Assembly (NCBI GenBank): GCA_009779925.1
Contig: WRAZ01000002.1
Span: 1-64,000, forward strand
From: Chitinivibrionia bacterium
GTDB lineage: Bacteria > Fibrobacterota > Chitinivibrionia > Chitinivibrionales > Chitinivibrionaceae
Length of the DNA stretch: 64,000 nucleotides
Direction of reading: 5' to 3'
Below are positions 1 through 64,000 of this stretch, one piece after another. The stretch's first letter is position 1. Each line of letters opens with the position of its first letter. The translations under genes and the position numbers were made by a program. The notes under the pieces were generated by a model. That model searched no databases and had not been told where the DNA came from. It saw only the letters and a program-made list of their open reading frames with translations.

Positions 1-268
1 ATTTCCCGGCTCGGTTTTGGATTACACGGTTGTTGCCGACAAGAAAATAACAGTAGCGGAAATTCTTTCGGCAGTTGAAAAACTGAAAGTGCAAAATATC
101 GTGAGAACAAGCGTAATAGACAATTTTGAAATGGACGAAAAAAAGGCAATAACTTTGCGCACCGAATTTTTAGACAAAGAAAACACACTATCACCCGAAT
201 TTTTAGAAAGCGCGCAAAAACAGATTTTGGACGGACTTGATAAAGCAGGGTTTCCGTTGAGAGCTTAA
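1..268 (+). CDS. pheT: Phenylalanyl-tRNA synthetase beta subunit, C-terminal end (partial)
   Basis: The gene enters from the left edge; frame 2 is open from base 2 to the TAA at 266-268, giving about 88 residues. The segment starts FPGSVLDYTVV and ends with EFLESAQKQILDGLDKAGFPLRA, the layout of the FDX-ACB anticodon-binding domain that ends bacterial PheT: a start like YPAVxRDLALVV, a central strand (here ITLRTEFLDKENTLS) and a final helix. In the family this domain contacts the tRNA-Phe anticodon in the alpha2-beta2 enzyme. It converges with the AI-2E-type gene six bases away. The match is by domain pattern only, since the catalytic part lies outside the window. Confidence 0.8.
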   Translation, partial: FPGSVLDYTVVADKKITVAEILSAVEKLKVQNIVRTSVIDNFEMDEKKAITLRTEFLDKENTLSPEFLESAQKQILDGLDKAGFPLRA

Positions 269-274
269 TAATGT

Positions 275-1507
275 CTAATCGTATATGGTTAGACTTAATT
301 TTTTCTCCCTCGTCTCCAAAAATTCGTCCATTACGGTTTTCAGGACGTTTACAACGGGAATTGCGAAAATCATTCCTGCTACGCCGCCGAGCGCGCCGCC
401 TACAGTTATCGCTATTATTACAATTATCGGGCTCAATTTAAAGGACGTTCCCATAATTCTGGGATTTATGAAATATCCGTCGAATTGCTGGGTTATGAGT
501 AGAATTATCGCCGTCAAAAGCGCGGTTTCCCATCCGTTGCTGAAGAAAGTAATGAAGACCGCGAGCATTGAGCCGAATATTGAGCCAAAATACGGAACAA
601 TGTTTGCCACGCCGAGCATAAGCCCCAAAACAAACGGATAGGGCGAGCCTAAAAAGAAAAATTGCGTTGTCGTTATGGTCGCAAGAATTAACGAATCGAG
701 AGACTGTCCCGTCAAAAATTTACGGAAACTGTCGTCAACCAAACGCACGTATTTAAGGGTTGCTTTTTGCTTTTCGCCCGAAGGTATAATTTTTATTACT
801 CTATGAAAAAACGCTTTTATTTTTTCATATTCCGCCAAAAAGTAAATCGCCGATATAATAGAAAGAATTACAAAAAATATTCCCGAAAAGAAATTTTGCG
901 CAATGCGAAGCCCGCCGCCCAAGTTTAGCTCAAAGTTTGTCCAAGGTCTTGTTTCCATAAGCGGGGCAATCATTTCGTTTATTCCGAGCTGTTCGGCGTA
1001 TGGAATATCCTTTATAAGATGAAGCCCCTGCTCGATGTATCCGGGCATAAGCTTTACAAGTTGCATAGCGTTTTCGTAAATCATAGGGATAAATCCGCGC
1101 AAACCAAAAACAAGCAAAAATATTAGCCCTACGCCTGTTATAAGGATGCTTATAACTCTTGCGAATTTTTCTATGTATCTCAATTTCCTCGACTTAATCA
1201 CACTTTTGATAATGCGTTCCAAAAACGAAACAGGGATATTTATACAGTAGGCAATCACAAATCCTAATATAAACGGGCTGAGAATTCCGACAATTCTGCC
1301 GATGGTTTGAGCAAGTTCGTCAAACGCAAACAGCAGTTTATACGCCAGCATAATGCTTACGACAAGAAGAAATATGCCGAAATATCTTTTGGTGTCGCTC
1401 AGCATGCGCAAAATCCAAAACCCTTTGGAGGCTTCGACCTTTTTGTCGGCGCAGTCGCAGTTGTTGCCGTTGTCTTTGTCTGCTTCATTTTGTCGGATTT
1501 CGCTCAT
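275..1507 (-). CDS. AI-2E family (PerM/YdiK-type) membrane transporter
   Basis: A 410-residue membrane protein with about eight hydrophobic segments: two near residues 40-95, one near 115-140, one near 205-225 and a dense group after 270. The segment PFVLGLMLGVANIVPYFGSIFG, the downstream QQFDGYFINPRIMG and the closing LSPIIVIIAITVGGALGGVAGMIFAIPV are hallmark signatures of the AI-2E transporter (formerly DUF20) family. Members are proposed exporters, including Na+/H+ antiport and autoinducer transport, but substrates are mostly unknown and none can be deduced here. The N-terminus has a cytosolic Cys-Asp-rich stretch (NNCDCADKK). It stands alone between convergent pheT and co-directional rlmN. 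Confidence 0.85.
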   Translation of the reverse strand: MSEIRQNEADKDNGNNCDCADKKVEASKGFWILRMLSDTKRYFGIFLLVVSIMLAYKLLFAFDELAQTIGRIVGILSPFILGFVIAYCINIPVSFLERIIKSVIKSRKLRYIEKFARVISILITGVGLIFLLVFGLRGFIPMIYENAMQLVKLMPGYIEQGLHLIKDIPYAEQLGINEMIAPLMETRPWTNFELNLGGGLRIAQNFFSGIFFVILSIISAIYFLAEYEKIKAFFHRVIKIIPSGEKQKATLKYVRLVDDSFRKFLTGQSLDSLILATITTTQFFFLGSPYPFVLGLMLGVANIVPYFGSIFGSMLAVFITFFSNGWETALLTAIILLITQQFDGYFINPRIMGTSFKLSPIIVIIAITVGGALGGVAGMIFAIPVVNVLKTVMDEFLETREKKLSLTIYD

Positions 1508-1635
1508 AAATTTATATGCTCCACGTAAAAAAAGTAAAGTTTTGCAGGCTTCCGTAATAAAATATATTATGCCGAACCTGCGCGCGAATAAAAAAGAGAA
1601 AATCGAATATTAAGATTTTTTCGCATACCTCGCCC

Positions 1636-2664
1636 TTACAAACTCCCCGCCAACTGCCCGCAAGCGCCGCCTATATCTTTGCCGCCGCTTCTGCGCACCA
1701 TCACCCGTATTCCCGCGTCGTAAATAATTTTTGTAAACGGCTCTATTCGCTCTTCGGGCGAGCAGGAAAGGTCGCAAGTGCAGTCGTTCAGCGGAATTAA
1801 ATTCAGTTTACAGGGAATGTCTTTTAGCATTTTTGCGAGGCGTTTTGCGTCGTCTTCGCTGTCATTTTTGCCAGAAATCATAACGTATTCAAACATTACG
1901 CTTCTGTCGCAATTCTCTGTGTATTCCTTTGAAATCTCTAAAAGTTGCGCAATAGGATACCTTTTGTTTATCGGCATAATTTTGCTTCGCTCCTCGTCGG
2001 TGGAAGCGTTAAGTGAAATCGCCAAATCTATTTGGATATTGCTTTTCATAAGTTTTCGTATGCTCGAAATCACTCCCGCGGTCGAAACCGTGATTTTTCG
2101 CGTTCCGATATTGAATATTTTTTGGTTGTGGATAGCCCAATATGCTTTTTCAAAATTATCGAAATTACTCAGCGCCTCGCCCATTCCCATAAACACAATA
2201 TTCGTGATTTTTTCGCCGAATTCTTTAAGATAATTATTAGCGATAACCAACTGATACAAAATTTCGCCCGAGGTCAAATTCCGCTTAAACTCCATTTTCG
2301 ACGTTTCGCAAAACACACAACCGAGCCTGCACCCGACTTGGCTCGACAAACACAACGTTCTCCTGTCTTTCACACACAAAATCACGCATTCGATTATCGC
2401 GCCGTCAAGCAGTTTAAGTGCAAATTTCACGGATTTATCAATGCTTGACACAAGCGTTTTTTCGATTTTCGCAGGAACAAATTCAAAAGTTTCGCCAAGT
2501 TTTTCCTGCAAATTCTGAGGAATATTCTTAATATCGCCCGCCGAATTCACTCCCGTCGGATAAATCGCGTCAAAAACCTGCTGCGCGCGATACTTTTTAT
2601 CGCCGATTTCAACAATTTTTTCTTGCAGTTCAGCAAGGTTAAGGTCGTAGATGTTTTGTTTCAT
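1636..2664 (-). CDS. rlmN: Dual-specificity 23S rRNA A2503 / tRNA A37 C2-methyltransferase RlmN
   Basis: A 342-residue radical-SAM methylase, normal family length. The radical-SAM cluster motif CxxxCxxC is seen as CRLGCVFC, preceded by LCLSSQVG and followed by SKMEFKRNLTSGEI, the RlmN signature. NIVFMGMGEALSNFDN (GMGEPL-type glycine motif), RKITVSTAGV and the C-terminal VMVRRSGGKDIGGACGQLAG, which holds the methyl-carrying Cys, are all present. The enzyme methylates C2 of adenosine 2503 in 23S rRNA and of adenosine 37 in some tRNAs. It is the last gene of the rpmF-side block, 154 bp after rpmF and beyond a terminator-like hairpin, so it probably has its own promoter. Confidence 0.95.
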   Translation of the reverse strand: MKQNIYDLNLAELQEKIVEIGDKKYRAQQVFDAIYPTGVNSAGDIKNIPQNLQEKLGETFEFVPAKIEKTLVSSIDKSVKFALKLLDGAIIECVILCVKDRRTLCLSSQVGCRLGCVFCETSKMEFKRNLTSGEILYQLVIANNYLKEFGEKITNIVFMGMGEALSNFDNFEKAYWAIHNQKIFNIGTRKITVSTAGVISSIRKLMKSNIQIDLAISLNASTDEERSKIMPINKRYPIAQLLEISKEYTENCDRSVMFEYVMISGKNDSEDDAKRLAKMLKDIPCKLNLIPLNDCTCDLSCSPEERIEPFTKIIYDAGIRVMVRRSGGKDIGGACGQLAGSL

Positions 2665-2774
2665 ATTTGATTTCCTTTGAGCGCGAAATTTTTATTTCTT
2701 CTCTTCAATTTGTCCTAAATTTTTTGCATTTTTTCTGCTTATCGCAGGCTAAACATTTACTATACGACAAAACA

Positions 2775-2793
2775 GGGGCAAAAAACTTGCCCC
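2775..2793 (-). terminator. Intrinsic terminator after rpmF
   Basis: A 7-bp GC-rich stem GGGGCAA/TTGCCCC with a short A/T loop lies 26 bp downstream of the rpmF stop. Read on the minus strand it is followed by TGTTTTG. It separates the rsmI-CNNM-yceD-rpmF run from rlmN. Confidence 0.6.
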
Positions 2794-2818
2794 GCAAATG
2801 TATTCTTGCCGGCGCTTA

Positions 2819-3001
2819 TCAATCTTCTTTGACTGAAAGCACTTGTTTTCCGTCGTAATATCCGCAAGACGGGCAAACACGGTGAGAAATTTTGTACTGC
2901 TTGCAATGCGAACAAACGCTCGGCATTTGAGCATTAAGCGCGTGATGCGAACGTCGCATATCTCTGCGCGAGGGTGATACTCTTCTCTTTGGAACCGCCA
3001 T
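2819..3001 (-). CDS. rpmF: 50S ribosomal protein L32
   Basis: A 60-residue protein starting MAVPKRRVSPSRRDMRRSHH, the conserved L32 N-terminus, followed by a zinc-binding pair of CxxC motifs (CSHCKQYKISHRVCPSCGYY). The length is typical for bacterial L32, and this is the zinc (C+) form. The gene lies 36 bp downstream of the DUF177 gene, the standard yceD-rpmF arrangement, and ends at an intrinsic terminator. Confidence 0.97.
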   Translation of the reverse strand: MAVPKRRVSPSRRDMRRSHHALNAQMPSVCSHCKQYKISHRVCPSCGYYDGKQVLSVKED

Positions 3002-3037
3002 TTTCTAACTCCTGTAAAACATTTTTTATTTTTCAAT

Positions 3038-3418
3038 TCAATTTAATTCGATACCCGCGCAATCCTCTTTACATAAGGGTTTCATCGGAACTTGCGTGAA
3101 AACCTCGTCGTAAATCGTTTGCGAAAAATCAATTTTTGTGTTTTCGCCCCTGTAAAAATAGCTGTCAAAATCGCCGATGACCGCCTCTTGCTTTTCGGGA
3201 ACTATAAAAAACTCGACTTTACCGCTTATCTCTTGCTCAAACTCTTCCAAACAACGCGAACATTCGCAGTTTATTTTAGTTCGATACTCGGCTGTGCAAG
3301 ATATTTTTTCACGGTTTCTCTGCGTTTCCAGCGTCAGCGCGACATCGCACTCGCCAAGTCGCAAAACCATCTCGGTAATTTGCCCGCCTTCGGGTATTTT
3401 TCTAATTTCCAAACACAT
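3038..3418 (-). CDS. yceD: DUF177 (YceD-type) protein
   Basis: About 126 residues. The centre carries CSRCLEEFEQEISGKVEFFIVPE, the CxRCL signature of DUF177/YceD; the C-terminus has the second conserved Cys pair (MKPLCKEDCAG). The family is linked to 23S rRNA accumulation and ribosome assembly and is nearly always next to rpmF, as here. I place the start at the ATG at 3418 (MCLEIRKIPEGG) rather than an upstream TTG nine codons earlier, because the conserved domain begins at that point and GCGGGA sits just upstream; this remains a judgement. Confidence 0.85.
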   Translation of the reverse strand: MCLEIRKIPEGGQITEMVLRLGECDVALTLETQRNREKISCTAEYRTKINCECSRCLEEFEQEISGKVEFFIVPEKQEAVIGDFDSYFYRGENTKIDFSQTIYDEVFTQVPMKPLCKEDCAGIELN

Positions 3419-3454
3419 AAGTCCCGCTAAAATAATAATTGCCAAAGCATTCTG

Positions 3455-4630
3455 TCAAGTTTGAGTGAAAAATGTGTTTTTTTGGATTTTTACTTTCAGC
3501 GCTTTTTTCGCGTCCGCCTCTATTATTTGATAGCTGAAGCCGCCCTGAGTTATGATTTCGCCGCTTTCGGGAATTTTGCCTGAAATTAAGCACAAAAGTC
3601 CGTTAAATGTCTTTGTTTCCGCGTGTTTGTCGAGTATTTCGGGCATTACCCATTCGTGATATTTCACCAATTCGTCGCTCCCCAAAAGCGTAATTTCGCT
3701 TAATGTTTGGGCTTTGTCGCGGCACAGTGCTTTCCAATATTTATATATGTCGTATCGACTTGCCGCTCCGTAAAATCCGCCGTATTCGTCGAGCAAAAGC
3801 ACGCAATCGTTGCCTGTCTGCAAAAAATAATTGTGCAAATCGCCTATGTTTTTTGTGTTTGGAAACCATTCGGGGACGAAAATTTTAACGGAGCCGTCAA
3901 ACGGACGATAAAGAAGATTTTTGATTTCATCGTTTTCTTCATAAAATATGGCGACTTCGTCGGGCAAAAGCGCGTTTTTGTCGGCAAAATCGCTAATAAT
4001 TTTTATCTCTTTTCGATTTCTGGCGATTTTTGAAACGCTCGCCTGCGTAATATCCAAAAAAGAGCTTATCATTTCGCCTGTACTTTTGCCGATTTTCTTG
4101 TTTGCGACCGCTTCTTCGACCGCAACGGAATATTCGTCGCTTGTCACAAAAGGATTGGGCATTTGAAGCAAATAACGGTAATTCATACGCAAAATATACA
4201 AGTTAAACGCGTCGATTTTCTTGAAAAACCCGTCGCCGAATTTCAGCACGACAACAATAATCGGCGCAACAAACCGAGCGACGGACATATAATTTCCCAC
4301 AGCGATAACTTTGGGCATAATTTCGCCGATAACCACGAGAATAACCGTAGTACTGATGAAAATTAAAGTCAAATTACTGCCGAAAACGCCGCCGAACAAT
4401 ACTTCCATACCCGAAATTGCCACAATATTTACAAAATTGTTTCCAAGAAGCAGAAAAACCAAAAACAAATTGCTTTTCATAAGGACTTCGTAAACTTTTC
4501 GCCCGCGCCCTTTATCGTTTTTGAGCGCCTCGTATTTTTCGCGCGAAATGGAGAAAATCGAGGTTTCCGAAAGCGCAAAAAACACCGAACACGTAAGCGC
4601 GATAATTACAATTACAAGCCAGATTATCAT
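3455..4630 (-). CDS. CNNM (DUF21) domain membrane protein, HlyC/CorC family
   Basis: A 391-residue protein starting MIIWLVIVIIALTCSVFFALSETSIFSISREKYEAL, the canonical CNNM/DUF21 beginning with its FALSETSI motif. Three further hydrophobic segments follow to about residue 130, then a cytosolic region (residues 200-310) at the position of the CBS pair, and a C-terminal segment with GGFSYQIIEADAKKALKVKIQK resembling the CorC_HlyC domain. Relatives act in divalent-cation (Mg2+/Co2+) homeostasis. The start ATG overlaps the rsmI stop by four bases, so the two are translationally coupled. Confidence 0.85.
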   Translation of the reverse strand: MIIWLVIVIIALTCSVFFALSETSIFSISREKYEALKNDKGRGRKVYEVLMKSNLFLVFLLLGNNFVNIVAISGMEVLFGGVFGSNLTLIFISTTVILVVIGEIMPKVIAVGNYMSVARFVAPIIVVVLKFGDGFFKKIDAFNLYILRMNYRYLLQMPNPFVTSDEYSVAVEEAVANKKIGKSTGEMISSFLDITQASVSKIARNRKEIKIISDFADKNALLPDEVAIFYEENDEIKNLLYRPFDGSVKIFVPEWFPNTKNIGDLHNYFLQTGNDCVLLLDEYGGFYGAASRYDIYKYWKALCRDKAQTLSEITLLGSDELVKYHEWVMPEILDKHAETKTFNGLLCLISGKIPESGEIITQGGFSYQIIEADAKKALKVKIQKNTFFTQT

Positions 4631-5373
4631 TCGTCATCCTCTGCTTCTATATCGCCGCTTCGATCGCTGAGCGAAGCCGAAGCGAACCCTAACAGTTGGG
4701 CGTTTATTCCGCCCGCATTAAACAACACTACAAATTCGCCTTTAGGAGTTCGTTTTTCAAAGGTTTTCAGGATTTCTTTGGGCGTTCCGCGGATAAATTC
4801 CTCGTAAATTTTGCTTAATTCCCGCGCAACAACCGTTGGAATATCGCCCAAAACCGCGTCCAATTCCTGCAAAACTTTCAGTATTCTATGCGGCGATTCG
4901 TAAAAAATCACCGTTCTTTTTTCGTCTTTGAAGCTCTCAAAAATCCTTGTGCGCTTTGCTGATTTCGGCGGTAAAAAGTTCTCGAAAATAAATCTTTCGC
5001 TGGGAAGTCCGCTTGCCACAAGCGCCGTAATAAACGCCGAAGCACCCGGAAGCGAGGTAATTTTTATGTCGTTCTTTATCGCCTCGCGCACAATATAAAA
5101 TGCGGGGTCGGCAATTCCCGGAGTTCCCGCGTCGGTTATGAGCGCGACGGATTTGTCGCCGTTTTTCATAAAATCGATAATGTTTTGGCTGACTTTCGCT
5201 TCGTTATGGTCGTGATAAGCCCACATCTTTACGTCGCTTCCGATGTGTTTCAGCAAAATCCCGCTGTTTCGCGTATCTTCGGCGATAATCAAATCGACTT
5301 CGCAGAGAACTTTTTTTGCGCGAATGGTTATGTCTTCGAGGTTTCCTATGGGAGTGGGGACGAGGTAGAGCAT
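4627..5373 (-). CDS. rsmI: 16S rRNA C1402 ribose 2'-O-methyltransferase RsmI
   Basis: A 248-residue tetrapyrrole-methylase-fold enzyme. It starts MLYLVPTPIGNLEDITIRAKKVL and carries IIAEDTRNSGILLKHIG, LITDAGTPGIADPAFYIVREAI, SLPGASAFITALVASGLPSERFIFENFLP and FYESPHRI, all diagnostic of RsmI. With RsmH the enzyme makes m4Cm1402 in the 16S decoding centre. It is followed by the CNNM gene with an ATGA overlap and preceded four bases upstream by the putative restriction endonuclease gene, so an R-M pair has been inserted into, or feeds into, this operon. Confidence 0.95.
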   Translation of the reverse strand: MLYLVPTPIGNLEDITIRAKKVLCEVDLIIAEDTRNSGILLKHIGSDVKMWAYHDHNEAKVSQNIIDFMKNGDKSVALITDAGTPGIADPAFYIVREAIKNDIKITSLPGASAFITALVASGLPSERFIFENFLPPKSAKRTRIFESFKDEKRTVIFYESPHRILKVLQELDAVLGDIPTVVARELSKIYEEFIRGTPKEILKTFEKRTPKGEFVVLFNAGGINAQLLGFASASLSDRSGDIEAEDDE

Positions 5374-5377
5374 TTAC

Positions 5378-6049
5378 CTATACCTTTTTGTATTCTTCTG
5401 ATGTAAGAAAACGTTCCAATTCTTCTATTGTAATAACAAAAGAGTTTTGGCAAGTTAGTTTTTTCAGACGTTCGATTTTTGTTTCGCTTCCTGTTTGAGC
5501 GTCTTTCTGCAAATAATATTTCCCGTCGCATATAGCAAGAAATATATGCTTTTTATAGTTATTGTCTCGCGCGTGCCTCAAAAACTCCTGAATATCTGCA
5601 TATTGGTTATCTTGCGCTCCACCTGAATCTTTTGTGTATTTGTGCGAAGCGAAAAACAAATAATCTCCAACTTTCCAAGCAAAATCGATAGATTTTGTGT
5701 CTTTCGATGCTTTGTCAAGAACATTACCGTCTAATAATTTGCCGTTTACTAAATAAAGCGCTTTTTTGCCACCTTGCGGAAGTGTTGCAAAGTCTTTTAC
5801 AACTGATAGTCTTTCAATATAATTCGCCGCAAGCTTTTGATACAAATTTTGCTTAGCAGGGTCTTTGGCAAACACACAACTAAATATCGGATCTTTTTTT
5901 ATCTTTTCTAATATTTCATCAAAAGAATATCCAAACTTGTCTGCCCAACTTTGAATTTTGAACTTCATATCGTCTGTATCTAACAGAAATAAAACTTCTT
6001 TCAAGTTTTTCACAAGCTGTTTTTTATATTCGCTCTCGTAATTTACCAT
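5378..6049 (-). CDS. Putative type II restriction endonuclease
   Basis: A 223-residue soluble protein with no signal peptide. I identify it mainly by position: it begins one base after the stop of an N6-adenine DNA methyltransferase, in the same orientation. The segment SIDFAWKVGDYLFFASHKYTKDSGGAQDNQYADIQEF has a strand-rich centre with acidic and Lys residues that could form a PD-(D/E)xK-like site, and SGGAQDNQ looks like a strongly conserved core. I cannot name the restriction specificity. The alternative is an unrelated accessory protein of a solitary methylase. Confidence 0.55.
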   Translation of the reverse strand: MVNYESEYKKQLVKNLKEVLFLLDTDDMKFKIQSWADKFGYSFDEILEKIKKDPIFSCVFAKDPAKQNLYQKLAANYIERLSVVKDFATLPQGGKKALYLVNGKLLDGNVLDKASKDTKSIDFAWKVGDYLFFASHKYTKDSGGAQDNQYADIQEFLRHARDNNYKKHIFLAICDGKYYLQKDAQTGSETKIERLKKLTCQNSFVITIEELERFLTSEEYKKV

Positions 6050-6050
6050 T

Positions 6051-6995
6051 TCACGCTGCCTCCGCTATTAGTGAGCGAGCCATTGAAAAATCAAGACGTC
6101 TTCTGAATTTTCCGTCTTTTCTTGTCCCCTTAAACGGCGTAAGAAAAACATCGGCTGTATCTGTCCGAAATTTGTTGAGATTTGTGTTTAATTTTTTTAT
6201 AAGTGAATTTATATTTCTTGTTTTTATCGAAATTCTGGTTATACTTCTTGAGGAAAACCCGACTCTTTCGGGAGAAATATCTTCGCCTTTTACAAACTTT
6301 ATAGATGCTTCAACGGTGTTATCAATAGCTATTAAGCCAAGTTTGCCGCTTTTGTCGTTAAATTTTAAGTCAGAAAAATCACAACATTGCGGCAGTTTTT
6401 GTTCCAAATCATTTAAAAAACCAATAAAAAATTGCCCGTCATAAATTTTTATTGGTCTTGTTTCATTGCAAAACAAAGCAAGGCATACGGGGTGCTCGGT
6501 ATCGTCAAACATTTTTGACGGCAATAAAACATAATGCGACAATCGGTTTCTGAAAAGCCCTGAATTAAGAAAGGATGCAGGAATTATTGCGCCAACGTTT
6601 TCGCTATTTTCCAAGCATTTTGATAGAGAATATTTATATAAATCGTCATATTCCGTATTTGGATAACTCAGATTTCTTCGAGTAGCCGAATTTTTGGCAA
6701 GATACGGAGGATTTGTTATGCAAACATTGTATCCTTTTGGGAAATCAAGCAATGTGTTACGAAAAATTACGGCTTCATTTTTTGGTTCAATATCAAAAGA
6801 TGCGAAATTTTTACAAACATTCATTTTTTTCAGCATTTTTATAAGATTATTCGCTCCCGCAAACGGCTCTAATATCGTCTGATTTTGAAAATCGCAAATT
6901 TCACACCACTCTCTGAAAGCGGCATTTTCAAACGGATTATTTTGTGTAAAATATTGTCCGTTCATTCGCTTGTTCTTTGCGTCAAATTCAATCAT
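6051..6995 (-). CDS. Type II N6-adenine DNA methyltransferase
   Basis: A 314-residue Rossmann-fold DNA methylase. Motif I is ILEPFAGANNLIKML (SAM binding, about residues 41-55), an acidic motif II follows (FASFDIEPKN), and the catalytic motif IV is NVCITNPPYLAKNSATRR (NPPY, about 91-108), so the product is N6-methyladenine in the gamma-class order of M.TaqI and Eco57I relatives. The C-terminal 120 residues are the likely target-recognition part. It is one base upstream of the putative nuclease, forming a compact R-M operon whose methylase is made first, an order that protects the host. Confidence 0.85.
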   Translation of the reverse strand: MIEFDAKNKRMNGQYFTQNNPFENAAFREWCEICDFQNQTILEPFAGANNLIKMLKKMNVCKNFASFDIEPKNEAVIFRNTLLDFPKGYNVCITNPPYLAKNSATRRNLSYPNTEYDDLYKYSLSKCLENSENVGAIIPASFLNSGLFRNRLSHYVLLPSKMFDDTEHPVCLALFCNETRPIKIYDGQFFIGFLNDLEQKLPQCCDFSDLKFNDKSGKLGLIAIDNTVEASIKFVKGEDISPERVGFSSRSITRISIKTRNINSLIKKLNTNLNKFRTDTADVFLTPFKGTRKDGKFRRRLDFSMARSLIAEAA

Positions 6996-7102
6996 AAGTG
7001 TTTCCTGTTCCCCTTGTATTTATTCATATAAAATAATTTATTTCTGTTGTCAAATGCAAGATTTACAAAACTTTATCTTTTTTCAACAAAACAATACACC
7101 CC

Positions 7103-8788
7103 TCAACACTCCAACTCAAAATGCGTGGTCTCGTAATACTGATTGCCTAATTTCCGTAGCATTTCCTCTACCACGCCAAAATCTCCGTCTATCGATACCG
7201 CCAAAAAGCCTCTGTCGCCTCGCTCGCCTAATTGCAGGTCTATGATGTTTATTTTGCGTGAAGCGAGCGCCGAAAGTAAAATTAAAAGAACGCCGGGTTT
7301 GTTTTTTATTACCGCCAAAATCATTTGTTTTCCTAAGGGGATGGGCAGTTTTACGCCGTCAACTTCCAAAAGGTAGTGTTTGCATTTTTTTACAGGCGGA
7401 GCGTTAAGTTTTTTGCCGAATTCTATCGAAAGAAAATTGTCTTTTCCTGTGCCTTTTACGAATTCTATTGCGTTTTTAATGCCTTTTTCGTCGCCCGAAA
7501 CCGTCAAAAACGCCTCCGCTATACCGCCCGACTTGGAATTTACAAAGGCGGTTTTCACGTTTATGCCCTCGCTGGCGAGCATATTAAACAAAATCGACAA
7601 AACTCCGGGCTTGTCGTAATGCCGCGATAAAATCCCGACCTCGTTTTCGTCGTAAATTTCGGGAAAATCCTCGCCAATCATTATGCTTTTGCATTCTCTT
7701 CTTGTCCGAATTGCCGAAAGATTGCCCAAAGATGTCGCGCCGTCGTAAAGTTTTATGAAATCCGCGTATTTTCCGCCAAACGCAAAACGAGGAATGCGCC
7801 CCAAATTGCTTACGGGAAACCGTCGATTGAGTATTTGTATGCTCAAATTAAGCGCGTCGTAGTTGTCTATGTCTTCGCTGTCTTTATACGAAAACGGGCG
7901 TATTTCGGGAATTCTGCGCGAAAAACTGACGTATTGGCTATAACCCGCCTGTTTTGCGTAGTCAATCGCCTTGTCGTAAAGTTGCCCGTAGTCGTTTATG
8001 GCGTGGGTGTCGGAGCCGATTGCAATGGGGATTTTAAGCGTTTTTGCACGCTTGAGAACGGACAAATTCGGATAAATCCCACAGCCCTTTTTTAAGCCCG
8101 CAAGATTAAGGTCGAGCGCCAAATTGTTCTCGCTTATCATTTCCAAAAGCGTTCTCAGGCGGTCGGCTACAATATTGTCGCCGTTATCGATTTCGGTAAA
8201 ATCTTTCGGCAAATCGACATAAAGTTTCGGTAAATCCAAGTGTCCGACCACGTCAATCATATCGGACGAATACGAGACCATTTCTATAATTTCTTCAAAA
8301 TATTGCGCCCAATAGTTTTCGAGATTTCCGCGCATTTTCAGCAGTTTTTGCGTTTCCTCGATTGAGCCGTCGTAGGGAATTCCTTCCTTTGAAAAATGCA
8401 CCGAGCCGATAATAAAATCCGCGTCGGGAACAAGCAAAACCTTGCTTCTGTTCCATTGCAGTCCTAATTTTGTGCCCATCCATTCGAGTTCTATTCCGTA
8501 GCGGATGTTTATTTTTGAGGCGTATTTTTCTCGTAAATCCGAGATTTTTTGCGCATAATTCTGGTATGCTTCGCTCCCGCGCACAAATTTAATGTTTGTG
8601 GTTTCTTCGCTGAGATAGCGAAATTTCGTAAGTCGCGGCGTGTGAATTATGAATGTTATATTCGGATGCTTCATAGAAATCGCTTTTTCGATTATCGCTT
8701 CAATGTCGTCAATCCCGTGCGAAACAAGGTCGTTTTCCGTCCCTGTATGAACTCCGTGCGTTTCCCAAATAAATTCTTTATTTTGCAT
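7103..8788 (-). CDS. PHP-domain phosphoesterase fused to two ACT domains
   Basis: About 561 residues from the ATG at 8788, which has GGAGA nine bases upstream; a longer reading to 8893 runs back into a terminator hairpin and is unlikely. Residues 1 to about 290 form a PHP metallophosphoesterase like histidinol phosphatase HisK, with metal-ligand segments THGVHTG, IGSVHFSKEG, VVGHLDLPK and AIGSDTHA. Two ACT domains follow, one beginning HYDKPGVLSILFNMLASEGINV and one beginning ILAVIKNKPGVLLILLSAL. ACT domains usually bind amino acids, so the protein looks like an amino-acid-responsive phosphatase, possibly of histidine or serine metabolism. Substrate and ligand are inference. Confidence 0.7.
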   Translation of the reverse strand: MQNKEFIWETHGVHTGTENDLVSHGIDDIEAIIEKAISMKHPNITFIIHTPRLTKFRYLSEETTNIKFVRGSEAYQNYAQKISDLREKYASKINIRYGIELEWMGTKLGLQWNRSKVLLVPDADFIIGSVHFSKEGIPYDGSIEETQKLLKMRGNLENYWAQYFEEIIEMVSYSSDMIDVVGHLDLPKLYVDLPKDFTEIDNGDNIVADRLRTLLEMISENNLALDLNLAGLKKGCGIYPNLSVLKRAKTLKIPIAIGSDTHAINDYGQLYDKAIDYAKQAGYSQYVSFSRRIPEIRPFSYKDSEDIDNYDALNLSIQILNRRFPVSNLGRIPRFAFGGKYADFIKLYDGATSLGNLSAIRTRRECKSIMIGEDFPEIYDENEVGILSRHYDKPGVLSILFNMLASEGINVKTAFVNSKSGGIAEAFLTVSGDEKGIKNAIEFVKGTGKDNFLSIEFGKKLNAPPVKKCKHYLLEVDGVKLPIPLGKQMILAVIKNKPGVLLILLSALASRKINIIDLQLGERGDRGFLAVSIDGDFGVVEEMLRKLGNQYYETTHFELEC

Positions 8789-8862
8789 ATATTTCTCCGT
8801 TTTTTGGCGACGGTCGCCACCCTTTTTGCAGTAAAATAATATTTGCGCAAACCTCATACAAA

Positions 8863-8888
8863 AAAAGGACAGATTGCTCTGTCCTTTT
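8863..8888 (-). terminator. Intrinsic terminator after the ORF6N remnant
   Basis: An 11-bp stem AAAAGGACAGA/TCTGTCCTTTT closed by the loop TTGC, followed on the minus strand by a T tract. Its flanking A and T runs make it potentially bidirectional. It is nearly identical in design to the hairpin at 9320-9345, differing by two compensating base pairs. Confidence 0.8.
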
Positions 8889-8909
8889 ATCAAAAAAAAT
8901 TATTATGCC

Positions 8910-9284
8910 CTACGCTTTTCTTCTTACCGTATGCTTCAAATTCATTACAGCTAAATTTATTTCAAAGGTTGTTTCCGATTCGGAAACGCTTAACGAATCG
9001 CCTAAAATGTCCGAAATAATTTCTCCGCTTTTTTGCATAAGCGGCTGTTTTTCTTCTTTGGTTGTCGTTTTTGCCAATTCGCCTACAGTTCTCGTTAATT
9101 CACGAATTTTAGCGAAAGTTTCGATTATCGCCAAGGTCGTTTTTGTCGCTTGTTCGCTTTTGAGTATTGTGGCAAGCATATACAGCCCTTTTTCGGTAAA
9201 CGCTTTAATCGGAGCAGACGAGTGTTTCAACGGAGCGAACCGGTGAAAATTTTTCACCAGTTCAATTTTCTCGGCTTCTTTTGT
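8910..9284 (-). pseudogene. C-terminal remnant of an ORF6N-domain protein
   Basis: The reading frame encodes about 124 residues from EAEKIELVKNF to the stop. The stretch PIKAFTEKGLYMLATILKSEQATKTTLAIIETFAKIREL, then QKSGEIISDILGDSLSVSESETTFEINLAVMNLKHTVRRKA, is the C-terminal half of ORF6N proteins, phage-linked DNA-binding proteins common in Bacteroidota-like genomes. The N-terminal ORF6N DNA-binding domain is absent: upstream the frame runs into the terminator hairpin of the GH9 operon, and no convincing start or ribosome-binding site is present. I read it as a truncated, probably untranslated fragment. Confidence 0.65.
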
Positions 9285-9319
9285 ATTGAGCAAAAAGAAG
9301 AAAATTTTGCAAAAAACAA

Positions 9320-9345
9320 AAAAGGGCAGATTGCTCTGCCCTTTT
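9320..9345 (-). terminator. Intrinsic terminator of the GH9 pair
   Basis: An 11-bp stem AAAAGGGCAGA/TCTGCCCTTTT with loop TTGC lies 22 bp past the stop of the 9368-11170 gene, followed on the minus strand by a long T-rich tract. It is a near copy of the hairpin at 8863-8888. Confidence 0.85.
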
Positions 9346-9367
9346 ATCAAAAATTTCTTAAAAGCGC

Positions 9368-11170
9368 TTATCTCGCTCTCTCTTCCGAGAAAAACTTTAT
9401 CGCGGTTGTCAGCTTGAATATCCCCGCCGCAACGCCGTGGATTGTGGTTTCCATTGACATAAAGTCTTTGCGGTTGTCGAAGAATACGCCGTCCACCGTG
9501 TTGAACTTGTAGGTGCGCTCTATCGTTGGGTCAAAGGGGAAGAATATGCTGAAACGATCCCAGCTTGGTCTGTCGCCCGGTCCTTCCGAAATTGCGCCTT
9601 CGGGGAAAAATTGCGCTTGAAGTCCGAAGATTTGCGAGTTCGGCTGAGTTATTGTTCTGCCTGCAAGGCGCGGGTCTTCGGTTGCCACAAAGTTAATGCC
9701 CCAGTTGTTTTTTCCCATAAAGTAGTCGAACATATTTCTGCCGAGCTCTTCGTATCTTCTGTCGCCTGTCAGCATTTGAAATTCCAATGCGTTAGCGCCG
9801 ATTGCGATGTATGTGTAAAGACCCGCCCAAACGTATTGCGTGGGAAGTCCCCAGATATTGCCCGGTCTTCTGCCGTGAGCCATAAACGCGTCCAAATCGG
9901 CGTGCAAATCGTTTACTGCAACGGGATGCCACTCCATAACGCGCAAGTTTGCAGGCATATTTACCGATTCCCAAGCGCGCCAACCCGCGTCTCTCGCTAT
10001 GTCTTGGAAGCGCACGGACTGCTCTCTGTAGTGGTCAACGCCCGTTAATCTGTAAAGCTCCGCCGCGGCAAGAGCAAGGTTATCGTTTATCGTTTGGTCG
10101 CCGTACCACGTGTTGAGTTTGTCGTCGTAGCCCGCGGGAGCCTCCGCATCGTCCGAAATCGCCCGTCTGAAAATTAAGCGAGCGCGTTCTTCGTATTGTC
10201 TGGCGAGGTTTTCTTTGCCCGGAATATTACGGAAAATGTTCGCGCCCAAAGCCAAGCTTGCCGCGGCATATCCCATTTGCGTTGGAGAAAGCGCCGCCAA
10301 AATCGGACGGTTATGTCCGCTCAAAGTGTCGTTATGCGGCAAACGATAACCGACGTTGTGGTCAACGTAATTCGCCACCTGAACAACAAATTCGTTCGTG
10401 TCGCGCGGATCCATCGTTTTGAAAAGCCAATCCAAGCCCCATTTTGCTTCGTCTAAAATGTCGTTAAGCTCGGTGCGGCTAAAATTGAACATTGTGTCAA
10501 AAAGCGCGGGGTAAAGTTCGTAAGCGCGAAGCATAAAATAGGTCGCATAGCCGATTGTAAGCGTAAATTTAACGTAGTCGCCCGCGTCGTGCCAGCCGCC
10601 TCTCATATCTCTTCTTTTGCCTGAGCCGGCGTCGTGCCACGAGCCGTTATCGCCGCCGCGCCTGTGGAAAAGAATGCCCGCCGAGTCTTGCAAATGGCAA
10701 ACTCCGTGAGTTCTGTGTCCGTCGTATCCGCAGCGAGCCGTGCGCATCCAAAGAAGAGGTCTGCTTATAAGCCACGAATAAGGGTCGTTTGAAATCGGGA
10801 AAATCGCCGCTTCCGCACCGTCCGTTTCAAATCTGTATGTCCCCTCGTCGCGCAATGCGGTAAAATCCACAATGTAGTTGAACGGAAGAGGCATGTGTCC
10901 CGATACTCCGCTCGCCGAATTACCGAAACGACCGCGCATAACAACGCTATCCGCTTCCTCTTTTGTTATAGTCCATTCTCTGCCGCTCAGGTTTCGCTCG
11001 GACATAACCACCAATCTCTTTTGGCGGCTTGGAGTGAAGCCCAAAAAGTTGTAGCGCACATAAACTCCGCCGTCAATCGCTCTGCGGGGAGAAGTTGAGC
11101 CGCCGCGGCATCCCATAAACGCCACCGAAAACAATATCGCGCAAATTGCTATAAAGAGTAATTTTTTCAT
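9368..11170 (-). CDS. GH9 family glycoside hydrolase, lipoprotein (endoglucanase-like)
   Basis: 600 residues. The N-terminus MKKLLFIAICAILFSVAFMGC is a lipoprotein signal with Cys21 as the lipid anchor. An N-terminal Ig-like CelD_N module (to about residue 125) precedes a GH9 (alpha/alpha)6 barrel. The catalytic Asp pair is seen in GGWHDAGDYVKF and the general acid Glu in FFDNRKDFMSMETTIHG, which fits the GH9 C-terminal signature (aromatic-x-D-x4-aromatic-x3-E). The PHHR part of the other GH9 signature is not recognisable. The predicted role is hydrolysis of beta-1,4-glucan or a related polymer at the cell surface. It lies 14 bp downstream of a degenerate paralogue and is probably co-transcribed with it. 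Confidence 0.85.
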   Translation of the reverse strand: MKKLLFIAICAILFSVAFMGCRGGSTSPRRAIDGGVYVRYNFLGFTPSRQKRLVVMSERNLSGREWTITKEEADSVVMRGRFGNSASGVSGHMPLPFNYIVDFTALRDEGTYRFETDGAEAAIFPISNDPYSWLISRPLLWMRTARCGYDGHRTHGVCHLQDSAGILFHRRGGDNGSWHDAGSGKRRDMRGGWHDAGDYVKFTLTIGYATYFMLRAYELYPALFDTMFNFSRTELNDILDEAKWGLDWLFKTMDPRDTNEFVVQVANYVDHNVGYRLPHNDTLSGHNRPILAALSPTQMGYAAASLALGANIFRNIPGKENLARQYEERARLIFRRAISDDAEAPAGYDDKLNTWYGDQTINDNLALAAAELYRLTGVDHYREQSVRFQDIARDAGWRAWESVNMPANLRVMEWHPVAVNDLHADLDAFMAHGRRPGNIWGLPTQYVWAGLYTYIAIGANALEFQMLTGDRRYEELGRNMFDYFMGKNNWGINFVATEDPRLAGRTITQPNSQIFGLQAQFFPEGAISEGPGDRPSWDRFSIFFPFDPTIERTYKFNTVDGVFFDNRKDFMSMETTIHGVAAGIFKLTTAIKFFSEERAR

Positions 11171-11184
11171 TTATTCGTATCCTC

Positions 11185-12906
11185 CTAATTTCTACCAAAA
11201 AGGGTGTTTGCCAAAGTCATAAGATAGATGTTTTTCGCCGCGCCGCTCGTTCTTCCGCCCATCGAAATAAAGTCGCCGTCCAAGTCGTAAAACACCACCG
11301 CTTGAGTGTTGAACGGGAATTGCGCCGATGTGCGAAGGTCATACAAAATCCATATACTTTGGGCGGCGTGGGTCGCTCTGTCGGTCGGACCGACCGCCGT
11401 TAAGCCTTCGGGAAACAATCTTTGCTGAAGTCTGTATATCGGGTGGTTAAAATTGCGAACGCTTTCGGGAATGCTCTGAAGCGCCGTAAAACTTAAGCCC
11501 CAGTTGTTAAGCCCGTAGTTGTAGTTAAGAACGTCCAAAACAAGACTTGCGTGAGTATTGTCGCCCGACTGAACGCTGTATGCTCCCGCTCCTATCGCTA
11601 TAACAAAATAATTATAAAGCGCGTTTATGGTGTAGCCCTTGGGAAGGTTCCATATATTTTGCGCGTTTCTGCTGTTAGACAAAGTGCCGCCCAAGCTCTC
11701 AAGAATTGTTCTGCGCGCGTTTGGATGTTGCGGCAAAACCATAGATTGCGCAATTACGTTTTGGACGTCCCAGCTTATCCAGTGCGCCGCGGGAAGCGCG
11801 TCCGAAAGCGCTCTTGCTCTCGTCAAAAACCGCTCTTCGCCCGTAAGCTGATGGAGAGCCACCGCCGCCATAAGCAAATTGTCTTCGGCAGTCGGGTCGG
11901 GAAAAAGCGCCCAACCGCGTTCCAGCCATTCGGGTCTAACACCCTGAGCCTGCGCCGCGTCAAATAATCTTATCGCTTTTTCTCTGCATTGTCTTGCAAA
12001 ATTCGCGTCTATGTTTTGGAAAGTTTGCGCGCCCAAAGCAAGCGCCGCCGAAACGGAAGCCATACAAGACGAGCTCTTTATAGAAAACGCGGGTCTCAAA
12101 CCGTCTCTTCTGTCGCGATGCGGAAGGCGGACGCCGAATTCGGAGTCGTATCCGCCGACGTTTATTATGAAGTCTCTGTCGTTCGGCATAACTTTGAGCA
12201 GATATTCAAGTCCGAAGCGCGCCTCGTCCAAAATATCGACCAAAGCGCTTGGGCTGTATCTTCTTGTGAAGGTTTCGGGCGCAAGGTTGTATGCTCTCAG
12301 CAAATAAAAGGTTGTCAAAGCGATAAGCGGGGTCGATTTTGTGTAGTCGGTAGAAGCATACCAGCCGCCGAGCAAATTGTGAGCGATAAATTCATCATTT
12401 TCCGCCCAAGGGTCGCTCCTGTTGGGTCCCGTTCTGTAATAAACAAACGCCACGGAGTCGCCGAAATGCGCGGGCTCGCGGTCGAGCGTATGGACGGAGC
12501 CGCTTCTTTGAACGCGTATCCACCTCAAAGACGAGGCAATCGCTTCGCTATACGGGTCGGAAGTTATTCTGAATGTACGCGCGTTTTCTACGCCGTCAAT
12601 CGAAAGAACGAAATTCCCTTCCCGCGTTAATTCGGAAAACAGGATTTCGTGATTAAATGCAAACGCCGAATGGTCGCTTACCCCTATTAAGCTTGTTCCG
12701 ATAACTCCCTGTTTCGCCACAGAGCCGTTTTCGTCCGTAATTCTCCACGCTCTCGAGGACAAATCCTCAGACGACATCACAACCATTCTTTTTTCGGCTG
12801 ACGGAAAATATCCTGCCAAATTGGCGCGAATAAAAGTTTGCGCAGATACCAAAAGAAATGCTCCCGCACACAACCCAATAATAGCCGCTTTTGAAAATAT
12901 ACTCAC
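11185..12906 (-). CDS. GH9-like protein lacking catalytic residues
   Basis: About 573 residues from a GTG at 12906, nine bases after GAGAGGAG; the longer GTG at 12927 has no Shine-Dalgarno site. A signal peptide (SIFSKAAIIGLCAGAFLLVSAQT) precedes the same CelD_N plus GH9 layout as its downstream neighbour, with clear end-to-end similarity. At the catalytic Asp pair the neighbour has GGWHDAGDYVKF whereas this protein has GGWYASTDYTKS, losing the first Asp, and at the general acid SMETTIHG becomes SMGGRTSG, losing the Glu. It is therefore predicted to be inactive as a hydrolase. It may bind glycan or scaffold its partner (inference). Confidence 0.75.
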   Translation of the reverse strand: MSIFSKAAIIGLCAGAFLLVSAQTFIRANLAGYFPSAEKRMVVMSSEDLSSRAWRITDENGSVAKQGVIGTSLIGVSDHSAFAFNHEILFSELTREGNFVLSIDGVENARTFRITSDPYSEAIASSLRWIRVQRSGSVHTLDREPAHFGDSVAFVYYRTGPNRSDPWAENDEFIAHNLLGGWYASTDYTKSTPLIALTTFYLLRAYNLAPETFTRRYSPSALVDILDEARFGLEYLLKVMPNDRDFIINVGGYDSEFGVRLPHRDRRDGLRPAFSIKSSSCMASVSAALALGAQTFQNIDANFARQCREKAIRLFDAAQAQGVRPEWLERGWALFPDPTAEDNLLMAAVALHQLTGEERFLTRARALSDALPAAHWISWDVQNVIAQSMVLPQHPNARRTILESLGGTLSNSRNAQNIWNLPKGYTINALYNYFVIAIGAGAYSVQSGDNTHASLVLDVLNYNYGLNNWGLSFTALQSIPESVRNFNHPIYRLQQRLFPEGLTAVGPTDRATHAAQSIWILYDLRTSAQFPFNTQAVVFYDLDGDFISMGGRTSGAAKNIYLMTLANTLFGRN

Positions 12907-12988
12907 GTTTAATAACTCCTCTCGCACGAGTTTTGTCTTGTTTATGTATATAAATATAATATAAGCCGCAATAAAAAGCGCGTTTTTT

Positions 12989-13204
12989 TTATTTCGAGAA
13001 GAAATTTACCACAATAGTAAGCGCAACCGATAACAAAATACAGGTCATAATCGGAAGCGAAATCTGAATACTACCTCGCGAAAAGTTTACATCCCCCGGC
13101 AATTGTCCGATAGGCAATTTGTCCGACAAAAGAAAAAACACGCCGATAATAGTTATCGACACGCCCGCCACAAGCAAAAACCGCCCAACTTCCGCAAAAT
13201 TCAT
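12989..13204 (-). CDS. DUF2905 small membrane protein
   Basis: 71 residues with two hydrophobic segments (residues 7-25 and 48-68) separated by LPIGQLPGDVNFSRGSIQIS, the DUF2905 signature (LGRLPGDI-type). The family is widespread, often near ruvB or mtaB, and has no known function. Here it lies downstream of the glycosyltransferase array that follows ruvB, in the same orientation, with a 95-bp gap. Confidence 0.8.
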   Translation of the reverse strand: MNFAEVGRFLLVAGVSITIIGVFFLLSDKLPIGQLPGDVNFSRGSIQISLPIMTCILLSVALTIVVNFFSK

Positions 13205-13299
13205 AAGGTTTTCCTCTTAATTTTCGTTTTTTTAAGTTTTTCAATTCCATAAAAGTAATTTATGCCGAAAATTGAAAGCGAAAACCCCGCAAATTTTTA

Positions 13300-14652
13300 T
13301 TAGTTTATCGGATTTACTATCGGGCAGGCTTTCATACACTTCCAACAATACTGACACGTTTTTCTGTTAATCGCAACAGTAAATCCGCTCTCTTTTGTCT
13401 GATACGGAAAAATACTTTTTGCAGGACAAGCAGATAAGCATTTTCGACCGACACATTTTGCGCAAAAGTTTTTTTCGCCCTCTAAAACGCCTTTTGACAG
13501 CGCCAAATAAAAATATTTTTGCGCTTTGGCGTATTCTTTAAAAAGCAAACAGGTTAAAAGCAATCTATAAATTCCGTTAACGACCACAGGTTTATACATT
13601 TCGTTTTTTTGCTCAAGAGAAACGCAGGTCGTTTTGTCCAAAAAGTCGTTGATTATCCTTATTTCTTCCGTGATATTCATTTCCATTTCCCAAAAATCCA
13701 TTCCGTCTAAAATCGGAAAGAACGAGGCGCGCCTGAATTCCCGAGCGGTAAGCGGGCGGGCGGCGACTGTTTTCGGATGTTCGAGCGGAAAATTCATTTC
13801 TCCCGCGACAAGCATTGCGCCGACGTTATATTCAAAACCGTTATGCGCCGTATCCGCAACGCCGCAGCCGATATTTGTCGCCAAATTGCAATCGGGAACA
13901 ACAAACAGCCCGTTATTTATTAAAGCCGAAAATTTTAACTGCAAGTCCCAGGTGTTGTTTCTGCCCGATAAAATTATCTCCATTTGGTCGGTAAGGATTT
14001 TTATTCTGGCGTTTTTTATGTATTCGTCATAATCGTGAGAATTGTCGTCGATTTCGCGTTTTGTTTTGTATTTTTCCAATTGCGACATCGATTTATCGTG
14101 CTTAATCCATGCTCTTCTCCAAGTCGCCCAACCCCAAATTCCCGTAATATCTTCCGAAAAATCCGTGATTCTCTTAAAAGAATAAGTATTTGCCGACAGG
14201 TTTTTTGCTGTTTCATTGGTGCCGTTTATAAGAAAAACGCTTTCTTCGTCCTTGTATTTTGTTAGAATTTCCGAGCAGAATCGAAAAAAACTCGGCGCGG
14301 GAAGGCAATCGTCTTCAAGAATTATTCCCATTTCTTCGTTCTCGAAAAACCAATCTATCGCCGCTTCTATTCCGAATCTTGTGCCGAGATTTTTTTCTTG
14401 AAAATTAGTGAATACTTCGCAGTCCCAATCGACGTTTTCCACGACCCATTTGCGCAGATATTCGACATTTTCTTTCTCGGAGGCGACGGTCGCCCGCCAA
14501 CCGTCCGAAAAAACGTATAATTTTTTAGGTCTTGATCTTCTTATTGCCGAAAAAACTTTTTTTGTCGTTTCGATTTTGCAAAACGGCGTAAATAATATCG
14601 GCATTTTTTCGTAGTCGTTATTATCGACAATATTATTTTTAACTAACCTCAT
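13300..14652 (-). CDS. Glycosyltransferase with C-terminal two-cluster ferredoxin-like tail (paralogue 4)
   Basis: 450 residues. Residues 18 to about 240 form a GT-A type nucleotide-diphospho-sugar transferase (HlpA-like): MPILFTPFCKIET start, the acidic DxD-like motif GIILEDDCLPAPSFF, and GIWGWATWRRAW. Residues 395-450 hold eight Cys in ferredoxin order: C397-x2-C400-x4-C405-x3-C409-P and C433-x2-C436-x2-C439-x3-C443-P, as expected for two [4Fe-4S] clusters. The start overlaps the stop of the paralogue upstream by four bases (ATGA). The acceptor, sugar donor and redox role are unknown. The join is in one continuous frame and recurs in two paralogues, so it is not an assembly artefact of one gene. 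Confidence 0.7.
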   Translation of the reverse strand: MRLVKNNIVDNNDYEKMPILFTPFCKIETTKKVFSAIRRSRPKKLYVFSDGWRATVASEKENVEYLRKWVVENVDWDCEVFTNFQEKNLGTRFGIEAAIDWFFENEEMGIILEDDCLPAPSFFRFCSEILTKYKDEESVFLINGTNETAKNLSANTYSFKRITDFSEDITGIWGWATWRRAWIKHDKSMSQLEKYKTKREIDDNSHDYDEYIKNARIKILTDQMEIILSGRNNTWDLQLKFSALINNGLFVVPDCNLATNIGCGVADTAHNGFEYNVGAMLVAGEMNFPLEHPKTVAARPLTAREFRRASFFPILDGMDFWEMEMNITEEIRIINDFLDKTTCVSLEQKNEMYKPVVVNGIYRLLLTCLLFKEYAKAQKYFYLALSKGVLEGEKNFCAKCVGRKCLSACPAKSIFPYQTKESGFTVAINRKTCQYCWKCMKACPIVNPIN

Positions 14653-15899
14653 TTTCCCTCCGAATTGCGAAGATTTTTTTCGCCTTTTAATACTCCGTCC
14701 GCTTCCGCCAAAGAAATGTATTTTTGCGCCTTAGCGTGTTCGCCAGAATTTACGGCATAATTTATCAATTCACGTAAACTGTCGCCTAAAAATTCCTCAT
14801 ACATTTCGATTTTTTGTTCTTTTGGAAGTTTACTCCGCACTAAAAAATTATGAACGGTCAAAATTCTGTCGGTTATTGTCGCCTCTATTTCCCAAAATTC
14901 TCTTGTCGAAATATTCGGCACAAAAGCTGCGCGGATATATTCTTTTGCGCTAAGTGCCTGCGCCGCAACAACTTGCGGATGTTTTATCGGAAATGAAATT
15001 TCCCCGACTGCTAAATTTGTTCCAACGCTATACTTAAACGTCTTGTGAGCGGACTCCGAACTGCTACCCCCGATATTGCTGACCAAATTGCAGTCCGGGA
15101 CAACAAAAAGTCCGTCGTTTATCAAGGTCGAAAATCTCAACTGAATGTCCCAAGTGTTGTTTTTTCCGTCCAAGATATATTCCATTTGTTCACAGATGTT
15201 TTTTAGTCGAGTGTTTCGCAAATTTTCTTCGTAATTATTTTGTAGGGGCGGGGTTTGCCCGCCCAATTCGCCACTTGGTTGGTTTTTAGGGCGGGCAAAC
15301 CCCGCCCCTACGGCATCACGATATTCTTGCAGTCGCGACATTGATTTATCGTGTTTTTTCCACGCTCTTCGCCAAGTCGCCCAACCCCAAATTCCGGCAA
15401 TATCCTCGGAAAAGTCCGTGATTTTCTTGAAAGAATAAGTATTTGCCGATAAATCTTTTGCTGTTTCGTTGGTGCCGTTTATAAGAAAAACTTTTTCGTC
15501 GTCCTTGTATTTAGTAAGAATTTCCGAGCAAAATCTAAAGAAACTCGGAGCCGGCAAACAATCGTCTTCAAGAATTATTCCCATTTCTTCATTCGCAAAA
15601 AACCAATCAATCGCCGTTTCAATTCCAAATCTTGTGCCGAGGTTTTTTTCTTGGAAATTTGTGAATACCTCGCAGTCCCAATCTACATTTTCCACAACCC
15701 ATTTGCGCAGATATTCGACATTTTCTTTCTCGGAGGCTTCTCTTGCCCCGTCGGAAAAGACATATAATTTCTTGGGTTTCGATTTTTTTATAGCATTAAA
15801 AACCTTTGTTGCGGTTTCTATTTTGCAAAAAGGAGTAAATAGAATCGGCATTCTAACGTAGTCGTTATTATCGTAAAAGTTGCTTTTGCTCAATCTCAT
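14649..15899 (-). CDS. Glycosyltransferase paralogue without ferredoxin tail (paralogue 3)
   Basis: 416 residues with the same GT-A domain as its neighbours (IILEDDCLPAPSFF, GIWGWATWRRAW). It ends at GEKNLRNSEGK, exactly where the siblings continue GEKNFCAKC into the Cys-rich tail, so the redox module is missing. About 24 residues around position 200 (AVGAGFARPKNQ to GGQTPPLQ) are encoded by a 70-bp GC-rich palindromic element inserted without breaking the frame; siblings have a short unrelated loop there. It lies 29 bp downstream of paralogue 2 and overlaps paralogue 4 by ATGA. Confidence 0.75.
   Translation of the reverse strand: MRLSKSNFYDNNDYVRMPILFTPFCKIETATKVFNAIKKSKPKKLYVFSDGAREASEKENVEYLRKWVVENVDWDCEVFTNFQEKNLGTRFGIETAIDWFFANEEMGIILEDDCLPAPSFFRFCSEILTKYKDDEKVFLINGTNETAKDLSANTYSFKKITDFSEDIAGIWGWATWRRAWKKHDKSMSRLQEYRDAVGAGFARPKNQPSGELGGQTPPLQNNYEENLRNTRLKNICEQMEYILDGKNNTWDIQLRFSTLINDGLFVVPDCNLVSNIGGSSSESAHKTFKYSVGTNLAVGEISFPIKHPQVVAAQALSAKEYIRAAFVPNISTREFWEIEATITDRILTVHNFLVRSKLPKEQKIEMYEEFLGDSLRELINYAVNSGEHAKAQKYISLAEADGVLKGEKNLRNSEGK
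15242..15311. repeat. GC-rich palindromic element inserted in frame in a glycosyltransferase gene
   Basis: Perfect 23-bp inverted repeats (15242-15264 and 15289-15311) beginning GTAGGGGCGGGG and ending CCCCGCCCCTAC flank a 24-bp spacer. The arms are about 75 % G+C in a 40 % G+C gene. The element sits inside the 14649-15899 coding sequence and keeps it open. Comparable compact palindromes that enter coding sequences are known as Rickettsia palindromic elements; relation to those is not implied. No second copy was seen in the window. Confidence 0.85.
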
Positions 15900-15928
15900 A
15901 AGATCCTCCTAATGTTCTGACATTTCAA

Positions 15929-17260
15929 TTATTCCGGATTTACAATCCAACATTTTTTAACGCAATTAAAACAATAAATGCAAGTTTTTGAGTCGATTAC
16001 AACAGCATTTTGCCCGTCTTGTGCCTTAATCAAAGATATGCTTTTTGTCGGACAAACAGCAAGACATCCTTTAGTTGTACACTTTGCGCAAAAGTTTTTT
16101 TTGCCGACAAAAGCGGACTTTGTCAATGCCAAATAAAGATACTTTTGCGCTTTGTAATATTCTTTGTATCTACACGCCCAATCTATAAGTTCAAAGAGGT
16201 TGTTCTTTTCAAGATCTTCATACTTTTCAACGATTTTCGGATCGCCCAAAAAACCGTTTGGTCCCAAAAAATTATATACCGCAATCTGTTTATTAAGAGT
16301 GGCGACCTCTAAATCTTCATATTTTTCTTCAAAACATTTTGGAATAGCACTGCGTACATATTCTTCCGCTGTAAGTACGCGAGACGCTAAACTTTGAGGG
16401 TGTTGTAAAGGAAACAAAATTTCTCCGGTCGGAAGCGTTCCCTCCAAATAATATTCGCTACTCGTATGCGTAAAGCCCGACGCACAGCCGATATTTGTAA
16501 CTAAATTGCAATCGGGAAGAACAAAAAGTCCGTCGTTTAACTGCACAGAAAATTTCAATAGATAACTCCAACTATTAACTTTTCCGCTCAAAATCCCTTC
16601 CACTAAAGTAAGAATAAGTAGCATTTGCGTATGTTTTATGTATTCATTAAAATCATAACTGCTTTTATATTCATCACATATTTTTCCGTATTTTTCAAAC
16701 TGCGCGGCGCTTTTATCGTGTTTTTTCCATGCTCTTTTCCAAGTTGCCCAGCCCCACATTTCCGAAGCGCCTACGTTATCCTTAAAATAATACGAGTTCG
16801 CCGACAATGCCTTTGCGTTTTCGTTATGACCTTTTACGATAAACACACTTTCGTCGTCTTTGTATTTGAGCAGAATTTCACTGCAAAATCTGAAAAATCC
16901 GGGCGCGGGCAAAGTATCGTCTTCGAGGATTATCCCCATTTCTTCGTTCTCAAAAAACCAATCGATAGCCGTTTCTATCGCCTGTTTGCATCCGAGATTT
17001 TTGTCGCTGAATTTTGTGTGGACTTCGCAATCCCAGTCAATGCTTTCTAAAACTGCTTTTCGTAAACTTTCGACATTTTCTTTCTCGCCGACTTTGTTTT
17101 CCCGCCAACCGTCCGATGAAATATACAATTTTTGGGGTTTGGATTTTTTTATCGCGTTAAAAACTTTCATAGTAGTTTCGGTTTTAGCGAAAATGCAAAA
17201 TAAAATCGGCATTCTTTCATATTCGCTGTTTTCAAAAAAGTTGTTTTTAACTAATCTCAT
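15929..17260 (-). CDS. Glycosyltransferase with C-terminal ferredoxin-like tail (paralogue 2)
   Basis: 443 residues from the ATG at 17260, which has GGAGGAGGGAG nine bases upstream; a longer reading to 17332 would overlap the previous gene and lacks a site. The GT-A domain has MPILFCIFAKTET, IILEDDTLPAPGFF and MWGWATWKRAWKKHD. The Cys tail is C391-x2-C394-x4-C399-x3-C403-P and C427-x2-C430-x2-C433-x3-C437; the Pro after the last Cys is replaced by Trp, all eight Cys being kept. It is closest in sequence to paralogue 1 (EDDTLPA and DNVGxSEMWGWATW shared). Confidence 0.7.
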   Translation of the reverse strand: MRLVKNNFFENSEYERMPILFCIFAKTETTMKVFNAIKKSKPQKLYISSDGWRENKVGEKENVESLRKAVLESIDWDCEVHTKFSDKNLGCKQAIETAIDWFFENEEMGIILEDDTLPAPGFFRFCSEILLKYKDDESVFIVKGHNENAKALSANSYYFKDNVGASEMWGWATWKRAWKKHDKSAAQFEKYGKICDEYKSSYDFNEYIKHTQMLLILTLVEGILSGKVNSWSYLLKFSVQLNDGLFVLPDCNLVTNIGCASGFTHTSSEYYLEGTLPTGEILFPLQHPQSLASRVLTAEEYVRSAIPKCFEEKYEDLEVATLNKQIAVYNFLGPNGFLGDPKIVEKYEDLEKNNLFELIDWACRYKEYYKAQKYLYLALTKSAFVGKKNFCAKCTTKGCLAVCPTKSISLIKAQDGQNAVVIDSKTCIYCFNCVKKCWIVNPE

Positions 17261-17297
17261 TTTCCACTCCCTCCTCCTCCCTGATAATACAAAGAAT

Positions 17298-18632
17298 TTA
17301 TCTTTCTCTAACAAACGGACAATGTTTAACACAATTCCAACAATTAGCGCAAGTTTTCGGATCGATTTTAACTGCTTTTTCTCGGTTTATTAACCTAACT
17401 AAAGATATGCTTTTTGTCGGACAAACAGACAAACAATCTCTGCTTTGACACTTTGAGCAAAAGTTTTTTTCATCGACAAGTGCAAGTTTTGTTAAAGCCA
17501 AATAAAGATACTTTTGCGCTTTGTGATAATCATTAAAGCAACACGCTTGTTTTATCAATAAACATAAACGATCTTTTTCAAAATCTTTAAATTTTTCTGC
17601 GATTTTAGGCTCGTTAAAAAGAGCGTTTTGCTTAAGAAAATTCTGAACTGCAAAAAAATCGTTTAATGCATATATCTCTAAATCTTCAAATTCTTCTTGA
17701 AAATCTTTTGGTTTGGCGGTACGTACATATTCTCTTGCCGTAAGTGGACGCGAAGACAAATTTTCCGGGTGTCGCAAAGGAAACAACATCTCACCTATCG
17801 GAAGCGTTCCTTCCAAATAATATTCGGTTCCTGTGTGAGCTGCTCCCTGCGCGGCACAACCGATATTCGATACCAAATTACAGTCGGGAAGAATGAAAAA
17901 ACCATTATTCACTGCTACAGAAAATTTCAACAAATAACTCCAACTGTTTATCTTACCATTTAAAATCGCTTTTACTTGTGCTAAAATAAATAACATTCTC
18001 GTGTAATTTATATATTCGTCAAAATCCTGTCCATCTTCGTAGTTATCGCACATTTTTGCATATTCTTCAAACTGCGCGGCGGTTTTGTCATGTTTTTCCC
18101 ATGCTCTTCTCCATGTTGCCCAACCCCACATTTCGGACATTCCTACATTATCCTTAAAATAATATGAGTTTGCAGACAATTTTTTTGCATGTTCATTGTG
18201 TCCTTTCACAATCCATAGTTTTTCGTCGTCTTTGTATTTGATAAGCATTTCACTGCAAAATCTGAAAAAACCGTGCGCGGGCAATGTGTCATCTTCAAGA
18301 ATTATCCCCATTTCTTCGTTCTCAAAAAACCAATCGACAGCCGATTCTATCGCCTGTTTGCAACCGAGATTTTTATCGCTGAATTTTGTAAATACTTCGC
18401 AATCCCAGTCAATGCTTTCTAAAACTGCTTTTCGTAAACTTTCGACATTTTCTTTCTCGCCGACTTTGTTTTCCCGCCAACCGTCCGATGAAATATACAA
18501 TTTTTTGGGTTTGGATTTTTTTATCGCGTTAAAAACTTTCATTGTAGTTTCGGTTTTAGAGAAAATACAAAATAAAATCGGCATTTTTTCGTAGTCGTTA
18601 TTGTCGTAAAAATTGTTTTTGTTTAATCTCAT
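17298..18632 (-). CDS. Glycosyltransferase with C-terminal ferredoxin-like tail (paralogue 1)
   Basis: 444 residues. The GT-A domain has MPILFCIFSKTET, IILEDDTLPAHGFF and MWGWATWRRAWEKHD. The tail carries C392-x2-C395-x4-C400-x3-C404-P and C428-x2-C431-x2-C434-x3-C438-P. The start codon lies two bases after the ruvB stop, so this is the first array gene and is likely co-transcribed with ruvA-ruvB. No signal peptide or membrane segment is evident, so the protein is cytosolic. A role in building a surface glycan under redox control is conceivable but is only inference. Confidence 0.7.
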   Translation of the reverse strand: MRLNKNNFYDNNDYEKMPILFCIFSKTETTMKVFNAIKKSKPKKLYISSDGWRENKVGEKENVESLRKAVLESIDWDCEVFTKFSDKNLGCKQAIESAVDWFFENEEMGIILEDDTLPAHGFFRFCSEMLIKYKDDEKLWIVKGHNEHAKKLSANSYYFKDNVGMSEMWGWATWRRAWEKHDKTAAQFEEYAKMCDNYEDGQDFDEYINYTRMLFILAQVKAILNGKINSWSYLLKFSVAVNNGFFILPDCNLVSNIGCAAQGAAHTGTEYYLEGTLPIGEMLFPLRHPENLSSRPLTAREYVRTAKPKDFQEEFEDLEIYALNDFFAVQNFLKQNALFNEPKIAEKFKDFEKDRLCLLIKQACCFNDYHKAQKYLYLALTKLALVDEKNFCSKCQSRDCLSVCPTKSISLVRLINREKAVKIDPKTCANCWNCVKHCPFVRER

Positions 18633-18634
18633 TG

Positions 18635-19687
18635 TTATTCGCCTTCAAAAATACTTGTTTGCAAACTATCTTTTGGGCTTTTTTTGTATTTTGGCTTAAT
18701 TCCGAGCATTTTGTACGTTTTGTCGGTGATTTCCCGTCCTTGCGGCGTGCGCTTCAAAAATCCGCATTGAATTAAATACGGCTCATAAACGTCTTCTATG
18801 GTATCGCTTTCTTCGCCTACCACTACGGCAATATTTTTTATGCCGACCGGACCGCCGTTGTAATGTTCGGCAATAGTTGTAAGTATCGCTCTGTCCATTT
18901 CGTCAAGTCCGATGTCGTCTATTCCGAGCATTTTGCAGGTTTGCGATACAATATCCGTCGTAATAGTCCCGTCTCCGCGAACATCGGCGACATCCCGCAC
19001 CCGACGAAGCAGGCGGTTTGCCACTCTCGGAGTGCCGCGCGAACGTTTTCCGAGTTCCATTGCGGCTTGCGGTTCGCAGGTGATGTTCAAAAGTTTTGCC
19101 GAACGTAAAACCACCTTTTGCATTTCTTCGTCGGTGTAATATTTCATTTGACCTACATAGCCGAAGCGCGCAAGCATTGGCGCAGTAATAAGCCCCGCAC
19201 GGGTTGTTGCGCCTACAAGCGTAAATTTTTTGAGAGGCAATCTTATAGATTTCGCCGCAGGACCTTCACCCGTCATAATATCGAAAACAAAATCCTCGAT
19301 TGCAGGATAAAGCGCCTCTTCAACAACGCGATTAAGTCTGTGAACTTCGTCTATAAAAAAGATTTCTTTTTCATCGAGCCCTGTCAAATTTCCTGCCAAA
19401 TCGCCTTTTTTTTCGAGAACAGGACCCGATGTTGTAGTGATTTGAACGCCCATTTCGTTAGCCAAAATTCGCGCAAGAGTGGTTTTCCCAAGCCCCGGAG
19501 GTCCCGAAAACAGGATGTGGTCAATCGGCTCCCCGCGTTTTTTCGCCGCCGCAACAAAAATAGACAAATTCGCTTTTAATTGCTCCTGCCCGATAAAGTC
19601 GGAAAAGGTCTGCGGACGAAGCGTTCTGTCCAACTCCGTGTCGTCATTATTCGCCGACGGAGTGATTATCCTTGTTATTTCGTGCAT
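18635..19687 (-). CDS. ruvB: Holliday junction branch migration ATPase RuvB
   Basis: 350 residues from the ATG at 19687; an upstream GTG at 19732 would overlap the preceding gene by 34 bases. LRPQTFSDFIGQEQLKANL, Walker A GPPGLGKTTLARILANEMG, Walker B IFFIDEVHRLN, the sensor-1 region LVGATTRAGLITAPMLARFG (Thr-Arg of sensor 1) and the winged-helix part EPYLIQCGFLKRTPQGREIT are all present. RuvB is the hexameric AAA+ motor that drives branch migration with RuvA. It is separated from ruvA by a 70-residue gene; ruvC is not in the window. Confidence 0.97.
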   Translation of the reverse strand: MHEITRIITPSANNDDTELDRTLRPQTFSDFIGQEQLKANLSIFVAAAKKRGEPIDHILFSGPPGLGKTTLARILANEMGVQITTTSGPVLEKKGDLAGNLTGLDEKEIFFIDEVHRLNRVVEEALYPAIEDFVFDIMTGEGPAAKSIRLPLKKFTLVGATTRAGLITAPMLARFGYVGQMKYYTDEEMQKVVLRSAKLLNITCEPQAAMELGKRSRGTPRVANRLLRRVRDVADVRGDGTITTDIVSQTCKMLGIDDIGLDEMDRAILTTIAEHYNGGPVGIKNIAVVVGEESDTIEDVYEPYLIQCGFLKRTPQGREITDKTYKMLGIKPKYKKSPKDSLQTSIFEGE

Positions 19688-19698
19688 AAATTGCCCGC

Positions 19699-19911
19699 TC
19701 AAAGCTTCCTGTTTCGCATTGAATTTAAACACAAAACTCTCGGCTCGTCGCCATAAATCATAGATACCGCCGTCATTACCTTGTTTTCAAGGTCGCGATC
19801 AGAGTCATCGAAAGCGGCTAATTTTTTCCATTCCTCAAGCGTTGGCTCTTTTAGCCCGCGTTCTTTTAATTCTCTTCTTATGGCGTCAATAAAAGCCACG
19901 TTTTTTGTCAT
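19699..19911 (-). CDS. Small conserved-looking protein between ruvA and ruvB
   Basis: 70 residues, charged and mostly helical (AFIDAIRRELKERGLKEPTLEEWKKLAAFDDSDRDLENKVMTAVSMIYGD). It starts three bases after the ruvA stop and ends 11 bases before the ruvB start, so it is embedded in the operon and very probably translated. I do not recognise a family. It has no membrane segment or Cys motif. Confidence 0.6.
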   Translation of the reverse strand: MTKNVAFIDAIRRELKERGLKEPTLEEWKKLAAFDDSDRDLENKVMTAVSMIYGDEPRVLCLNSMRNRKL

Positions 19912-19914
19912 TTT

Positions 19915-20517
19915 CTATATCTCCCTCAAAGCAATTCTTATCCATTCGTGAGCAGGAATGTTTTCGTCCAAAGTTTCATCTAAGTTAATCAAGACATTCC
20001 GCACCTGATTTTCCGTGTAGCCAAGCGCAATAAGTCCTGCAAAAGCGTCTTCGCGCGGAGTTTTCGTAATCGGCTGCGATTTCTCTGCTTTAGCTCTGAT
20101 TGCCACTTTGGATATTCCCGTTAATTTTCCTTTTAATTCCAATATTATTCTCTGCGCCGTTTTGGGTCCAATTCCGCTGACCGTCTTAAACGGCGAAATA
20201 TTTTCGTTTTCTACGGCATTTGCAATTTCTTCAGCTTTCAGTCCCGACAAAATGCTCAAGCCGACCTTTGGTCCTATTCCGCTGACATCGATGAGTTTCA
20301 GAAAAACGTCCCGCTCTTCTTTGGAAATAAACCCGTAAAGCGCTTGCGAATTTTCGCTGATGTGATAATATGCGAAAAGAAAAACGTCCTCGCCGACACT
20401 CGGCAAGGCAAGCGATGTATTAAACGAAATTCCCAGTTTATAACCCACGCCGCCCACGTCTATAACGGCTGTTCCCGCATCACTGTGAAATAATTTTCCG
20501 TGAAAAAACTCAAACAT
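19915..20517 (-). CDS. ruvA: Holliday junction recognition protein RuvA
   Basis: 200 residues, normal length. The N-terminal OB-fold domain begins MFEFFHGKLFHSDAGTAVIDVGGVGYKLGIS; two helix-hairpin-helix motifs follow (LIDVSGIGPKVGLSIL and FKTVSGIGPKTAQRIILELKGKL), and the C-terminal three-helix RuvB-binding domain ends the protein (DAFAGLIALGYTENQV). The protein clamps four-way junctions and loads RuvB. It heads the ruvA-small gene-ruvB-glycosyltransferase run, 79 bp downstream of mtaB. Confidence 0.96.
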   Translation of the reverse strand: MFEFFHGKLFHSDAGTAVIDVGGVGYKLGISFNTSLALPSVGEDVFLFAYYHISENSQALYGFISKEERDVFLKLIDVSGIGPKVGLSILSGLKAEEIANAVENENISPFKTVSGIGPKTAQRIILELKGKLTGISKVAIRAKAEKSQPITKTPREDAFAGLIALGYTENQVRNVLINLDETLDENIPAHEWIRIALREI

Positions 20518-20596
20518 TTATTGCCCCAATAATCTATGTATCTGTTTTTTGTTATAAAAATACGTTTTGCCAAAACAAAAAAGTGAGAAACATTTT

Positions 20597-21895
20597 TTAT
20601 TTCGCGCTATCTGCCTCAAATGAATTATCTTTCAAATTATAGCGTTTCAAGACTATTTCGACCGTTTCGTTCTTTTTGAACAAAGAGTTTTTCTCGCCCT
20701 TTACACGCAAGAAATTACTCGTAATTCCGTTTAATCCGCCGCCTGCTTCAACTATTATTCTCTCGCTATTACCTATTCGCGAACGCGCAAACGCCTCTTG
20801 CTGCTCAGAAAATATTTTTTTTAGCGTTTCGCTTCTCTGCTTTTTTGTTTTTTCACATAATTGAGGCAATTCTGCGGCAGGTGTATTCGGACGAGCGGAA
20901 TACGTAAAAACGTGTCCGTAATTAAAGCCGAATTTTGTGATGTTTTTGCAGGTTTCAATAAAATTTTCGTCGCTCTCTTCGGGAAATCCGACAATAAAAT
21001 CGCCGCCGAGGTTTAATTTGGGCATAGATTTTCTGTATTTTTGCAGATTTTCAAGAAAATTTTCGATTGCTTGGGAGCTTCTGTTCATCTTTGTAAGGAC
21101 TTCCGCCGACAGCGACTGAACGGAAACGTGCAAATGCCGACAAATCTGCGGATTTTGTATCATAAATTCAAACAGTTTTTCGTCGCAATCACTTGGGTTC
21201 ATTGAAGATAGTCGCAGTCGCACGTTTTTGTCGAGAGAAATTATGCTCTTTGCAACATCAATAAAAGTTTTCTCCGAATTTGAGTATTGTCCTATGTGAG
21301 TTCCTGTTAAGACTATCTCCTTATATCCCAGAGATATAGCGTTTTTTGCGAGCGCAATTATTTTATCGAAATCCGCACTTTTCGGCATTCCGCGCAAATA
21401 CGGTACAATGCAATAACTGCAAAGCGAAGCACAGCCTTCTTCTATCTTTATCGACAGTCGCGTTCTGTCCGAATTTTTGGGGTCTTCAATAAACTCCGAG
21501 AGTGGTAAAATGCCGCCGTTTTCCAAATTCTCGACAAAAACACCATTTTTTTTGCTGTTTATAATGTCGAATATGTCGTTTTTTCTCGCGTTTCCTATAA
21601 TAAAATCAACACTTTTTAATTTCGGCGAGTTTTGTTGCGCCAAACAGCCGACAGCTACGATTTTTGCCTGCGGATATTTTCTTTTCAGCGAATTTAAGTA
21701 TTTTATGTTTTTGTCTTCGGCGGTTTGGGTTACCGAACAGGTATTAACTATAATAAAATCAGCGGATGCAAAATCTTTTCCGTCATAAATAATATTAAAG
21801 CCGTTTAGACGAAACTGCGAGGCAATTCCGTCTATTTCTTCCTTGTTTGTTCGGCAACCAAACGAATTAAATGCAACTGACAAGCCTGACGACAT
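20597..21895 (-). CDS. mtaB: tRNA t6A37 methylthiotransferase MtaB-like
   Basis: About 432 residues from the ATG at 21895, which overlaps the stop of the chemoreceptor gene (TGATG). The N-terminal UPF0004 domain supplies three Cys (SFGCRTN, NTCSVT, VGCLAQ), the radical-SAM CxxxCxxC motif is EEGCASLCSYCIVPYLRG, and a C-terminal TRAM-like part follows. The MtaB subgroup converts t6A to ms2t6A at position 37 of some tRNAs. The fit to MtaB rather than MiaB or RimO is by overall length and the GCRTN/NTCSVT motifs, and is fairly sure. Confidence 0.85.
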   Translation of the reverse strand: MSSGLSVAFNSFGCRTNKEEIDGIASQFRLNGFNIIYDGKDFASADFIIVNTCSVTQTAEDKNIKYLNSLKRKYPQAKIVAVGCLAQQNSPKLKSVDFIIGNARKNDIFDIINSKKNGVFVENLENGGILPLSEFIEDPKNSDRTRLSIKIEEGCASLCSYCIVPYLRGMPKSADFDKIIALAKNAISLGYKEIVLTGTHIGQYSNSEKTFIDVAKSIISLDKNVRLRLSSMNPSDCDEKLFEFMIQNPQICRHLHVSVQSLSAEVLTKMNRSSQAIENFLENLQKYRKSMPKLNLGGDFIVGFPEESDENFIETCKNITKFGFNYGHVFTYSARPNTPAAELPQLCEKTKKQRSETLKKIFSEQQEAFARSRIGNSERIIVEAGGGLNGITSNFLRVKGEKNSLFKKNETVEIVLKRYNLKDNSFEADSAK

Positions 21896-23820
21896 CAATA
21901 ACTTCCGAAATTGTCGTCATCGAACGGAATTAATGTTTCCGCCTTTGCCGCTCCTGCAGGTTTATAGCTAATTTTCGCAGTCGATTTTTTTGAAGCCCCG
22001 AATTTGTTTGCCGCTCTGTTCTGCGTAATCGTTCTTGCTTCTTTTGCCGCTTCGCCGTCAACAACACCGATTAAATCGCCGACCAAATCATTCATAGAAA
22101 GCGCTTGGCTACTTAATTCCTCGGCGCTTGCCGCTAACTCTTCGGACGCGCTCGCGTTTGCTTGCGTCACTTGATCCATACTTCCGATTGCAACGTTTAC
22201 TTGTGAAATACCTTTTGCTTGTTCGTCGGCGGCAAGGGTGATTTCACTTACTATCGATGATATTCTTTTTGACGCTTCCGCAATTTTTTCGATAGCCTCT
22301 GCTGTTTCGTCCGCAAAAGTTACGCCGCGTGTACTGCTTAATTGCGAACTTTCTATAAGCGTTGCCGTTTTCTTTGCGCTTTCGGCGCTTCGCTGTGCAA
22401 GATTTCTCACTTCTTCCGCAACAACCGCAAAACCTTTGCCCGCCTCGCCCGCTCTTGCCGCCTCTACCGCCGCATTAAGAGCCAAAAGGTTGGTTTGGAA
22501 AGCAATGTCGTCAATATCTTTAAGGATTTTTGCAGTATCGTCGCTCGATTTTTGAATTTCAAGAACCGCTTCCTGCAAGCGTTTCATTGCATTTTGGCTG
22601 TCTTTCGCTTTTTGAACGCTGTCCTGAACTATGGTATCGGCATTTCTTGCGTTATCTGCAGATTGCTTTGTCATTGACGTAATCTCGTTAAGCGAAGATG
22701 AAATTTCTTCCAAACTTGCCGCTTGTTCGCTTGCGCCGCTTGCCATTCCTTGTGATGTACTCGAAATTTCTCCCGAAGCCGCCGTAACCTGACCGGAGCC
22801 CGACGAAAGCCCGCTTATTGCCGCAGAAATCGGCTTAACTATAGAGTTTGTTATAACGACACCCAAGAAGGCTCCGAGAATAATCGCAATAATTAGTAAT
22901 GTAATCGTGATTATAACGCTGGTATGCAAAGTTATCGCCGCCGACCTTGTTTCGTTTTCCGCTCTATTTTTTGTCGCCTCTATTAAAGCGTTCACTTCTT
23001 GAGCAAACGTACCCAAATCTCCGCTAAATCTCTGCTGGTGTGTATTTACTCTTGCTTGCAATGTCGCATATTCAACAAAAATGTTTGAATAACGCTGATA
23101 ATTTTCTCTCAGCACGCTATACAATCTTCGGGTTTCGCTTGAAATCGACGTCGATGCCAATATTCTGTCAATATTATTCAAACCGTTTCCGAAATTTGCG
23201 GTAATAGAACGGGTATTGGCAGTATCGACCGTTTGGCAAAATCTTGTAATATCTACCAACTGACCGAATATGTAGGCAACAAGATTAAACGAATTGTCGC
23301 GAACTTCCTGAGATGTGTTTGGGTCTCGGTAAACAGAATTTCTTAATTCTACCGCAGTACTGGAAACGTTTATGCCTACAGAGTCAAGCGTGCCTCTCAA
23401 GGCAAATTGTCTTAAACCTATGTTGACCAAACTGTCGTATTGAATTCTTAATGTTCTGAGTTTCGGCTCAAGCGTTCTTATTGTGTTTTCGAGAACGGGC
23501 AAATTATTCGTCGTTCGCAACAATTCGCGCGCATTTCCGAAATGCGAGTCCAAATCCGAAAAGTTTCTGCGCGCCGAATTCAAATAATTGTCTTCAAGCA
23601 AGTATGCATATAATGCCGAATTCATAATAAGGTCATCGACCGACTGCTGAATTGGCGCAGAAATGCTTATCGACGGCATTATTTCGTACGCAATAAAGTT
23701 CGACGTAGCTCCCGCCGAATTCATATTGATTGACGCTACGACACCCAAAATTGCCGTAACTAAAAGTAGTATAACTGCAAGTGCCGTAATTTTCGCACTC
23801 AATTTAAGTTTGTTGAACAC
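21895..23820 (-). CDS. Methyl-accepting chemotaxis protein
   Basis: 641 residues. TM1 is at about residues 11-31 ([20 protein letters not shown]), a periplasmic helical-bundle sensor of about 270 residues follows, then TM2 near 305-325 ([21 protein letters not shown]). The signalling hairpin tip is present as [43 protein letters not shown] is short or degenerate. No NWETF-type CheB/CheR tether is seen; the tail ends FDDDNFGSY. The ligand cannot be deduced. Its presence agrees with flgJ/flgN later in the window: the cell is probably motile and chemotactic. Confidence 0.95.
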
Positions 23821-23992
23821 AAATACCTCCTAAAAGGGTTTAACATTTTTTTTACTCGTGAATAATATAATATTTGTAAATATAAAAATGTACAAAAAGT
23901 GCGTTTTTCTGAATTTTTTTTCACAAATCATTTTTAATGAAAAACGAAACGCTTTGCAAACAGTTTTTACAGCAAATTGAAGCAGTGCAAAA

Positions 23993-24025
23993 CAGAGGGC
24001 GACCGCAAAAAGCCGCCGCCCTCTG
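23993..24025 (-). terminator. Intrinsic terminator of the aldolase gene
   Basis: A 9-bp stem CAGAGGGCG/CGCCCTCTG with a 15-base loop, 18 bp past the fba stop and followed on the minus strand by TTTTGC. The rest of the 223-bp gap to the chemoreceptor gene is A/T-rich and contains likely promoter sequence for it (ATAATATAAT region near 23861-23875). Confidence 0.8.
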
Positions 24026-24043
24026 AAAGCTAAAAACCAAAAA

Positions 24044-25123
24044 TTAGTTTCTGTTCAAAGAATTAAGGTCTTTGTAAGCCAACAGCAAACGCTCAACCAT
24101 ACCTTCTTCCATTTTACGAAGCCACACGCGCGGGTCGTAATACTTCTTGTTCGGTTTGTCTTCGCCTTCGGGGTTGCCCAACTGTCCTTGCAAGTAGCCT
24201 TCGTTTGCTTTGTAGAAGTTCAAAATTCCTTCCCAAGCCGCCCACTGCGTATCGGTGTCAATATTCATTTTGATAACGCCGTAGCCCAAGCTTTCTTCGA
24301 TTTTTTCGGGCTCACTTCCGCTTCCGCCGTGGAAAACGAAATTAACAGGATTGCTTCCCGCAGGAAGATTGTGTTTCTTTTCGATATATTTTTGCGATTC
24401 GTCCAAAATTTTCGGCTCAAGCATAACGTTGCCCGGTTTGTAAACGCCGTGAACGTTTCCGAAGCTCGCTGCAATCGTGAAATTCGGCGATACTTTGCTG
24501 AGTTCTTCGTAAGCGTAGCATACGTCTTCGGGTTTTGTGTAAAGCTCTGATTTTTCAACGTGAGAGTTATCGACGCCATCTTCTTCTCCGCCCGTAATTC
24601 CGAGTTCGATTTCGAGCGTCATTCCCATTTTCGCCATTTTTGCAAGGCGCTCTTGGCACATTTTAATGTTTTCAACAAGCGGCTCTTCCGAGAAATCCAA
24701 CATGTGTGAAGAAAACAAAGGTTTACCTGTCGCCGCGAAGTGTTTTTCGCTTTCCGCAATAAGTCCGTCAACCCAAGGAAGCAATTTTTTCGCGCAGTGG
24801 TCTGTGTGAAGAATTACGATAACTCCATAAGCTTCCGCAAGCGCCTGAATATGTTTTGCACCCGCAACGCAACCCAAAATAGCCTCTTTTTGGTCGCCGA
24901 GTTTAAGTCCTTTTCCAGCGTTAAACGCCGCGCCGCCGTTAGAAAACTGAATAATAATCGGCGAATTTGCCTTTTTTGCCGCTTCCATAGCCGCGTTGAT
25001 AGAATCGCTACCGACAACATTAACCGCAGGAAGTGCGAAACCTTCTTTTCTTGCGATAGCAAATACTTTGCTTACATCGTCCCCGAAAATCACTCCGGGC
25101 TTTACTTCATTGAAAATCCCCAT
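24044..25123 (-). CDS. fbaA: Class II fructose-1,6-bisphosphate aldolase
   Basis: 359 residues from the ATG at 25123, with AAGGAG nine bases upstream. It closely matches the E. coli FbaA type: EVKPGVIFGDDVSKVF start, NSPIIIQFSNGGAAF, the zinc-binding ILHTDHCAKKLLPW, EIELGITGGEEDGVDNS, ASFGNVHGVYKPGNV, NFVFHGGSGS and MNIDTDTQWA. The enzyme cleaves or forms fructose-1,6-bisphosphate in glycolysis and gluconeogenesis. It is monocistronic, with a terminator behind it and a hairpin-bearing upstream region. Confidence 0.97.
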   Translation of the reverse strand: MGIFNEVKPGVIFGDDVSKVFAIARKEGFALPAVNVVGSDSINAAMEAAKKANSPIIIQFSNGGAAFNAGKGLKLGDQKEAILGCVAGAKHIQALAEAYGVIVILHTDHCAKKLLPWVDGLIAESEKHFAATGKPLFSSHMLDFSEEPLVENIKMCQERLAKMAKMGMTLEIELGITGGEEDGVDNSHVEKSELYTKPEDVCYAYEELSKVSPNFTIAASFGNVHGVYKPGNVMLEPKILDESQKYIEKKHNLPAGSNPVNFVFHGGSGSEPEKIEESLGYGVIKMNIDTDTQWAAWEGILNFYKANEGYLQGQLGNPEGEDKPNKKYYDPRVWLRKMEEGMVERLLLAYKDLNSLNRN

Positions 25124-25193
25124 AAGATACAACTCCTTAAATTTTAGATTAAAACCGAAATTTTGCCGTAAAAATACTATTTGGGCAAAGGTC

Positions 25194-25211
25194 GGGCGAC
25201 ATTAGTCGCCC
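25194..25211. promoter_or_regulatory. Hairpin upstream of fbaA
   Basis: A perfect 7-bp stem GGGCGAC/GTCGCCC with an ATTA loop lies about 70 bp upstream of the fbaA start. No T run follows on the minus strand, so it is not an obvious terminator for the upstream gene, which has its own at 25268-25309. It may be a leader structure or an operator. Confidence 0.35.
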
Positions 25212-25267
25212 ATTTTGTGTAATTTTTGTGTAAATTCCGAAGTATTTCATTCATAAACACATCCGTT

Positions 25268-25309
25268 AAACAGACCAAAGTGCGAAAAAGTCGTAAGTTT
25301 GGTCTGTTT
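25268..25309. terminator. Intrinsic terminator of the envelope operon
   Basis: A 12-bp stem AAACAGACCAAA/TTTGGTCTGTTT with an 18-base loop, 21 bp past the stop of the 25330-26313 gene. T runs on both strands make it potentially bidirectional. It closes the eight-gene run that starts at 33912. Confidence 0.75.
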
Positions 25310-25329
25310 TTTGTGAGAAAGATGTTTTT

Positions 25330-26313
25330 TCACTCAAACACCCGCAAATGCGGGAAGCCGTTGTTTGTTTCGGGGATTATTCGCCAAATTGTAGAAAAGT
25401 CCCAGTTGATGAAAGTTTCTTGTTGGCGCATTTCGGCTTCGGTTATCATTCTTGAATTATTTGCGTTGCCGCTTCCGACTAATCTGTTTCCGACGACGTT
25501 TCCTGAAGCGAAACTGCGAGTAAGCCAAGTTGGGGTAAAGTTTAAGCCCGCTAATCCTCCTACCCTTGTATTGTTTCCTGCGGCGCTTACATCTGCCGCG
25601 GCATAAGTTCTTTCGATTGCGCCTTGATTATCTCCGACTAATCCGCCGACAAAATCGTTTCCTGCGACTACTCCGATAAAATAACTATTTATTATATTGC
25701 CGTTTGGAATGCCGCTTGTGTTAATACCTACCAAGCCGCCGATACGATCCCCGCTTCCGATTATATTTCCCTCGGCAAAGCAATTTTCTATCGTTCCTTG
25801 ATTTCTTCCTGCTAACCCGCCGACAATGCCGCCGCCTGTAATATCAACAATAACGCCTAAGTTTCTGACTATTGCGACGGAAGCAATATTTCCGAAAAAA
25901 CCTTGAAGATCGCTTGTGCTGTTTATTTTTATCCCGCTTACAATATTTCCGTTGCCATTGAATGTGCCGTTAAATGTTCTGTTGTTTGCATTTCCAATCG
26001 GCACCCACGCGCCGCTTTGGATTTCTATGTTGTTCATAAGCGTGATTGTTCGACCGTTAAATTGATTTGTGCCTGCGTTTACCAATCTCGCGATTTCTCT
26101 TAAATGCGCTTCGGTCGATATTGAAATTTGTGCGGCGTTCCAGTTTATTTGTCCGCTGTCGCCACCACCGCCGCCATTGTCTCCGTCGTTTCCTCCTCCT
26201 CCGCCACCACCGCTTGTATTGCCGTCGAGATACACATTTTTTACTATGAAATCGCAGGAAACGAGCGTTAAAAGGCAAAAAAGCACTGTCGATAAAAATA
26301 TTGTTTTCTTCAT
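25330..26313 (-). CDS. GLUG-repeat lipoprotein
   Basis: 327 residues. The lipoprotein signal is MKKTIFLSTVLFCLLTLVSC with Cys20 as anchor, followed by a Gly/Asn/Asp-rich flexible linker (residues 33-54) and a domain beginning INWNAAQISISTEAHLREIARLVNAG. GLUG repeats follow, with the recurring pattern VGGLVGxNxGxIExxYAxxxV (about five copies), which form a beta-helix in family members. It ends NGFPHLRVFE. GLUG proteins are surface-exposed, often adhesins. It is the last gene of the operon, four bases after the barrel gene, and a paralogue lies at 45487-46392. Confidence 0.8.
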   Translation of the reverse strand: MKKTIFLSTVLFCLLTLVSCDFIVKNVYLDGNTSGGGGGGGNDGDNGGGGGDSGQINWNAAQISISTEAHLREIARLVNAGTNQFNGRTITLMNNIEIQSGAWVPIGNANNRTFNGTFNGNGNIVSGIKINSTSDLQGFFGNIASVAIVRNLGVIVDITGGGIVGGLAGRNQGTIENCFAEGNIIGSGDRIGGLVGINTSGIPNGNIINSYFIGVVAGNDFVGGLVGDNQGAIERTYAAADVSAAGNNTRVGGLAGLNFTPTWLTRSFASGNVVGNRLVGSGNANNSRMITEAEMRQQETFINWDFSTIWRIIPETNNGFPHLRVFE

Positions 26314-26317
26314 AAAT

Positions 26318-27403
26318 TTACCTTCTTTTTCTTATTAAAGTATAGCCGATACCCAATGTCCAAGTTGCGTTAAATCCTTCTTCAAAAACCGTTCTGTTGT
26401 CGTCTTCATAATAAAAATCGGGGTTTCGCCTGTGTCCGAATAAAATTCTGTTTGTGATGTCAAAATTATTGTCCCAGCCGAACATCAATTTCCAAAAAAG
26501 ACCTGCAATTCCTATATTTGTCCCTGTTTGCGAATTTAGTGTTTCGTTTTCTTTTATGAAATTTACAAGAAGCAAGGTGTTGTGATACCCCGCGCTAAAT
26601 CCCAAAACGTTTTTTATTGCCTCGTCTCTGCTGATGCCCACGCCGAAATTCAATAGACCGCCAAAATATGCGCCACCACCGCTTAATTGCGCAGAAAAAT
26701 AAAAACCGTTTCTGCTTATGCTTCCCAACTCAACCGCCGCGCCAACGCCTGTTGCAGACGTCCCCGCGATAAATTCGGGGCGAACGGAAAATACAAAATC
26801 ATTGTTTAACGGAGTTCTCTCTCTGCGTTCGCGAACAATTATTGTCGGCGGTTGTGCCTGTTGCGCTCGAATACTGTGTTCTAACGCTATGCTGTCTGCC
26901 CGCGCCCTATGAATGAGCGATATACTGTCTGCCTGTGCTTGTCTGACCAATGCTATGCTGTCGGCTTGCCCTTGTCTGACTAACGCCAAACTATCTGCTC
27001 GCGCTTGTTGACGTAAATAAACAACATTTTCGAGATGGAGAAAAAGCGCGGCGGTATCGACTACCATTCTGAAAGTAGCCGAAAAGGTTTTGCCGTCCCA
27101 AGTTTCTTGCAACACTTCGGTATTCACACGTCCGAGAGTGTATATTTGCACTTCTTCGCTAAAGTCCTCCGTTTCATTAGTTGTTCTCAAACTTTGCCTG
27201 CTTTCCACCAAAACGCCGAGTTCGCGCAACAATAAGGTCTGGGCTTCTTGTGTTGCGGTGTTTCGAGCCGAAACTCGACTGTCGGTATCGCCTGCGCGGA
27301 ATGAATGGTGGCGTTCAAATTCGGCAGTGCGCCCAAATGTTTGGGCGCACGCAAAGAAGAGCATAAAAAAGCACAGAGCAAATATTGGTTTCGTTTTTTT
27401 CAC
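26318..27403 (-). CDS. Secreted protein with coiled coil and C-terminal outer-membrane barrel-like domain
   Basis: 361 residues from a GTG at 27403 (MKKTKPIFALCFFMLFFACAQTFG signal peptide); a TTG six codons upstream overlaps the previous gene. Residues 25-130 are a mixed domain, then a DSIALVRQAQA-type repeat of about 60 residues forms a coiled coil. The last 160 residues (NDFVFSVRPEFIAGTS to TWTLGIGYTLIRKRR) have alternating hydrophobic strands and a final Tyr-rich strand, as in small outer-membrane barrels. This last domain is clearly similar to the end of the 31615-33912 protein. The function is unknown; an anchor bridging periplasm and outer membrane is a guess. Confidence 0.65.
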   Translation of the reverse strand: MKKTKPIFALCFFMLFFACAQTFGRTAEFERHHSFRAGDTDSRVSARNTATQEAQTLLLRELGVLVESRQSLRTTNETEDFSEEVQIYTLGRVNTEVLQETWDGKTFSATFRMVVDTAALFLHLENVVYLRQQARADSLALVRQGQADSIALVRQAQADSISLIHRARADSIALEHSIRAQQAQPPTIIVRERRERTPLNNDFVFSVRPEFIAGTSATGVGAAVELGSISRNGFYFSAQLSGGGAYFGGLLNFGVGISRDEAIKNVLGFSAGYHNTLLLVNFIKENETLNSQTGTNIGIAGLFWKLMFGWDNNFDITNRILFGHRRNPDFYYEDDNRTVFEEGFNATWTLGIGYTLIRKRR

Positions 27404-27417
27404 TGCTGCTCTTTCGC

Positions 27418-27876
27418 TCAATTCAGCAATTCGACTTTTATTATTCCTCTTCCTCTGGTCTGTTCAATCTCGCCTAATTCGGGATTCCATTGAGCAAATT
27501 CTCTTTCTCCGAATGTTATCCTAATATTTTTACCTATGAAGTTTTGCACTTGTTCTTCTACTTCCTGCCAACCAACTCCCAAAAAATAAAGGACACAACC
27601 TTCAAAACACGTTCTTTGTCCATTGATTTCTATGCAACTGGAATACCCTAAATCCTCATTGTCGGAATACTCAAATCCTACAAATCGTCCGACTATTATA
27701 TCGGCAACATCTTGCTCAAGAGCATCTTCTGATAATGAGCAAGTAAAAATAAACAGCAATGGAATAAACACTAAAACTCCTGCAATCGCTTGTCCAAACC
27801 TAAGGGTGAAAAAGCTAAACAACGTTCCGATGAGTGTAAAAACCATCAATATTCCTAAAATCTCTGTAATTCCCAT
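27418..27876 (-). CDS. Membrane-anchored hypothetical protein
   Basis: 152 residues. Two hydrophobic segments (about 5-25 and 30-48) are followed by a soluble domain with four Cys (SSCIEINGQRTCFEGCVLYFLG) and a short basic C-terminus. The tail contains the pattern IGKNIRITFGEREFAQWNPELGEIEQTRGRGIIKVEL. I do not recognise a family. It sits inside the envelope operon, 13 bp after the 227-residue membrane protein, and its stop overlaps only a rejected upstream start of the next gene. Confidence 0.6.
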   Translation of the reverse strand: MGITEILGILMVFTLIGTLFSFFTLRFGQAIAGVLVFIPLLFIFTCSLSEDALEQDVADIIVGRFVGFEYSDNEDLGYSSCIEINGQRTCFEGCVLYFLGVGWQEVEEQVQNFIGKNIRITFGEREFAQWNPELGEIEQTRGRGIIKVELLN

Positions 27877-27889
27877 AAAAAAACTCCTT

Positions 27890-28573
27890 TCAGTTAAGCG
27901 TTTTCAAAAGATTGTTTCTTTCACTTATCGCCGATAATAATGAATTTGTTAACGATATTATACACTCTGTATTTTCTGCTGCTTTGACTGCGCGTTCAAG
28001 ATCATTGACAGATGCGAAAATAAGTTCTTCTTTCTCTAACAAGTCGGGATATGACTTTACAGGGCTTGAATAAAGCGCGTCATATACTTTTTCAACTCTC
28101 TTTTTTGCTTCTTTGTCGCTGATTGTTTCTAACAGCGTTTTCAGTTTTGCGGAAGCGTTTTTAATGTATGCAATTTGTGGGGCTCGCTTTTTTTCCGCAT
28201 TAGCGGAGTGTTCGTTAGCAATCATATTAGAAATAAATGCGATAAAAAACACCCCCGCTGTGCAAAGTTGAACAAGCAATGCAAGGTTGTATTCTTTCGG
28301 AGCGAGGTATATAAACACCATTCCCACTATAAACTGTATTACGAAATAAGCCACCGATACGGCATAAAGCGAAAGCCCAAATACCGCTTTGCTTTTCCCG
28401 CTGCGGGTTAAACACGGCGTTATCAAGAGCGTTAAATATGCAAAATGAATAAATCCGTAAGACATCCATACTGATGTGTTATGCTCAAAACCTCCCAATA
28501 CAAAGAAAAGCAAGTTAAATATTACCAAAAACACGAGTTTAAGAATTGTTGCTAAAACATTCGTCTTTTTCAT
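27890..28573 (-). CDS. Four-helix membrane protein with cytosolic coiled-coil tail
   Basis: 227 residues. Hydrophobic segments at about residues 9-27, 38-56, 66-90 and 98-118 are followed by a soluble helical tail of about 100 residues (EKKRAPQIAYIKNASAKLKTLLETISDKEAKKRVEKVYDAL) ending in LLKTLN. I do not recognise a family. It lies 13 bp downstream of the SPFH gene, so a membrane partner of the SPFH protein is plausible but inferred from position only. Confidence 0.6.
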   Translation of the reverse strand: MKKTNVLATILKLVFLVIFNLLFFVLGGFEHNTSVWMSYGFIHFAYLTLLITPCLTRSGKSKAVFGLSLYAVSVAYFVIQFIVGMVFIYLAPKEYNLALLVQLCTAGVFFIAFISNMIANEHSANAEKKRAPQIAYIKNASAKLKTLLETISDKEAKKRVEKVYDALYSSPVKSYPDLLEKEELIFASVNDLERAVKAAENTECIISLTNSLLSAISERNNLLKTLN

Positions 28574-28586
28574 AGGTTGCGCCTCC

Positions 28587-29702
28587 TTACATTCTGCTCA
28601 TAATTTCAGTTTTTTTTGCATCGAATTCCGCTTGCTCTATCAATCCTAAGTCCAGCATTTCTTTAAGTTTTTTCATTGCTGCGATAGGGTCATTGCTTCC
28701 GTCGCTTGATGCTGGTGGCGTTTGAGGCGACGGTGCTTGTTGTTGCATTGGAGCAAACATTTGTTGTCCCATGTTTCCAAACGTTCCTGCGGCTGCTAAT
28801 CCCATGCCAAGTCCTGCTCCGGCTCCGGCAACTCCTCCCGAATTCGGATTTGCGGCAAGCGTTTTGCTGATATCTGCCGCTTGTTGTCTGCCCCAATCGT
28901 CGCCGAGAACATTCATAACTGTTTTATCGGCTTGAGCGTTGCGCATTTTGGATATGGCATCCATTCCGATTTCATCATAACGGCGGCGTAATTCATCGTC
29001 GTCCATATCAATCGCAGAAATTGAAAACTTAACTATTTTCAAACCGTAATCATCGAATACTTCGCCGAGAAACGGTTGAACGGTTTCTGCAAATTCTTCC
29101 ATTCTTCCCTCGATGCCGAGTAGTTCCGTTTCGGTTTCGTTGAGAGCACGAGTAATACTTGATTTTACCTTGCCTTGAAACTCGTTTGCAAAATAATCGT
29201 CTAAAAGTTCTTGCTGTCCCATTACATCAACGTTGTTTCCGATGAGTTTAGTCAAAAATTTTTGAGGGTTATCAACTTGGATTTTATAAGATCCGCGGGC
29301 TTTAAGTTTTGTTGCAATTCCGAGTTGCTTGTCGCGCACCTGAATAGGCGAAGATGTTCCCCACCTTATTTCCATACTGTGAGCTTTGCGAACAAAATAG
29401 ACAACGCAACTAAATGTGCTTATGCCACCTGTAAAAGCGTTTCTTATGCGGCTGATAAACGGATAATTTTCGGAGGAAAGTACATATTTACCGTTGTCAA
29501 ACGTCTGCTCTATAACGCCGTCTTTAATGAATATCGCCTCTTCACCCGGCATAACTATGAGGGTTGAGTTGTTGTTAAAATCTTCTTCAGGTTGTCTCCA
29601 AATAAGAAGATTGCCGTCTCCTGAGTTTTTTATTACCTCAGCCCAGTTTTTTTTGCCGCCTGCAAATGCGGTTTCGTTGGGATTTTTTGCAAAAATGCTC
29701 AT
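28587..29702 (-). CDS. SPFH-domain protein with C-terminal SHOCT motif (YdjI-like)
   Basis: 371 residues. The N-terminus GDGNLLIWRQPEEDFNNNSTLIVMPGEEAIFIKDGVIEQTF and the next 200 residues follow the SPFH/band-7 fold of the YdjI or virion-core-like subfamily. A Gly/Ala/Met/Gln-rich linker (about 280-330) leads to DPIAAMKKLKEMLDLGLIEQAEFDAKKTEIMSRM, a SHOCT oligomerisation motif. Family members assemble as membrane-associated scaffolds. No transmembrane segment is present. It sits between a zinc-ribbon protein and two membrane proteins, the common context of this subfamily. Confidence 0.85.
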   Translation of the reverse strand: MSIFAKNPNETAFAGGKKNWAEVIKNSGDGNLLIWRQPEEDFNNNSTLIVMPGEEAIFIKDGVIEQTFDNGKYVLSSENYPFISRIRNAFTGGISTFSCVVYFVRKAHSMEIRWGTSSPIQVRDKQLGIATKLKARGSYKIQVDNPQKFLTKLIGNNVDVMGQQELLDDYFANEFQGKVKSSITRALNETETELLGIEGRMEEFAETVQPFLGEVFDDYGLKIVKFSISAIDMDDDELRRRYDEIGMDAISKMRNAQADKTVMNVLGDDWGRQQAADISKTLAANPNSGGVAGAGAGLGMGLAAAGTFGNMGQQMFAPMQQQAPSPQTPPASSDGSNDPIAAMKKLKEMLDLGLIEQAEFDAKKTEIMSRM

Positions 29703-29728
29703 AATTCATTCCTTTCTTTGAGTGTTTT

Positions 29729-30958
29729 TTACACTGTTAAAACTTTATCAATATCAAAATCAAATGCTTCTTCAACTCCGGAAAATCTCTCATATATTCC
29801 GTGCAACGCTTTCATTTCTTCTTTGCGTTTTTTTACAATGTTGAGCCATTCTTGCTCAAACTTATCGAGATTTTCTTTTGCTTCTGCACGTTTTTCGTCT
29901 CTCGCTTTTCCTTTTTTAAAGGTAAACGGAAGACGTAGCGCCAATAAACCGGAACACGCTAAAAAGATACCTGCCCACAAAATCGACGAAGCCCCGAAAT
30001 GGCTGATGGCTGCACCGATTAAGCACACTATCAAGAAGAAAACAAGAAGGGCTGTGTTATTTTCAGGAATTGCTTTTAATGCTGCTTTCAGGTCTTCGTG
30101 CTTCTTTTTTCGTTGTTCGTCAAGCGGAAGTTTGTCGTAGCAATATGCATCTCCGCTTCCTGTCTGCCATACGGAATATCCTTGTCCCTTGTAGGTAAAA
30201 AATATGCCGTATAATCCTAAAAACAAACGTTTTACTTCTTTATCAATACGGTTTCCGCCAAAATTCAGATTACGGGCGTGTTGTTTGCTCTTCAAAATAT
30301 TTTCGACTTTTGATTTTATATGCGCCTCTGCACGTGGTTTAACGTAATCATTAAACGCTGTTGTTTGCGGTAAATCATATTTGTAGGTTTTAACGTCCGA
30401 CGGATATTCCAAATCTTCAAAATCTACCAATTGGCGGCTCAAATTATCACCGCTCAATTGCATATATGTATTTGCAATTCGGTCGCCAAAGTTTTTTTCG
30501 CCTGAAACAAAAACAGTTTCTGTAAATTGCACTTCGTCTTTGATTGTTCTCCAATCAATATGAGTTTTTTCTCCGGTGCTTCTACCTTTATGATAAACCG
30601 TTTCTTTCCTTTCAGAGCCTTCTTCGTATGTAAAAGACCCCGTTCCTTCGCATTCGAAGCAGTAAGCGGGAACACAATGACATTCTTCACGAACGACTTC
30701 CATCTCGTCCAATACATCTAACGGAACATATAGTTCTTTCGACAAAGCATAAAGAAGTTCTGCGTGAACTTTTGCAGAAGAGGCGCTTAAAGGAATACCG
30801 AAAGCGATATTTTCTTTCTCTGCAACTTCCGCATTTTTAACCAAGCCCTCTATCACCAATTCTTTTCTGCACGAAGGACATTTAACGTGTCCTTTTGAAT
30901 TTTTTGGGATAGGCAACGGCTCTCCGCAACTTGGGCAAGTAAAATCCCTGATACTCAT
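29729..30958 (-). CDS. Zinc-ribbon membrane protein upstream of the SPFH gene
   Basis: 409 residues. The N-terminal zinc ribbon is FTCPSCGEPLPIPKNSKGHVKCPSCRKEL (CxxC-x17-CxxC, residues 8-36), and a second Cys group (CHCVPAYCFECEGTG) lies near residue 95. A mostly soluble domain follows, with two adjacent transmembrane segments near residues 305-350 (ALLVFFLIVCLIGAAISHF and ILWAGIFLACSGLLAL) and a coiled-coil tail. I do not recognise the full-length family; zinc-ribbon partners commonly accompany YdjI-type SPFH proteins. It lies 26 bp upstream of the SPFH gene. Confidence 0.7.
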   Translation of the reverse strand: MSIRDFTCPSCGEPLPIPKNSKGHVKCPSCRKELVIEGLVKNAEVAEKENIAFGIPLSASSAKVHAELLYALSKELYVPLDVLDEMEVVREECHCVPAYCFECEGTGSFTYEEGSERKETVYHKGRSTGEKTHIDWRTIKDEVQFTETVFVSGEKNFGDRIANTYMQLSGDNLSRQLVDFEDLEYPSDVKTYKYDLPQTTAFNDYVKPRAEAHIKSKVENILKSKQHARNLNFGGNRIDKEVKRLFLGLYGIFFTYKGQGYSVWQTGSGDAYCYDKLPLDEQRKKKHEDLKAALKAIPENNTALLVFFLIVCLIGAAISHFGASSILWAGIFLACSGLLALRLPFTFKKGKARDEKRAEAKENLDKFEQEWLNIVKKRKEEMKALHGIYERFSGVEEAFDFDIDKVLTV

Positions 30959-31005
30959 TATTTGTCTCCTTTCAAAGAGATTTAAGTTTTGTTAATGTTT
31001 TTCAA

Positions 31006-31602
31006 CTACTGTCTCACGTAAGTAAATCCGTCCCAATTTAATGTATTACCGCCGTGATAAGTTATTTGCTCAATTCCCAGAAAGCCAAAATTAAGCGTTA
31101 TCGTCGTTCCGTTGATGTGATAACTGAAATTAAACGGAAAACTCATTCCCTCGTCATAAATCGTCCAAGTTCCTGTTCCGTCTGCGTTAAACACAATTAT
31201 ATCCCACTCCTCTGCGGAATTGCCTTCCCACCCCCAAGTTCCGACAATGCTGTTATTGCCGCCGTTATTTTGAGTCCAACGAGCGTGTAATGTCGCATTG
31301 CCTCTGACTTCATACCAATCTCCTATACCGCCTACACGACTTCCGCCTGAATTTGACGTATGCCAACCGTCAAAGGTATGATCGTTTCTGCTTGTGGAAG
31401 GCAGTTCTATCCATTCGCCCTCATTGACGGTTCTGCTTTGAACGCTTGTGCCGCCGTTTGCGTTAAAGTTTACAGTAAAACGTACAGGATTACCTCCACC
31501 CGAACTGTGATCAACAATACCCGGCGCCCCTGTAATAAAATCACAGCCGACAAGCATAATCAAACAAGCAAATGCCCCCAACAAAAATTTAATCGTTTTC
31601 AT
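31006..31602 (-). CDS. Lipoprotein with InlB B-repeat and lipocalin-like domain
   Basis: 198 residues. Lipoprotein signal MKTIKFLLGAFACLIMLVGC with Cys20. Residues 40-110 form an InlB B-repeat (Listeria-Bacteroides repeat): FTVNFNANGGTSVQSRTVNEGEWIELP then FDGWHTSNSGG and ATLHARWTQ. The last 85 residues begin NSIVGTWGWEGNSAEEWDIIVFNADGTGTWTIYD, a lipocalin-like module that recurs in the 55539-56516 protein. It is expected to be a surface lipoprotein. Second gene of the envelope operon, 12 bp after the large barrel protein. Confidence 0.75.
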   Translation of the reverse strand: MKTIKFLLGAFACLIMLVGCDFITGAPGIVDHSSGGGNPVRFTVNFNANGGTSVQSRTVNEGEWIELPSTSRNDHTFDGWHTSNSGGSRVGGIGDWYEVRGNATLHARWTQNNGGNNSIVGTWGWEGNSAEEWDIIVFNADGTGTWTIYDEGMSFPFNFSYHINGTTITLNFGFLGIEQITYHGGNTLNWDGFTYVRQ

Positions 31603-31614
31603 AAAAACTCCTCC

Positions 31615-33912
31615 TTATTTTCTTCTCGTTAAAGTGTAGCCGATGCCCAAAGACCAAGTTATATTAACACCATCTTCATAAAAAATTTGGTTGTCATTAA
31701 CTCTGAAAATCACAGGATTACTTCTGTGTCCGAACATCAATCTGTTGGTTATATCCAAATTGCTTTGTCCGCCAATCATAAGTTTGTGAAAAATTCCGCC
31801 GAAACTTGTGTTAATCCCGTTTGCACTTGCGGTAAAAAACGGATCTACCTCAAAATCGACGGGCTTTATAGAATTGCGAAAACCCGCGCTTGCTCCCAAG
31901 ACGTTTTTTACTTTATCGTTTTGGTTTATACAATAGCCAAGATTTGCCATACCGCCGAAATAAATCGCTCCGCCGCTTAAATCCCCCGAAATGTAAAGCC
32001 CGTTTTCAAGAATTGTTCCGATTTCAACATTCAGCCCGATATTTGCTACCGCTGTTCCCATAACCAATTCGGGACGGACGGAGAGCACAAACGTGTTATT
32101 TCTATCGCCTGTATCTCTATTGTTTGCCGAAGGCGTTGCAATAGGTGTGGGTTGCGCAGGTTGCGGCACGACAGTTTCTTGCACAAAGGTTGGTGTAGGC
32201 ACTGCTTGCGGCATTTCTTCTTCTGTTGTTTCAACAATCGGCGCAGGTGCGGGTTGTAAAACTGCCTGTGTTGCTTGTGCCGCCGCAATTTGCGCCTGCT
32301 CGGCTTGAATTCTTTGTTGCTCAGCCGCCGCTTGCTCTTGTGCTCTTTGCAATCGTTCTGCTTCAAGGCGTTGCTGTTCTTGTATTTGTTGCTGCTGCGC
32401 TATTTCTGCTTGTTCTTGCACAATTCTTGTTTGTTCTGCTGCTTGTACTTGCGCTATTTCTGCCGCTGATGGTGTTGTTTGTGCCTGCGGTGTAGGAGCA
32501 ATTAACGGCGGAAAGTTTTCGGGGGCAACATCGAAAATTCCGAAACCTAAGAAGCCAAGCCCCTGGCGAACTAAAGCAGAAGTATCAGTGAGAGCAAACC
32601 CGCTGCCCATATTGCCTCGATATACAGTCCATTGCAGTACTCTATGCTCTATTCCGTGGCGATCGGTTATATAACAAACAATATCACTGCCGATACTATT
32701 AAATCGTTGCCTGCTTTCTCGTTTACTGTAATGAACAAATCTTACTTGTTTGCCTTGAACTTCAGAAACTCCCCAAGGGATAGGTATATCTTGCGGTCTT
32801 CCTGCAGCAAATCTGACCATTCTGTTATCTTGAGTTCTTAATATAAAAGGCGGTCTTCTTGTTCCAATCATTCTATTTACCCATTCCTGTTTTTTGACTA
32901 ATTCCGCTCGTTCTATTTCCAGAGACGTAAGTTCGCTGCTTGCTTCAATAAACCCAAACATTTGCGGAATTAAATTGCCAACACGGTTTATTCTTGTTAT
33001 TGTGCCTGTCGCATTCGCTTCTATCTGAAAAATTGGCGCAGTCCAGTCCGAAGTCCGCGATTGCCGAAAACGAATTTCTCTTCGATTGTTATCAACAAAA
33101 GCAAACCCTCGCCCGTCTTGCCCGGAGCGAAAATCAACCATTGTTTCTATTGTTCTGCCCGCTCGTTGCGCTTGTTGCTGTATTTGTTGTTGCCTTGCTT
33201 GTCGCTCTATTTCCCGCCGCTCTATTTCGCTTTCACGAGCCCTATTGCCGCTTGGAGCACTCGCCGCAGAAGTTGCAGGCAAAGGAAGCCCGACAGTTAA
33301 TGTAAGATTTCCCGAAGATAATCTTTGTATGTTTTGCGGAAAATTTGCCATCCAAGCATCGGCTTGTTCTCTTAATATTCTCTGCTCTTCTGCATGAATA
33401 CTGTCGCGTATCCTTTGCTGTTCTCTTCGTTCTTCTACGGCAATACTGTCTCGCACACGTCGCTCCTCTGCTTCTCGCCTTTGTCGCTCCGCTTGCGCTC
33501 GCTCTGCTTGTCTTTGTCTTTCTTCTCGTTCTCTTTCCGCTCGCCTTTCGGCAGGAGTCATCAAATTTTTCGCTGCTTCTAAATCTTTTACAAATCTCTC
33601 CTGTCTGTTGTTGAATGCCATCGAACTGCCTATACCGCTTTGCGTTGCCATACCCAAAAAAACAGGAATGAGTGCTATATACTTCGCGGTAGTTACTTCC
33701 ATTTTATTGTGATTATTTGGAAGTCCGCGAATTTGCCTAAGTTCTATAAGTATATTGTTTGTCGAAGCGCTTCTTGGAAAACTTTCGAGTGTTTCTATCA
33801 TAAAATTCAACTGCAGTTCCGTTGCTCTTTGCTCATACCTTGTAAGCGCTTGAGCAAACACACTACTGACAATCACTAACACAACGAGTGATATTTTAAT
33901 TAGTTGCTTCAT
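31615..33912 (-). CDS. Large secreted coiled-coil protein with outer-membrane barrel-like C-terminus
   Basis: About 765 residues from the ATG at 33912 (AGAGGTG upstream), starting with signal peptide MKQLIKISLVVLVIVSSVFA. Next come a charged coiled coil (RRAEREREERQRQAERAQAERQ region, with RDSIAVEERRE and RDSIHAEEQR), a beta-rich middle domain (about residues 270-480), a Gln/Ala-rich second coiled coil, a Pro/Thr-rich linker and a C-terminal 150-residue barrel-like domain ending TWSLGIGYTLTRRK. That last domain is shared with the 26318-27403 protein. It heads the eight-gene operon. The coiled coil plus barrel suggests an envelope-spanning tether; this is inference. Confidence 0.65.
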   Translation of the reverse strand: MKQLIKISLVVLVIVSSVFAQALTRYEQRATELQLNFMIETLESFPRSASTNNILIELRQIRGLPNNHNKMEVTTAKYIALIPVFLGMATQSGIGSSMAFNNRQERFVKDLEAAKNLMTPAERRAEREREERQRQAERAQAERQRREAEERRVRDSIAVEERREQQRIRDSIHAEEQRILREQADAWMANFPQNIQRLSSGNLTLTVGLPLPATSAASAPSGNRARESEIERREIERQARQQQIQQQAQRAGRTIETMVDFRSGQDGRGFAFVDNNRREIRFRQSRTSDWTAPIFQIEANATGTITRINRVGNLIPQMFGFIEASSELTSLEIERAELVKKQEWVNRMIGTRRPPFILRTQDNRMVRFAAGRPQDIPIPWGVSEVQGKQVRFVHYSKRESRQRFNSIGSDIVCYITDRHGIEHRVLQWTVYRGNMGSGFALTDTSALVRQGLGFLGFGIFDVAPENFPPLIAPTPQAQTTPSAAEIAQVQAAEQTRIVQEQAEIAQQQQIQEQQRLEAERLQRAQEQAAAEQQRIQAEQAQIAAAQATQAVLQPAPAPIVETTEEEMPQAVPTPTFVQETVVPQPAQPTPIATPSANNRDTGDRNNTFVLSVRPELVMGTAVANIGLNVEIGTILENGLYISGDLSGGAIYFGGMANLGYCINQNDKVKNVLGASAGFRNSIKPVDFEVDPFFTASANGINTSFGGIFHKLMIGGQSNLDITNRLMFGHRSNPVIFRVNDNQIFYEDGVNITWSLGIGYTLTRRK

Positions 33913-33986
33913 TTTTTTACACCTCTTTCTCCAACAGTAGTCGTTTTGCCTGTGCCTCCTGCCCATGACAACATAATAATTTTCAT
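33909..33986 (-). CDS. 25-residue leader ORF containing a Walker A motif
   Basis: ATG at 33986, with AAGGCGG nine bases upstream, to the TGA at 33909-33911, which overlaps the ATG of the 783-codon reading frame's real start at 33912. The peptide MKIIMLSWAGGTGKTTTVGE contains a perfect P-loop (GGTGKTTT) but nothing else of an ATPase. It is either the stub of a lost ParA-like gene or a translated leader coupled to the operon's first gene. Confidence concerns translation, not function. Confidence 0.4.
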   Translation of the reverse strand: MKIIMLSWAGGTGKTTTVGERGVKK

Positions 33987-34157
33987 ATAACTTACCGCCT
34001 TTCTGCCGTTTCTTAACGACAAATTAAATTTATATTTGAAACCATTTTTGAACAAAATAAAGAATGACCATCCAAAACTTTTGAGCCACCAAGAATAAAA
34101 CAAAAACGCAAAAATTTTGCGCCCGAAAAGGCGTCCCCTTGTAATATCCCCACATAT

Positions 34158-34180
34158 ATTATACTTTGTATAATTATATG
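34158..34180 (-). promoter_or_regulatory. Candidate promoter(s) of the envelope operon
   Basis: Two TATAAT hexamers on the minus strand (34158-34163 and 34173-34178) sit immediately downstream of the pentanucleotide repeat, about 245 bp upstream of the 33912 start. The -35 region of either would lie in or next to the repeat. The rest of the 466-bp gap (33987-34452) holds a leader region and A/T-rich sequence with no other gene seen. Confidence 0.4.
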
Positions 34181-34235
34181 TGTTGTGTTGTGTTGTGTTG
34201 TGTTGTGTTGTGTTGTGTTGTGTTGTGTTGTGTTG
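34181..34235. repeat. Pentanucleotide tandem repeat (TGTTG) x 11
   Basis: Eleven uninterrupted TGTTG units (CAACA on the transcribed strand), flanked by partial units. Such short tandem repeats change length by slipped-strand mispairing. It abuts the candidate promoters of the envelope operon. Confidence 0.9.
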
Positions 34236-34452
34236 TGTGTAAACGCAAGAAATCCCCCGCAATGTTTTTTATTGCGAGATTGAAGAAATTCTGTAGATTT
34301 GCCGTTGCAACCATTGTTTTTTCTCCGTTAGTGTTAGATTTCCCTAAAATATTGAGGAGAAAATAATATTTGCTTGCGGTGGATTTCGGAAGTATTTTGG
34401 TTTTTGAGGAAAATTGTTGTTGTTTGCAATTTACTCTTATGAAATTTTCGGA

Positions 34453-35904
34453 CTATTGCCCTGAAGCAAGTTTATCCTTATATTTCAAACCGTTAGCCGT
34501 CAAGCGATATTTTTGCGAACGATGTTTAGGTTTTTCAGGGATAGTCATTTCAATTAAATTCAGTTTTAACGCCGGCTGAATATAGTTTGTGAAAAAATTA
34601 CTTCTGTTGTTGAGTTGCAAATTTGCTTGTATTTCGGCTCTGTCTTTTTCGTTGTTAAGCACTTTCAGCAGTTCTCTGACTTGGGGGGTGATTTGTATGG
34701 TATCTTGTATGGTATCTTGTATGGTATCTTGTATGGTATCTTGTATGGTATCTTGTATGGTATCTTGTGGTTTTTCTTCAAAAATTTGCGCGAAATTTCT
34801 TGCGAAAGCAACTTCCAAGCCGCCTTGACGAACATTAAAAATCGGCTCTGCAAGTCCGCTTTTTGTTGTTTCTTCGATTATTGTTAAAGTTCCTCTGCCC
34901 CACGCCTCAATATATCCCGCACGATAAAACATATCGGCAATTAAAGGGTTGCGCCTATATGAATCGTGATTTTTGCTCAAGTCCTCCACGCTTAATTTTT
35001 CTAGTTCGCCGGCGTTCCAAATCAAAACAGTCGAATCATAAACCCGTAAAGATATAGAAGAATTGCTCGTGTAATCTTTATGAATAAGCGCGTTCAGTAT
35101 CGCTTCACGAATTGCCTTGTCGGGAATTTCCAATGTCTCAACGCGTTGCATTCCTTGATAACTTACAGGAGACAAAAGATATTTTGACCTCAAATGGTTG
35201 ATAATTTCGTCGAACATCGTAAAAAGATTTCCCGAAATGTCGTCGTGAATAATAATGTCGGTGGAATCATTTCCTCTAAACCGTCCAATTTTGAAATTTG
35301 CGCATCTGAAAAAACGAATGGGCTTTTTTCCGAACAACAAAACTGCCGCTCTTGTAAGTTTTCCTGCTTCGGTAAGCAATTCAAGGTTTTGGAAAAGTTG
35401 CCTGATATTTTTGCTGTCGATACCGGTCGGAAGTCGATTATGTTGCATTGCCTGAAACACAAAACGCGATACCGTTTCTTCGTCAATGTCTTCAAAATCT
35501 GCATTATCCACGCCGATTTCATCCCAAGTAAGATTATTTGTTTTCAGTAAGAGTTTTTGGAGTTCGCCGCCTTTTAATTCTTGGGTCGTGCTACCGCTAC
35601 GGATATAAAATTTCCCGTGATAAGATAACGCCGATTTACTAGTCGGAACAGTAATTTTCACAACTTGCTTTCCGTTTACATTTTCTGCTTCCACTTTTGC
35701 GGCGACAACAAAAAATATCATAATTTTATTAGGTAAATCTTCTATAAGTTTTTCGCTGTTTTCAACCCCTACAACCTCGCCTTTGTCGTTTATGCCGATA
35801 TAAATCACCCCGCCGTCAGTGTTGGCAAACGCACACACGGTTTTAAGATACTCGTCTCTCCAAATTTCCTTGAATTCGACAGTTTGCGATTCTTGTAAGT
35901 TCAT
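34453..35904 (-). CDS. AlbA_2 (Schlafen-like) ATP-binding protein with QDTI repeat linker
   Basis: 483 residues. The N-terminus MNLQESQTVEFKEIWRDEYLKTVCAFANTDGGVIYIGINDKGEVVGV is the AlbA_2 domain (E-FK and DGGxIxIG motifs). Residues 250-385 contain an HATPase_c_4-like part (REAILNALIHKDY, WNAGEL, RNPLIADMFYRAGYIEAWGRG). A linker of six QDTI tetrapeptides follows, then a winged-helix tail (ITPQVRELLKVLNNEKDRAEIQANLQLNNRS). Proteins of this type are called transcriptional regulators or defence-associated; the function here is unknown. It is monogenic, between two intergenic regions. Confidence 0.8.
   Translation of the reverse strand: MNLQESQTVEFKEIWRDEYLKTVCAFANTDGGVIYIGINDKGEVVGVENSEKLIEDLPNKIMIFFVVAAKVEAENVNGKQVVKITVPTSKSALSYHGKFYIRSGSTTQELKGGELQKLLLKTNNLTWDEIGVDNADFEDIDEETVSRFVFQAMQHNRLPTGIDSKNIRQLFQNLELLTEAGKLTRAAVLLFGKKPIRFFRCANFKIGRFRGNDSTDIIIHDDISGNLFTMFDEIINHLRSKYLLSPVSYQGMQRVETLEIPDKAIREAILNALIHKDYTSNSSISLRVYDSTVLIWNAGELEKLSVEDLSKNHDSYRRNPLIADMFYRAGYIEAWGRGTLTIIEETTKSGLAEPIFNVRQGGLEVAFARNFAQIFEEKPQDTIQDTIQDTIQDTIQDTIQDTIQITPQVRELLKVLNNEKDRAEIQANLQLNNRSNFFTNYIQPALKLNLIEMTIPEKPKHRSQKYRLTANGLKYKDKLASGQ
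34696..34767. repeat. 12-bp tandem repeat x 6 encoding (QDTI)n
   Basis: Six exact TATGGTATCTTG units inside the 34453-35904 gene, keeping the frame (4 codons each). They lie at the junction between the ATPase-like part and the C-terminal winged helix. Confidence 0.9.
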
Positions 35905-36022
35905 ATTCTGTAGTTCCTTTTTGCTTGTAAAATACGTTGTTTTTTAGGTGGTTTTCGGAATTATTTTGATTTTTGGGTGAAATTTGTAATTTTGTTCTAA
36001 ACGCAGAACGAAATGCACAAAA

Positions 36023-36050
36023 ATAGGGAAGGTCTCAAGACCTTCCCTAT
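36023..36050 (-). terminator. Intrinsic terminator
   Basis: A 13-bp perfect stem ATAGGGAAGGTCT/AGACCTTCCCTAT with a 2-base gap at the tip, 58 bp past the stop of the 36108-37454 gene, followed by TTTTTG on the minus strand. Confidence 0.85.
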
Positions 36051-36107
36051 CTGGTTTGAATATCTGCTTGCCTTTTCAATCGTTGCTTGCAAAACTCCGA
36101 ACTATTT

Positions 36108-37454
36108 CTATTTTTTCACATTTTTCGCAACAAAATCCTTCAAAACCGTTTCCAAATTCGGAGTGCCGATTTCGTCCAAATCGTAGCCTATTTTTACGCA
36201 CGGCTTATTGATTTTTATGACGCGTTGCAAATCTATCGGAGTGGCAATAACAACTGTATCGCAATCAACCTTATCAATGGTTTCGGCAAGGTCGCTCATT
36301 TGTTTTTCGCCGTATCCCATAGCAGGCAGAAGCGTTCCGATATTCGGATATATTTCAAATGTTTCTTTGATTTTTCCGACTGCTACATTTCTCGGGTCAA
36401 TAAGCTCTTTTGCGCCAAAACGTTGCGCCGCTACTACGCCCGCGCCGATTTTCATTTCGCCGTGAGTTAGGGTCGGTCCGTCTTCAACCACCAATACGCG
36501 CTTATCTTTGATAAGTTCGGGTTTGTCCACTGTCAATGCCGAATTCGCGTCGATTACAACGGCTTTCGGGTTTACTTTTTTGATGTTTGCTTTTACAATT
36601 TCAACGTTTTCTTTTGTTGCGCTGTCAATTTTGTTAATAACGACAACGTCCGCCATTCTCAGCGACACCTCGCCGGGGTAATACGAAACTTCGTGCCCGG
36701 GACGATGCGGATCGGCAACGGCAACAATAAGGTCGGGTTGGAAAAACGAAAAGTCGTTGTTTCCGCCGTCCCACAAAACAACGTCGCAACCGCTCGGGTC
36801 GTTTTCCGCCGCGCGAAGTATTGCCTCGTAATCGACGCCCGCGTAAATCACATTTCCGCGACTGACATGCGGCTCGTATTCTTCCATTTCTTCGATTGTG
36901 CATTTGTTCTTTTTAAGGTCTTCCACTGTTGCAAATCTTTGAACTTTTTGCGCTTCCAAGTCTCCGTATGGCATCGGATGGCGCACAGCTATGACTTTCA
37001 GCCCCTGTTTCATTAAAACTTCGATAATTTTTCTTGAGGTTTGACTTTTGCCGCAACCCGTTCTTACCGCCAATACCGCAATAACAGGCTTAGTGCTTTT
37101 AATTGCGGTGTTTTTGTGTCCCATCATCGAGAAATCCGCGCCCGCCGCATTCACAAGCGCGCCAATATTCATAAGGTCTTTGTAATTTATATCGCTATAC
37201 GAAAATACGCACTCGTCAATGTTATTTTTTTTAATGAGTTCTTGCAATTCGTCCTGCGCAAAAATCGGAATTCCCTCAGGATATAACGTTCCCGCCAAAG
37301 AAGCAGGATACTTTCTGCCTGCAATATCAGGAATTTGCGCCGCCGTAAAAGCAACTACTTCGTATTTGTCATTATCGCGAAAAAACGTGTTGAAATTATG
37401 AAAATCTCTTCCCGCCGCTCCGATAATTATCACCTTTCTTTTTTGGTTTTTCAT
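36108..37454 (-). CDS. Cyclic 2,3-diphosphoglycerate synthetase-like P-loop protein
   Basis: 448 residues. It starts VIIIGAAGRDFHNFNTFFRDN, has a Rossmann-like N-terminal part (residues 8-130), then a P-loop variant PVIAVLAVRTGCGKSQTSRK and a GTPase-like core (VVLWDGGNNDFSFFQPDLIVAVADPHRPG, VVINKIDSA). This layout matches bacterial proteins annotated as cyclic 2,3-diphosphoglycerate synthetase (COG2403), which in methanogens makes the thermoprotectant cDPG. Whether bacterial members make cDPG is not established. It is monocistronic with an A/T-rich 257-bp upstream gap that shows nothing else clear. Confidence 0.7.
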   Translation of the reverse strand: MKNQKRKVIIIGAAGRDFHNFNTFFRDNDKYEVVAFTAAQIPDIAGRKYPASLAGTLYPEGIPIFAQDELQELIKKNNIDECVFSYSDINYKDLMNIGALVNAAGADFSMMGHKNTAIKSTKPVIAVLAVRTGCGKSQTSRKIIEVLMKQGLKVIAVRHPMPYGDLEAQKVQRFATVEDLKKNKCTIEEMEEYEPHVSRGNVIYAGVDYEAILRAAENDPSGCDVVLWDGGNNDFSFFQPDLIVAVADPHRPGHEVSYYPGEVSLRMADVVVINKIDSATKENVEIVKANIKKVNPKAVVIDANSALTVDKPELIKDKRVLVVEDGPTLTHGEMKIGAGVVAAQRFGAKELIDPRNVAVGKIKETFEIYPNIGTLLPAMGYGEKQMSDLAETIDKVDCDTVVIATPIDLQRVIKINKPCVKIGYDLDEIGTPNLETVLKDFVAKNVKK

Positions 37455-37711
37455 ACTAACCTTCCTCCTTTGATTTAGTCCTGTTTCGTATTCATAACGG
37501 AAACTTTGAAGTGAAAATAATTTTTGCGCAAAAACTGTGAGAAAAAAAATTAAAAAGAATAAAAAAAAATTTTTGAAAGATGGTTTGTCGCCCTTTTTAT
37601 TTATTTTTTACAATTTTATAGGGAAAAATTAAATTTACTCCACTTTGGTGCAGAAATAAATTATTTTATCTACTTAGGTTATATTAAAAACATATTAAAA
37701 AGGGAGGCTTT

Positions 37712-37873
37712 ATGGAACGCACTAAAAAAGAAGCTGTTGTCGGCGAAGCAAGTAGCAAGTTGGTTGCCGCAGCATTAAAGTCATTTGATTCACCTGCCAA
37801 AAACTCACAGCGTAGTGTTGCAACCACTATGAATTTAGGGTGCCGAACAAGTGTTCGCACAAGAATTAGGTAG
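37712..37873 (+). CDS. Possible 53-residue protein
   Basis: ATG at 37712 with AGGGAGG just upstream, and TTATATTAAA as a possible -10 region about 30 bp further up. The peptide is polar (ERTKKEAVVGEASSKLVAAALKSF) and ends in Arg-rich residues. It stops 10 bp before the next start. The good ribosome-binding site argues for translation; I recognise no family, and it may be the remains of a longer gene. Confidence 0.4.
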   Translation: MERTKKEAVVGEASSKLVAAALKSFDSPAKNSQRSVATTMNLGCRTSVRTRIR

Positions 37874-37883
37874 GCAGAAAACA

Positions 37884-38366
37884 ATGGCATTTAATTATGC
37901 AATATCAATAGACACTATAATATTAGCAATAACTGCAGTTGTATCTTTAGGAATGCTTTTTATAGCATATAGAGGCATAAGAGAACAAATACAGAATGCA
38001 GTCGGTAGCAAAGAAGACGTTTTCAAAGCAAGAAGATTAGAGCAACTTAAAATAGCCGTGTCCATAGAAGAGCAAATAGACAAAACTTCATCAAAACTGT
38101 CCGAATTTTCGTGGTTGATTGCTACCAGCGAAGAGAAAAACGATAATGATAAATTCTATCTTACAGACCTAATTGAGCGTTATTTATATGCAATAGACAC
38201 TTTATGCTACGCAATAAATAAAAACTATCTCGACAACGAGGACGACTGGAGAAATAAGTATAACGATAGAATTCGTGAGACAGTTCAAACATACGAGCAA
38301 TATTACGGAGAAACGTCCCCATATAAAAACACAAAAGATATTTACAGAAAATGGAATAATTCATAA
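37884..38366 (+). CDS. Single-pass membrane protein, DUF4760-like
   Basis: 160 residues from the ATG at 37884; the frame extends 11 codons upstream to a GTG but the hydrophobic segment begins right after the ATG. One transmembrane helix (residues 8-29, TIILAITAVVSLGMLFIAYRGI) is followed by a helical cytosolic domain (ARRLEQLKIAVSIEEQIDKTSSKLSEFSWLI, DLIERYLYAIDTLCYAI, YEQYYGETSPYKNTKDIYRKW). The layout resembles small DUF4760-type proteins of unknown role. The family call is tentative. Confidence 0.5.
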   Translation: MAFNYAISIDTIILAITAVVSLGMLFIAYRGIREQIQNAVGSKEDVFKARRLEQLKIAVSIEEQIDKTSSKLSEFSWLIATSEEKNDNDKFYLTDLIERYLYAIDTLCYAINKNYLDNEDDWRNKYNDRIRETVQTYEQYYGETSPYKNTKDIYRKWNNS

Positions 38367-38527
38367 TGTTAAAAATAAAATCAAAGAAAGTTATCTTTTT
38401 TTGTGATTTTTAGACATTTTCACCCTCAACCACCACTACAATAAATTATTTTACTTACGCGACAAGATATGGATTGTGAGATACTCTCACTCTTCATTGA
38501 TATTTTTTTATTCTTTTTTAGGATAAT

Positions 38528-38631
38528 CAGATAGCCTTTATGTGCTGTTCTGTTTATCTGATTTATTCCTATTTCAGTGAAAATAATTCATATTTTGTCG
38601 CAAAAATATAATTTGGGCAGAACAGCCATTG
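38528..38631 (+). repeat. Intergenic repeat element, copy A
   Basis: A hairpin-forming segment (CAGATA/TATCTG ends, 38528-38560) with CCTTTATG and TGCTGTTCTGT in its loop region, then about 50 bp, then TTTTGTCGCAAAAATATAAT and GGGCAGAACAGCCATT (38615-38630). The same succession occurs at 48197-48314 and 60032-60158, both in the opposite orientation. TATAAT directly before the GGGCAG box looks like a -10 element. The 427-bp gap 38367-38793 otherwise holds the sRNA-like segment listed next. Confidence 0.6.
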
Positions 38632-38730
38632 CTCCCGACGACATAAACCCTCGCGGCGTTTTCACCGAACTTTGGAACAGGTGGTATTGAATTTGAAGAA
38701 CAAAAAGGCAGGATTTCCTGCCTTTTTGTT
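38615..38730 (+). ncRNA. Candidate small RNA or gene remnant with its own promoter and terminator
   Basis: TATAAT ends seven bases before GGGCAGAACAGCC, and about 90 bases later an intrinsic terminator follows (stem AAAAAGGCAGGA/TCCTGCCTTTTT, 38702-38727, then GTTTG). The predicted transcript is about 115 nt. One frame reads GRTAIAPDDINPRGVFTELW and stops at TGA, which looks protein-like, so the alternative is the 3' end of a deleted coding gene. No ATG opens that frame. Confidence 0.35.
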
Positions 38731-38793
38731 TGTGGCAAAACGTATTTTTACACCCTGACACACACAATATACAAAAGGTGAAATGGTAAAAAT

Positions 38794-39939
38794 ATGCTTG
38801 AAACAGTAAAAAACGCTGAGTATCGTGATTGGTTGCACGATTTAAAAACACAAATCAAAACAGGACAGATAAAAGCGGCACTTTCGGTTAACAGTCAAAT
38901 GATTATGCTTTATTGGGATTTGGGCAAACAAATCTCGGAAAAACAAGAAAAAGCTAAATGGGGTAGCGGCTTTATTGAACAGTTAAGCAAGGATTTGCGA
39001 GAAGAATTTCCTGAAATGACGGGGTTTTCTCGGGCTAATATCTTCAGAATGAAGAAATTTTATGAGTTCTATTCTTCAGACAAATCTATCTCTCAACCTG
39101 TGAGACAAATTGAAGTCTCCTCTAAAAATCAATTTGTCGCACAAGTTGTGCGACAATTACAAGTCCCTGAAAACCAACAAGATATAAATGCAGAACAACC
39201 TGTTTACAAATTAGCGCTAATTCCGTGGGGACACAATGTAAGTCTTTTTGAAAAAGCCAAAGACATCAAAGAAGCGCTTTTCTATATCAACAAAACAATC
39301 GAAAATAACTGGAGCCGTTCGGTGCTTGAATACCAGATTGAAACAAATCTTTACGCAAGACAGGGCAAAGCCGTCTCTAATTTTAATTCGACATTGCCCG
39401 AACCGCAAAGCGACCTCGCCAACGAAATAATGAAAGACCCCTACAATTTCGATTTTTTGTGCTTGTCGGAAAAAGTGAAAGAAACAGACCTCGAAAAAGC
39501 GCTTGTTCAACATATTTCACAATTTTTGCCCGAATTAGGTATCGGATTTGCGTATATGGGACGGCAATTTTTGCTGAGAGTTGGTGAAAGCGACTATAAA
39601 ACAGACTTACTTTTTTATCACACGCGGCTAAGATGTTATGTTATTATAGAACTGAAGACCAAAAAATTTGAGCCGGAATACATAGGAAAACTGAATTTTT
39701 ATATTACGGCAGTTAATGAATTGATAAAAAACAACGAGGACAAGCCGACTATCGGAATACTTCTGTGCAAAAACAAAGATAATTACAAAGTAGAATTCTC
39801 ATTAAAAAGTATAAATAACCCTATTGGTGTAAGTTCTTTCGTATATACCGAACTGCCCGCCGACATAAAAGCGGTTTTACCCTCGGCGCAAGATTTACAG
39901 GACGAACTTTTGAATTTTGAAAAGGAACTAAAATGCTGA
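38794..39939 (+). CDS. PDDEXK nuclease domain protein, DUF1016 (YhcG) family
   Basis: 381 residues. N-terminal DUF1016_N part: IKAALSVNSQMIMLYWDLGKQISEKQEKAKWGSGFIEQLSKDLREEFPEMTGFSRANIFRMKKFYEFY, then a low-complexity bridge, then IPWGHNVSLFEKAKD and WSRSVLEYQIETNLYARQGKAVSNF. The C-terminal nuclease domain has GRQFLLRVGESDYKTDLLFYH then RCYVIIELKTKKFEPEYIGKLNFY, giving the D and ExK of a PD-(D/E)xK site. Relatives are linked to recombination and defence. The last codons overlap tsaD by seven bases. Confidence 0.9.
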   Translation: MLETVKNAEYRDWLHDLKTQIKTGQIKAALSVNSQMIMLYWDLGKQISEKQEKAKWGSGFIEQLSKDLREEFPEMTGFSRANIFRMKKFYEFYSSDKSISQPVRQIEVSSKNQFVAQVVRQLQVPENQQDINAEQPVYKLALIPWGHNVSLFEKAKDIKEALFYINKTIENNWSRSVLEYQIETNLYARQGKAVSNFNSTLPEPQSDLANEIMKDPYNFDFLCLSEKVKETDLEKALVQHISQFLPELGIGFAYMGRQFLLRVGESDYKTDLLFYHTRLRCYVIIELKTKKFEPEYIGKLNFYITAVNELIKNNEDKPTIGILLCKNKDNYKVEFSLKSINNPIGVSSFVYTELPADIKAVLPSAQDLQDELLNFEKELKC

Positions 39940-40931
39940 CACTCGGAATTGAAACTTCCTGCGACGAGACATCAATCGCCATAATAGACGACAACAAAAT
40001 ACTTGTCAATCTTATTTATACGCAAAAAGAACATTCGCGATTTGGCGGCGTTGTACCCGAAATCGCCTCTCGGGAGCATATTAAAAAAATCGGAGTTTTG
40101 TTCAAAAACGCGCTTGCCGACACAAATTTGCAAATTTCGGACTTGGATTTAATCGCTGTCGCCGATAGTCCCGGGCTTGCGGGAGCGCTTTTGGTCGGAA
40201 TTTCGTTTGCGCTCGGACTTCACACCGCCCACCCGCAAATTCCGATAACGGGCGTCAATCATTTGCAAGGGCATATTTGCTCCGTTTTGTTTGAAAATGA
40301 AATCGACTTTCCGTTTTTGGCAATCGTTTTAAGCGGAGGACATTCTTCTATTTACAAAGTATCAAACTTCGGCGAATACGAAATCATAGGACAAACAATC
40401 GACGACGCGGCAGGCGAAGCATTCGACAAAGTCGGAAAAATGCTCGGCTTTGAATACCCCGCGGGAAGACAAATCGAAGATACGGCTAAGTCATTCAACG
40501 GCAACGACTTAATAGACTTTCCCGTAGCCAAAATCCGCGACGGAAACAGCGCCGATTTTTCGTTCAGCGGACTTAAAACGGCGGTAAAATACGCGATAGA
40601 AAAAATCCCCTCCGAACAAATAGAAAGCGAAAAACCGCGAATTTGCAAGTCTTTTCAGAATGCGGTGATTGCCGCAATCGTGCATAAGTTAAAGATTGCC
40701 AGAACCTTAACAAAAATCGACAAGGTCGCTCTTTGCGGCGGTGTTGCTTGTAATAATGCAATTCGCGAGGCATTAAAGCAATCTTTGGGTGCGCATAACG
40801 TATTTTATCCGTCGAATGTTTTGTGTACCGACAATGCGGCGATGATTGCAAAAGCGGGAATGGAAAATTACAAACGCAAAATTTGGCACTATCCGTCAAT
40901 GACGCCGACGGTTGAAACAAGCAGAAAGTAG
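39933..40931 (+). CDS. tsaD: tRNA N6-threonylcarbamoyladenosine transferase TsaD
   Basis: 332 residues with the Kae1/TsaD features: MLTLGIETSCDETSIAIID start, FGGVVPEIASREHIKKI, the metal-binding HxxxH motif in GVNHLQGHICSV, AIVLSGGHSSIYKV, DDAAGEAFDKVGKMLG, FSFSGLKTAVKYAI, ALCGGVACNNAIREAL and DNAAMIAKAGM. It transfers the threonylcarbamoyl group to A37 of ANN-decoding tRNAs together with TsaB and TsaE. It is fused translationally to an upstream DUF1016 gene by a 7-bp overlap, an unusual coupling of an essential gene to an accessory one. Confidence 0.96.
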   Translation: MLTLGIETSCDETSIAIIDDNKILVNLIYTQKEHSRFGGVVPEIASREHIKKIGVLFKNALADTNLQISDLDLIAVADSPGLAGALLVGISFALGLHTAHPQIPITGVNHLQGHICSVLFENEIDFPFLAIVLSGGHSSIYKVSNFGEYEIIGQTIDDAAGEAFDKVGKMLGFEYPAGRQIEDTAKSFNGNDLIDFPVAKIRDGNSADFSFSGLKTAVKYAIEKIPSEQIESEKPRICKSFQNAVIAAIVHKLKIARTLTKIDKVALCGGVACNNAIREALKQSLGAHNVFYPSNVLCTDNAAMIAKAGMENYKRKIWHYPSMTPTVETSRK

Positions 40932-40939
40932 AGGAAAAA

Positions 40940-41089
40940 ATGCACGAGTTGTTTATGTTTTTTTGGGGAATGGCGATTATGGCTTTTTTTATCAGCATTG
41001 CAATCCACTTTTTGCGGATAGAGAAAACGCTCAGAAACATCTTCATTAAAACCGAGCTAAAAGTTAAACATTTCTTAGAAAACGGATAA
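40940..41089 (+). CDS. Small single-pass membrane protein
   Basis: 49 residues starting at the ATG at 40940, with AGAGG seven bases upstream and eight bases after the tsaD stop. Residues 4-26 are hydrophobic (LFMFFWGMAIMAFFISIAIHFL), followed by a basic amphipathic tail (RIEKTLRNIFIKTELKVKHFLENG). It ends one base before the stop of convergent rlmD. I recognise no family. Confidence 0.6.
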   Translation: MHELFMFFWGMAIMAFFISIAIHFLRIEKTLRNIFIKTELKVKHFLENG

Positions 41090-42241
41090 TTATCTCTCCA
41101 AAACAATCCCGCTTTCAATATGAAATGTATTCGGATAGCAATCAAAAACAGCTGTTTTGGTGATTTTATAGCCTGCTGATACAAAAAAGTTGCAGTCTCT
41201 TGCTTGTGTTGCAGGGTCGCAGGCTATGTAAATGATTTTTTTCGGCGCAATTTTTATTATTTCATCTATCATTCGTTTTTTAAGACCTATTCTTGGCGGG
41301 TCAACTATAATGCAGTCGGGGCTGTGATTACTTTCGCTAAGTACATAATCTTCCGCTTTGGAGGCAATCGCTTTTGCATTTGAAACGCCGTTTATTTCAA
41401 AGGTTTTTTGTGCGAGACGCGCCATATCCCGGTCGGTTTCGACAAGCGTAATGTTTTTTACTTTTTTACTGCAAAATACGGAAAAAAGTCCTACACCGCC
41501 GTAAAGGTCAAACAAATTTTCGCTGCCTTCTACCTGCTCTGCGCACCAATTTGCAAGAACGGGGGTCAAAAATCTGTTGGATTGGAAAAACGAGTTTCCG
41601 TTCACCTCAAATTCGTATTCGCCTACGCTTACCCGACCAACGCGCGCCCTATCGAGCGAACTCACAACTCCGTCTTTGGTGTCGATAGTAAAAATTGTTC
41701 GCGCTTTTGGCTTATTTGCATTTGCGTTTTTCAAAAATTCGTTGAGATTTTCGGTTAAAAGCGAACATTTGTCTATTTTTATAACATCGTGCGATCTTTT
41801 GGATTGAAAACCGATTTCTCCCGTTTTCTCATTTACGCTGAATTTTGCTCTTATTCGATAGCCCTTTTCGGCGTCAAAATACACTTTCGGTTCAGGAAAT
41901 TCGTAAATTTTCCCTGTCCTTTTAAGTGTACTTTCAAAAATTTCTTTTTTGCATTCTACTTGTGTCTCGTAGTCCATAAATTGCCAATCGCAACCGCCGC
42001 AAGTGCCGAATTTTGAGCAAAACGGCGTTCGGCGATGAGGAGACTTTTCCAAAATATTGCTCGCCGTAAATATAAGAATGCCGCTTACGTTTCGGGTAGC
42101 GTTGCATTGAGCGCTTTCTCCCGGCAAAAGCCCTTCGACAAAAACAACTCCGTGTTTCGTTCGCGAAAGCCCGAAACCGCCGAAAAGCATCTTTTCACAG
42201 GTTAATTTTATTTCTTTATAATAAATTTTCCACCCCACCAA
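41090..42241 (-). CDS. rlmD: RlmD/TrmA-family RNA m5U methyltransferase
   Basis: 383 residues. A TRAM-like N-terminus (EIKLTCEKMLFGGFGLSR, VVFVEGLLPGE) is followed by the [4Fe-4S] Cys motif FCSKFGTCGGCDWQ and a later Cys. The methylase core has FFQSNRFLTPVLANW, LFDLYGGVGLFS, IIVDPPRIGLKKRMID and the catalytic Cys in IIYIACDPATQARD. The family makes 5-methyluridine in 23S rRNA (U1939 or U747) or tRNA; the iron-sulfur motif favours RlmD or RlmC over TrmA. The start must be TTG 42241 or GTG 42238, inside the end of prmA, because the TRAM domain begins there. Confidence 0.85.
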   Translation of the reverse strand: MVGWKIYYKEIKLTCEKMLFGGFGLSRTKHGVVFVEGLLPGESAQCNATRNVSGILIFTASNILEKSPHRRTPFCSKFGTCGGCDWQFMDYETQVECKKEIFESTLKRTGKIYEFPEPKVYFDAEKGYRIRAKFSVNEKTGEIGFQSKRSHDVIKIDKCSLLTENLNEFLKNANANKPKARTIFTIDTKDGVVSSLDRARVGRVSVGEYEFEVNGNSFFQSNRFLTPVLANWCAEQVEGSENLFDLYGGVGLFSVFCSKKVKNITLVETDRDMARLAQKTFEINGVSNAKAIASKAEDYVLSESNHSPDCIIVDPPRIGLKKRMIDEIIKIAPKKIIYIACDPATQARDCNFFVSAGYKITKTAVFDCYPNTFHIESGIVLER

Positions 42242-43053
42242 TCATTTTCCGTTATTTCCTCAGCCAATTCAAAGCCGACTTTTTGTGCTTCTGCTATAAC
42301 TATGTCTCTTTCTTCAAGCAAAATTCCCGACCAAAGCAAAGTGCCGTTTTCTTGCGATAACATTCTGCAAACGGCTCTCAAAAGCGGCGCCGATTCGCTG
42401 CGTATCATATTCATAACTATTGTGTCAAACTTCGCCGAACCGCCAATTTTATCGACCGAACCGATAACAAATCGAATGTCAGCGCGCCCTTTGTTGTCCG
42501 CCAGATTTTCTTGCAGGTTATCGTAGCAGGTTTCATCTATTTCCAAACCCATAATGGATTTGTATCCTGCAATTTGCGCAACAAATGCCAAAACGCCTGA
42601 CCCTGTGCCAATGTCAAGCAACGATTTTGCCGCCGAATGTCCGCAAATAAGTTTTGCCGCAAGCCGAGTAGTTTCGTGATGTCCTGTTCCGAATGCCATT
42701 TGCGGTTCTATTTTTATCCAACTGTCGCCGTCTTCCAAGGGTGGCTTCAACCACTTCGGAGACACCCAAATATTATCGGCAATTTTGACGGGTTGCATTG
42801 TTTTGCGCCACTCTTCGTTCCAATCGCGGTTTTCCTGCTCGCAAACTTCGGAGGCGGTAGAATATTTTTTTATAACCTCGCCGCGAATATCGCTCGCTAT
42901 ATCTAAATCATCATAAAAAAATGTGATTTTCAGATTTTCGCCGATCTCTGTTTCGTTATATCCGACAAAATTTTCTTCGGTTATGCACTCCCCAAGGAGA
43001 TTTTCGAGTTCATTTGGCTCTATAATTACATCAAAGCTGAAACATTGTGCCAT
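42208..43053 (-). CDS. prmA: Ribosomal protein L11 methyltransferase PrmA
   Basis: 281 residues from the ATG at 43053, with GGAGG five bases upstream; an extension to 43122 lacks a site. Diagnostic segments are DWNEEWRKTMQPVKIADNIWVSPKW, IEPQMAFGTGHHETTRLAAKLI, motif I LLDIGTGSGVLAFVAQIAG, and VMNMIRSESAPLL in place of the usual NILAxxL substrate motif. It ends WWGGKFIIKK. PrmA trimethylates lysines and the N-terminus of L11. It overlaps rlmD by about 30 bases. Confidence 0.9.
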   Translation of the reverse strand: MAQCFSFDVIIEPNELENLLGECITEENFVGYNETEIGENLKITFFYDDLDIASDIRGEVIKKYSTASEVCEQENRDWNEEWRKTMQPVKIADNIWVSPKWLKPPLEDGDSWIKIEPQMAFGTGHHETTRLAAKLICGHSAAKSLLDIGTGSGVLAFVAQIAGYKSIMGLEIDETCYDNLQENLADNKGRADIRFVIGSVDKIGGSAKFDTIVMNMIRSESAPLLRAVCRMLSQENGTLLWSGILLEERDIVIAEAQKVGFELAEEITENDWWGGKFIIKK

Positions 43054-43234
43054 AAAATCCTCCATACATTCAAAGCGTTTTTTACAATAAGTGTCCTCTA
43101 ATTCTATTATAAGAATACACACATTTTTGGACTTTTGCCGTTATTTTCGATATTGAGACGAATTTTATTAAAACAAATGCTCGGCATTTAGTATTTTAAC
43201 TGCTCACAATACGATATTTTCTGAAAGGAAACCT

Positions 43235-43996
43235 ATGTCTTTTGAAAAAACGCCTCAACCAAGCGAAACAAACGCAATTTACGGAATTCACGCGGTCGAA
43301 GAGCTGGTGAACAAAAATCGCCATTCGATAGATAAAATATATTTCAACGACAAAAGCAAAACGGGAAAACTGTTTGAATTGCTCAGAACCGTAAAAAAAG
43401 ATAAGATTTCTTACGCCTGCATTCCCGAACAAAAACTGAACAAAATGTCAAATAATTTACCGCACCAAGGAGTTGTCGCATTCCGCACCGTTCGCCCCTA
43501 CGACGACGAAAAAAAGTTGTGGGAAATTTTGGAAAAAGAAGAAAATCCGCTCTTTATTTTACCCGCGGGAATAGAAGACCCCGGAAATCTGGGCGCGATA
43601 ATCCGCTCTGCCTCCGCGTTCGGCGTATCGGCAATCCTATTCGAGCGAAAAGGCGTAGTTCCGCTTAACGGCACAGTAGCAAAAACTTCGGTAGGCACCA
43701 TAGAAAACGCTGTTTTAATAAAGCCTGACAATCTCGAGGGCGCTGTCCAAAAGCTAAAATTAGGCGGAATTCAGGTTATCGGCGCGGACGGGCGAGGCGA
43801 AATTCTGTCAAAATCCGACTTCAAAAAGCCCACGCTGATAATAACAGGCAGCGAACACGACGGCATTCCCCCATATTTGGCGAAATTGTGCGATAAAATC
43901 GTGGCAATCCCGATGGCGAAAGCGGTGGAATCGTTGAATGTTAGCGTGGCGATGGGGATTTTGTTGTATGAGGCGGCGAGAGGGAGAGGAGGTTAA
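43235..43996 (+). CDS. rlmB: 23S rRNA G2251 2'-O-methyltransferase family protein (RlmB/TrmH SPOUT)
   Basis: 253 residues. The N-terminal substrate-binding part begins NAIYGIHAVEELVNKNRHSIDKIYF. The SPOUT knot has ILPAGIEDPGNLGAIIRSASAFGVSAILF, TVAKTSVGTIENAVLIKP, IITGSEHDGIPPYLAKLCDKIVAIPMAKAVESLNVSVAMGILLYEAAR, matching TrmH-family motifs 1-3. RlmB is the best fit; another SpoU-family rRNA or tRNA methylase is possible. Its 3' end, from codon 235 through the stop, is duplicated 1.48 kb downstream. Confidence 0.85.
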   Translation: MSFEKTPQPSETNAIYGIHAVEELVNKNRHSIDKIYFNDKSKTGKLFELLRTVKKDKISYACIPEQKLNKMSNNLPHQGVVAFRTVRPYDDEKKLWEILEKEENPLFILPAGIEDPGNLGAIIRSASAFGVSAILFERKGVVPLNGTVAKTSVGTIENAVLIKPDNLEGAVQKLKLGGIQVIGADGRGEILSKSDFKKPTLIITGSEHDGIPPYLAKLCDKIVAIPMAKAVESLNVSVAMGILLYEAARGRGG

Positions 43997-44005
43997 ATTC
44001 CCCCT
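43943..44005. repeat. 63-bp direct repeat, copy 1 (3' end of rlmB)
   Basis: Begins AGCGTGGCGATGGGGATTTT and ends TTCCCCCT. It matches 45426-45488 over 63 bases with two mismatches. Here it encodes the last 17 residues of RlmB, the stop and the first untranslated bases. Confidence 0.95.
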
Positions 44006-44086
44006 GTTTTTGTGCAATAACCCACCTGCTTACCCTCTGATTTTGTGCAAAAACACCGAAAACTTCCCCCTAATTATGTGCAATAA
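43998..44086 (+). promoter_or_regulatory. Three 23-bp iterated motifs at 33-bp spacing
   Basis: Units at 43998, 44031 and 44064 share the pattern T[T/A]CCC[C/T]CT, then six A/T-rich bases, then TGTGCAA[T/A]AA. The spacing is exactly 33 bp in both intervals, near three helical turns. They fill the upstream region of the DUF4143 ATPase gene, ending 34 bp before its start, so they may be operator sites. Confidence 0.6.
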
Positions 44087-44119
44087 TGTATTTTAGGCAT
44101 AACAATCAAGGAGGTTTTG

Positions 44120-45454
44120 ATGAATAGATATATTTTTGAAAATTTATTAGAGTGGAAAAACAGAGCCGAAAAAATGCCGCTCATTCTTACGGGAGCAAGA
44201 CAAGTAGGAAAAACTTGGCTTATGAAAGAGTTTGGAAAAAGGTATTTCAAAAACACAGCTTATATCTCTTTTGACTCAAATCCCAAATTAAACGAAACGC
44301 TTGAAACAACTATTTTCCCGTCGGAATTTCTGCCGATGTTGCAAACAGAAACCAATACTCCGATTACCCCCGAAACGCTAATAATTTTTGACGAAATTCA
44401 AGAATCTCCGCGCGCGTTGCTTTCTCTGAAATATTTTTGCGAAAACGCTCCCGAATACAATGTAATCGCCGCAGGCTCAACTTTGGGAGTAATGTTGCAT
44501 AAACACAGTTCTTTTCCTGTTGGTAAAGTAGAATTTTTGAATGTTTATCCGATGTCGTTTTTTGAGTATCTTGACGCAATAGACGAAAAACAATTACTCG
44601 AATTTATCATTAAAAATTCGCCCGAAAAATACAGACCGTTTCACGAAAAACTGATTAGGTTATTGCGAATATACTTATTTGTCGGCGGAATGCCTGCAGT
44701 TCTGAACGAATACGTAAAAAGCGGCGATTTAAGCAAAGTTCGTAAAGTCCAAAACGACATATTAAACGCCTACGACAGAGATTTTTCAAAACACGCAAAA
44801 GAATCTTTTTCGGCAAAACTTCGGCTTCTTTGGCAGTCCGTGCCATCGCAATTAGCAAAAGAAAACAGAAAATTTACTTACGGAGCGGTAAAATCAGGGG
44901 CAAGAGGAAGAGATTTTGAAACCGCAATTCAATGGATGCGGGACAGTTCTTTAATAGAAAAAATCAGCAGAATTACGAGTGTAAAATCGCCGTTAAAAGC
45001 GTATGAAGATTTTGGAGTTTTCAAAATATTTATTAACGATGTGGGACTTCTTTGCGCAATGTCTGAACTTAATATGAATGTTATTGCGGACAAAGAGGCG
45101 GTTTTTACAGAGTTTAAGGGAGCGATTGCGGAACAGTTTGTTTTTCAGGAATTACGCAATTCGTTAAACCGAAACCTGTATTATTGGTCAAACGACAATG
45201 GAAACGCAGAAATCGACTTTTTAACGCAGGATTTTAACGGCGAAATAATTCCGATAGAAGTAAAATCCGGTATAAATTTACGAGCAAAAAGTTTGAATTT
45301 TTTCGTAAAAGAGCATTCGCCTAAATATTCCATAAGAACATCTCTTGCCGATTACAAATTGAATACGCCGAGCAATATTATTGATATGCCGCTGTATGCG
45401 GTTGCCAAAGTGAAGGAATTTATCGAGCGTGGCGATGGGGATTTTGTTGTATGA
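44120..45454 (+). CDS. AAA+ ATPase with DUF4143 domain
   Basis: 444 residues from the ATG at 44120, with AAGGAGG four bases upstream. Walker A is LTGARQVGKTWLMKEFGKRY, Walker B IIFDEIQESPRALLSLKYF, and the sensor region AAGSTLGVML, followed by FPVGKVEFLNVYPMSFFEYL. The C-terminal DUF4143 domain has AIAEQFVFQELRNSLNRNLYYWSNDNGNAEIDFLTQ and IIPIEVKSG, a nuclease-like D-x-ExK arrangement. The function of the family is unknown. The last ten codons (ERGDGDFVV and stop) come from the duplicated rlmB 3' end read in another frame, so the native C-terminus was probably lost. Confidence 0.85.
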   Translation: MNRYIFENLLEWKNRAEKMPLILTGARQVGKTWLMKEFGKRYFKNTAYISFDSNPKLNETLETTIFPSEFLPMLQTETNTPITPETLIIFDEIQESPRALLSLKYFCENAPEYNVIAAGSTLGVMLHKHSSFPVGKVEFLNVYPMSFFEYLDAIDEKQLLEFIIKNSPEKYRPFHEKLIRLLRIYLFVGGMPAVLNEYVKSGDLSKVRKVQNDILNAYDRDFSKHAKESFSAKLRLLWQSVPSQLAKENRKFTYGAVKSGARGRDFETAIQWMRDSSLIEKISRITSVKSPLKAYEDFGVFKIFINDVGLLCAMSELNMNVIADKEAVFTEFKGAIAEQFVFQELRNSLNRNLYYWSNDNGNAEIDFLTQDFNGEIIPIEVKSGINLRAKSLNFFVKEHSPKYSIRTSLADYKLNTPSNIIDMPLYAVAKVKEFIERGDGDFVV

Positions 45455-45488
45455 GGCGGCGAGAGGGAGAGGGGGGTAAATTCCCCCT
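45426..45488. repeat. 63-bp direct repeat, copy 2
   Basis: Same sequence as 43943-44005 apart from two substitutions near the right end. Here it provides the end of the DUF4143 gene, and its right end overlaps the stop codon of the convergent GLUG gene. Confidence 0.95.
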
Positions 45489-46392
45489 AATGAAACACTC
45501 TCAAATGCGGAAAACCGTTGTTTTTCAAAGGCTCAAATTTCCAAACGCTTGCAAAATTCCAGCCGATAAAAGTGCTTGTTTCTCTCATTGCCGCTATTGT
45601 TTTTGCGCCTGAATTTGGGCAAATTGTTGCGTTTTCGTCTTCGTTATTTCCTACTAAACCGCCGACGCGATTGCCTATTCCGCTCACATTTCCCGAAGCG
45701 TAAGATTTCTTGATTTCGCCGCGGTTTATTCCTGCTAATCCGCCGACATTCCAGTCTCCTCTAACGCTACCCGAAGCATAGCAAAACTCAATAGTTCCGC
45801 CGTTATTTCCTACAAGTCCGCCCGCATTTATGAGGTCTGCGACAACATTTACGGCGGCATAACTGTTTCTGATTAAACTTACGTGCGTTATTCCTGCCAG
45901 TCCGCCGACATTTTGCTCGCCTTCAACATTTCCCGTCACATAACTGTTTTCGATTGTGCCGTTTTTTGAAGCGACTAATCCGCCGACTTGCTGTTTGCCT
46001 CTGATGTCAATATCGAGAAGTCCGAGGTTTTTTACCGTTCCTCTTAAAAAGCCGAAAAAACCTTGATTGTCGGAGTTTGGTCTGTTAATATAAACGCCTC
46101 GAATAGTCCAACCGCCGCCGTCGAATGTGCCGCGAAACGCCAAGGCTTCGGTTTCGCCGATTGGTATCCATTGATTTTGCTCGTTGGCGGCGGCGAGTTC
46201 AAGATGGTTTGTCAGCACAACAGTTTGATTGCGGAAGGAATTTCCTGCGTTTACGCTGTCGCGAAATTCTCGAAGATGCGCGGGAGTGCTTATCCTTATC
46301 TTGTCGGAGTTCCAGTCGGCTGAGGTGTTAAAATCGGAACAGCCAAGCAAAAACAGAGCAAAAAACAAATACAAAACCATCGATTTTTTCAT
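45487..46392 (-). CDS. GLUG-repeat lipoprotein
   Basis: 301 residues from the ATG at 46392, starting with lipoprotein signal MKKSMVLYLFFALFLLGC (Cys18). The domain beginning ADWNSDKIRISTPAHLREFRDSVNAG and the repeats of type VGGLVGxNxGxIExxYAxGxV (about five) mirror the 25330-26313 protein, as does the end NNGFPHLRVFH. It is predicted to be a surface beta-helix, possibly an adhesin. It is the last gene of a minus-strand run from 48080, and its stop lies within the 63-bp repeat. Confidence 0.8.
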   Translation of the reverse strand: MKKSMVLYLFFALFLLGCSDFNTSADWNSDKIRISTPAHLREFRDSVNAGNSFRNQTVVLTNHLELAAANEQNQWIPIGETEALAFRGTFDGGGWTIRGVYINRPNSDNQGFFGFLRGTVKNLGLLDIDIRGKQQVGGLVASKNGTIENSYVTGNVEGEQNVGGLAGITHVSLIRNSYAAVNVVADLINAGGLVGNNGGTIEFCYASGSVRGDWNVGGLAGINRGEIKKSYASGNVSGIGNRVGGLVGNNEDENATICPNSGAKTIAAMRETSTFIGWNFASVWKFEPLKNNGFPHLRVFH

Positions 46393-46438
46393 AAAACGCC
46401 CTTTCTTTTTGTTATTAAGGCTAATAATACGTTTTTTA

Positions 46439-46555
46439 CTAACGAATTCCCTCAATTCCGCCTCGGATGTTATTGAGATTGGTTGAGTTCCAATCGATTT
46501 GTCCGAGGGCGGAGATTGAGAGGATTGTTAGAGAAATTAGTGCTTTTACGAGCAT
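46439..46555 (-). pseudogene. Truncated GLUG-protein N-terminus (38 residues)
   Basis: ATG at 46555 to TAG at 46439. The peptide has a signal sequence (LVKALISLTILSISALG) followed by QIDWNSTNLNNIRGGIEGIR. QIDWNSTNLN matches the segment directly after the lipobox region of the two GLUG lipoproteins (QINWNAAQIS, ADWNSDKIR), after which those continue for 250 residues and this one stops. It lies between two secreted-protein genes. It could be a functional short exported peptide, but truncation is more likely. Confidence 0.5.
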
Positions 46556-46568
46556 AAAACTGCTCATA

Positions 46569-47060
46569 CTATCTTCTGTGTAATACTGTCCCGTTTGCAA
46601 GAGTGAGTTTTTTACCATCTATAGAATAAGGTGCTGGCGGCATAGAAGCCATAGAAGCAAAACCATTAACTAATTGATTCATCTGTTCTTCAAATATCCT
46701 TTCAGGCATTCCTTGTCTTGGTAATTTTCGAAATTCGTTTCGAAAGGCTACAAGAAATTCATCTGCCGGATACCATCTTTCCTCAAATACCATAGCACCC
46801 TCAAAAACAGCACTCGCGCCTTTGCCGTTAAAATGGGTTATCTTTTGAAGTAATTCCCCATTGTTGGTAGTATAAGTGCCTTTCATAAATAGATGTCCGT
46901 TCGTTGAAGTTTCAAGTTTTCCATTGTTAAACCTCATTTCAATTTCTGCCCCATTTTGGTCTTTACCTGCCCATCTCCCGTTAAGAGGATCTCCCAAAAC
47001 CCCACAAGCATAAACTGTAATCAGCGCCATTGCCAAAAACACCTTCAAAAAACCTAACAT
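46569..47060 (-). CDS. Secreted hypothetical protein, lipocalin-like
   Basis: 163 residues with a signal peptide (MLGFLKVFLAMALITVYACGVLG); AGAGAG lies upstream of the ATG. After it come LNGRWAGKDQNGAEIEMRFNNGKLETSTNGHLFMKGTYTTNNGELLQKITHF and, at the end, YSIDGKKLTLANGTVLHRR. This W-x-G start with alternating strands and a closing DGKxLTLxxGxxLxR motif resembles small lipocalin-like modules of secreted proteins. Ligand and role are unknown. It belongs to the 48080-45487 run. Confidence 0.6.
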   Translation of the reverse strand: MLGFLKVFLAMALITVYACGVLGDPLNGRWAGKDQNGAEIEMRFNNGKLETSTNGHLFMKGTYTTNNGELLQKITHFNGKGASAVFEGAMVFEERWYPADEFLVAFRNEFRKLPRQGMPERIFEEQMNQLVNGFASMASMPPAPYSIDGKKLTLANGTVLHRR

Positions 47061-47129
47061 AATAAACTCTCTTTCTGCGTTTTTCGACTTCGCCTGTCGT
47101 TGTTAATTTTTCTTACCGATCGCTTTTTA

Positions 47130-48080
47130 TTACTTAATCTCAATAATGCCGTCAGCTACTAAAGCGCAAATAGTATTATGTGCTGTATTGCTAACATTCC
47201 ACACGAAAGCGGTAGCAATAGTAAATTCAGGATTCTTTTTATTAATTCTTCCATGAATACTGAACAATCTTTCATTGTTGTAGTAAATCCTGGCAGTAGA
47301 ATTAGGAATTCCTTGCCCTGATACTATATTTATTGAAAATTTGGGGTCGCTGTTTATCTTTGCAATTGTTGCAGAGTCAATAACTTGATTTCTGTCCCTA
47401 TTGTTAAACGTGAAACTTCCCGCTTCGGTCTTGATGGTTATTTCTGAAGGAGAAAAACCTTCTGTTCTCAGCATTGATAAACACTCTCTTCTTGCTGCTA
47501 ATGCTGCTGTTGCACCTGCTCTTTCTGCTGCTGCGTTTGCTCTTGCGCTACGCGCCTCCGCTCTTGCTTTTTCCAAATCTTCGTTGTAAGTTTTCCACTC
47601 AGAATCTATCATTTCCACACATCTTCCGTAAACGTCAAGAAGTTCTCTAATAATTGCGCATTGCGGACTGTTGCTATTATTGCATTGGTCGATAATTCTT
47701 TGTCTTAAATTTATCATTTGTCCCACTGCAGTGGCGTCGTCGCTTATTCTTTTAATTACTTCAAAATCGGTAGATATGTAAGCGTAATCTCCTGAAAATC
47801 TATTTGCGGCAATTGCGCTCAAAAGACCACGCAAGAGAGTGTATCTATAAACCGCAACGAAATCTTCTCGACTTAATCCCGGCGCCCACCCTCCATCGGC
47901 AGTAACTCCGGTACAGCGTGAAAACCAATAAGCGCTTTCTATTGTGTTTTCAGCTTCGTTTTGACTTATAAAAGTCGCCCCCATAAAACCGCCTGAACTA
48001 TAAGTTATTCTCCAAACACCTGCTGAAACACTACTTGCAATTACCAACATTGCACAGAACACTCTGAAAAAACTACCCAC
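47130..48080 (-). CDS. Secreted coiled-coil hypothetical protein
   Basis: 316 residues from a GTG at 48080, with AAAGG nine bases upstream; a TTG three codons earlier would sit on the ribosome-binding site. A signal peptide (FRVFCAMLVIASSVSA) precedes a helical domain (EAENTIESAYWFSRC, LRGLLSAIAANRF, MINLRQRIIDQCNNSN), an Ala/Arg/Glu coiled coil (KARAEARSARANAAAERAG) and a beta-rich C-terminus. I do not recognise a family. Copy B of the intergenic element lies about 115 bp upstream, so it is the likely first gene of the run. Confidence 0.55.
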   Translation of the reverse strand: MGSFFRVFCAMLVIASSVSAGVWRITYSSGGFMGATFISQNEAENTIESAYWFSRCTGVTADGGWAPGLSREDFVAVYRYTLLRGLLSAIAANRFSGDYAYISTDFEVIKRISDDATAVGQMINLRQRIIDQCNNSNSPQCAIIRELLDVYGRCVEMIDSEWKTYNEDLEKARAEARSARANAAAERAGATAALAARRECLSMLRTEGFSPSEITIKTEAGSFTFNNRDRNQVIDSATIAKINSDPKFSINIVSGQGIPNSTARIYYNNERLFSIHGRINKKNPEFTIATAFVWNVSNTAHNTICALVADGIIEIK

Positions 48081-48196
48081 AATAACCAACCTTTCTACCG
48101 CTTTCCGACGGCAAATTTAAGAATTATAATGTATGTAAAAAGAGCAACCTCGCCCAAATTACCGAAGTTATGATTATAGAAAGAAAACAGACAAAG

Positions 48197-48314
48197 GCTG
48201 TTCTGCCTATATTCATATTTTTGCGAAAAGTTGAATAATGTTCGTTCTTTGTTAATTGATAATTAACGTTAACCGTCGACAGAACAACCTATTCGTTGTT
48301 TTGTCGATTAACGC
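48197..48314 (-). repeat. Intergenic repeat element, copy B
   Basis: On the minus strand: a hairpin (48268-48314, stem with TTGT, TGTCGA and TTAACG arms) containing GGTTGTTCTGT, about 55 bp of A/T-rich sequence, then TTCGCAAAAATATGAATATA and GGCAGAACAGCC (48197-48208). It faces the 48080 gene and may contain its promoter. The 357-bp gap 48081-48437 holds this element and, at its right end, an orphan start region. Confidence 0.6.
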
Positions 48315-48379
48315 TAAAACAATTAAATATAACAAATAATGAGAACAAAAATCTCATTATTCAACTTTTCGCGCTTGGA

Positions 48380-48440
48380 ATATAATTTATGGATAGAGTA
48401 AAATGGAGGAAATTGTGATTTTTAGAAGAGATTTTTATTA
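48380..48440 (+). other. Orphan promoter and start region, truncated gene
   Basis: TATAAT (about 48380) is followed by GGAGG and a GTG/ATG start encoding only MEEIVIFRRDFY before a TAA that abuts the end of the convergent MNT gene. A start with a strong ribosome-binding site and only a dozen codons suggests the 5' stub of a deleted gene. Resemblance of the peptide to the beginning of DUF4143-type ATPases is suggestive only. Confidence 0.25.
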
Positions 48441-48752
48441 AAAACAGAATTTGTTTTCAAAAATCACCTTACCAACGCGATTGATATGCTCTTTCAAGTC
48501 TTCGTTGTTTAATGCTTCATACATCGAAATATCAACAAGATACGGAATATCCGAATCGTCGAAATCGCTGTAAATTCTCAAAAGGTGAGTGCGGGTAAAT
48601 GTCTCGTCGGTGATAAGGGTCATATCAATGTCGGAATTATTGCGGAAATTGCCTTTTGCTCTGCTTCCGTATAAAATAACCTGTTTTATCGGATATTTGC
48701 GAAATATTTTTTCCATTGAATCCAGCGTACGTTGCGGCAAACCGTACATCAT
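48438..48752 (-). CDS. MNT-type nucleotidyltransferase (antitoxin-like)
   Basis: 104 residues. The minimal nucleotidyltransferase motif VILYGSRAKGNFRNNSDIDMTLI (GSxAxG-x5-SDxDx) is intact and a third acidic position follows (YLVDISM). In MNT/HEPN modules such enzymes neutralise a HEPN toxin, in studied cases by AMPylation. The gene overlaps the upstream HEPN-like gene by four bases, forming a two-gene operon. Confidence 0.85.
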   Translation of the reverse strand: MMYGLPQRTLDSMEKIFRKYPIKQVILYGSRAKGNFRNNSDIDMTLITDETFTRTHLLRIYSDFDDSDIPYLVDISMYEALNNEDLKEHINRVGKVIFENKFCF

Positions 48753-49171
48753 AGGCGTTCTTCCATTTTTTTTGCCAACGCGACAAATAGAGAATGATAT
48801 TTGTTTATAATATCGTTTGCCAATTTATCTGCGACCTCTTCATCGTATGTATGCGAGATTAAATTTCTGTCTTTCAACATATCAATCCACTGTTGCGCGT
48901 CTTCAATAAGCCCGTAAGAAAACGAGTGGCGAATAGCGTCTTTTGAGCCAAGAATGTTTTTAACTCCGTCGTCTGTCAAATAGTCCTTCATAACGTTCCA
49001 AGATAACTCCATAGTAAATTCAAAAGTTTGGATTAAACCGCTTTTCAGTACGATTGCCGTCGCGCTGTTTGTTAAATTTTCTTCATCAGAGACGACTTCA
49101 ATCGCTTGCGATAACCTCGCCAACGCTTTTTTATAATTATTAAACCGCTGTTCCCAACGAATATCGTGCAT
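48749..49171 (-). CDS. HEPN-like nucleotidyltransferase substrate-binding protein (HI0074 type)
   Basis: 140 residues, all helical. RWEQRFNNYKKALARLSQAIEV, then LIQTFEFTMELSWNVMKDYLTDDGV and DRNLISHTYDEEVADKL are characteristic of HI0074-type proteins, the partner of a minimal nucleotidyltransferase. The HEPN-like motif is RNLISHTY (Rx4-6H form). It is first in the pair with AAAGGAG before the start. The pair is a probable toxin-antitoxin module, with this gene as the toxin-like component. Confidence 0.85.
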   Translation of the reverse strand: MHDIRWEQRFNNYKKALARLSQAIEVVSDEENLTNSATAIVLKSGLIQTFEFTMELSWNVMKDYLTDDGVKNILGSKDAIRHSFSYGLIEDAQQWIDMLKDRNLISHTYDEEVADKLANDIINKYHSLFVALAKKMEERL

Positions 49172-49389
49172 AAATCTCCTTTAAGTTTTATCAAAATAAG
49201 TGTGAAAATAATAAATTCGCGCATACAAAGAGAAGAAAATGTGTTTTTAGTATGTTTTTTCGATAGTTTTTACTTAAAGCCAAGAAATCAAAATAAATCG
49301 AGACTTTTGTAAAAGATTACCAAGTTTTGTGAGATTTAGCTGTGGCGAATGGTATATTTATGATGAAATTGAAAGAAAGGGGCTAGTTT

Positions 49390-49647
49390 ATGGGAGATGT
49401 TTTTGAGCAAGCCGAAAAAGTATTGGGTAGAGAAAAAAGAATACGAATGTCATATACCAATTATATGATTCACAAATTTGCCGAAACGTATAAAATCGGC
49501 AAGCCTGAGGGGTATATATATTTGAAACAATACGGCGGGCTTGATTTTATTCGTGAACATTGGTGGGCATTGCACGTGGATAATCAATTGCATTCCGTAA
49601 GAAGCGTTTTCAAAATATGTCAAAAAAATGGCGGTTATTTGGTATGA
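49390..49647 (+). CDS. DUF3791 protein
   Basis: 85 residues: SYTNYMIHKFAETYKIGKPEGYIYLKQYGGLDFIREHWWALHVDNQLHSVRSVFKICQKNGG. The pattern with a closing Y-L-xx-Y-G-xxDFI-xxxYxxLHxxS is DUF3791. These small proteins are typically encoded with DUF3990 proteins, as here with an ATGA overlap, and may be the antitoxin. AAAGGGG precedes the start. The 218-bp region upstream is A/T-rich with a likely promoter near 49350 and no other gene. Confidence 0.75.
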   Translation: MGDVFEQAEKVLGREKRIRMSYTNYMIHKFAETYKIGKPEGYIYLKQYGGLDFIREHWWALHVDNQLHSVRSVFKICQKNGGYLV

Positions 49648-50336
49648 TTGTTTATCACGGAAGTAGCGTGGACGTCAAAAAGATTGATTTGTCAAAATCA
49701 AGCGCGAATAAAGATTTTGGTAAAGGATTTTATGTGACTAATATCCGAAAACAAGCCGAACAGTGGGCGGAACAAAAAAGAGAAGAAAATGCGCGCGGGT
49801 TTGTCTCCGAGTTTAAGTTTAACGACAACGCATTTTTCAACAAAGAATATAAAACGTTGAGATTTGAAGAATATACAAGAGAATGGTTTGATTTTGTTAT
49901 CATTAACAGAAAAAACGATTTAGATGTTTCAGCGCACGATTACGATATTGTAGAAGGTCCGGTTGCAGACGATTTTACTTTCCGAGAATTCGATAAATTT
50001 CTTGCGGGAGAAACATCGGAAGATGTTTTTTTTGAAAGATTAAAATTCCGTCGCGACCTATCTCATCAAATTTGTTTTTGCACGTCAAAATCGTTGGAGA
50101 CAATAGATCGAATAAATTTAAAAGCGTATTTCAAAATTGAGCAAATCGGCGACGCAATAACTACCTACCTAACAATTAGCGACCATTTTTCCGAAGAAGA
50201 ATCTCAGGATTTGTATTATAATTCAGAGATATTCAAAAATTTGTCTGACGAATCAACGGGACTATACTTAAAACCTTGGCTGAAAATATACGATATGCTT
50301 AAACTTGAAATGGGAAACACGGAAGCTAAACAATAG
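49644..50336 (+). CDS. DUF3990 protein (ADP-ribosyltransferase-like)
   Basis: 230 residues from the ATG at 49644, which overlaps the DUF3791 stop. MIVYHGSSVDVKKIDLSKSSANKDFGKGFYVTNIRKQAEQWAEQK is the DUF3990 start: a YHGS strand, a GKGFYVT strand and an A-x2-W helix, which resemble the NAD-binding half of ADP-ribosyltransferases. Later conserved segments are DYDIVEGPVADDF and SHQICFCTSKSLETI. Catalytic activity is inferred from fold resemblance, not shown. With DUF3791 it looks like a toxin-antitoxin operon. Confidence 0.75.
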   Translation: MIVYHGSSVDVKKIDLSKSSANKDFGKGFYVTNIRKQAEQWAEQKREENARGFVSEFKFNDNAFFNKEYKTLRFEEYTREWFDFVIINRKNDLDVSAHDYDIVEGPVADDFTFREFDKFLAGETSEDVFFERLKFRRDLSHQICFCTSKSLETIDRINLKAYFKIEQIGDAITTYLTISDHFSEEESQDLYYNSEIFKNLSDESTGLYLKPWLKIYDMLKLEMGNTEAKQ

Positions 50337-50433
50337 AATAAAACGTGTTTTTTACACAAAAAAACCGCCGACTATCCGCCTGCCTCTCGCCAAAACGTAT
50401 TTTCTCCTCGATTTTAACGAAAGGAACCTAAAA

Positions 50434-51975
50434 ATGGCTGACCCGAGACAGGAAAAAATTGCGCTTTTGACATCACTCGCAAAACGCAGAGGATTTATTT
50501 ATCAATCGAGCGAAATTTACGGCGGGCTTCGCGGTTGCTGGGACTACGGACCGCTTGGCGCAGAGCTCAAAAAAAACGTGAAAAACGCGTGGTGGCGAAG
50601 CGTTGTCACCAAAAACAGCAATGTTTACGGACAGGACTCGTCTATAATTATGCACCCCAAAGTCTGGGAAGCGAGCGGACACTTGGCAGGATTTAGCGAC
50701 CCGCTTGTCGAGTGCTTGCTAACAGGAAGCCGCTTTCGCCCCGACCAATTGGACGCGGAAAGCGGCACGGTTTTTGAATTCAGCGGCGCAAAATCAGGCG
50801 TAAATGATAAGCAATGCAGCGACTTATACAAAGTTTTAGCGCGAAATAAAGGCGAATTCGATAAAGCGAAAAAGACCGCGCGCCAATTTTACGAAACCAA
50901 ACGCGGCATAGAAAAACCCGAACTTTTGGGAGAAAAATCCTACGAAATAAAGGACAGCACAGGCGAATTTAACCCCGAAAACGGCGGACAATTAAGCGAA
51001 GCGCGAAACTTTAATTTAATGCTGAAAACATTTTTGGGACCTGCGGAAGACTCGGCGGCAGTAGCGTATTTACGCCCCGAAACAGCGCAGGGTATTTTTG
51101 TAAATTTCGGAAATGTTCAACAAGCAATGCGCGCAAAAATCCCGTTTGGAATAGCGCAGGTCGGAAAATCGTTCAGAAACGAAATCACGCCGAAAAATTT
51201 CACGTTCCGCACCCGCGAATTTGAGCAGATGGAACTCGAATTTTTCTGCAAACCCGGCACCGACGAAGAATGGCACGAAAAATGGAAAAACGACAGAATG
51301 CAGTGGTATATCGACTACGGTATCGACAAAAACAAACTGCGTTTTTACGAGCATCCGAAAGAAAAACTCGCGCATTACGCAAAAAGTTGTTCGGACATTG
51401 AATATCTGTATCCGTTCAAAGCCGAGCCCGAATGGGGCGAACTCGAGGGAATTGCAAACCGCACCGATTTCGACCTCAAAACGCACGCCGAACATTCGGG
51501 AAAAACACTCTCCTATTTCGACGAAGAAACAAAAGAGCATTACGTTCCTTATGTTATCGAGCCGAGCGCAGGCGCCGACAGAGCAACCTTGGCATTTTTG
51601 CTTGACGCCTACACCGAAGAGGGTGAAGGCGACGAAAAGCGCACGCTTCTTAAGCTTCACCCGTCTCTTGCACCCGTAAAAGTTGCAGTTTTGCCGCTCG
51701 TTAAAAAAGAAGGAATGCCCGAAATAGCCGAAAAACTCTTCGCAGAATTTTTGGACGAAGATATTGCCGCACAAATCGACATTAACGCCTCAATCGGAAA
51801 ACGCTACGCCCGCCAAGACGAAATCGGCACCCCGTGGTGCATTACGATAGACGGCGATACCGTTGAGAACGGAACAATAACAATTCGCGACCGCGATACT
51901 AAAGAGCAGGAGAAAATTAAGCTTGAAGAAGCGGTAAATTATATTGCAAAGAAGTTGAAAAAAGCAAGACCGTGA
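50434..51975 (+). CDS. glyS: Glycyl-tRNA synthetase, dimeric class IIa type
   Basis: 513 residues from the ATG at 50434, with AAAGGAA upstream; the longer frame to 50305 overlaps the DUF3990 gene. SLAKRRGFIYQSSEIYGGLRGCWDYGPLG, then YLRPETAQGIFVNF, the motif-2 segment FGIAQVGKSFRNEITPKNFTFRTREFEQMELEFF, and the motif-3 segment YVIEPSAGADRATLAFLLDAY identify the alpha2 enzyme. The anticodon-binding domain begins LHPSLAPVKVAVLPLVKK. It is monocistronic with a terminator behind it. Confidence 0.96.
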   Translation: MADPRQEKIALLTSLAKRRGFIYQSSEIYGGLRGCWDYGPLGAELKKNVKNAWWRSVVTKNSNVYGQDSSIIMHPKVWEASGHLAGFSDPLVECLLTGSRFRPDQLDAESGTVFEFSGAKSGVNDKQCSDLYKVLARNKGEFDKAKKTARQFYETKRGIEKPELLGEKSYEIKDSTGEFNPENGGQLSEARNFNLMLKTFLGPAEDSAAVAYLRPETAQGIFVNFGNVQQAMRAKIPFGIAQVGKSFRNEITPKNFTFRTREFEQMELEFFCKPGTDEEWHEKWKNDRMQWYIDYGIDKNKLRFYEHPKEKLAHYAKSCSDIEYLYPFKAEPEWGELEGIANRTDFDLKTHAEHSGKTLSYFDEETKEHYVPYVIEPSAGADRATLAFLLDAYTEEGEGDEKRTLLKLHPSLAPVKVAVLPLVKKEGMPEIAEKLFAEFLDEDIAAQIDINASIGKRYARQDEIGTPWCITIDGDTVENGTITIRDRDTKEQEKIKLEEAVNYIAKKLKKARP

Positions 51976-51982
51976 TTGTAGA

Positions 51983-52009
51983 AGTGAGCGACCGAGACGG
52001 TCGCTCACT
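51983..52009. terminator. Intrinsic terminator between glyS and a convergent gene
   Basis: An 11-bp perfect stem AGTGAGCGACC/GGTCGCTCACT with a 5-base loop, followed on the plus strand by GTGTTATTTTTT. It lies eight bases after the glyS stop and three before the stop of the convergent gene, so it probably serves both. Confidence 0.85.
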
Positions 52010-52012
52010 GTG

Positions 52013-52429
52013 TTATTTTTTCCCTCTCGGAAACTCCAAAATTTCCGCTTCGGTATCGCTTTCATTACTTTCAATCAAATCGGCGATTGCTACAATTTTT
52101 GTTTCCGACGTTCTGTCGAAACTTTGAAAATAGCCTTTTGCGATATGCGGCGGTTGCAGGCGAATTGAAGCAGGCATAGGCGGAAATGAGATTAAAGAAA
52201 GATACTTTATATTTATCCATTTTCCGTAAGGCTCTTCGTCAACGTCCGTTGTGTAATCCGAAACTACGCCATAACAAGCAAGTCGCCATTCATTCTTTTT
52301 TTTTGCGGAAATCGGACGAACGAGAAGCGCAAAAGCTTCTTCGCGTTCGGGAATGGTTGCGCATTCGTCTATGTCTATGTATCTTAACGCTAATTCGCGA
52401 ATTTCTAACGTACTTATGCTTTCTTCCAT
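52013..52429 (-). CDS. Hypothetical protein downstream of pcm
   Basis: 138 residues, soluble. It has an acidic start (EESISTLEIRELALRYIDIDECATIPEREEAFALLVRP), a beta-rich middle (WRLACYGVVSDYTTDVDEEPYGKWINIKYLSLISFPPMPASI) and an acidic tail with a final basic RGKK. I do not recognise a family. It starts three bases after the pcm stop and belongs to the operon AlbA_2-GT2-pcm-hypothetical. Confidence 0.6.
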   Translation of the reverse strand: MEESISTLEIRELALRYIDIDECATIPEREEAFALLVRPISAKKKNEWRLACYGVVSDYTTDVDEEPYGKWINIKYLSLISFPPMPASIRLQPPHIAKGYFQSFDRTSETKIVAIADLIESNESDTEAEILEFPRGKK

Positions 52430-52432
52430 ATT

Positions 52433-53095
52433 TTATGCTCCAAAACCGTGTTGTCCGATTAAAGGAACAAAGAGCACGGGGTCAAATTCTTGCGTTGTAA
52501 TTGTTCCGTCGGCGTTTTTTGTGTAGAGGGTTAAGCGTTGCTCGTCGCGACTTCCTACGGGGATGAGAAGTTTTCCGCCGACAGCGAGTTGGTCTATGAG
52601 AGGCGTCGATTTAAGAGGCGCGCCGCAGGTAACTATAATTCTGTCGAAAAGCCCCTGTCCGGGCCACCCGACCGAGCCGTCGCCAAGGCGATACGAAATA
52701 TCCAAGAGCCCTAAACTTTTATGCCGTTGTTTTGCCAATTCCAAAAGCGGACTTAGGCGTTCAACCGTGAAAAGTCGGCGTGTAAAATGCGCTAAAATCG
52801 CCGCTTGATAGCCTGACCCCGTTCCTATTTCGAGTATTTTTAAGCCTTCTTTATTTAAGTCCAAAAGGTTTGTCATTTTTGCTACTATAGACGGCTGTGA
52901 AATCGTTTGTCCGTTGTTTCCGATGGGCAAGGTAATGTCTTCGTATGCTTTCATCATAAGCGCGTCGTCCACAAAAATGTGTCGCGGAACGGAGGCTATC
53001 ACTTTTAAAACCGCCTGATTACTGACGCCGCTCTGCATAATTTGCGCCAACATATTTTTCATTGCGAATTCGGGTGCCGATTTATTAAATTGCAT
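52433..53095 (-). CDS. pcm: Protein-L-isoaspartate O-methyltransferase
   Basis: 220 residues. VIASVPRHIFVDDALMMKAYEDITLPIGNNGQTISQPSIVAKMT is the canonical PCMT start (VPRxxFV, AYxDxPLPIGxGQTISQP). The SAM-binding motif is ILEIGTGSGYQAAILAHFTRRLFTVER, and the later segment FDRIIVTCGAPLKSTPLIDQLAVGGKLLIPVG follows the family. The enzyme repairs isoaspartyl residues in aged proteins. Its start overlaps the GT2 gene by 11 bases. Confidence 0.95.
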   Translation of the reverse strand: MQFNKSAPEFAMKNMLAQIMQSGVSNQAVLKVIASVPRHIFVDDALMMKAYEDITLPIGNNGQTISQPSIVAKMTNLLDLNKEGLKILEIGTGSGYQAAILAHFTRRLFTVERLSPLLELAKQRHKSLGLLDISYRLGDGSVGWPGQGLFDRIIVTCGAPLKSTPLIDQLAVGGKLLIPVGSRDEQRLTLYTKNADGTITTQEFDPVLFVPLIGQHGFGA

Positions 53096-53807
53096 CTGTT
53101 GAAACCCTTTTTTGTTTTTTTGTATCTATAATGGTTAAAATCATTGCTTTAAGCCAAGCAAAAGTGTCGCGAATATGTGAAATATGGCTTGTTTCGGCGC
53201 AATAAAGCGTTTGGACAGGCACGTTTTCTACAAAAAAACCGCGACTTTTCAAGCGTAAAATACATTCTGACTCCATCTCAAAACGTAAAAACCTGCAATT
53301 TATCGATAAAATCGGTTTTAAACGATACGCGCGATACCCGCATTGACTGTCCGCAACCTTCTGTTTCGTAATAAAAGAAACAAATGCCGATGTTGACCAA
53401 TTAGAGAAAATTCGCGCAGGCGGCATAAGTTTAAGCGAGCGTTTTCGCGCCCCCAAAATTATTGCGGTTTTTGGATTTGCCATCTCAATTTTCTGTAAAA
53501 AATCGTCCAAGTCGTCGGGAGAATGCTGTCCGTCGGCGTCCATAGTTATTACCCACTCCACGTCTTCGCCCATACTTTCAAATCCGCTCATAAGCGCCGC
53601 CCCTTTTCCGCGATTTTTCTCGTGAATTACTGTTTTTACGCCAAAATCAGCGCAAACTTTTGGGCTTTCGTCAAAAATTCCGTCTATAACCACCGTAATG
53701 TTTTCCTTTGGAATTTTGGCAAGTAAAGCAGGCAGAAAATTTGTCAATTCGCTCTGTGCTTTGTAGGCGGGAATCAAGATTTGTACGGATTTGTCTAAGT
53801 TTATCAT
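53085..53807 (-). CDS. GT2 family glycosyltransferase (polyprenyl-phosphate sugar synthase-like)
   Basis: 240 residues from the ATG at 53807, with AGAGGAA six bases upstream. VQILIPAYKAQSELTNFLPALLAKI, EKNRGKGAALMSGFESM, ITMDADGQHSPDDLDDFL (DxD motif with the QH that marks DPM1-like enzymes) and CGYRAYRL, then FEMESECILRLKSRGFFVENVPV complete a GT-A fold. No membrane segment is seen. Likely role: sugar transfer to polyprenyl phosphate or to a glycan for the envelope. It lies 10 bp after the AlbA_2 gene and overlaps pcm. Confidence 0.85.
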   Translation of the reverse strand: MINLDKSVQILIPAYKAQSELTNFLPALLAKIPKENITVVIDGIFDESPKVCADFGVKTVIHEKNRGKGAALMSGFESMGEDVEWVITMDADGQHSPDDLDDFLQKIEMANPKTAIILGARKRSLKLMPPARIFSNWSTSAFVSFITKQKVADSQCGYRAYRLKPILSINCRFLRFEMESECILRLKSRGFFVENVPVQTLYCAETSHISHIRDTFAWLKAMILTIIDTKKQKRVSTDAI

Positions 53808-53817
53808 AAAATTTCCT

Positions 53818-55161
53818 CTAAATAATTTCCCATTTGCCGCCATTGTCGAAACCAATGCGTCGAATTGCGTTTTTGGCTTTTAATTGCTTTATTTGGTATC
53901 TGACGCCGTCCACCGTAAGTCCCACTAATCTAGCTATTTCCTGCATACTGATTTCAGGGTTTACTTTCATAACGGCAAGTATTTTCGCACTAGTTTTCTG
54001 GGTAGTTTTCTGGGTAGTTTTCTGGGTAGTTTTCTGGGTAGTTTTCTGGGGGTGTTTTTCTGAAACACTTGTCTCTTCCATATCGCAATCAAACATCAAT
54101 GTTGTCTGTATAATGCTATCATTTAAAGACATAACTTTACGACCGTATTTTTTTACAATTTTCGGGATGCCGCTTCCAAGTTGTTCTACAAACTCTAAAT
54201 CCTTAAAAATTCGCATAATTTCACGATTGCGAGGCATAGATGTTCCTTCGTAAAACATATCCGGCGTTAAACCATCTACTAAACCGCCGAAAGATGTGAT
54301 TTCTATTCTGTCGGAATATATCTGAAAAATCGGAGTATCGAGACGGGAATAGTCATTGTGTGCGAATGCGTTTATTATAACTTCACGAAGCACCTCTTTA
54401 TCCAACAGATTTTTATCTAATCGCGTTTTCATTGCTCGTTTGCGGGATTGCGTTATGTTTTCCGTATCAATTCTATCGAGCATTTTCTGCATAGCCGTAA
54501 TTAGGCAACAATCTTTGTAGTCTTCACGCTCGATTAAGTCCGATTTGTCTGTTCCGAAATATTTGCCGAGTCGAACGGAAATATTGTTGTTGTCTGCAAA
54601 TAAAAACGCCAGCATATTATACTCGCCGTCTTTTGTAAAAAAATCCAATGTTCTTGCGAAGTTGTCATTTAACGGCTTGTCTTTTAAGCCGTAATAGAGT
54701 TTTAGTTGCTTGAATTCCAAATCTTGACGGCGAGACGGCATATTTGCAATAGAAAGGCGATGGCGTTTCGCCAACAATTTATCAATCATTGCTTGCGACA
54801 TAGGTTGAGACGAACTTCCGACGCGTATAAAACAACCCGCTTCGCTGTATCCTTTTTGTTTTACGGAATACGGTTTTTCCGCTCCGCTTGCAAAACTTAT
54901 AACAACAACAGTTTTGTCGTCGTGCGTTTCGGTTTTTATGTCAAACAAGCCCATAATGCTTGGACGAATATTGTCTTTTAGGCGGTCGGCAATCTTAAGT
55001 TGAAGCAAATCGGAATTTGCTACGCCTGCAATAGCGCCGTCTTTGCGAATTCCTATATAAATATCGCCGCCATTGGAATTAAGAAAAGCCACCGCCTCTT
55101 TTTCAAAGTCGTCTGTAAGTTTTTCCTTATATTCAACGCGATTTGTTTCCGATTTTATCAT
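53818..55161 (-). CDS. AlbA_2 (Schlafen-like) ATP-binding protein with KTTQ repeat linker
   Basis: 447 residues from the ATG at 55161 (GAGGAAAA upstream); a 60-codon upstream extension is low-complexity and unlikely. AlbA_2 start: ETNRVEYKEKLTDDFEKEAVAFLNSNGGDIYIGIRKDGAIAGVANS. Then FIRVGSSSQPMS, the HATPase_c_4-like REVIINAFAHNDYSRLDTPIFQIYSDRIEITSFGGL and RNREIMRIFKDLEFVEQLGSGI. Five KTTQ tetrapeptides join it to a winged helix (MQEIARLVGLTVDGVRYQIKQL). It opens an operon with GT2 and pcm. Confidence 0.8.
   Translation of the reverse strand: MIKSETNRVEYKEKLTDDFEKEAVAFLNSNGGDIYIGIRKDGAIAGVANSDLLQLKIADRLKDNIRPSIMGLFDIKTETHDDKTVVVISFASGAEKPYSVKQKGYSEAGCFIRVGSSSQPMSQAMIDKLLAKRHRLSIANMPSRRQDLEFKQLKLYYGLKDKPLNDNFARTLDFFTKDGEYNMLAFLFADNNNISVRLGKYFGTDKSDLIEREDYKDCCLITAMQKMLDRIDTENITQSRKRAMKTRLDKNLLDKEVLREVIINAFAHNDYSRLDTPIFQIYSDRIEITSFGGLVDGLTPDMFYEGTSMPRNREIMRIFKDLEFVEQLGSGIPKIVKKYGRKVMSLNDSIIQTTLMFDCDMEETSVSEKHPQKTTQKTTQKTTQKTTQKTSAKILAVMKVNPEISMQEIARLVGLTVDGVRYQIKQLKAKNAIRRIGFDNGGKWEII
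53991..54050. repeat. 12-bp tandem repeat x 5 encoding (KTTQ)n
   Basis: Five exact TAGTTTTCTGGG units in the 53818-55161 gene, in frame, at the junction of the ATP-binding part and the C-terminal winged helix. Confidence 0.9.
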
Positions 55162-55538
55162 TTTTTCCTCTCTATACGGCACAAAAATACCATTTGCCGA
55201 TTGTTGTGGAAAGAACAAAAACACATAATTTCCCCCAAAACCAAAATAATTCCGAAAATCTGTAAAAATTAAAAGTATTTTCTCCCCGTTCTTTGAAACA
55301 AAAAATGAATTTTTCATTTTCTCTACTGCGAATATCGCCAATATTCAATAAATAGCGAGAAAATGGGAAAGAGTGTGTCTATCTTTAGGCACGCTCCTTT
55401 CTCATAAATTTCTGGCTATATAGGTTTGGCGATAACCTCGCAGTACGGAAATTGATAGGGAAACGGGGTGCGCCTTTTTTATATTCCGAAGCGCTTCGTT
55501 TCTGTATTATTAACAACTTAATTAAGGAGGGTTTCGGA
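55162..55538. other. Intergenic region with strong hairpins
   Basis: This 377-bp gap between divergent genes has no gene I can support. A long imperfect hairpin lies at about 55363-55405: ATGGGAAAG and GTGTCTA in the left arm pair with TAGGCACGCT and CTTTCTCAT in the right arm through a stem of about 19 bp in which most mismatches are G-U pairs. A second, looser inverted repeat (GAATAT/ATATTC, TTTTCTC/GAGAAAA) lies just upstream at about 55316-55364. Confidence 0.5.
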
Positions 55539-56516
55539 ATGAGGAAGTTTACAAAAATGTTTTGGTTGGCGGTAGCGTTTGCCGCTTGTGTGTTTACGGG
55601 GTGTTCGGACGGCGGCGGCGGCTCGGACAGTAGCGGAAGCGGCAATATTGTTGGGGTATGGGGCGGTAAATACGAATTTACGCGAGACGGAGAACTTCGC
55701 ACACTCGAAAACGGAGTGGTCGTAAACACTGCTCGCTACATACTTAACGGAGAAACCGTATTAGTCAGCAACGATGGCGGAAATACTTGGACTGCAAGCG
55801 GAATTACTTTTCAAAACGGGGCTGTAGTCGATGTGAACGGCGAAAGATTAGACAGAACTAACAGCGGCGGCGGCAATCCCGGCGGCGGAGGCGGAGGTAG
55901 CAATAATTCAATTGTCGGAATTTGGAAAGCGCAACTTGACAATTTATTGTCGAATGATGAGTGTCGTTATTTCCTTTGGGAATTTATTTTTAATTCTGAT
56001 AACACAGGACTAATGTTTCTACAAGGAGAATGCATACGAGAAGATGGAGAATACAGCACAAATGGCGGTGGTCTGCCTTTCAACTGGAGGCACAGCGACG
56101 GAATTGTGTTTTTTGAAGGTTATGGACTTATACCACACATTTTTTACAACGGAGGCAATACGTTTACACGTCAAGGCATTACATTTATGAGAACAAGCAA
56201 TGTCGGCTGTGTTGGCAACAGACCAAGCGCTCCTACAAATGTAAGAATAACTGATGTTTATGAAGGGCAACGTACAATTACTATTAGTTGGAACGCCGTA
56301 GCGGGAGCAAGAACATATCTTGTTTACGAGTCAGAAACACCTAACGGTTTATTCTTTCCAACAGAAACAACAGAAGGCATCGGAACAATTGAAACAAGCA
56401 CGCAATTATATATACAGCAAGGACGTAGCAGATATTTCAGAATTACTGCAATAAATAATTGTGGCGAAAGCGTACCGTCTGCAGTTATTAACTTTACTAG
56501 TCCACAACGGCAATGA
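55539..56516 (+). CDS. Lipoprotein with two lipocalin-like modules and a fibronectin type III domain
   Basis: 325 residues from the ATG at 55539, with AAGGAGGG upstream. The lipoprotein signal is MRKFTKMFWLAVAFAACVFTGC (Cys22), then a Gly/Ser linker. Module one starts NIVGVWGGKYEFTRDGE, module two starts NSIVGIWKAQLDNLL after a Gly-rich linker, both like the C-terminal module of the 31006-31602 lipoprotein. The last 90 residues (APTNVRITDVYEGQRTITISWNAVAGARTYLVYESE) are a fibronectin type III domain. Presumably surface-exposed and binding a polymer. It ends well before a 22-bp palindromic terminator at 56585-56606. Confidence 0.75.
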   Translation: MRKFTKMFWLAVAFAACVFTGCSDGGGGSDSSGSGNIVGVWGGKYEFTRDGELRTLENGVVVNTARYILNGETVLVSNDGGNTWTASGITFQNGAVVDVNGERLDRTNSGGGNPGGGGGGSNNSIVGIWKAQLDNLLSNDECRYFLWEFIFNSDNTGLMFLQGECIREDGEYSTNGGGLPFNWRHSDGIVFFEGYGLIPHIFYNGGNTFTRQGITFMRTSNVGCVGNRPSAPTNVRITDVYEGQRTITISWNAVAGARTYLVYESETPNGLFFPTETTEGIGTIETSTQLYIQQGRSRYFRITAINNCGESVPSAVINFTSPQRQ

Positions 56517-56584
56517 TTGGTGTTTTTTAAAAGACCCTTTCGGCGCAGACGGATAAGAATTACCGATTTGGCGTTTGTTTTGTA

Positions 56585-56606
56585 GAGACAGGGCATGCCC
56601 TGTCTC
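56585..56606. terminator. Intrinsic terminator after the lipoprotein gene
   Basis: A perfect 22-bp palindrome built from GAGACAGGGC and its complement, 68 bp past the stop at 56516 and followed by ATTTTGTTTT on the plus strand. Confidence 0.8.
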
Positions 56607-56611
56607 ATTTT

Positions 56612-56678
56612 GTTTTCGGAATACAACCCGCAAACTTCTATTTTTTCTATAGTTTTCGGAATACAATCCGCAAACTTC
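56612..56678 (+). promoter_or_regulatory. Two 27-bp direct repeats upstream of a sigma-54 promoter
   Basis: 56612-56638 and 56652-56678 both read GTTTTCGGAATACAA then C or T, then CCGCAAACTTC: 26 of 27 bases identical, 40 bp apart. They lie about 95-160 bp upstream of the -24/-12 promoter, the usual range for enhancer sites of sigma-54 activators. The activator is unknown; the role is inference. Confidence 0.55.
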
Positions 56679-56771
56679 CCCCGTTTCCGCAAAGGCAAGA
56701 AAACACTTTTAAGGCAATATTTTCCGCAAAGATAAATGTTATTTCCGACAAAACACCCGAAATTCGTGGTT

Positions 56772-56787
56772 TGGCATAAAAATTGCA
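56772..56787 (+). promoter_or_regulatory. Sigma-54 (-24/-12) promoter of flgJ-flgN
   Basis: TTGGCATAAAAATTGCAT contains GG (56773-56774) and GC (56785-56786) separated by exactly ten bases, a near match to the consensus TGGCAC-N5-TTGCA. Transcription would start at about 56798, 21 bases before the flgJ start. Sigma-54 control is common for flagellar rod and hook genes. Confidence 0.75.
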
Positions 56788-56818
56788 TACAAAAACCAAT
56801 AGCACAAGGAGGTGTTTT

Positions 56819-57679
56819 ATGTTGTCATTAACAACAGGTGCAAACCAGTTTTCGAGATATTCTAACGACGAATCGGTCAAACTTGCAAAAGTAGCCGTTC
56901 AATTTGAGCGAATGTTCGCGGAAATGATGGTTAAAGAAATGCGCAAAACCGTAGGAGACAGCGGATTATTCAAAAGAAGCACGGGAGAAGAAATTTTCAC
57001 CGAAATGCTCGACAGCGAATTTGCCAACAAAATGGTGCGCAACGGAAAATTAGGGCTTGCCCAAGTAATAATAGACCAAATGAGCCGATTAGACAACAAC
57101 TTAGACGCGTCTTCGGCGCTTGCCGCATTAAAATCGCAAAACAATAACGCCAGAGCGGCTCAATTCGGCGCAACGGGGCTACGCAGTTTCGAGCATTTAA
57201 GAACGCACGCAGACAAAACGGCAACACCCGAAATTTCTTTCGATATGTTTGCGCCAAGAGTTCGCGAATGGAGCGACATAATAGCAAAAGCGTCCGAAAA
57301 GCACGGAGTGGACAAATTCCTGATAGCGGCGGTAATGGACGCAGAATCAAGCGGAAATCCGAACGCAGTGTCGCGGGTGGGCGCAAGCGGTCTTATGCAA
57401 TTAATGCCGGGAACGGCGGGCGATATGGGCGTAAAAGACGTATTTGACCCTGTCCAAAACGTAATGGGCGGAACAAGATATTTAAGAGAAATGCTCAACA
57501 GGTTCGGCGGCGACTTAAAATTGGCTTTGGCTGCCTACAATGCGGGACCGGGAAACGTTCAAAGATTTGGCGGAGTTCCGCCTTTCAGAGAAACGCAAAA
57601 TTATGTTGCAAGAATAATGGGAAAAGTAGCGCAAAATAACGCAGTTTCAAACACAGACACAGAAACACAGGGAGGGTAA
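56819..57679 (+). CDS. flgJ: Flagellar rod assembly protein with lytic transglycosylase domain, FlgJ-like
   Basis: 286 residues from the ATG at 56819, with AAGGAGG six bases upstream. Residues 25-85 are the rod-binding domain (AVQFERMFAEMMVKEMRKTVGDSG then FTEMLDSEFANKMV). The C-terminal half is an SLT-type lytic transglycosylase: FLIAAVMDAESSGNPNAVSRVGASGLMQLMPGTA with the catalytic Glu in AESS, then LALAAYNAGPGNVQRFGGVPPFRETQNYV. E. coli FlgJ instead carries a glucosaminidase; an SLT replacement is known in other phyla. The protein cuts peptidoglycan for rod passage. flgN follows after one base. Confidence 0.9.
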   Translation: MLSLTTGANQFSRYSNDESVKLAKVAVQFERMFAEMMVKEMRKTVGDSGLFKRSTGEEIFTEMLDSEFANKMVRNGKLGLAQVIIDQMSRLDNNLDASSALAALKSQNNNARAAQFGATGLRSFEHLRTHADKTATPEISFDMFAPRVREWSDIIAKASEKHGVDKFLIAAVMDAESSGNPNAVSRVGASGLMQLMPGTAGDMGVKDVFDPVQNVMGGTRYLREMLNRFGGDLKLALAAYNAGPGNVQRFGGVPPFRETQNYVARIMGKVAQNNAVSNTDTETQGG

Positions 57680-57680
57680 A

Positions 57681-58172
57681 ATGGATAAAGACGTAGTAAA
57701 AAAATTCAAGTCAATAATGGGCAACCAAATAAATCTTCAAGACCAATTGACGAAAATGAACGAACAAATGCTTGTCGCGATTAAAGGACAAAACGTCGTG
57801 AACGTAAGAACGCTTTCGGGAGAAATCGACCAAATCGTCGAGCAGATGGATACGCTTGAGCGCGACAGGATAGAACTGCTCAGCCCTTACATAAACGACA
57901 AAAATCGCTTAAAACGCATAAGTTCTTTTATAGACGATTTTCCAAAAGAGGAGATTTTGGGGATACAGGAACTCCATAAACAATTAAAGGAAAAATCGCT
58001 TCAAAACTTTGAAAACACGCGCGTAAACCAAATTTTGTTGAACGAAGTGGTTTTGGAAATCCGCAAAAATATGGAAATAATAAACACCCAAGTAAACCGC
58101 CCGATAAAATACGGCTTCGACGGAGAAAAACAGTCGGCGTTGCCTGTACATTTGGTTAATCAGCGGTGTTGA
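57681..58172 (+). CDS. flgN: FlgN-like flagellar export chaperone
   Basis: 163 residues, helical throughout. LQDQLTKMNEQMLVAIKGQNVVNVRTLSGEIDQIVEQMDTLERDRIELLSPY is a FlgN-type long helix pair, ending with VNRPIKYGFDGEK, a tail like the family's partner-binding end. Its position one base after flgJ, downstream of a sigma-54-type promoter, supports a chaperone for the hook-filament junction proteins FlgK and FlgL. Sequence support alone is moderate; flgK would be expected beyond, but is not here. Confidence 0.7.
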   Translation: MDKDVVKKFKSIMGNQINLQDQLTKMNEQMLVAIKGQNVVNVRTLSGEIDQIVEQMDTLERDRIELLSPYINDKNRLKRISSFIDDFPKEEILGIQELHKQLKEKSLQNFENTRVNQILLNEVVLEIRKNMEIINTQVNRPIKYGFDGEKQSALPVHLVNQRC

Positions 58173-58205
58173 GGAAACAGAAAAAGCGCAAAATTAGAAA
58201 AAACC

Positions 58206-58294
58206 TTGACTTTTGTTTGTTAAATTTATTATATTTCTTATACTAGAACTCCCCTTTGCTCATTATTGTTATCCGATTTTTCGGCGCAATAATG
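58206..58294 (+). promoter_or_regulatory. Promoter and 5' hairpin of the Abi gene
   Basis: TTGACT (58206-58211) is followed after 15-17 bases by TATTAT/TTATAT. Downstream, CATTATTG (58261-58268) and CAATAATG (58287-58294) enclose a second stem CCGA/TCGG with a T-rich loop, forming a leader hairpin that ends 37 bp before the start codon. Confidence 0.5.
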
Positions 58295-58331
58295 TCGGGG
58301 GGAGACATTTTTACACTTGGAACTACTTACT

Positions 58332-59189
58332 ATGAAACCCGAAACTACAATAAAACAGCAAATCGAAATATTAAAATCCCGCAGTTGCATAATTGATGAC
58401 AATGAGTTTGCGGAATATATTCTTTCGCACATAAATTATTATCGTTTATCCGCCTATCTTTTGCCATATAAATCTGATAATTACACTTCTTATGAGGAAA
58501 ATACAAATTTTTCAAAAATATACAAAACATACGAATTCGACCGAAAAATGAGAAAGATTGTTTTTGTTGCCGTAGAGGAAATAGAAATAGATTTCAGAAC
58601 GCGTATATCATACTATTTTGCTCATAAATATGGAGCAGAAGGATATTTAGATCCAAATAACTATAACGAAAAACATAATCACGAAATATTTGAAAAAAAG
58701 ATAAAAACTTGCTTGGAAAACCATAAAAACAGCCTGATAGTTAAGCATCACAACAACAAGTATGGCGGCAGATTTCCAATATGGGCGTTAATAGAATTGT
58801 TTACTTTCGGAATGCTTACATACTTTTATTCGGGCTTAAAAATTGCCGACAAGCAAGAATTAGCGACAAAAATGTTTCAGACAACTCACAACAATGTCAG
58901 CAGTTGGTTGCGCTGTTGTTCGGACTTAAGAAATATTTGCGCGCATTACGGGCGATTGTATTATCATAAATTTTCGGCAATTCCTGCAAATTTGTCGGAA
59001 GTAGATAAAACGAGTGAAAGAAGTTTGTTTGGGGCTGTGTGCGCGTTAAAGGCACTTTATTATGATAAAGACAAATGGAACGACGAAATTTTCAGCGGCA
59101 TAGAAAATTTACTAAACATCTATAAAAACGACATAAATTTGAAACATATCGGTTTTTCTGAGAATTGGAAAGAGAAGTTGGTTAAATAA
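58332..59189 (+). CDS. Abi_2 (AbiD/AbiF-type) abortive infection protein
   Basis: 285 residues from the ATG at 58332. KPETTIKQQIEILKSRSCIIDDNEFAEYILSHINYYRLSAYLLPY is the Abi_2 start (L-xx-INYYRLxAY). Then YEFDRKMRKIVFVAVEEIEIDFRTRISYYFAHKYGAEGYLDPNNY, FPIWALIELFTFGMLTYFYSGL and the HEPN nuclease motif RNICAHYGRLYYHKF (Rx4-6H). Members act as RNA-cleaving or translation-blocking phage defence proteins; activity here is inferred from the intact motif. It stands alone between flgN and a convergent gene, with its own promoter. Confidence 0.85.
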   Translation: MKPETTIKQQIEILKSRSCIIDDNEFAEYILSHINYYRLSAYLLPYKSDNYTSYEENTNFSKIYKTYEFDRKMRKIVFVAVEEIEIDFRTRISYYFAHKYGAEGYLDPNNYNEKHNHEIFEKKIKTCLENHKNSLIVKHHNNKYGGRFPIWALIELFTFGMLTYFYSGLKIADKQELATKMFQTTHNNVSSWLRCCSDLRNICAHYGRLYYHKFSAIPANLSEVDKTSERSLFGAVCALKALYYDKDKWNDEIFSGIENLLNIYKNDINLKHIGFSENWKEKLVK

Positions 59190-59209
59190 TAAAAATATGG
59201 TTTTGGCAG

Positions 59210-59235
59210 AGCAGCCCTCGTTTAAGAGGACTGCT
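59210..59235. terminator. Weak intrinsic terminator between convergent genes
   Basis: A stem AGCAG-x-CCTC/GAGG-x-CTGCT with one C-A mismatch and a 6-base loop, followed by TAAATTTT on the plus strand. It lies 20 bp after the Abi stop and 16 bp before the stop of the convergent barrel gene. Confidence 0.5.
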
Positions 59236-59251
59236 AAATTTTAAAACAATT

Positions 59252-59926
59252 TTATCGCAATTCCAATCTTCTTTTCATAATCAAGCGCGTATAAGCAAGA
59301 CTTGTTTGATACAATACCGAACGTCCGCCCTCATAATCAATATCGCCGCCAAATCCGATTAGTAATTTTTGAGATACTTCACCCCAATTTTTGCCTTTGC
59401 CAAAAAGAAACTTAGAAAAAGGACCTGTTCCCAAATTAAAATATATATCATTGGTAATATAGCCATAGCGCCGCCCGAAACGATCCGATGTGTATTTGTA
59501 ATAATCCTCGGATACGTGCCACAAAAAACCTAAATGTCCGCCGACAATCATTTGAAACCAATCGTGCGACTGTATCCTTTGTCCCAAATTAAGCCCTGCA
59601 CCGGCAGACCTCGGCAAACCGTAAAATTCAGCGCCCGCAAAGAAATTTTTCTCATTTATTCTTCCAAACCCAAAGCCTGCAACACTTGCCGCAGAGCCGC
59701 CCATATAACTTGGCGACGACACAAAAAATCCCATATTCAGGTATCGTTGCCTTGATACCACATTAGCATTGATTAAAGTATCAGACGTTCTGAACACAGA
59801 GGTGAATTCCTCTCTTTGCCTCGCTTGCGAGTTTTCGTTTTCTGTTTCATTTTCCAAGTCTGCCGCATACAAACACACCGACAAAGCCAACATAAAGCAC
59901 AAAAAACCTCTTTTTTTTACTATCAT
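59252..59926 (-). CDS. Outer-membrane barrel-like protein
   Basis: 224 residues with signal peptide MIVKKRGFLCFMLALSVCLYA, an acidic Asn/Glu-rich N-terminal stretch and then alternating beta-strand patterns with Gly and aromatics (MGFFVSSPSYMGGSAASVAGFGFGRI, FFAGAEFYGLPRSAGAGLNLG). It ends LAYTRLIMKRRLELR. The size, Gly pattern and final strand resemble the barrel domains at 26318 and 31615, without clear close similarity. Function unknown. Element C lies about 110 bp upstream and faces this gene. Confidence 0.6.
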   Translation of the reverse strand: MIVKKRGFLCFMLALSVCLYAADLENETENENSQARQREEFTSVFRTSDTLINANVVSRQRYLNMGFFVSSPSYMGGSAASVAGFGFGRINEKNFFAGAEFYGLPRSAGAGLNLGQRIQSHDWFQMIVGGHLGFLWHVSEDYYKYTSDRFGRRYGYITNDIYFNLGTGPFSKFLFGKGKNWGEVSQKLLIGFGGDIDYEGGRSVLYQTSLAYTRLIMKRRLELR

Positions 59927-60031
59927 TGTTCCTCCTAATAAAATTTATCACAAAAAGCACCATTGCTTGTTGCCTAATTAAGCCTATAATTTACAGTTAT
60001 GGAAAAGAAAAAGCATACAGTAAATTCTGAA

Positions 60032-60158
60032 TGGCTGTTCTGCCCATAATCATAATTTACCACAAAAACGACCATACCCATTAACAAACAAGGTGTGCTT
60101 GATAAGAGAAAAAATAGACAGAACAACCATAAAGGAAGTTTGTTTCTTTTTCTCTTAT
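60032..60158 (-). repeat. Intergenic repeat element, copy C
   Basis: On the minus strand: a hairpin (60099-60158; outer stem GATAAGAGAAAAA/TTTTTCTCTTATC) with CCTTTATGGTTGTTCTGT in it, about 50 bp, then TTTTGTGGTAAATTATGATT and GGGCAGAACAGCCATT. It lines up base for base with copy A over the last 36 bp with a few substitutions. The rest of the 406-bp gap 59927-60332 is A/T-rich, without a gene. Confidence 0.65.
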
Positions 60159-60332
60159 CGAGAAATCAAAAAATAAAGAGCCAATGGATTTATGAGAATA
60201 CTTTATTTATGGGTATTTCCATAAAGCCGTTTTTGTGGTATGGGGAAAATACTATTTTCCTTTATAAAAAAGGAGAAATTTCTTTTTTATTGTGGCATTT
60301 AATATTTTTCTTTTGGAAAACACGGAGAAAAT

Positions 60333-61778
60333 ATGAACAAAAACGAATTGCTTGAGCGCCTAACCGACATCGAATGGGATGATTTTGAAGTCAAAGAAGC
60401 AAAAAACGAACTTCCTAAAAGCGTTTGGGAAACGGTATCGGCGTTTTCCAACACTTCGGGCGGTTGGATAGTTTTAGGCGTTTCGCAAAAAGGAAAAAAC
60501 TTTGAAATTTTGGGCGTTGAAAACCCTGAAAAAACAGAGCAGGACTTTACAACTACTTTGCGTAGCAAAAATAAATTTAACGTATTGATAAACCCATTGT
60601 GCAGAAAATATAATATTGACAGTAAAACCATTTTGGCATTTTTTATTCCGTCGTCGCAACAAAAACCTGTTTATTTTAATTCGTTAGCGAACACATTTAT
60701 TCGCTCGGGAAGCGGCGACCAACGTGCAACCGACTTAGAAATCAACGCTTTATTACGCGATCAGGCGTTCGGCGTGCGCTCCGACTTGACTGTTGAGGGG
60801 CTGGGAATAGGCGATTTAAGCACGGGGTCGCTTACAACGTATCGAAACAGAGTTAAGCACCAAAACCCACAATTGCCTTACAACGACTTGCCCGATACGG
60901 AATTTTGCGAAAAGTTGGGCATCACAAAAAACGGAGTATTAACTTACGGCGGATTACTGATGCTCGGCAATGGAGATACCGTGCGGCGAACATTAAGTTC
61001 TTTTTGGGTTGATTATCTCGAAATCCCCGGAATTTCTTACGCCAACGCCGAAACACGATACACTTTTCGCATTCAGGAACAAGAAAATTTGTGGGAATAC
61101 TATAACGTGCTTATTCAACGCCTGCGAAACTACGCCGACAATCCCTTTAGAATGGGCGACAACGGTTTTGCATACGAGGACGAAACACAATTGGACGCAT
61201 TGCGCGAAGGACTTGTAAATATGCTTATGCACGCCGATTATTTCAGCGTAATGCACTCTACAATAAAGGTGTTCAGCAATCGAATAGTTTTTCAAAATCC
61301 GGGAAAATTTTGTGTGGATATTTCCAAATTATCGAAAAATGCCGTGTCTGCTCCACGAAATCCTGCGATAGCGCGCCTTTTTCGCTGGGCAAAACTCGCC
61401 GAAAACGCAGGCTTTGGCGTGGACAAAATGCTCGTTTGGAAACATAAAGTCGAATTTGAAACTTTTGTCGAATATTCTGAGGTAACATACTATTTGGAAG
61501 AAAAAGAGGTCAGTGCCCCCAATACTACCCCCGATAGTACCCCGTTTAGTACCCCATTTAGTACCCCATTTAGTACCCCATTGCTCACTAATATGGAACA
61601 GAGTATATTAAACGCTATTTCCGAAAAAAATTCTATCACAAAAGAAGAATTGGCGACTACTTTCAACGTAGGATTAGATGCAATAAAAAAACACATTAAA
61701 AACCTGAATCGAAAAGGTGTTTTGACACGAGAGGGAAACAACAGAAGCGGTCATTGGCGATTGGTTGAAGAACAATGA
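60333..61778 (+). CDS. AlbA_2 (Schlafen-like) ATP-binding protein with STPF repeat linker
   Basis: 481 residues. AlbA_2 start: ERLTDIEWDDFEVKEAKNELPKSVWETVSAFSNTSGGWIVLGVSQ. Then AFFIPSSQQKPVYFNSLANTFIRSGSGDQRAT, an ATPase-like part (REGLVNMLMHADYFSVMHSTIKVFSNRIVFQNPGKF and RNPAIARLFRWAKLAENAGFGVDKM), a linker of four STPF-type tetrapeptides, and a C-terminal winged helix (ILNAISEKNSITKEELATTFNVGLDAIKKHIKNLNRKG). Function unknown. The stop overlaps the next gene by four bases, coupling it to a periplasmic thioredoxin-like protein. Confidence 0.8.
   Translation: MNKNELLERLTDIEWDDFEVKEAKNELPKSVWETVSAFSNTSGGWIVLGVSQKGKNFEILGVENPEKTEQDFTTTLRSKNKFNVLINPLCRKYNIDSKTILAFFIPSSQQKPVYFNSLANTFIRSGSGDQRATDLEINALLRDQAFGVRSDLTVEGLGIGDLSTGSLTTYRNRVKHQNPQLPYNDLPDTEFCEKLGITKNGVLTYGGLLMLGNGDTVRRTLSSFWVDYLEIPGISYANAETRYTFRIQEQENLWEYYNVLIQRLRNYADNPFRMGDNGFAYEDETQLDALREGLVNMLMHADYFSVMHSTIKVFSNRIVFQNPGKFCVDISKLSKNAVSAPRNPAIARLFRWAKLAENAGFGVDKMLVWKHKVEFETFVEYSEVTYYLEEKEVSAPNTTPDSTPFSTPFSTPFSTPLLTNMEQSILNAISEKNSITKEELATTFNVGLDAIKKHIKNLNRKGVLTREGNNRSGHWRLVEEQ
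61536..61583. repeat. 12-bp tandem repeat x 4 encoding (STPF)n
   Basis: Four AGTACCCC[A/G]TT[T/G] units in frame in the 60333-61778 gene, again between ATP-binding part and winged helix. A degenerate unit precedes them. Confidence 0.85.
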
Positions 61779-62827
61779 AAAAAACAGCGTTTTTTATTTT
61801 CATCTTAATTCTCACACACGCATCATTGGCTAATGACAATAAATTTCAGGAAGTTAGCCCAATTTCCATAGAAATTTTTTCTATGAGCGGTTGCCCTTTC
61901 TCTAAAATAGCAATAAAAGATTTTTTACCGCTTTTTTCTGACGCTAAATTCAACATAACTATAAGATTTGCAGGAGATTACAACGAAACTACGAGCAAAG
62001 TTTCCCCTGCCCTGCCCGACGGTTCTCTATTGGACGAAAAAACTTGGCTTGCCGTTCAGGATTTGCTTCCCGAAAGATTTGGGGATTTCTTGTTTTTGGC
62101 GACAGTATCTGACGGCGACTACCAAAAAATCGCAGAAAGCATTGGACTAACATCCGAAATTTTTGAGAAATGGAGCCGCGAAAGAGGCGAAAAACTTCTT
62201 GTGCAAAATTATAAAAGAGCTTTGACATTTGGCATAAATTCTTGCCCGAGCTTCGTTGTGGATAATGAAAAGATATCGATTTCGCCAAAAAATCTTATCA
62301 GAAAATTGTGCCGTCAAACGGACAATATGGATTGTTTCGGCATTTTTGAGGCGGCAAATGTAAAACTTATCCTTCCTCCGCGCAAAACACCGAATTTGTC
62401 GGTAGGCTCTGTCCTCGAAAACACTTTGACGGATTTTTTGAAAGTAGAAATCGATACGCTCGATATTTCCTCTCCCCGCGCCCAAGAACTTTTGCAAAGA
62501 TTTGAAATTCGCCGCCTCCCTGCGATTATTCTTGACAATCGCTTTGATTGGAATTGGGGCGATATTCCCGACGGTTTTTATTACATGCGAGAGCGACAAA
62601 TTGACGAATTTGTTATTTTGGCGGATAGTAAAACGGCAGAAAAATTAAGGCGTTTTGTTGACAGAAACATAGAAAATCTGCATTTGCTTACAGACAATGA
62701 AGCTTTAGGTTGGCGTATTTGGCACGAAAACCAAAATTTGATAAGCGGACGAAATATTACCGAAGCAAAAAAGCATATTTTAGAGATACTGAGAGAAAAA
62801 ATGACAAATTATCGAGAGCAAAGGTAA
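61775..62827 (+). CDS. Periplasmic thioredoxin-fold protein with CxxS site
   Basis: 350 residues with signal peptide MKKTAFFIFILILTHASLA. The first domain has IEIFSMSGCPFSKIAIKDFLPLF, a thioredoxin-like strand and helix in which the CxxC site is CPFS. Later SCPSFVVDN resembles the cis-Pro loop, and a second thioredoxin-like part follows (LKVEIDTLDISSPRAQELLQRFEIRRLPAIILDNRF). With only one Cys in the site, disulfide-reductase activity is unlikely, glutathionylation or binding is possible. It is coupled to the AlbA_2 gene and followed three bases later by folK. Confidence 0.6.
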   Translation: MKKTAFFIFILILTHASLANDNKFQEVSPISIEIFSMSGCPFSKIAIKDFLPLFSDAKFNITIRFAGDYNETTSKVSPALPDGSLLDEKTWLAVQDLLPERFGDFLFLATVSDGDYQKIAESIGLTSEIFEKWSRERGEKLLVQNYKRALTFGINSCPSFVVDNEKISISPKNLIRKLCRQTDNMDCFGIFEAANVKLILPPRKTPNLSVGSVLENTLTDFLKVEIDTLDISSPRAQELLQRFEIRRLPAIILDNRFDWNWGDIPDGFYYMRERQIDEFVILADSKTAEKLRRFVDRNIENLHLLTDNEALGWRIWHENQNLISGRNITEAKKHILEILREKMTNYREQR

Positions 62828-62830
62828 ATT

Positions 62831-63319
62831 ATGAGCGTTGCAGTTTTAAGTTTGGGAACAAACGTCGGCGACAGAGCGGCGAATATAAAATTGATGGAAG
62901 AAGAATTGCAAAAAATAAGCACAAAGCCAATTATTTGCTCGCCGCTTTACGAAAGTGCGCCCGTCGATGTAAAAGACGTGCAACAAAACTACTACAACAA
63001 AACCGTACGTATCGAAACCGAATTTTCGCCGACCGCGCTTTTGGAAGAAACGCAGAAAATCGAGAAAAAACTTGGACGAAAATCAAAAAACGACAAAGCG
63101 CCGCGCACTGCCGACATCGACATTTTACTGTTCGACGAAATTACGCTCGATTTGCCCGAACTTTCCATTCCGCACCCAAGAATGTTTTTCAGAAAGTTTG
63201 CGATTGAAGGCGTAAAATCCGTTGCCGCCGACTTAAAAAATCCGCTTACAGGCGAAAAATTCGGCAATTATTGCGTATGCAAAGAAGTTTTGCGGCAAAA
63301 AACTATGATTATTGAATAA
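62831..63319 (+). CDS. folK: 2-amino-4-hydroxy-6-hydroxymethyldihydropteridine pyrophosphokinase
   Basis: 162 residues. It starts VAVLSLGTNVGDRAANIKLMEEEL, has YESAPVDVKDVQQNYYNKTVRIETEFSPTALLEETQKIEKKLGR and the signature PRTADIDILLFDEI, then ELSIPHPRMFFRKFAI, all typical of HPPK. The enzyme transfers pyrophosphate from ATP to the pterin in folate synthesis. It lies downstream of an accessory gene pair and probably shares their transcript or has a promoter within them. Confidence 0.95.
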   Translation: MSVAVLSLGTNVGDRAANIKLMEEELQKISTKPIICSPLYESAPVDVKDVQQNYYNKTVRIETEFSPTALLEETQKIEKKLGRKSKNDKAPRTADIDILLFDEITLDLPELSIPHPRMFFRKFAIEGVKSVAADLKNPLTGEKFGNYCVCKEVLRQKTMIIE

Positions 63320-63416
63320 TTTCGCAGAAAAAACAATTTTTTTATTGCTTTTAGCGTTGGTTTTTTTTTATATTTAATATAGATTAAAATTAAAAAGGGT
63401 TATCTAAGGAGGGGTT

Positions 63417-64000
63417 ATCAATATTTCAATATCTCAAACAGGCGTATTTCAGGTGCTTCTTCCCGAACTTGTCGGCGATGAACTGCTTGATTCTGTCGCG
63501 TTGGAAGTAAAAGTTAAAGCGCTTTCTTCATCAGGCAAACATTTCGTTGCGATCGACTTATCGCCGCTCGACTATATTTACTCGGATTCCATAAATAAGT
63601 TTATCGGAATGAATCGCTTACTTCTATCAAGCAACGGGCGGCTTGTTCTTGTTGCGCCTCACGATAAAGTTTTTGAAATTTTAACACGGGCAGGCGTTGC
63701 CAAACAAATAAAAATAGTTCGTTCTCCCGACGAATTGCACGCGCTTTCGGATTACCTTTTGGAAGCAAATCCCGGACTGAGAGCAGGAACACAGCAAAAA
63801 ACCGAGCCGCAAAAGGAAGAAATCGCGCCATCCGTTGTCGAAAAAGAAATAGACGACTTCTCGGATTTGAGGCAAATTCTTTCGGACACGCTGACAATAG
63901 GCGAAGATTTACCCAAGCAAAGCAACACTTTACAAACTCCAAGCCCCAAGCCGACATCTGATATTGTGCCGGAAAGCGAGGCTTTTGATACCGAATTTGA
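63417..64000 (+). CDS. STAS-domain protein (anti-anti-sigma-like), 5' part
   Basis: The frame runs from the TAA at 63405-63407 to the window edge. It encodes NISISQTGVFQVLLPELVGDELLDSVALEVKVKALSSSGKHFVAIDLSPLDYIYSDSINKFIGMNRLL, a STAS domain with the usual DSxxxxxF region after IDLSPLDYIYSD; the phosphorylatable Ser position is kept. About 70 residues of acidic, Pro-rich linker follow. No ATG, GTG or TTG lies between the in-frame TAA and the first strand, although AAGGAGG sits at 63406-63412; the start would be ATC 63417 or ATT 63423. The first GTG, at codon 14, would cut the first strand. Confidence 0.6.
   Translation, partial: MNISISQTGVFQVLLPELVGDELLDSVALEVKVKALSSSGKHFVAIDLSPLDYIYSDSINKFIGMNRLLLSSNGRLVLVAPHDKVFEILTRAGVAKQIKIVRSPDELHALSDYLLEANPGLRAGTQQKTEPQKEEIAPSVVEKEIDDFSDLRQILSDTLTIGEDLPKQSNTLQTPSPKPTSDIVPESEAFDTEF

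Follow-up and report, generated by a model that had tools for sequence, protein, structure and literature searches.

Iron–sulphur clusters are known in many enzymes, and FkbM methyltransferases are usual partners of glycan transferases. Searches of the available literature and of domain libraries returned no record of a sugar-nucleotide glycosyltransferase carrying a ferredoxin-type domain, in line with the initial annotation, which had taken such a protein to be undescribed. The described proteins closest to the ones analysed here are related to either half of them. Residues ∼16–298 belong to a large family found across many phyla, whose members go under the annotations 'hemolytic protein HlpA-like', 'nucleotide-diphospho-sugar transferase' and, it seems in error, 'methyltransferase FkbM'. 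The C-terminal tail resembles subunits such as HycB3 of the hydrogen-dependent CO2 reductase (PDB ID: 7qv7).

Organization of the gene cluster

The window analysed here, a stretch of 64,000 nucleotides from contig WRAZ01000002.1, belongs to the genome of a Chitinivibrionia bacterium (G000; 2.5 Mb, 88 contigs), in which tailed or paralogous copies are confined to the set present in this window. Four genes, w4 to w1, are located on the minus strand directly downstream of ruvB (18635..19732, minus strand), which itself lies outside of the fusion; the gap between ruvB and w4 is 2 nt, and w4, w3, w2 and w1 then follow one another nearly without gaps. The product of w4 (17298..18632; 444 aa) consists of a GT-A glycosyltransferase, a helical linker and a ferredoxin-like tail with eight cysteines. 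The same architecture is found in w3 (15929..17260; 443 aa counted from the ATG at 17260) and in w1 (13300..14652; 450 aa), the ATG of which overlaps the stop codon of w2. The remaining gene, w2 (14649..15899; 416 aa), encodes the GT-A core and the linker, its Fe–S tail having been lost, and is preceded by AGGAGG. In a mechanical list of open reading frames w3 starts at GTG 17332; this start is less likely than the ATG at 17260, because the latter is preceded by the stretch GGAGGAGGAGG.

The four products are paralogous along their whole length, with core identities of 57–80%, and all four contain the EDD(C/T)LPA and GWATW motifs. The initial annotation had placed four consecutive GT-A paralogues with these motifs at positions 13300–18632, which proved exact. 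It had also described a repeated, intact fusion expanded to four copies; the fusion stands, with the tail being present in three of the four copies and missing from w2.

Upstream of w4 are a mtaB-like gene, ruvA (19915..20517, minus strand) and ruvB; w1 is followed downstream by a short gene and then by a pair of genes of the GH9 cellulase family. A surface-glycan locus is not found among these neighbours in the window. A scan for promoters and terminators gave results near chance level. The GH9 genes, which stand in tandem at window positions 9368–12927, encode glycoside hydrolases with CelD_N domains. Elsewhere in the window (5378–6995), a gene for an Eco57I-type methylase adjoins one for a Tsp45I-like restriction enzyme (sub-threshold match), and the two are likely to form a type II restriction-modification pair.

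A palindromic element lies within w2 (15242..15311, minus strand) and is read in frame as VGAGFARP...LGGQTPPL. It is composed of two perfect 23-nt arms, GTAGGGGCGGGGTTTGCCCGCCC, separated by a loop of 24 nt, and keeps the frame. The arm GTAGGGGCGGGGTTTGCCCGCCC has 49 matches in G000 and none in the comparison genome G004 (see below). The 25 arm loci that were checked, including repeats of one site, are mostly located within an open frame and usually translate as VGAG(F/S)ARP...LGGQTPPL. In this respect it resembles the palindromic elements that Rickettsia carries in frame.

The catalytic core

For the core, 172 relatives were confirmed among genome contigs, of which the best 80 were kept. The window proteins show homology to this HlpA-like family over about 280 aa, with an invariant W, EDD and the GW of GWATW, and the 40-sequence alignment contains 21 invariant columns. 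Pfam gave nothing significant for the catalytic half of the window copies; PF03071 (GNT-I) is absent from them and only weakly matched in 3 of 40 relatives (best E-value 0.004). A search of PDB sequences with the 40-member family profile found nothing.

The AlphaFold2 model, based on 40 sequences, has a pLDDT of 82, exceeding 90 over most of its GT-A part, and a pTM of 0.80. The top match in Foldseek was GnT-I (1fo8; E-value 4e-10), followed by POMGnT1 (5ggi) and MGAT2 (5vcs), and the 12 best matches were all to GnT-I, POMGnT1 or MGAT2, which supports the proposed identity of the core as a GT-A glycosyltransferase. Matches in a viral structure library were to ordinary glycosyltransferases. The modelled core fold is GnT-I-like, and by sequence the proteins fall outside GT13. 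In the model the linker forms three helices (residues 315–335, 342–365 and 369–381). The order of elements in the Fe–S part (helices 393–396 and 399–403, strands 409–413 and 419–423, helix 429–436) fits a ferredoxin, at a pLDDT of only about 45–68; a model of the tail alone was poor (pLDDT 56) and gave no significant structural match.

The cysteine-rich tail

The C-termini of w1, w3 and w4 contain two four-cysteine motifs, C-x2-C-x4-C-x3-CP and C-x2-C-x2-C-x3-C, 23 residues apart. In w2, which ends in ...GEKNLRNSEGK, the stop codon falls just where the first of these motifs would be expected. When the proteins were searched singly, Fer4_7 (PF12838) was recognized above the Pfam cut-off in w4 (30.3 bits, E-value 6e-7) and below it in w1 and w3 (E-values of about 8e-5 and 9e-5), whereas the search in the genome frame placed it above the cut-off in all three tailed copies. 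The dicluster [4Fe-4S]-type domain so defined spans positions 17313..17459 in w4 (34.1 bits in the genome-frame search), 15950..16090 in w3 and 13321..13464 in w1 (all on the minus strand).

Among the eight tailed proteins of the two genomes, all 64 tail cysteines (eight in each) are conserved, and at each of the eight positions TGT and TGC both occur. Complete conservation with both cysteine codons in use rules out chance and shows the cysteines to be under selection. Ka is lower than Ks in the core, linker and tail of tailed pairs, in the tail without exception, a comparison that serves as a sign test and gives no rate, several Ks values being saturated. The proline following the last cysteine is absent in several tailed copies. 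The linker has diverged more rapidly than the core, with identities of 25–63% versus 54–80%.

The solved proteins nearest to the tail profile are HycB3 (7qv7) and nitrite oxidoreductase B (7b04), each with an E-value of 2e-7, with 4ydd, 2ivf and DMSO-reductase-type beta subunits also among the nearest matches. In 7qv7, 7b04 and the DMSO-reductase-type beta subunits, the first motif has the same x4 spacing as in the tail. No close relative of the tail was found among the other ferredoxins of the two genomes, the next match being an unrelated frame of 709 aa (E-value 2.5e-7). We infer with high confidence from the sequences that the tail is a genuine two-[4Fe-4S]-cluster module; the eight-cysteine, dicluster-type tail recognized earlier on three copies is upheld by the Fer4_7 matches and the invariant cysteines.

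Tailed copies in a second genome of the genus

Within the genus, the sole further genome examined is a Chitinivibrionia MAG (G004), which seems to be of termite-gut origin. It encodes five further distinct tailed proteins, along with tail-less ones; a stretch repeated on two of its contigs was counted once. Only one of the five tailed copies adjoins ruvB, and the other four are found elsewhere in unrelated contexts. The copy beside ruvB (L017:498-3113, minus strand) is a single frame of 872 aa, in which a helical N-terminus, the glycosyltransferase and the Fe–S tail are followed by an FkbM methyltransferase (PF05050). A PyrK-like gene adjoins one G004 copy, g4d, in convergent orientation. For g4c, the 632-aa frame had suggested an extra N-terminal domain; this was rejected, the extra part being an antisense reading of the divergent neighbour. 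A 584-aa frame (L020:1471-3222, plus strand) combines a distant core-family domain with a C-terminal part which, by eye, resembles a second glycosyltransferase.

The tail-less g4f, the nearest tail-less relative in G004, lies among GT1, GT2 and Stealth genes, and the glycan loci in which plasmid-borne tail-less homologues sit also contain neuB, polysaccharide ABC transporter and FkbM genes. None of the tailed G004 copies inspected is located in a glycan locus. Co-occurrence of the tailed copies with surface-polymer genes, proposed as a check in the initial annotation, was not observed; of the copies inspected in the two genomes, only the tail-less g4f lies in a glycan locus. Nor does a conserved redox or glycan partner gene travel with the tailed copies, which occur in unrelated contexts, and the suggestion of an undescribed system is not supported. 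The position behind ruvAB, to which importance had been attached, may be old for one lineage and is not general; with only one of five G004 copies adjoining ruvB, we give it no functional weight, and the link is probably incidental.

Distribution

Among 168 genomes of the phylum, the core family is present in 22 and the linker-plus-tail region only in this genus; elsewhere in these genomes, matches to the linker-plus-tail profile are essentially limited to the cysteine motifs. Nor was the region found in two other phyla (396 and 395 genomes), where only the best candidates per genome were scored and the matches were again essentially to the cysteine motifs. A pattern scan covered 84,980 species; its four highest-ranking loci belong to G004, and all other loci aligned no further than about residue 320. 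No tailed copies were present among viral contigs, phages or plasmids. Within the genomes and collections covered, the join is confined to this genus, and the core is widespread and tail-less elsewhere. The possibility of the tail occurring on other types of glycosyltransferase was considered and rejected, as the profile matches outside of the genus are almost all to cysteine motifs only. Two examples with a readable motif, one of them in G000, are proteins of the ferredoxin type in which the motif sits close to the N-terminus; neither is a glycosyltransferase. A tail on a quite different glycosyltransferase may exist in an unsampled phylum.

Evolutionary history

The core tree unites the tailed proteins and w2 in a single clade (100/100) on a long stem, with the tail-less g4f and L100 as its sisters (98/95). 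The monophyly of the tailed clade next to a tail-less enzyme from a glycan locus shows that a single fusion took place, followed by expansion by duplication. Duplication appears to predate the split of the two species, because w3/w4 and w1/w2 place differently among the G004 copies, and to have been followed by further copying; the deepest forks are weak. The nesting of w2 with w1 (99/97) indicates that w2 lost its tail secondarily, while its core remained under constraint (Ka 0.17, Ks 1.07 versus w1). It may be a gene on its way to decay. The DNA sequences of w3 and w4 (window positions 15932–18632) are 99% identical around residues 30–60 and 64–76% identical from residue 240 on. Gene conversion probably keeps their N-terminal halves alike, while the C-terminal halves and tails diverge.

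Possible role of the tail

The reading we favour, at a probability of about 0.4, is that of a cytosolic glycan transferase with a 2[4Fe-4S] module giving redox-dependent activity or partnering, both cluster binding and mechanism being predicted. An HlpA-like cytosolic GT-A enzyme would move a sugar from a nucleotide donor to a precursor of a cell-surface glycan or glycoprotein. In the ancestor of the genus, one copy would have been extended by the linker of three helices and, at its C-terminus, by a 2[4Fe-4S] ferredoxin domain of DmsB/HycB/NarH type; duplication of the fused gene would have come afterwards. The Fe–S domain would bind two clusters and, itself non-catalytic, would couple activity or partner binding to the redox or oxygen state. 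The electron-accepting step in surface glycan formation suggested in the initial annotation is one of several conceivable mechanisms. That a glycan is the substrate of the tailed enzymes is inferred here with moderate confidence; redox gating as the purpose of the tail is put forward only weakly. The persistence of the w2 core without a tail implies that the tail is not needed for folding of the core and fits an accessory or regulatory role. Since the tail is dispensable in w2, no redox gene is linked and the linker diverges fast, we tentatively prefer a redox-responsive regulatory or partner-binding module to a catalytic electron-transfer step. More speculatively, two clusters in the enzyme's own C-terminal domain might switch its activity or choice of partner, which would make it the first redox- or oxygen-sensing glycosyltransferase, in multiple copies in one genus.

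Alternatively, the ferredoxin fold and its clusters could serve mainly as a stable module for interaction or oligomerisation, by which the transferase is positioned at a partner or acceptor without redox chemistry. The helical linker preceding the tail and its faster divergence, as expected of a partner-specific surface, are consistent with such docking; yet a structural role would permit but not need so strict a retention of the eight ligands, and the w2 core persists without them, so that we consider this somewhat unlikely. Less likely still, the tail might supply electrons to a partner, such as a radical SAM enzyme or a reductase, that works on the sugar or acceptor handled by the transferase, thereby coupling reduction to transfer. 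The two-cluster spacing is indeed that of DmsB/HycB-type electron-transfer subunits and both motifs are retained in every tailed copy, but no redox enzyme is consistently linked in the window or to the inspected sister copies (the PyrK-like gene beside g4d being convergent), and the sole fused partner, FkbM, is not a redox enzyme. It is quite improbable that the tail is vestigial, or that it binds zinc or some other metal instead of [4Fe-4S] clusters: although w2 manages without it, the final proline is missing in several copies and w1 and w3 score below the Pfam cut-off as single proteins, the 64 of 64 cysteines with synonymous switching, Ka below Ks, the dicluster spacing and best matches exclusively to Fe–S proteins speak against this. 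An artefact joining a glycosyltransferase to a separate ferredoxin gene by a missed stop, frameshift or misassembly, conceivable in a MAG assembly, has a negligible chance of being correct and was rejected on the strength of the second genome, whose five additional distinct copies confirm the fusion as real: the same join recurs in eight distinct, divergent genes of two independently assembled genomes, free of internal stops.

The combination, not encountered outside this genus in the searches, suggests a possible link between redox state and the coating of cell components with sugars in these anaerobes, whose genus is related to the Chitinivibrionia of termite guts. Should the clusters prove real, the tailed enzyme offers a small soluble protein for asking whether redox state or oxygen can control glycan assembly, and natural controls are at hand in the tail-less paralogue of the same operon (w2), the tail-less sister enzyme g4f and the methyltransferase-joined version.

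Comparison with known systems

The window core aligns with HlpA-like family members at roughly 32–43% identity, including EDD, GWA(T/S)W and later conserved N and G residues; however, none of the 36 homologues examined outside of the genus has the linker or the cysteine tail. Complete homologues there are about 295–370 aa long, one reaching 439 aa through an N-terminal extension. With GT13 enzymes (GnT-I, POMGnT1) and the related MGAT2, the window enzymes, as modelled, share the GT-A fold, a GnT-I-like topology and the EDD metal motif, but identities are only 11–14%, TM-scores about 0.3–0.46 and the window copies lie below the Pfam cut-off; they are furthermore bacterial and soluble, with extra C-terminal domains. 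The tail displays the same succession of C-x2-C-x4-C-x3-CP and C-x2-C-x2-C-x3-C as the dicluster electron-transfer subunits of the DmsB/HycB/NarH type, from which it differs in possessing only two cluster motifs and in being fused to a glycosyltransferase, a catalytic oxidoreductase partner not having been found. The fusion of glycosyltransferase, Fe–S domain and FkbM in G004 recalls the FkbM and glycosyltransferase genes of glycan loci, and FkbM genes flank tail-less homologues elsewhere, but in the 872-aa fusion a ferredoxin domain stands between the two enzymes. The domain architecture of the tailed proteins is new, but their enzyme family is known, and they do not amount to a new kind of system.
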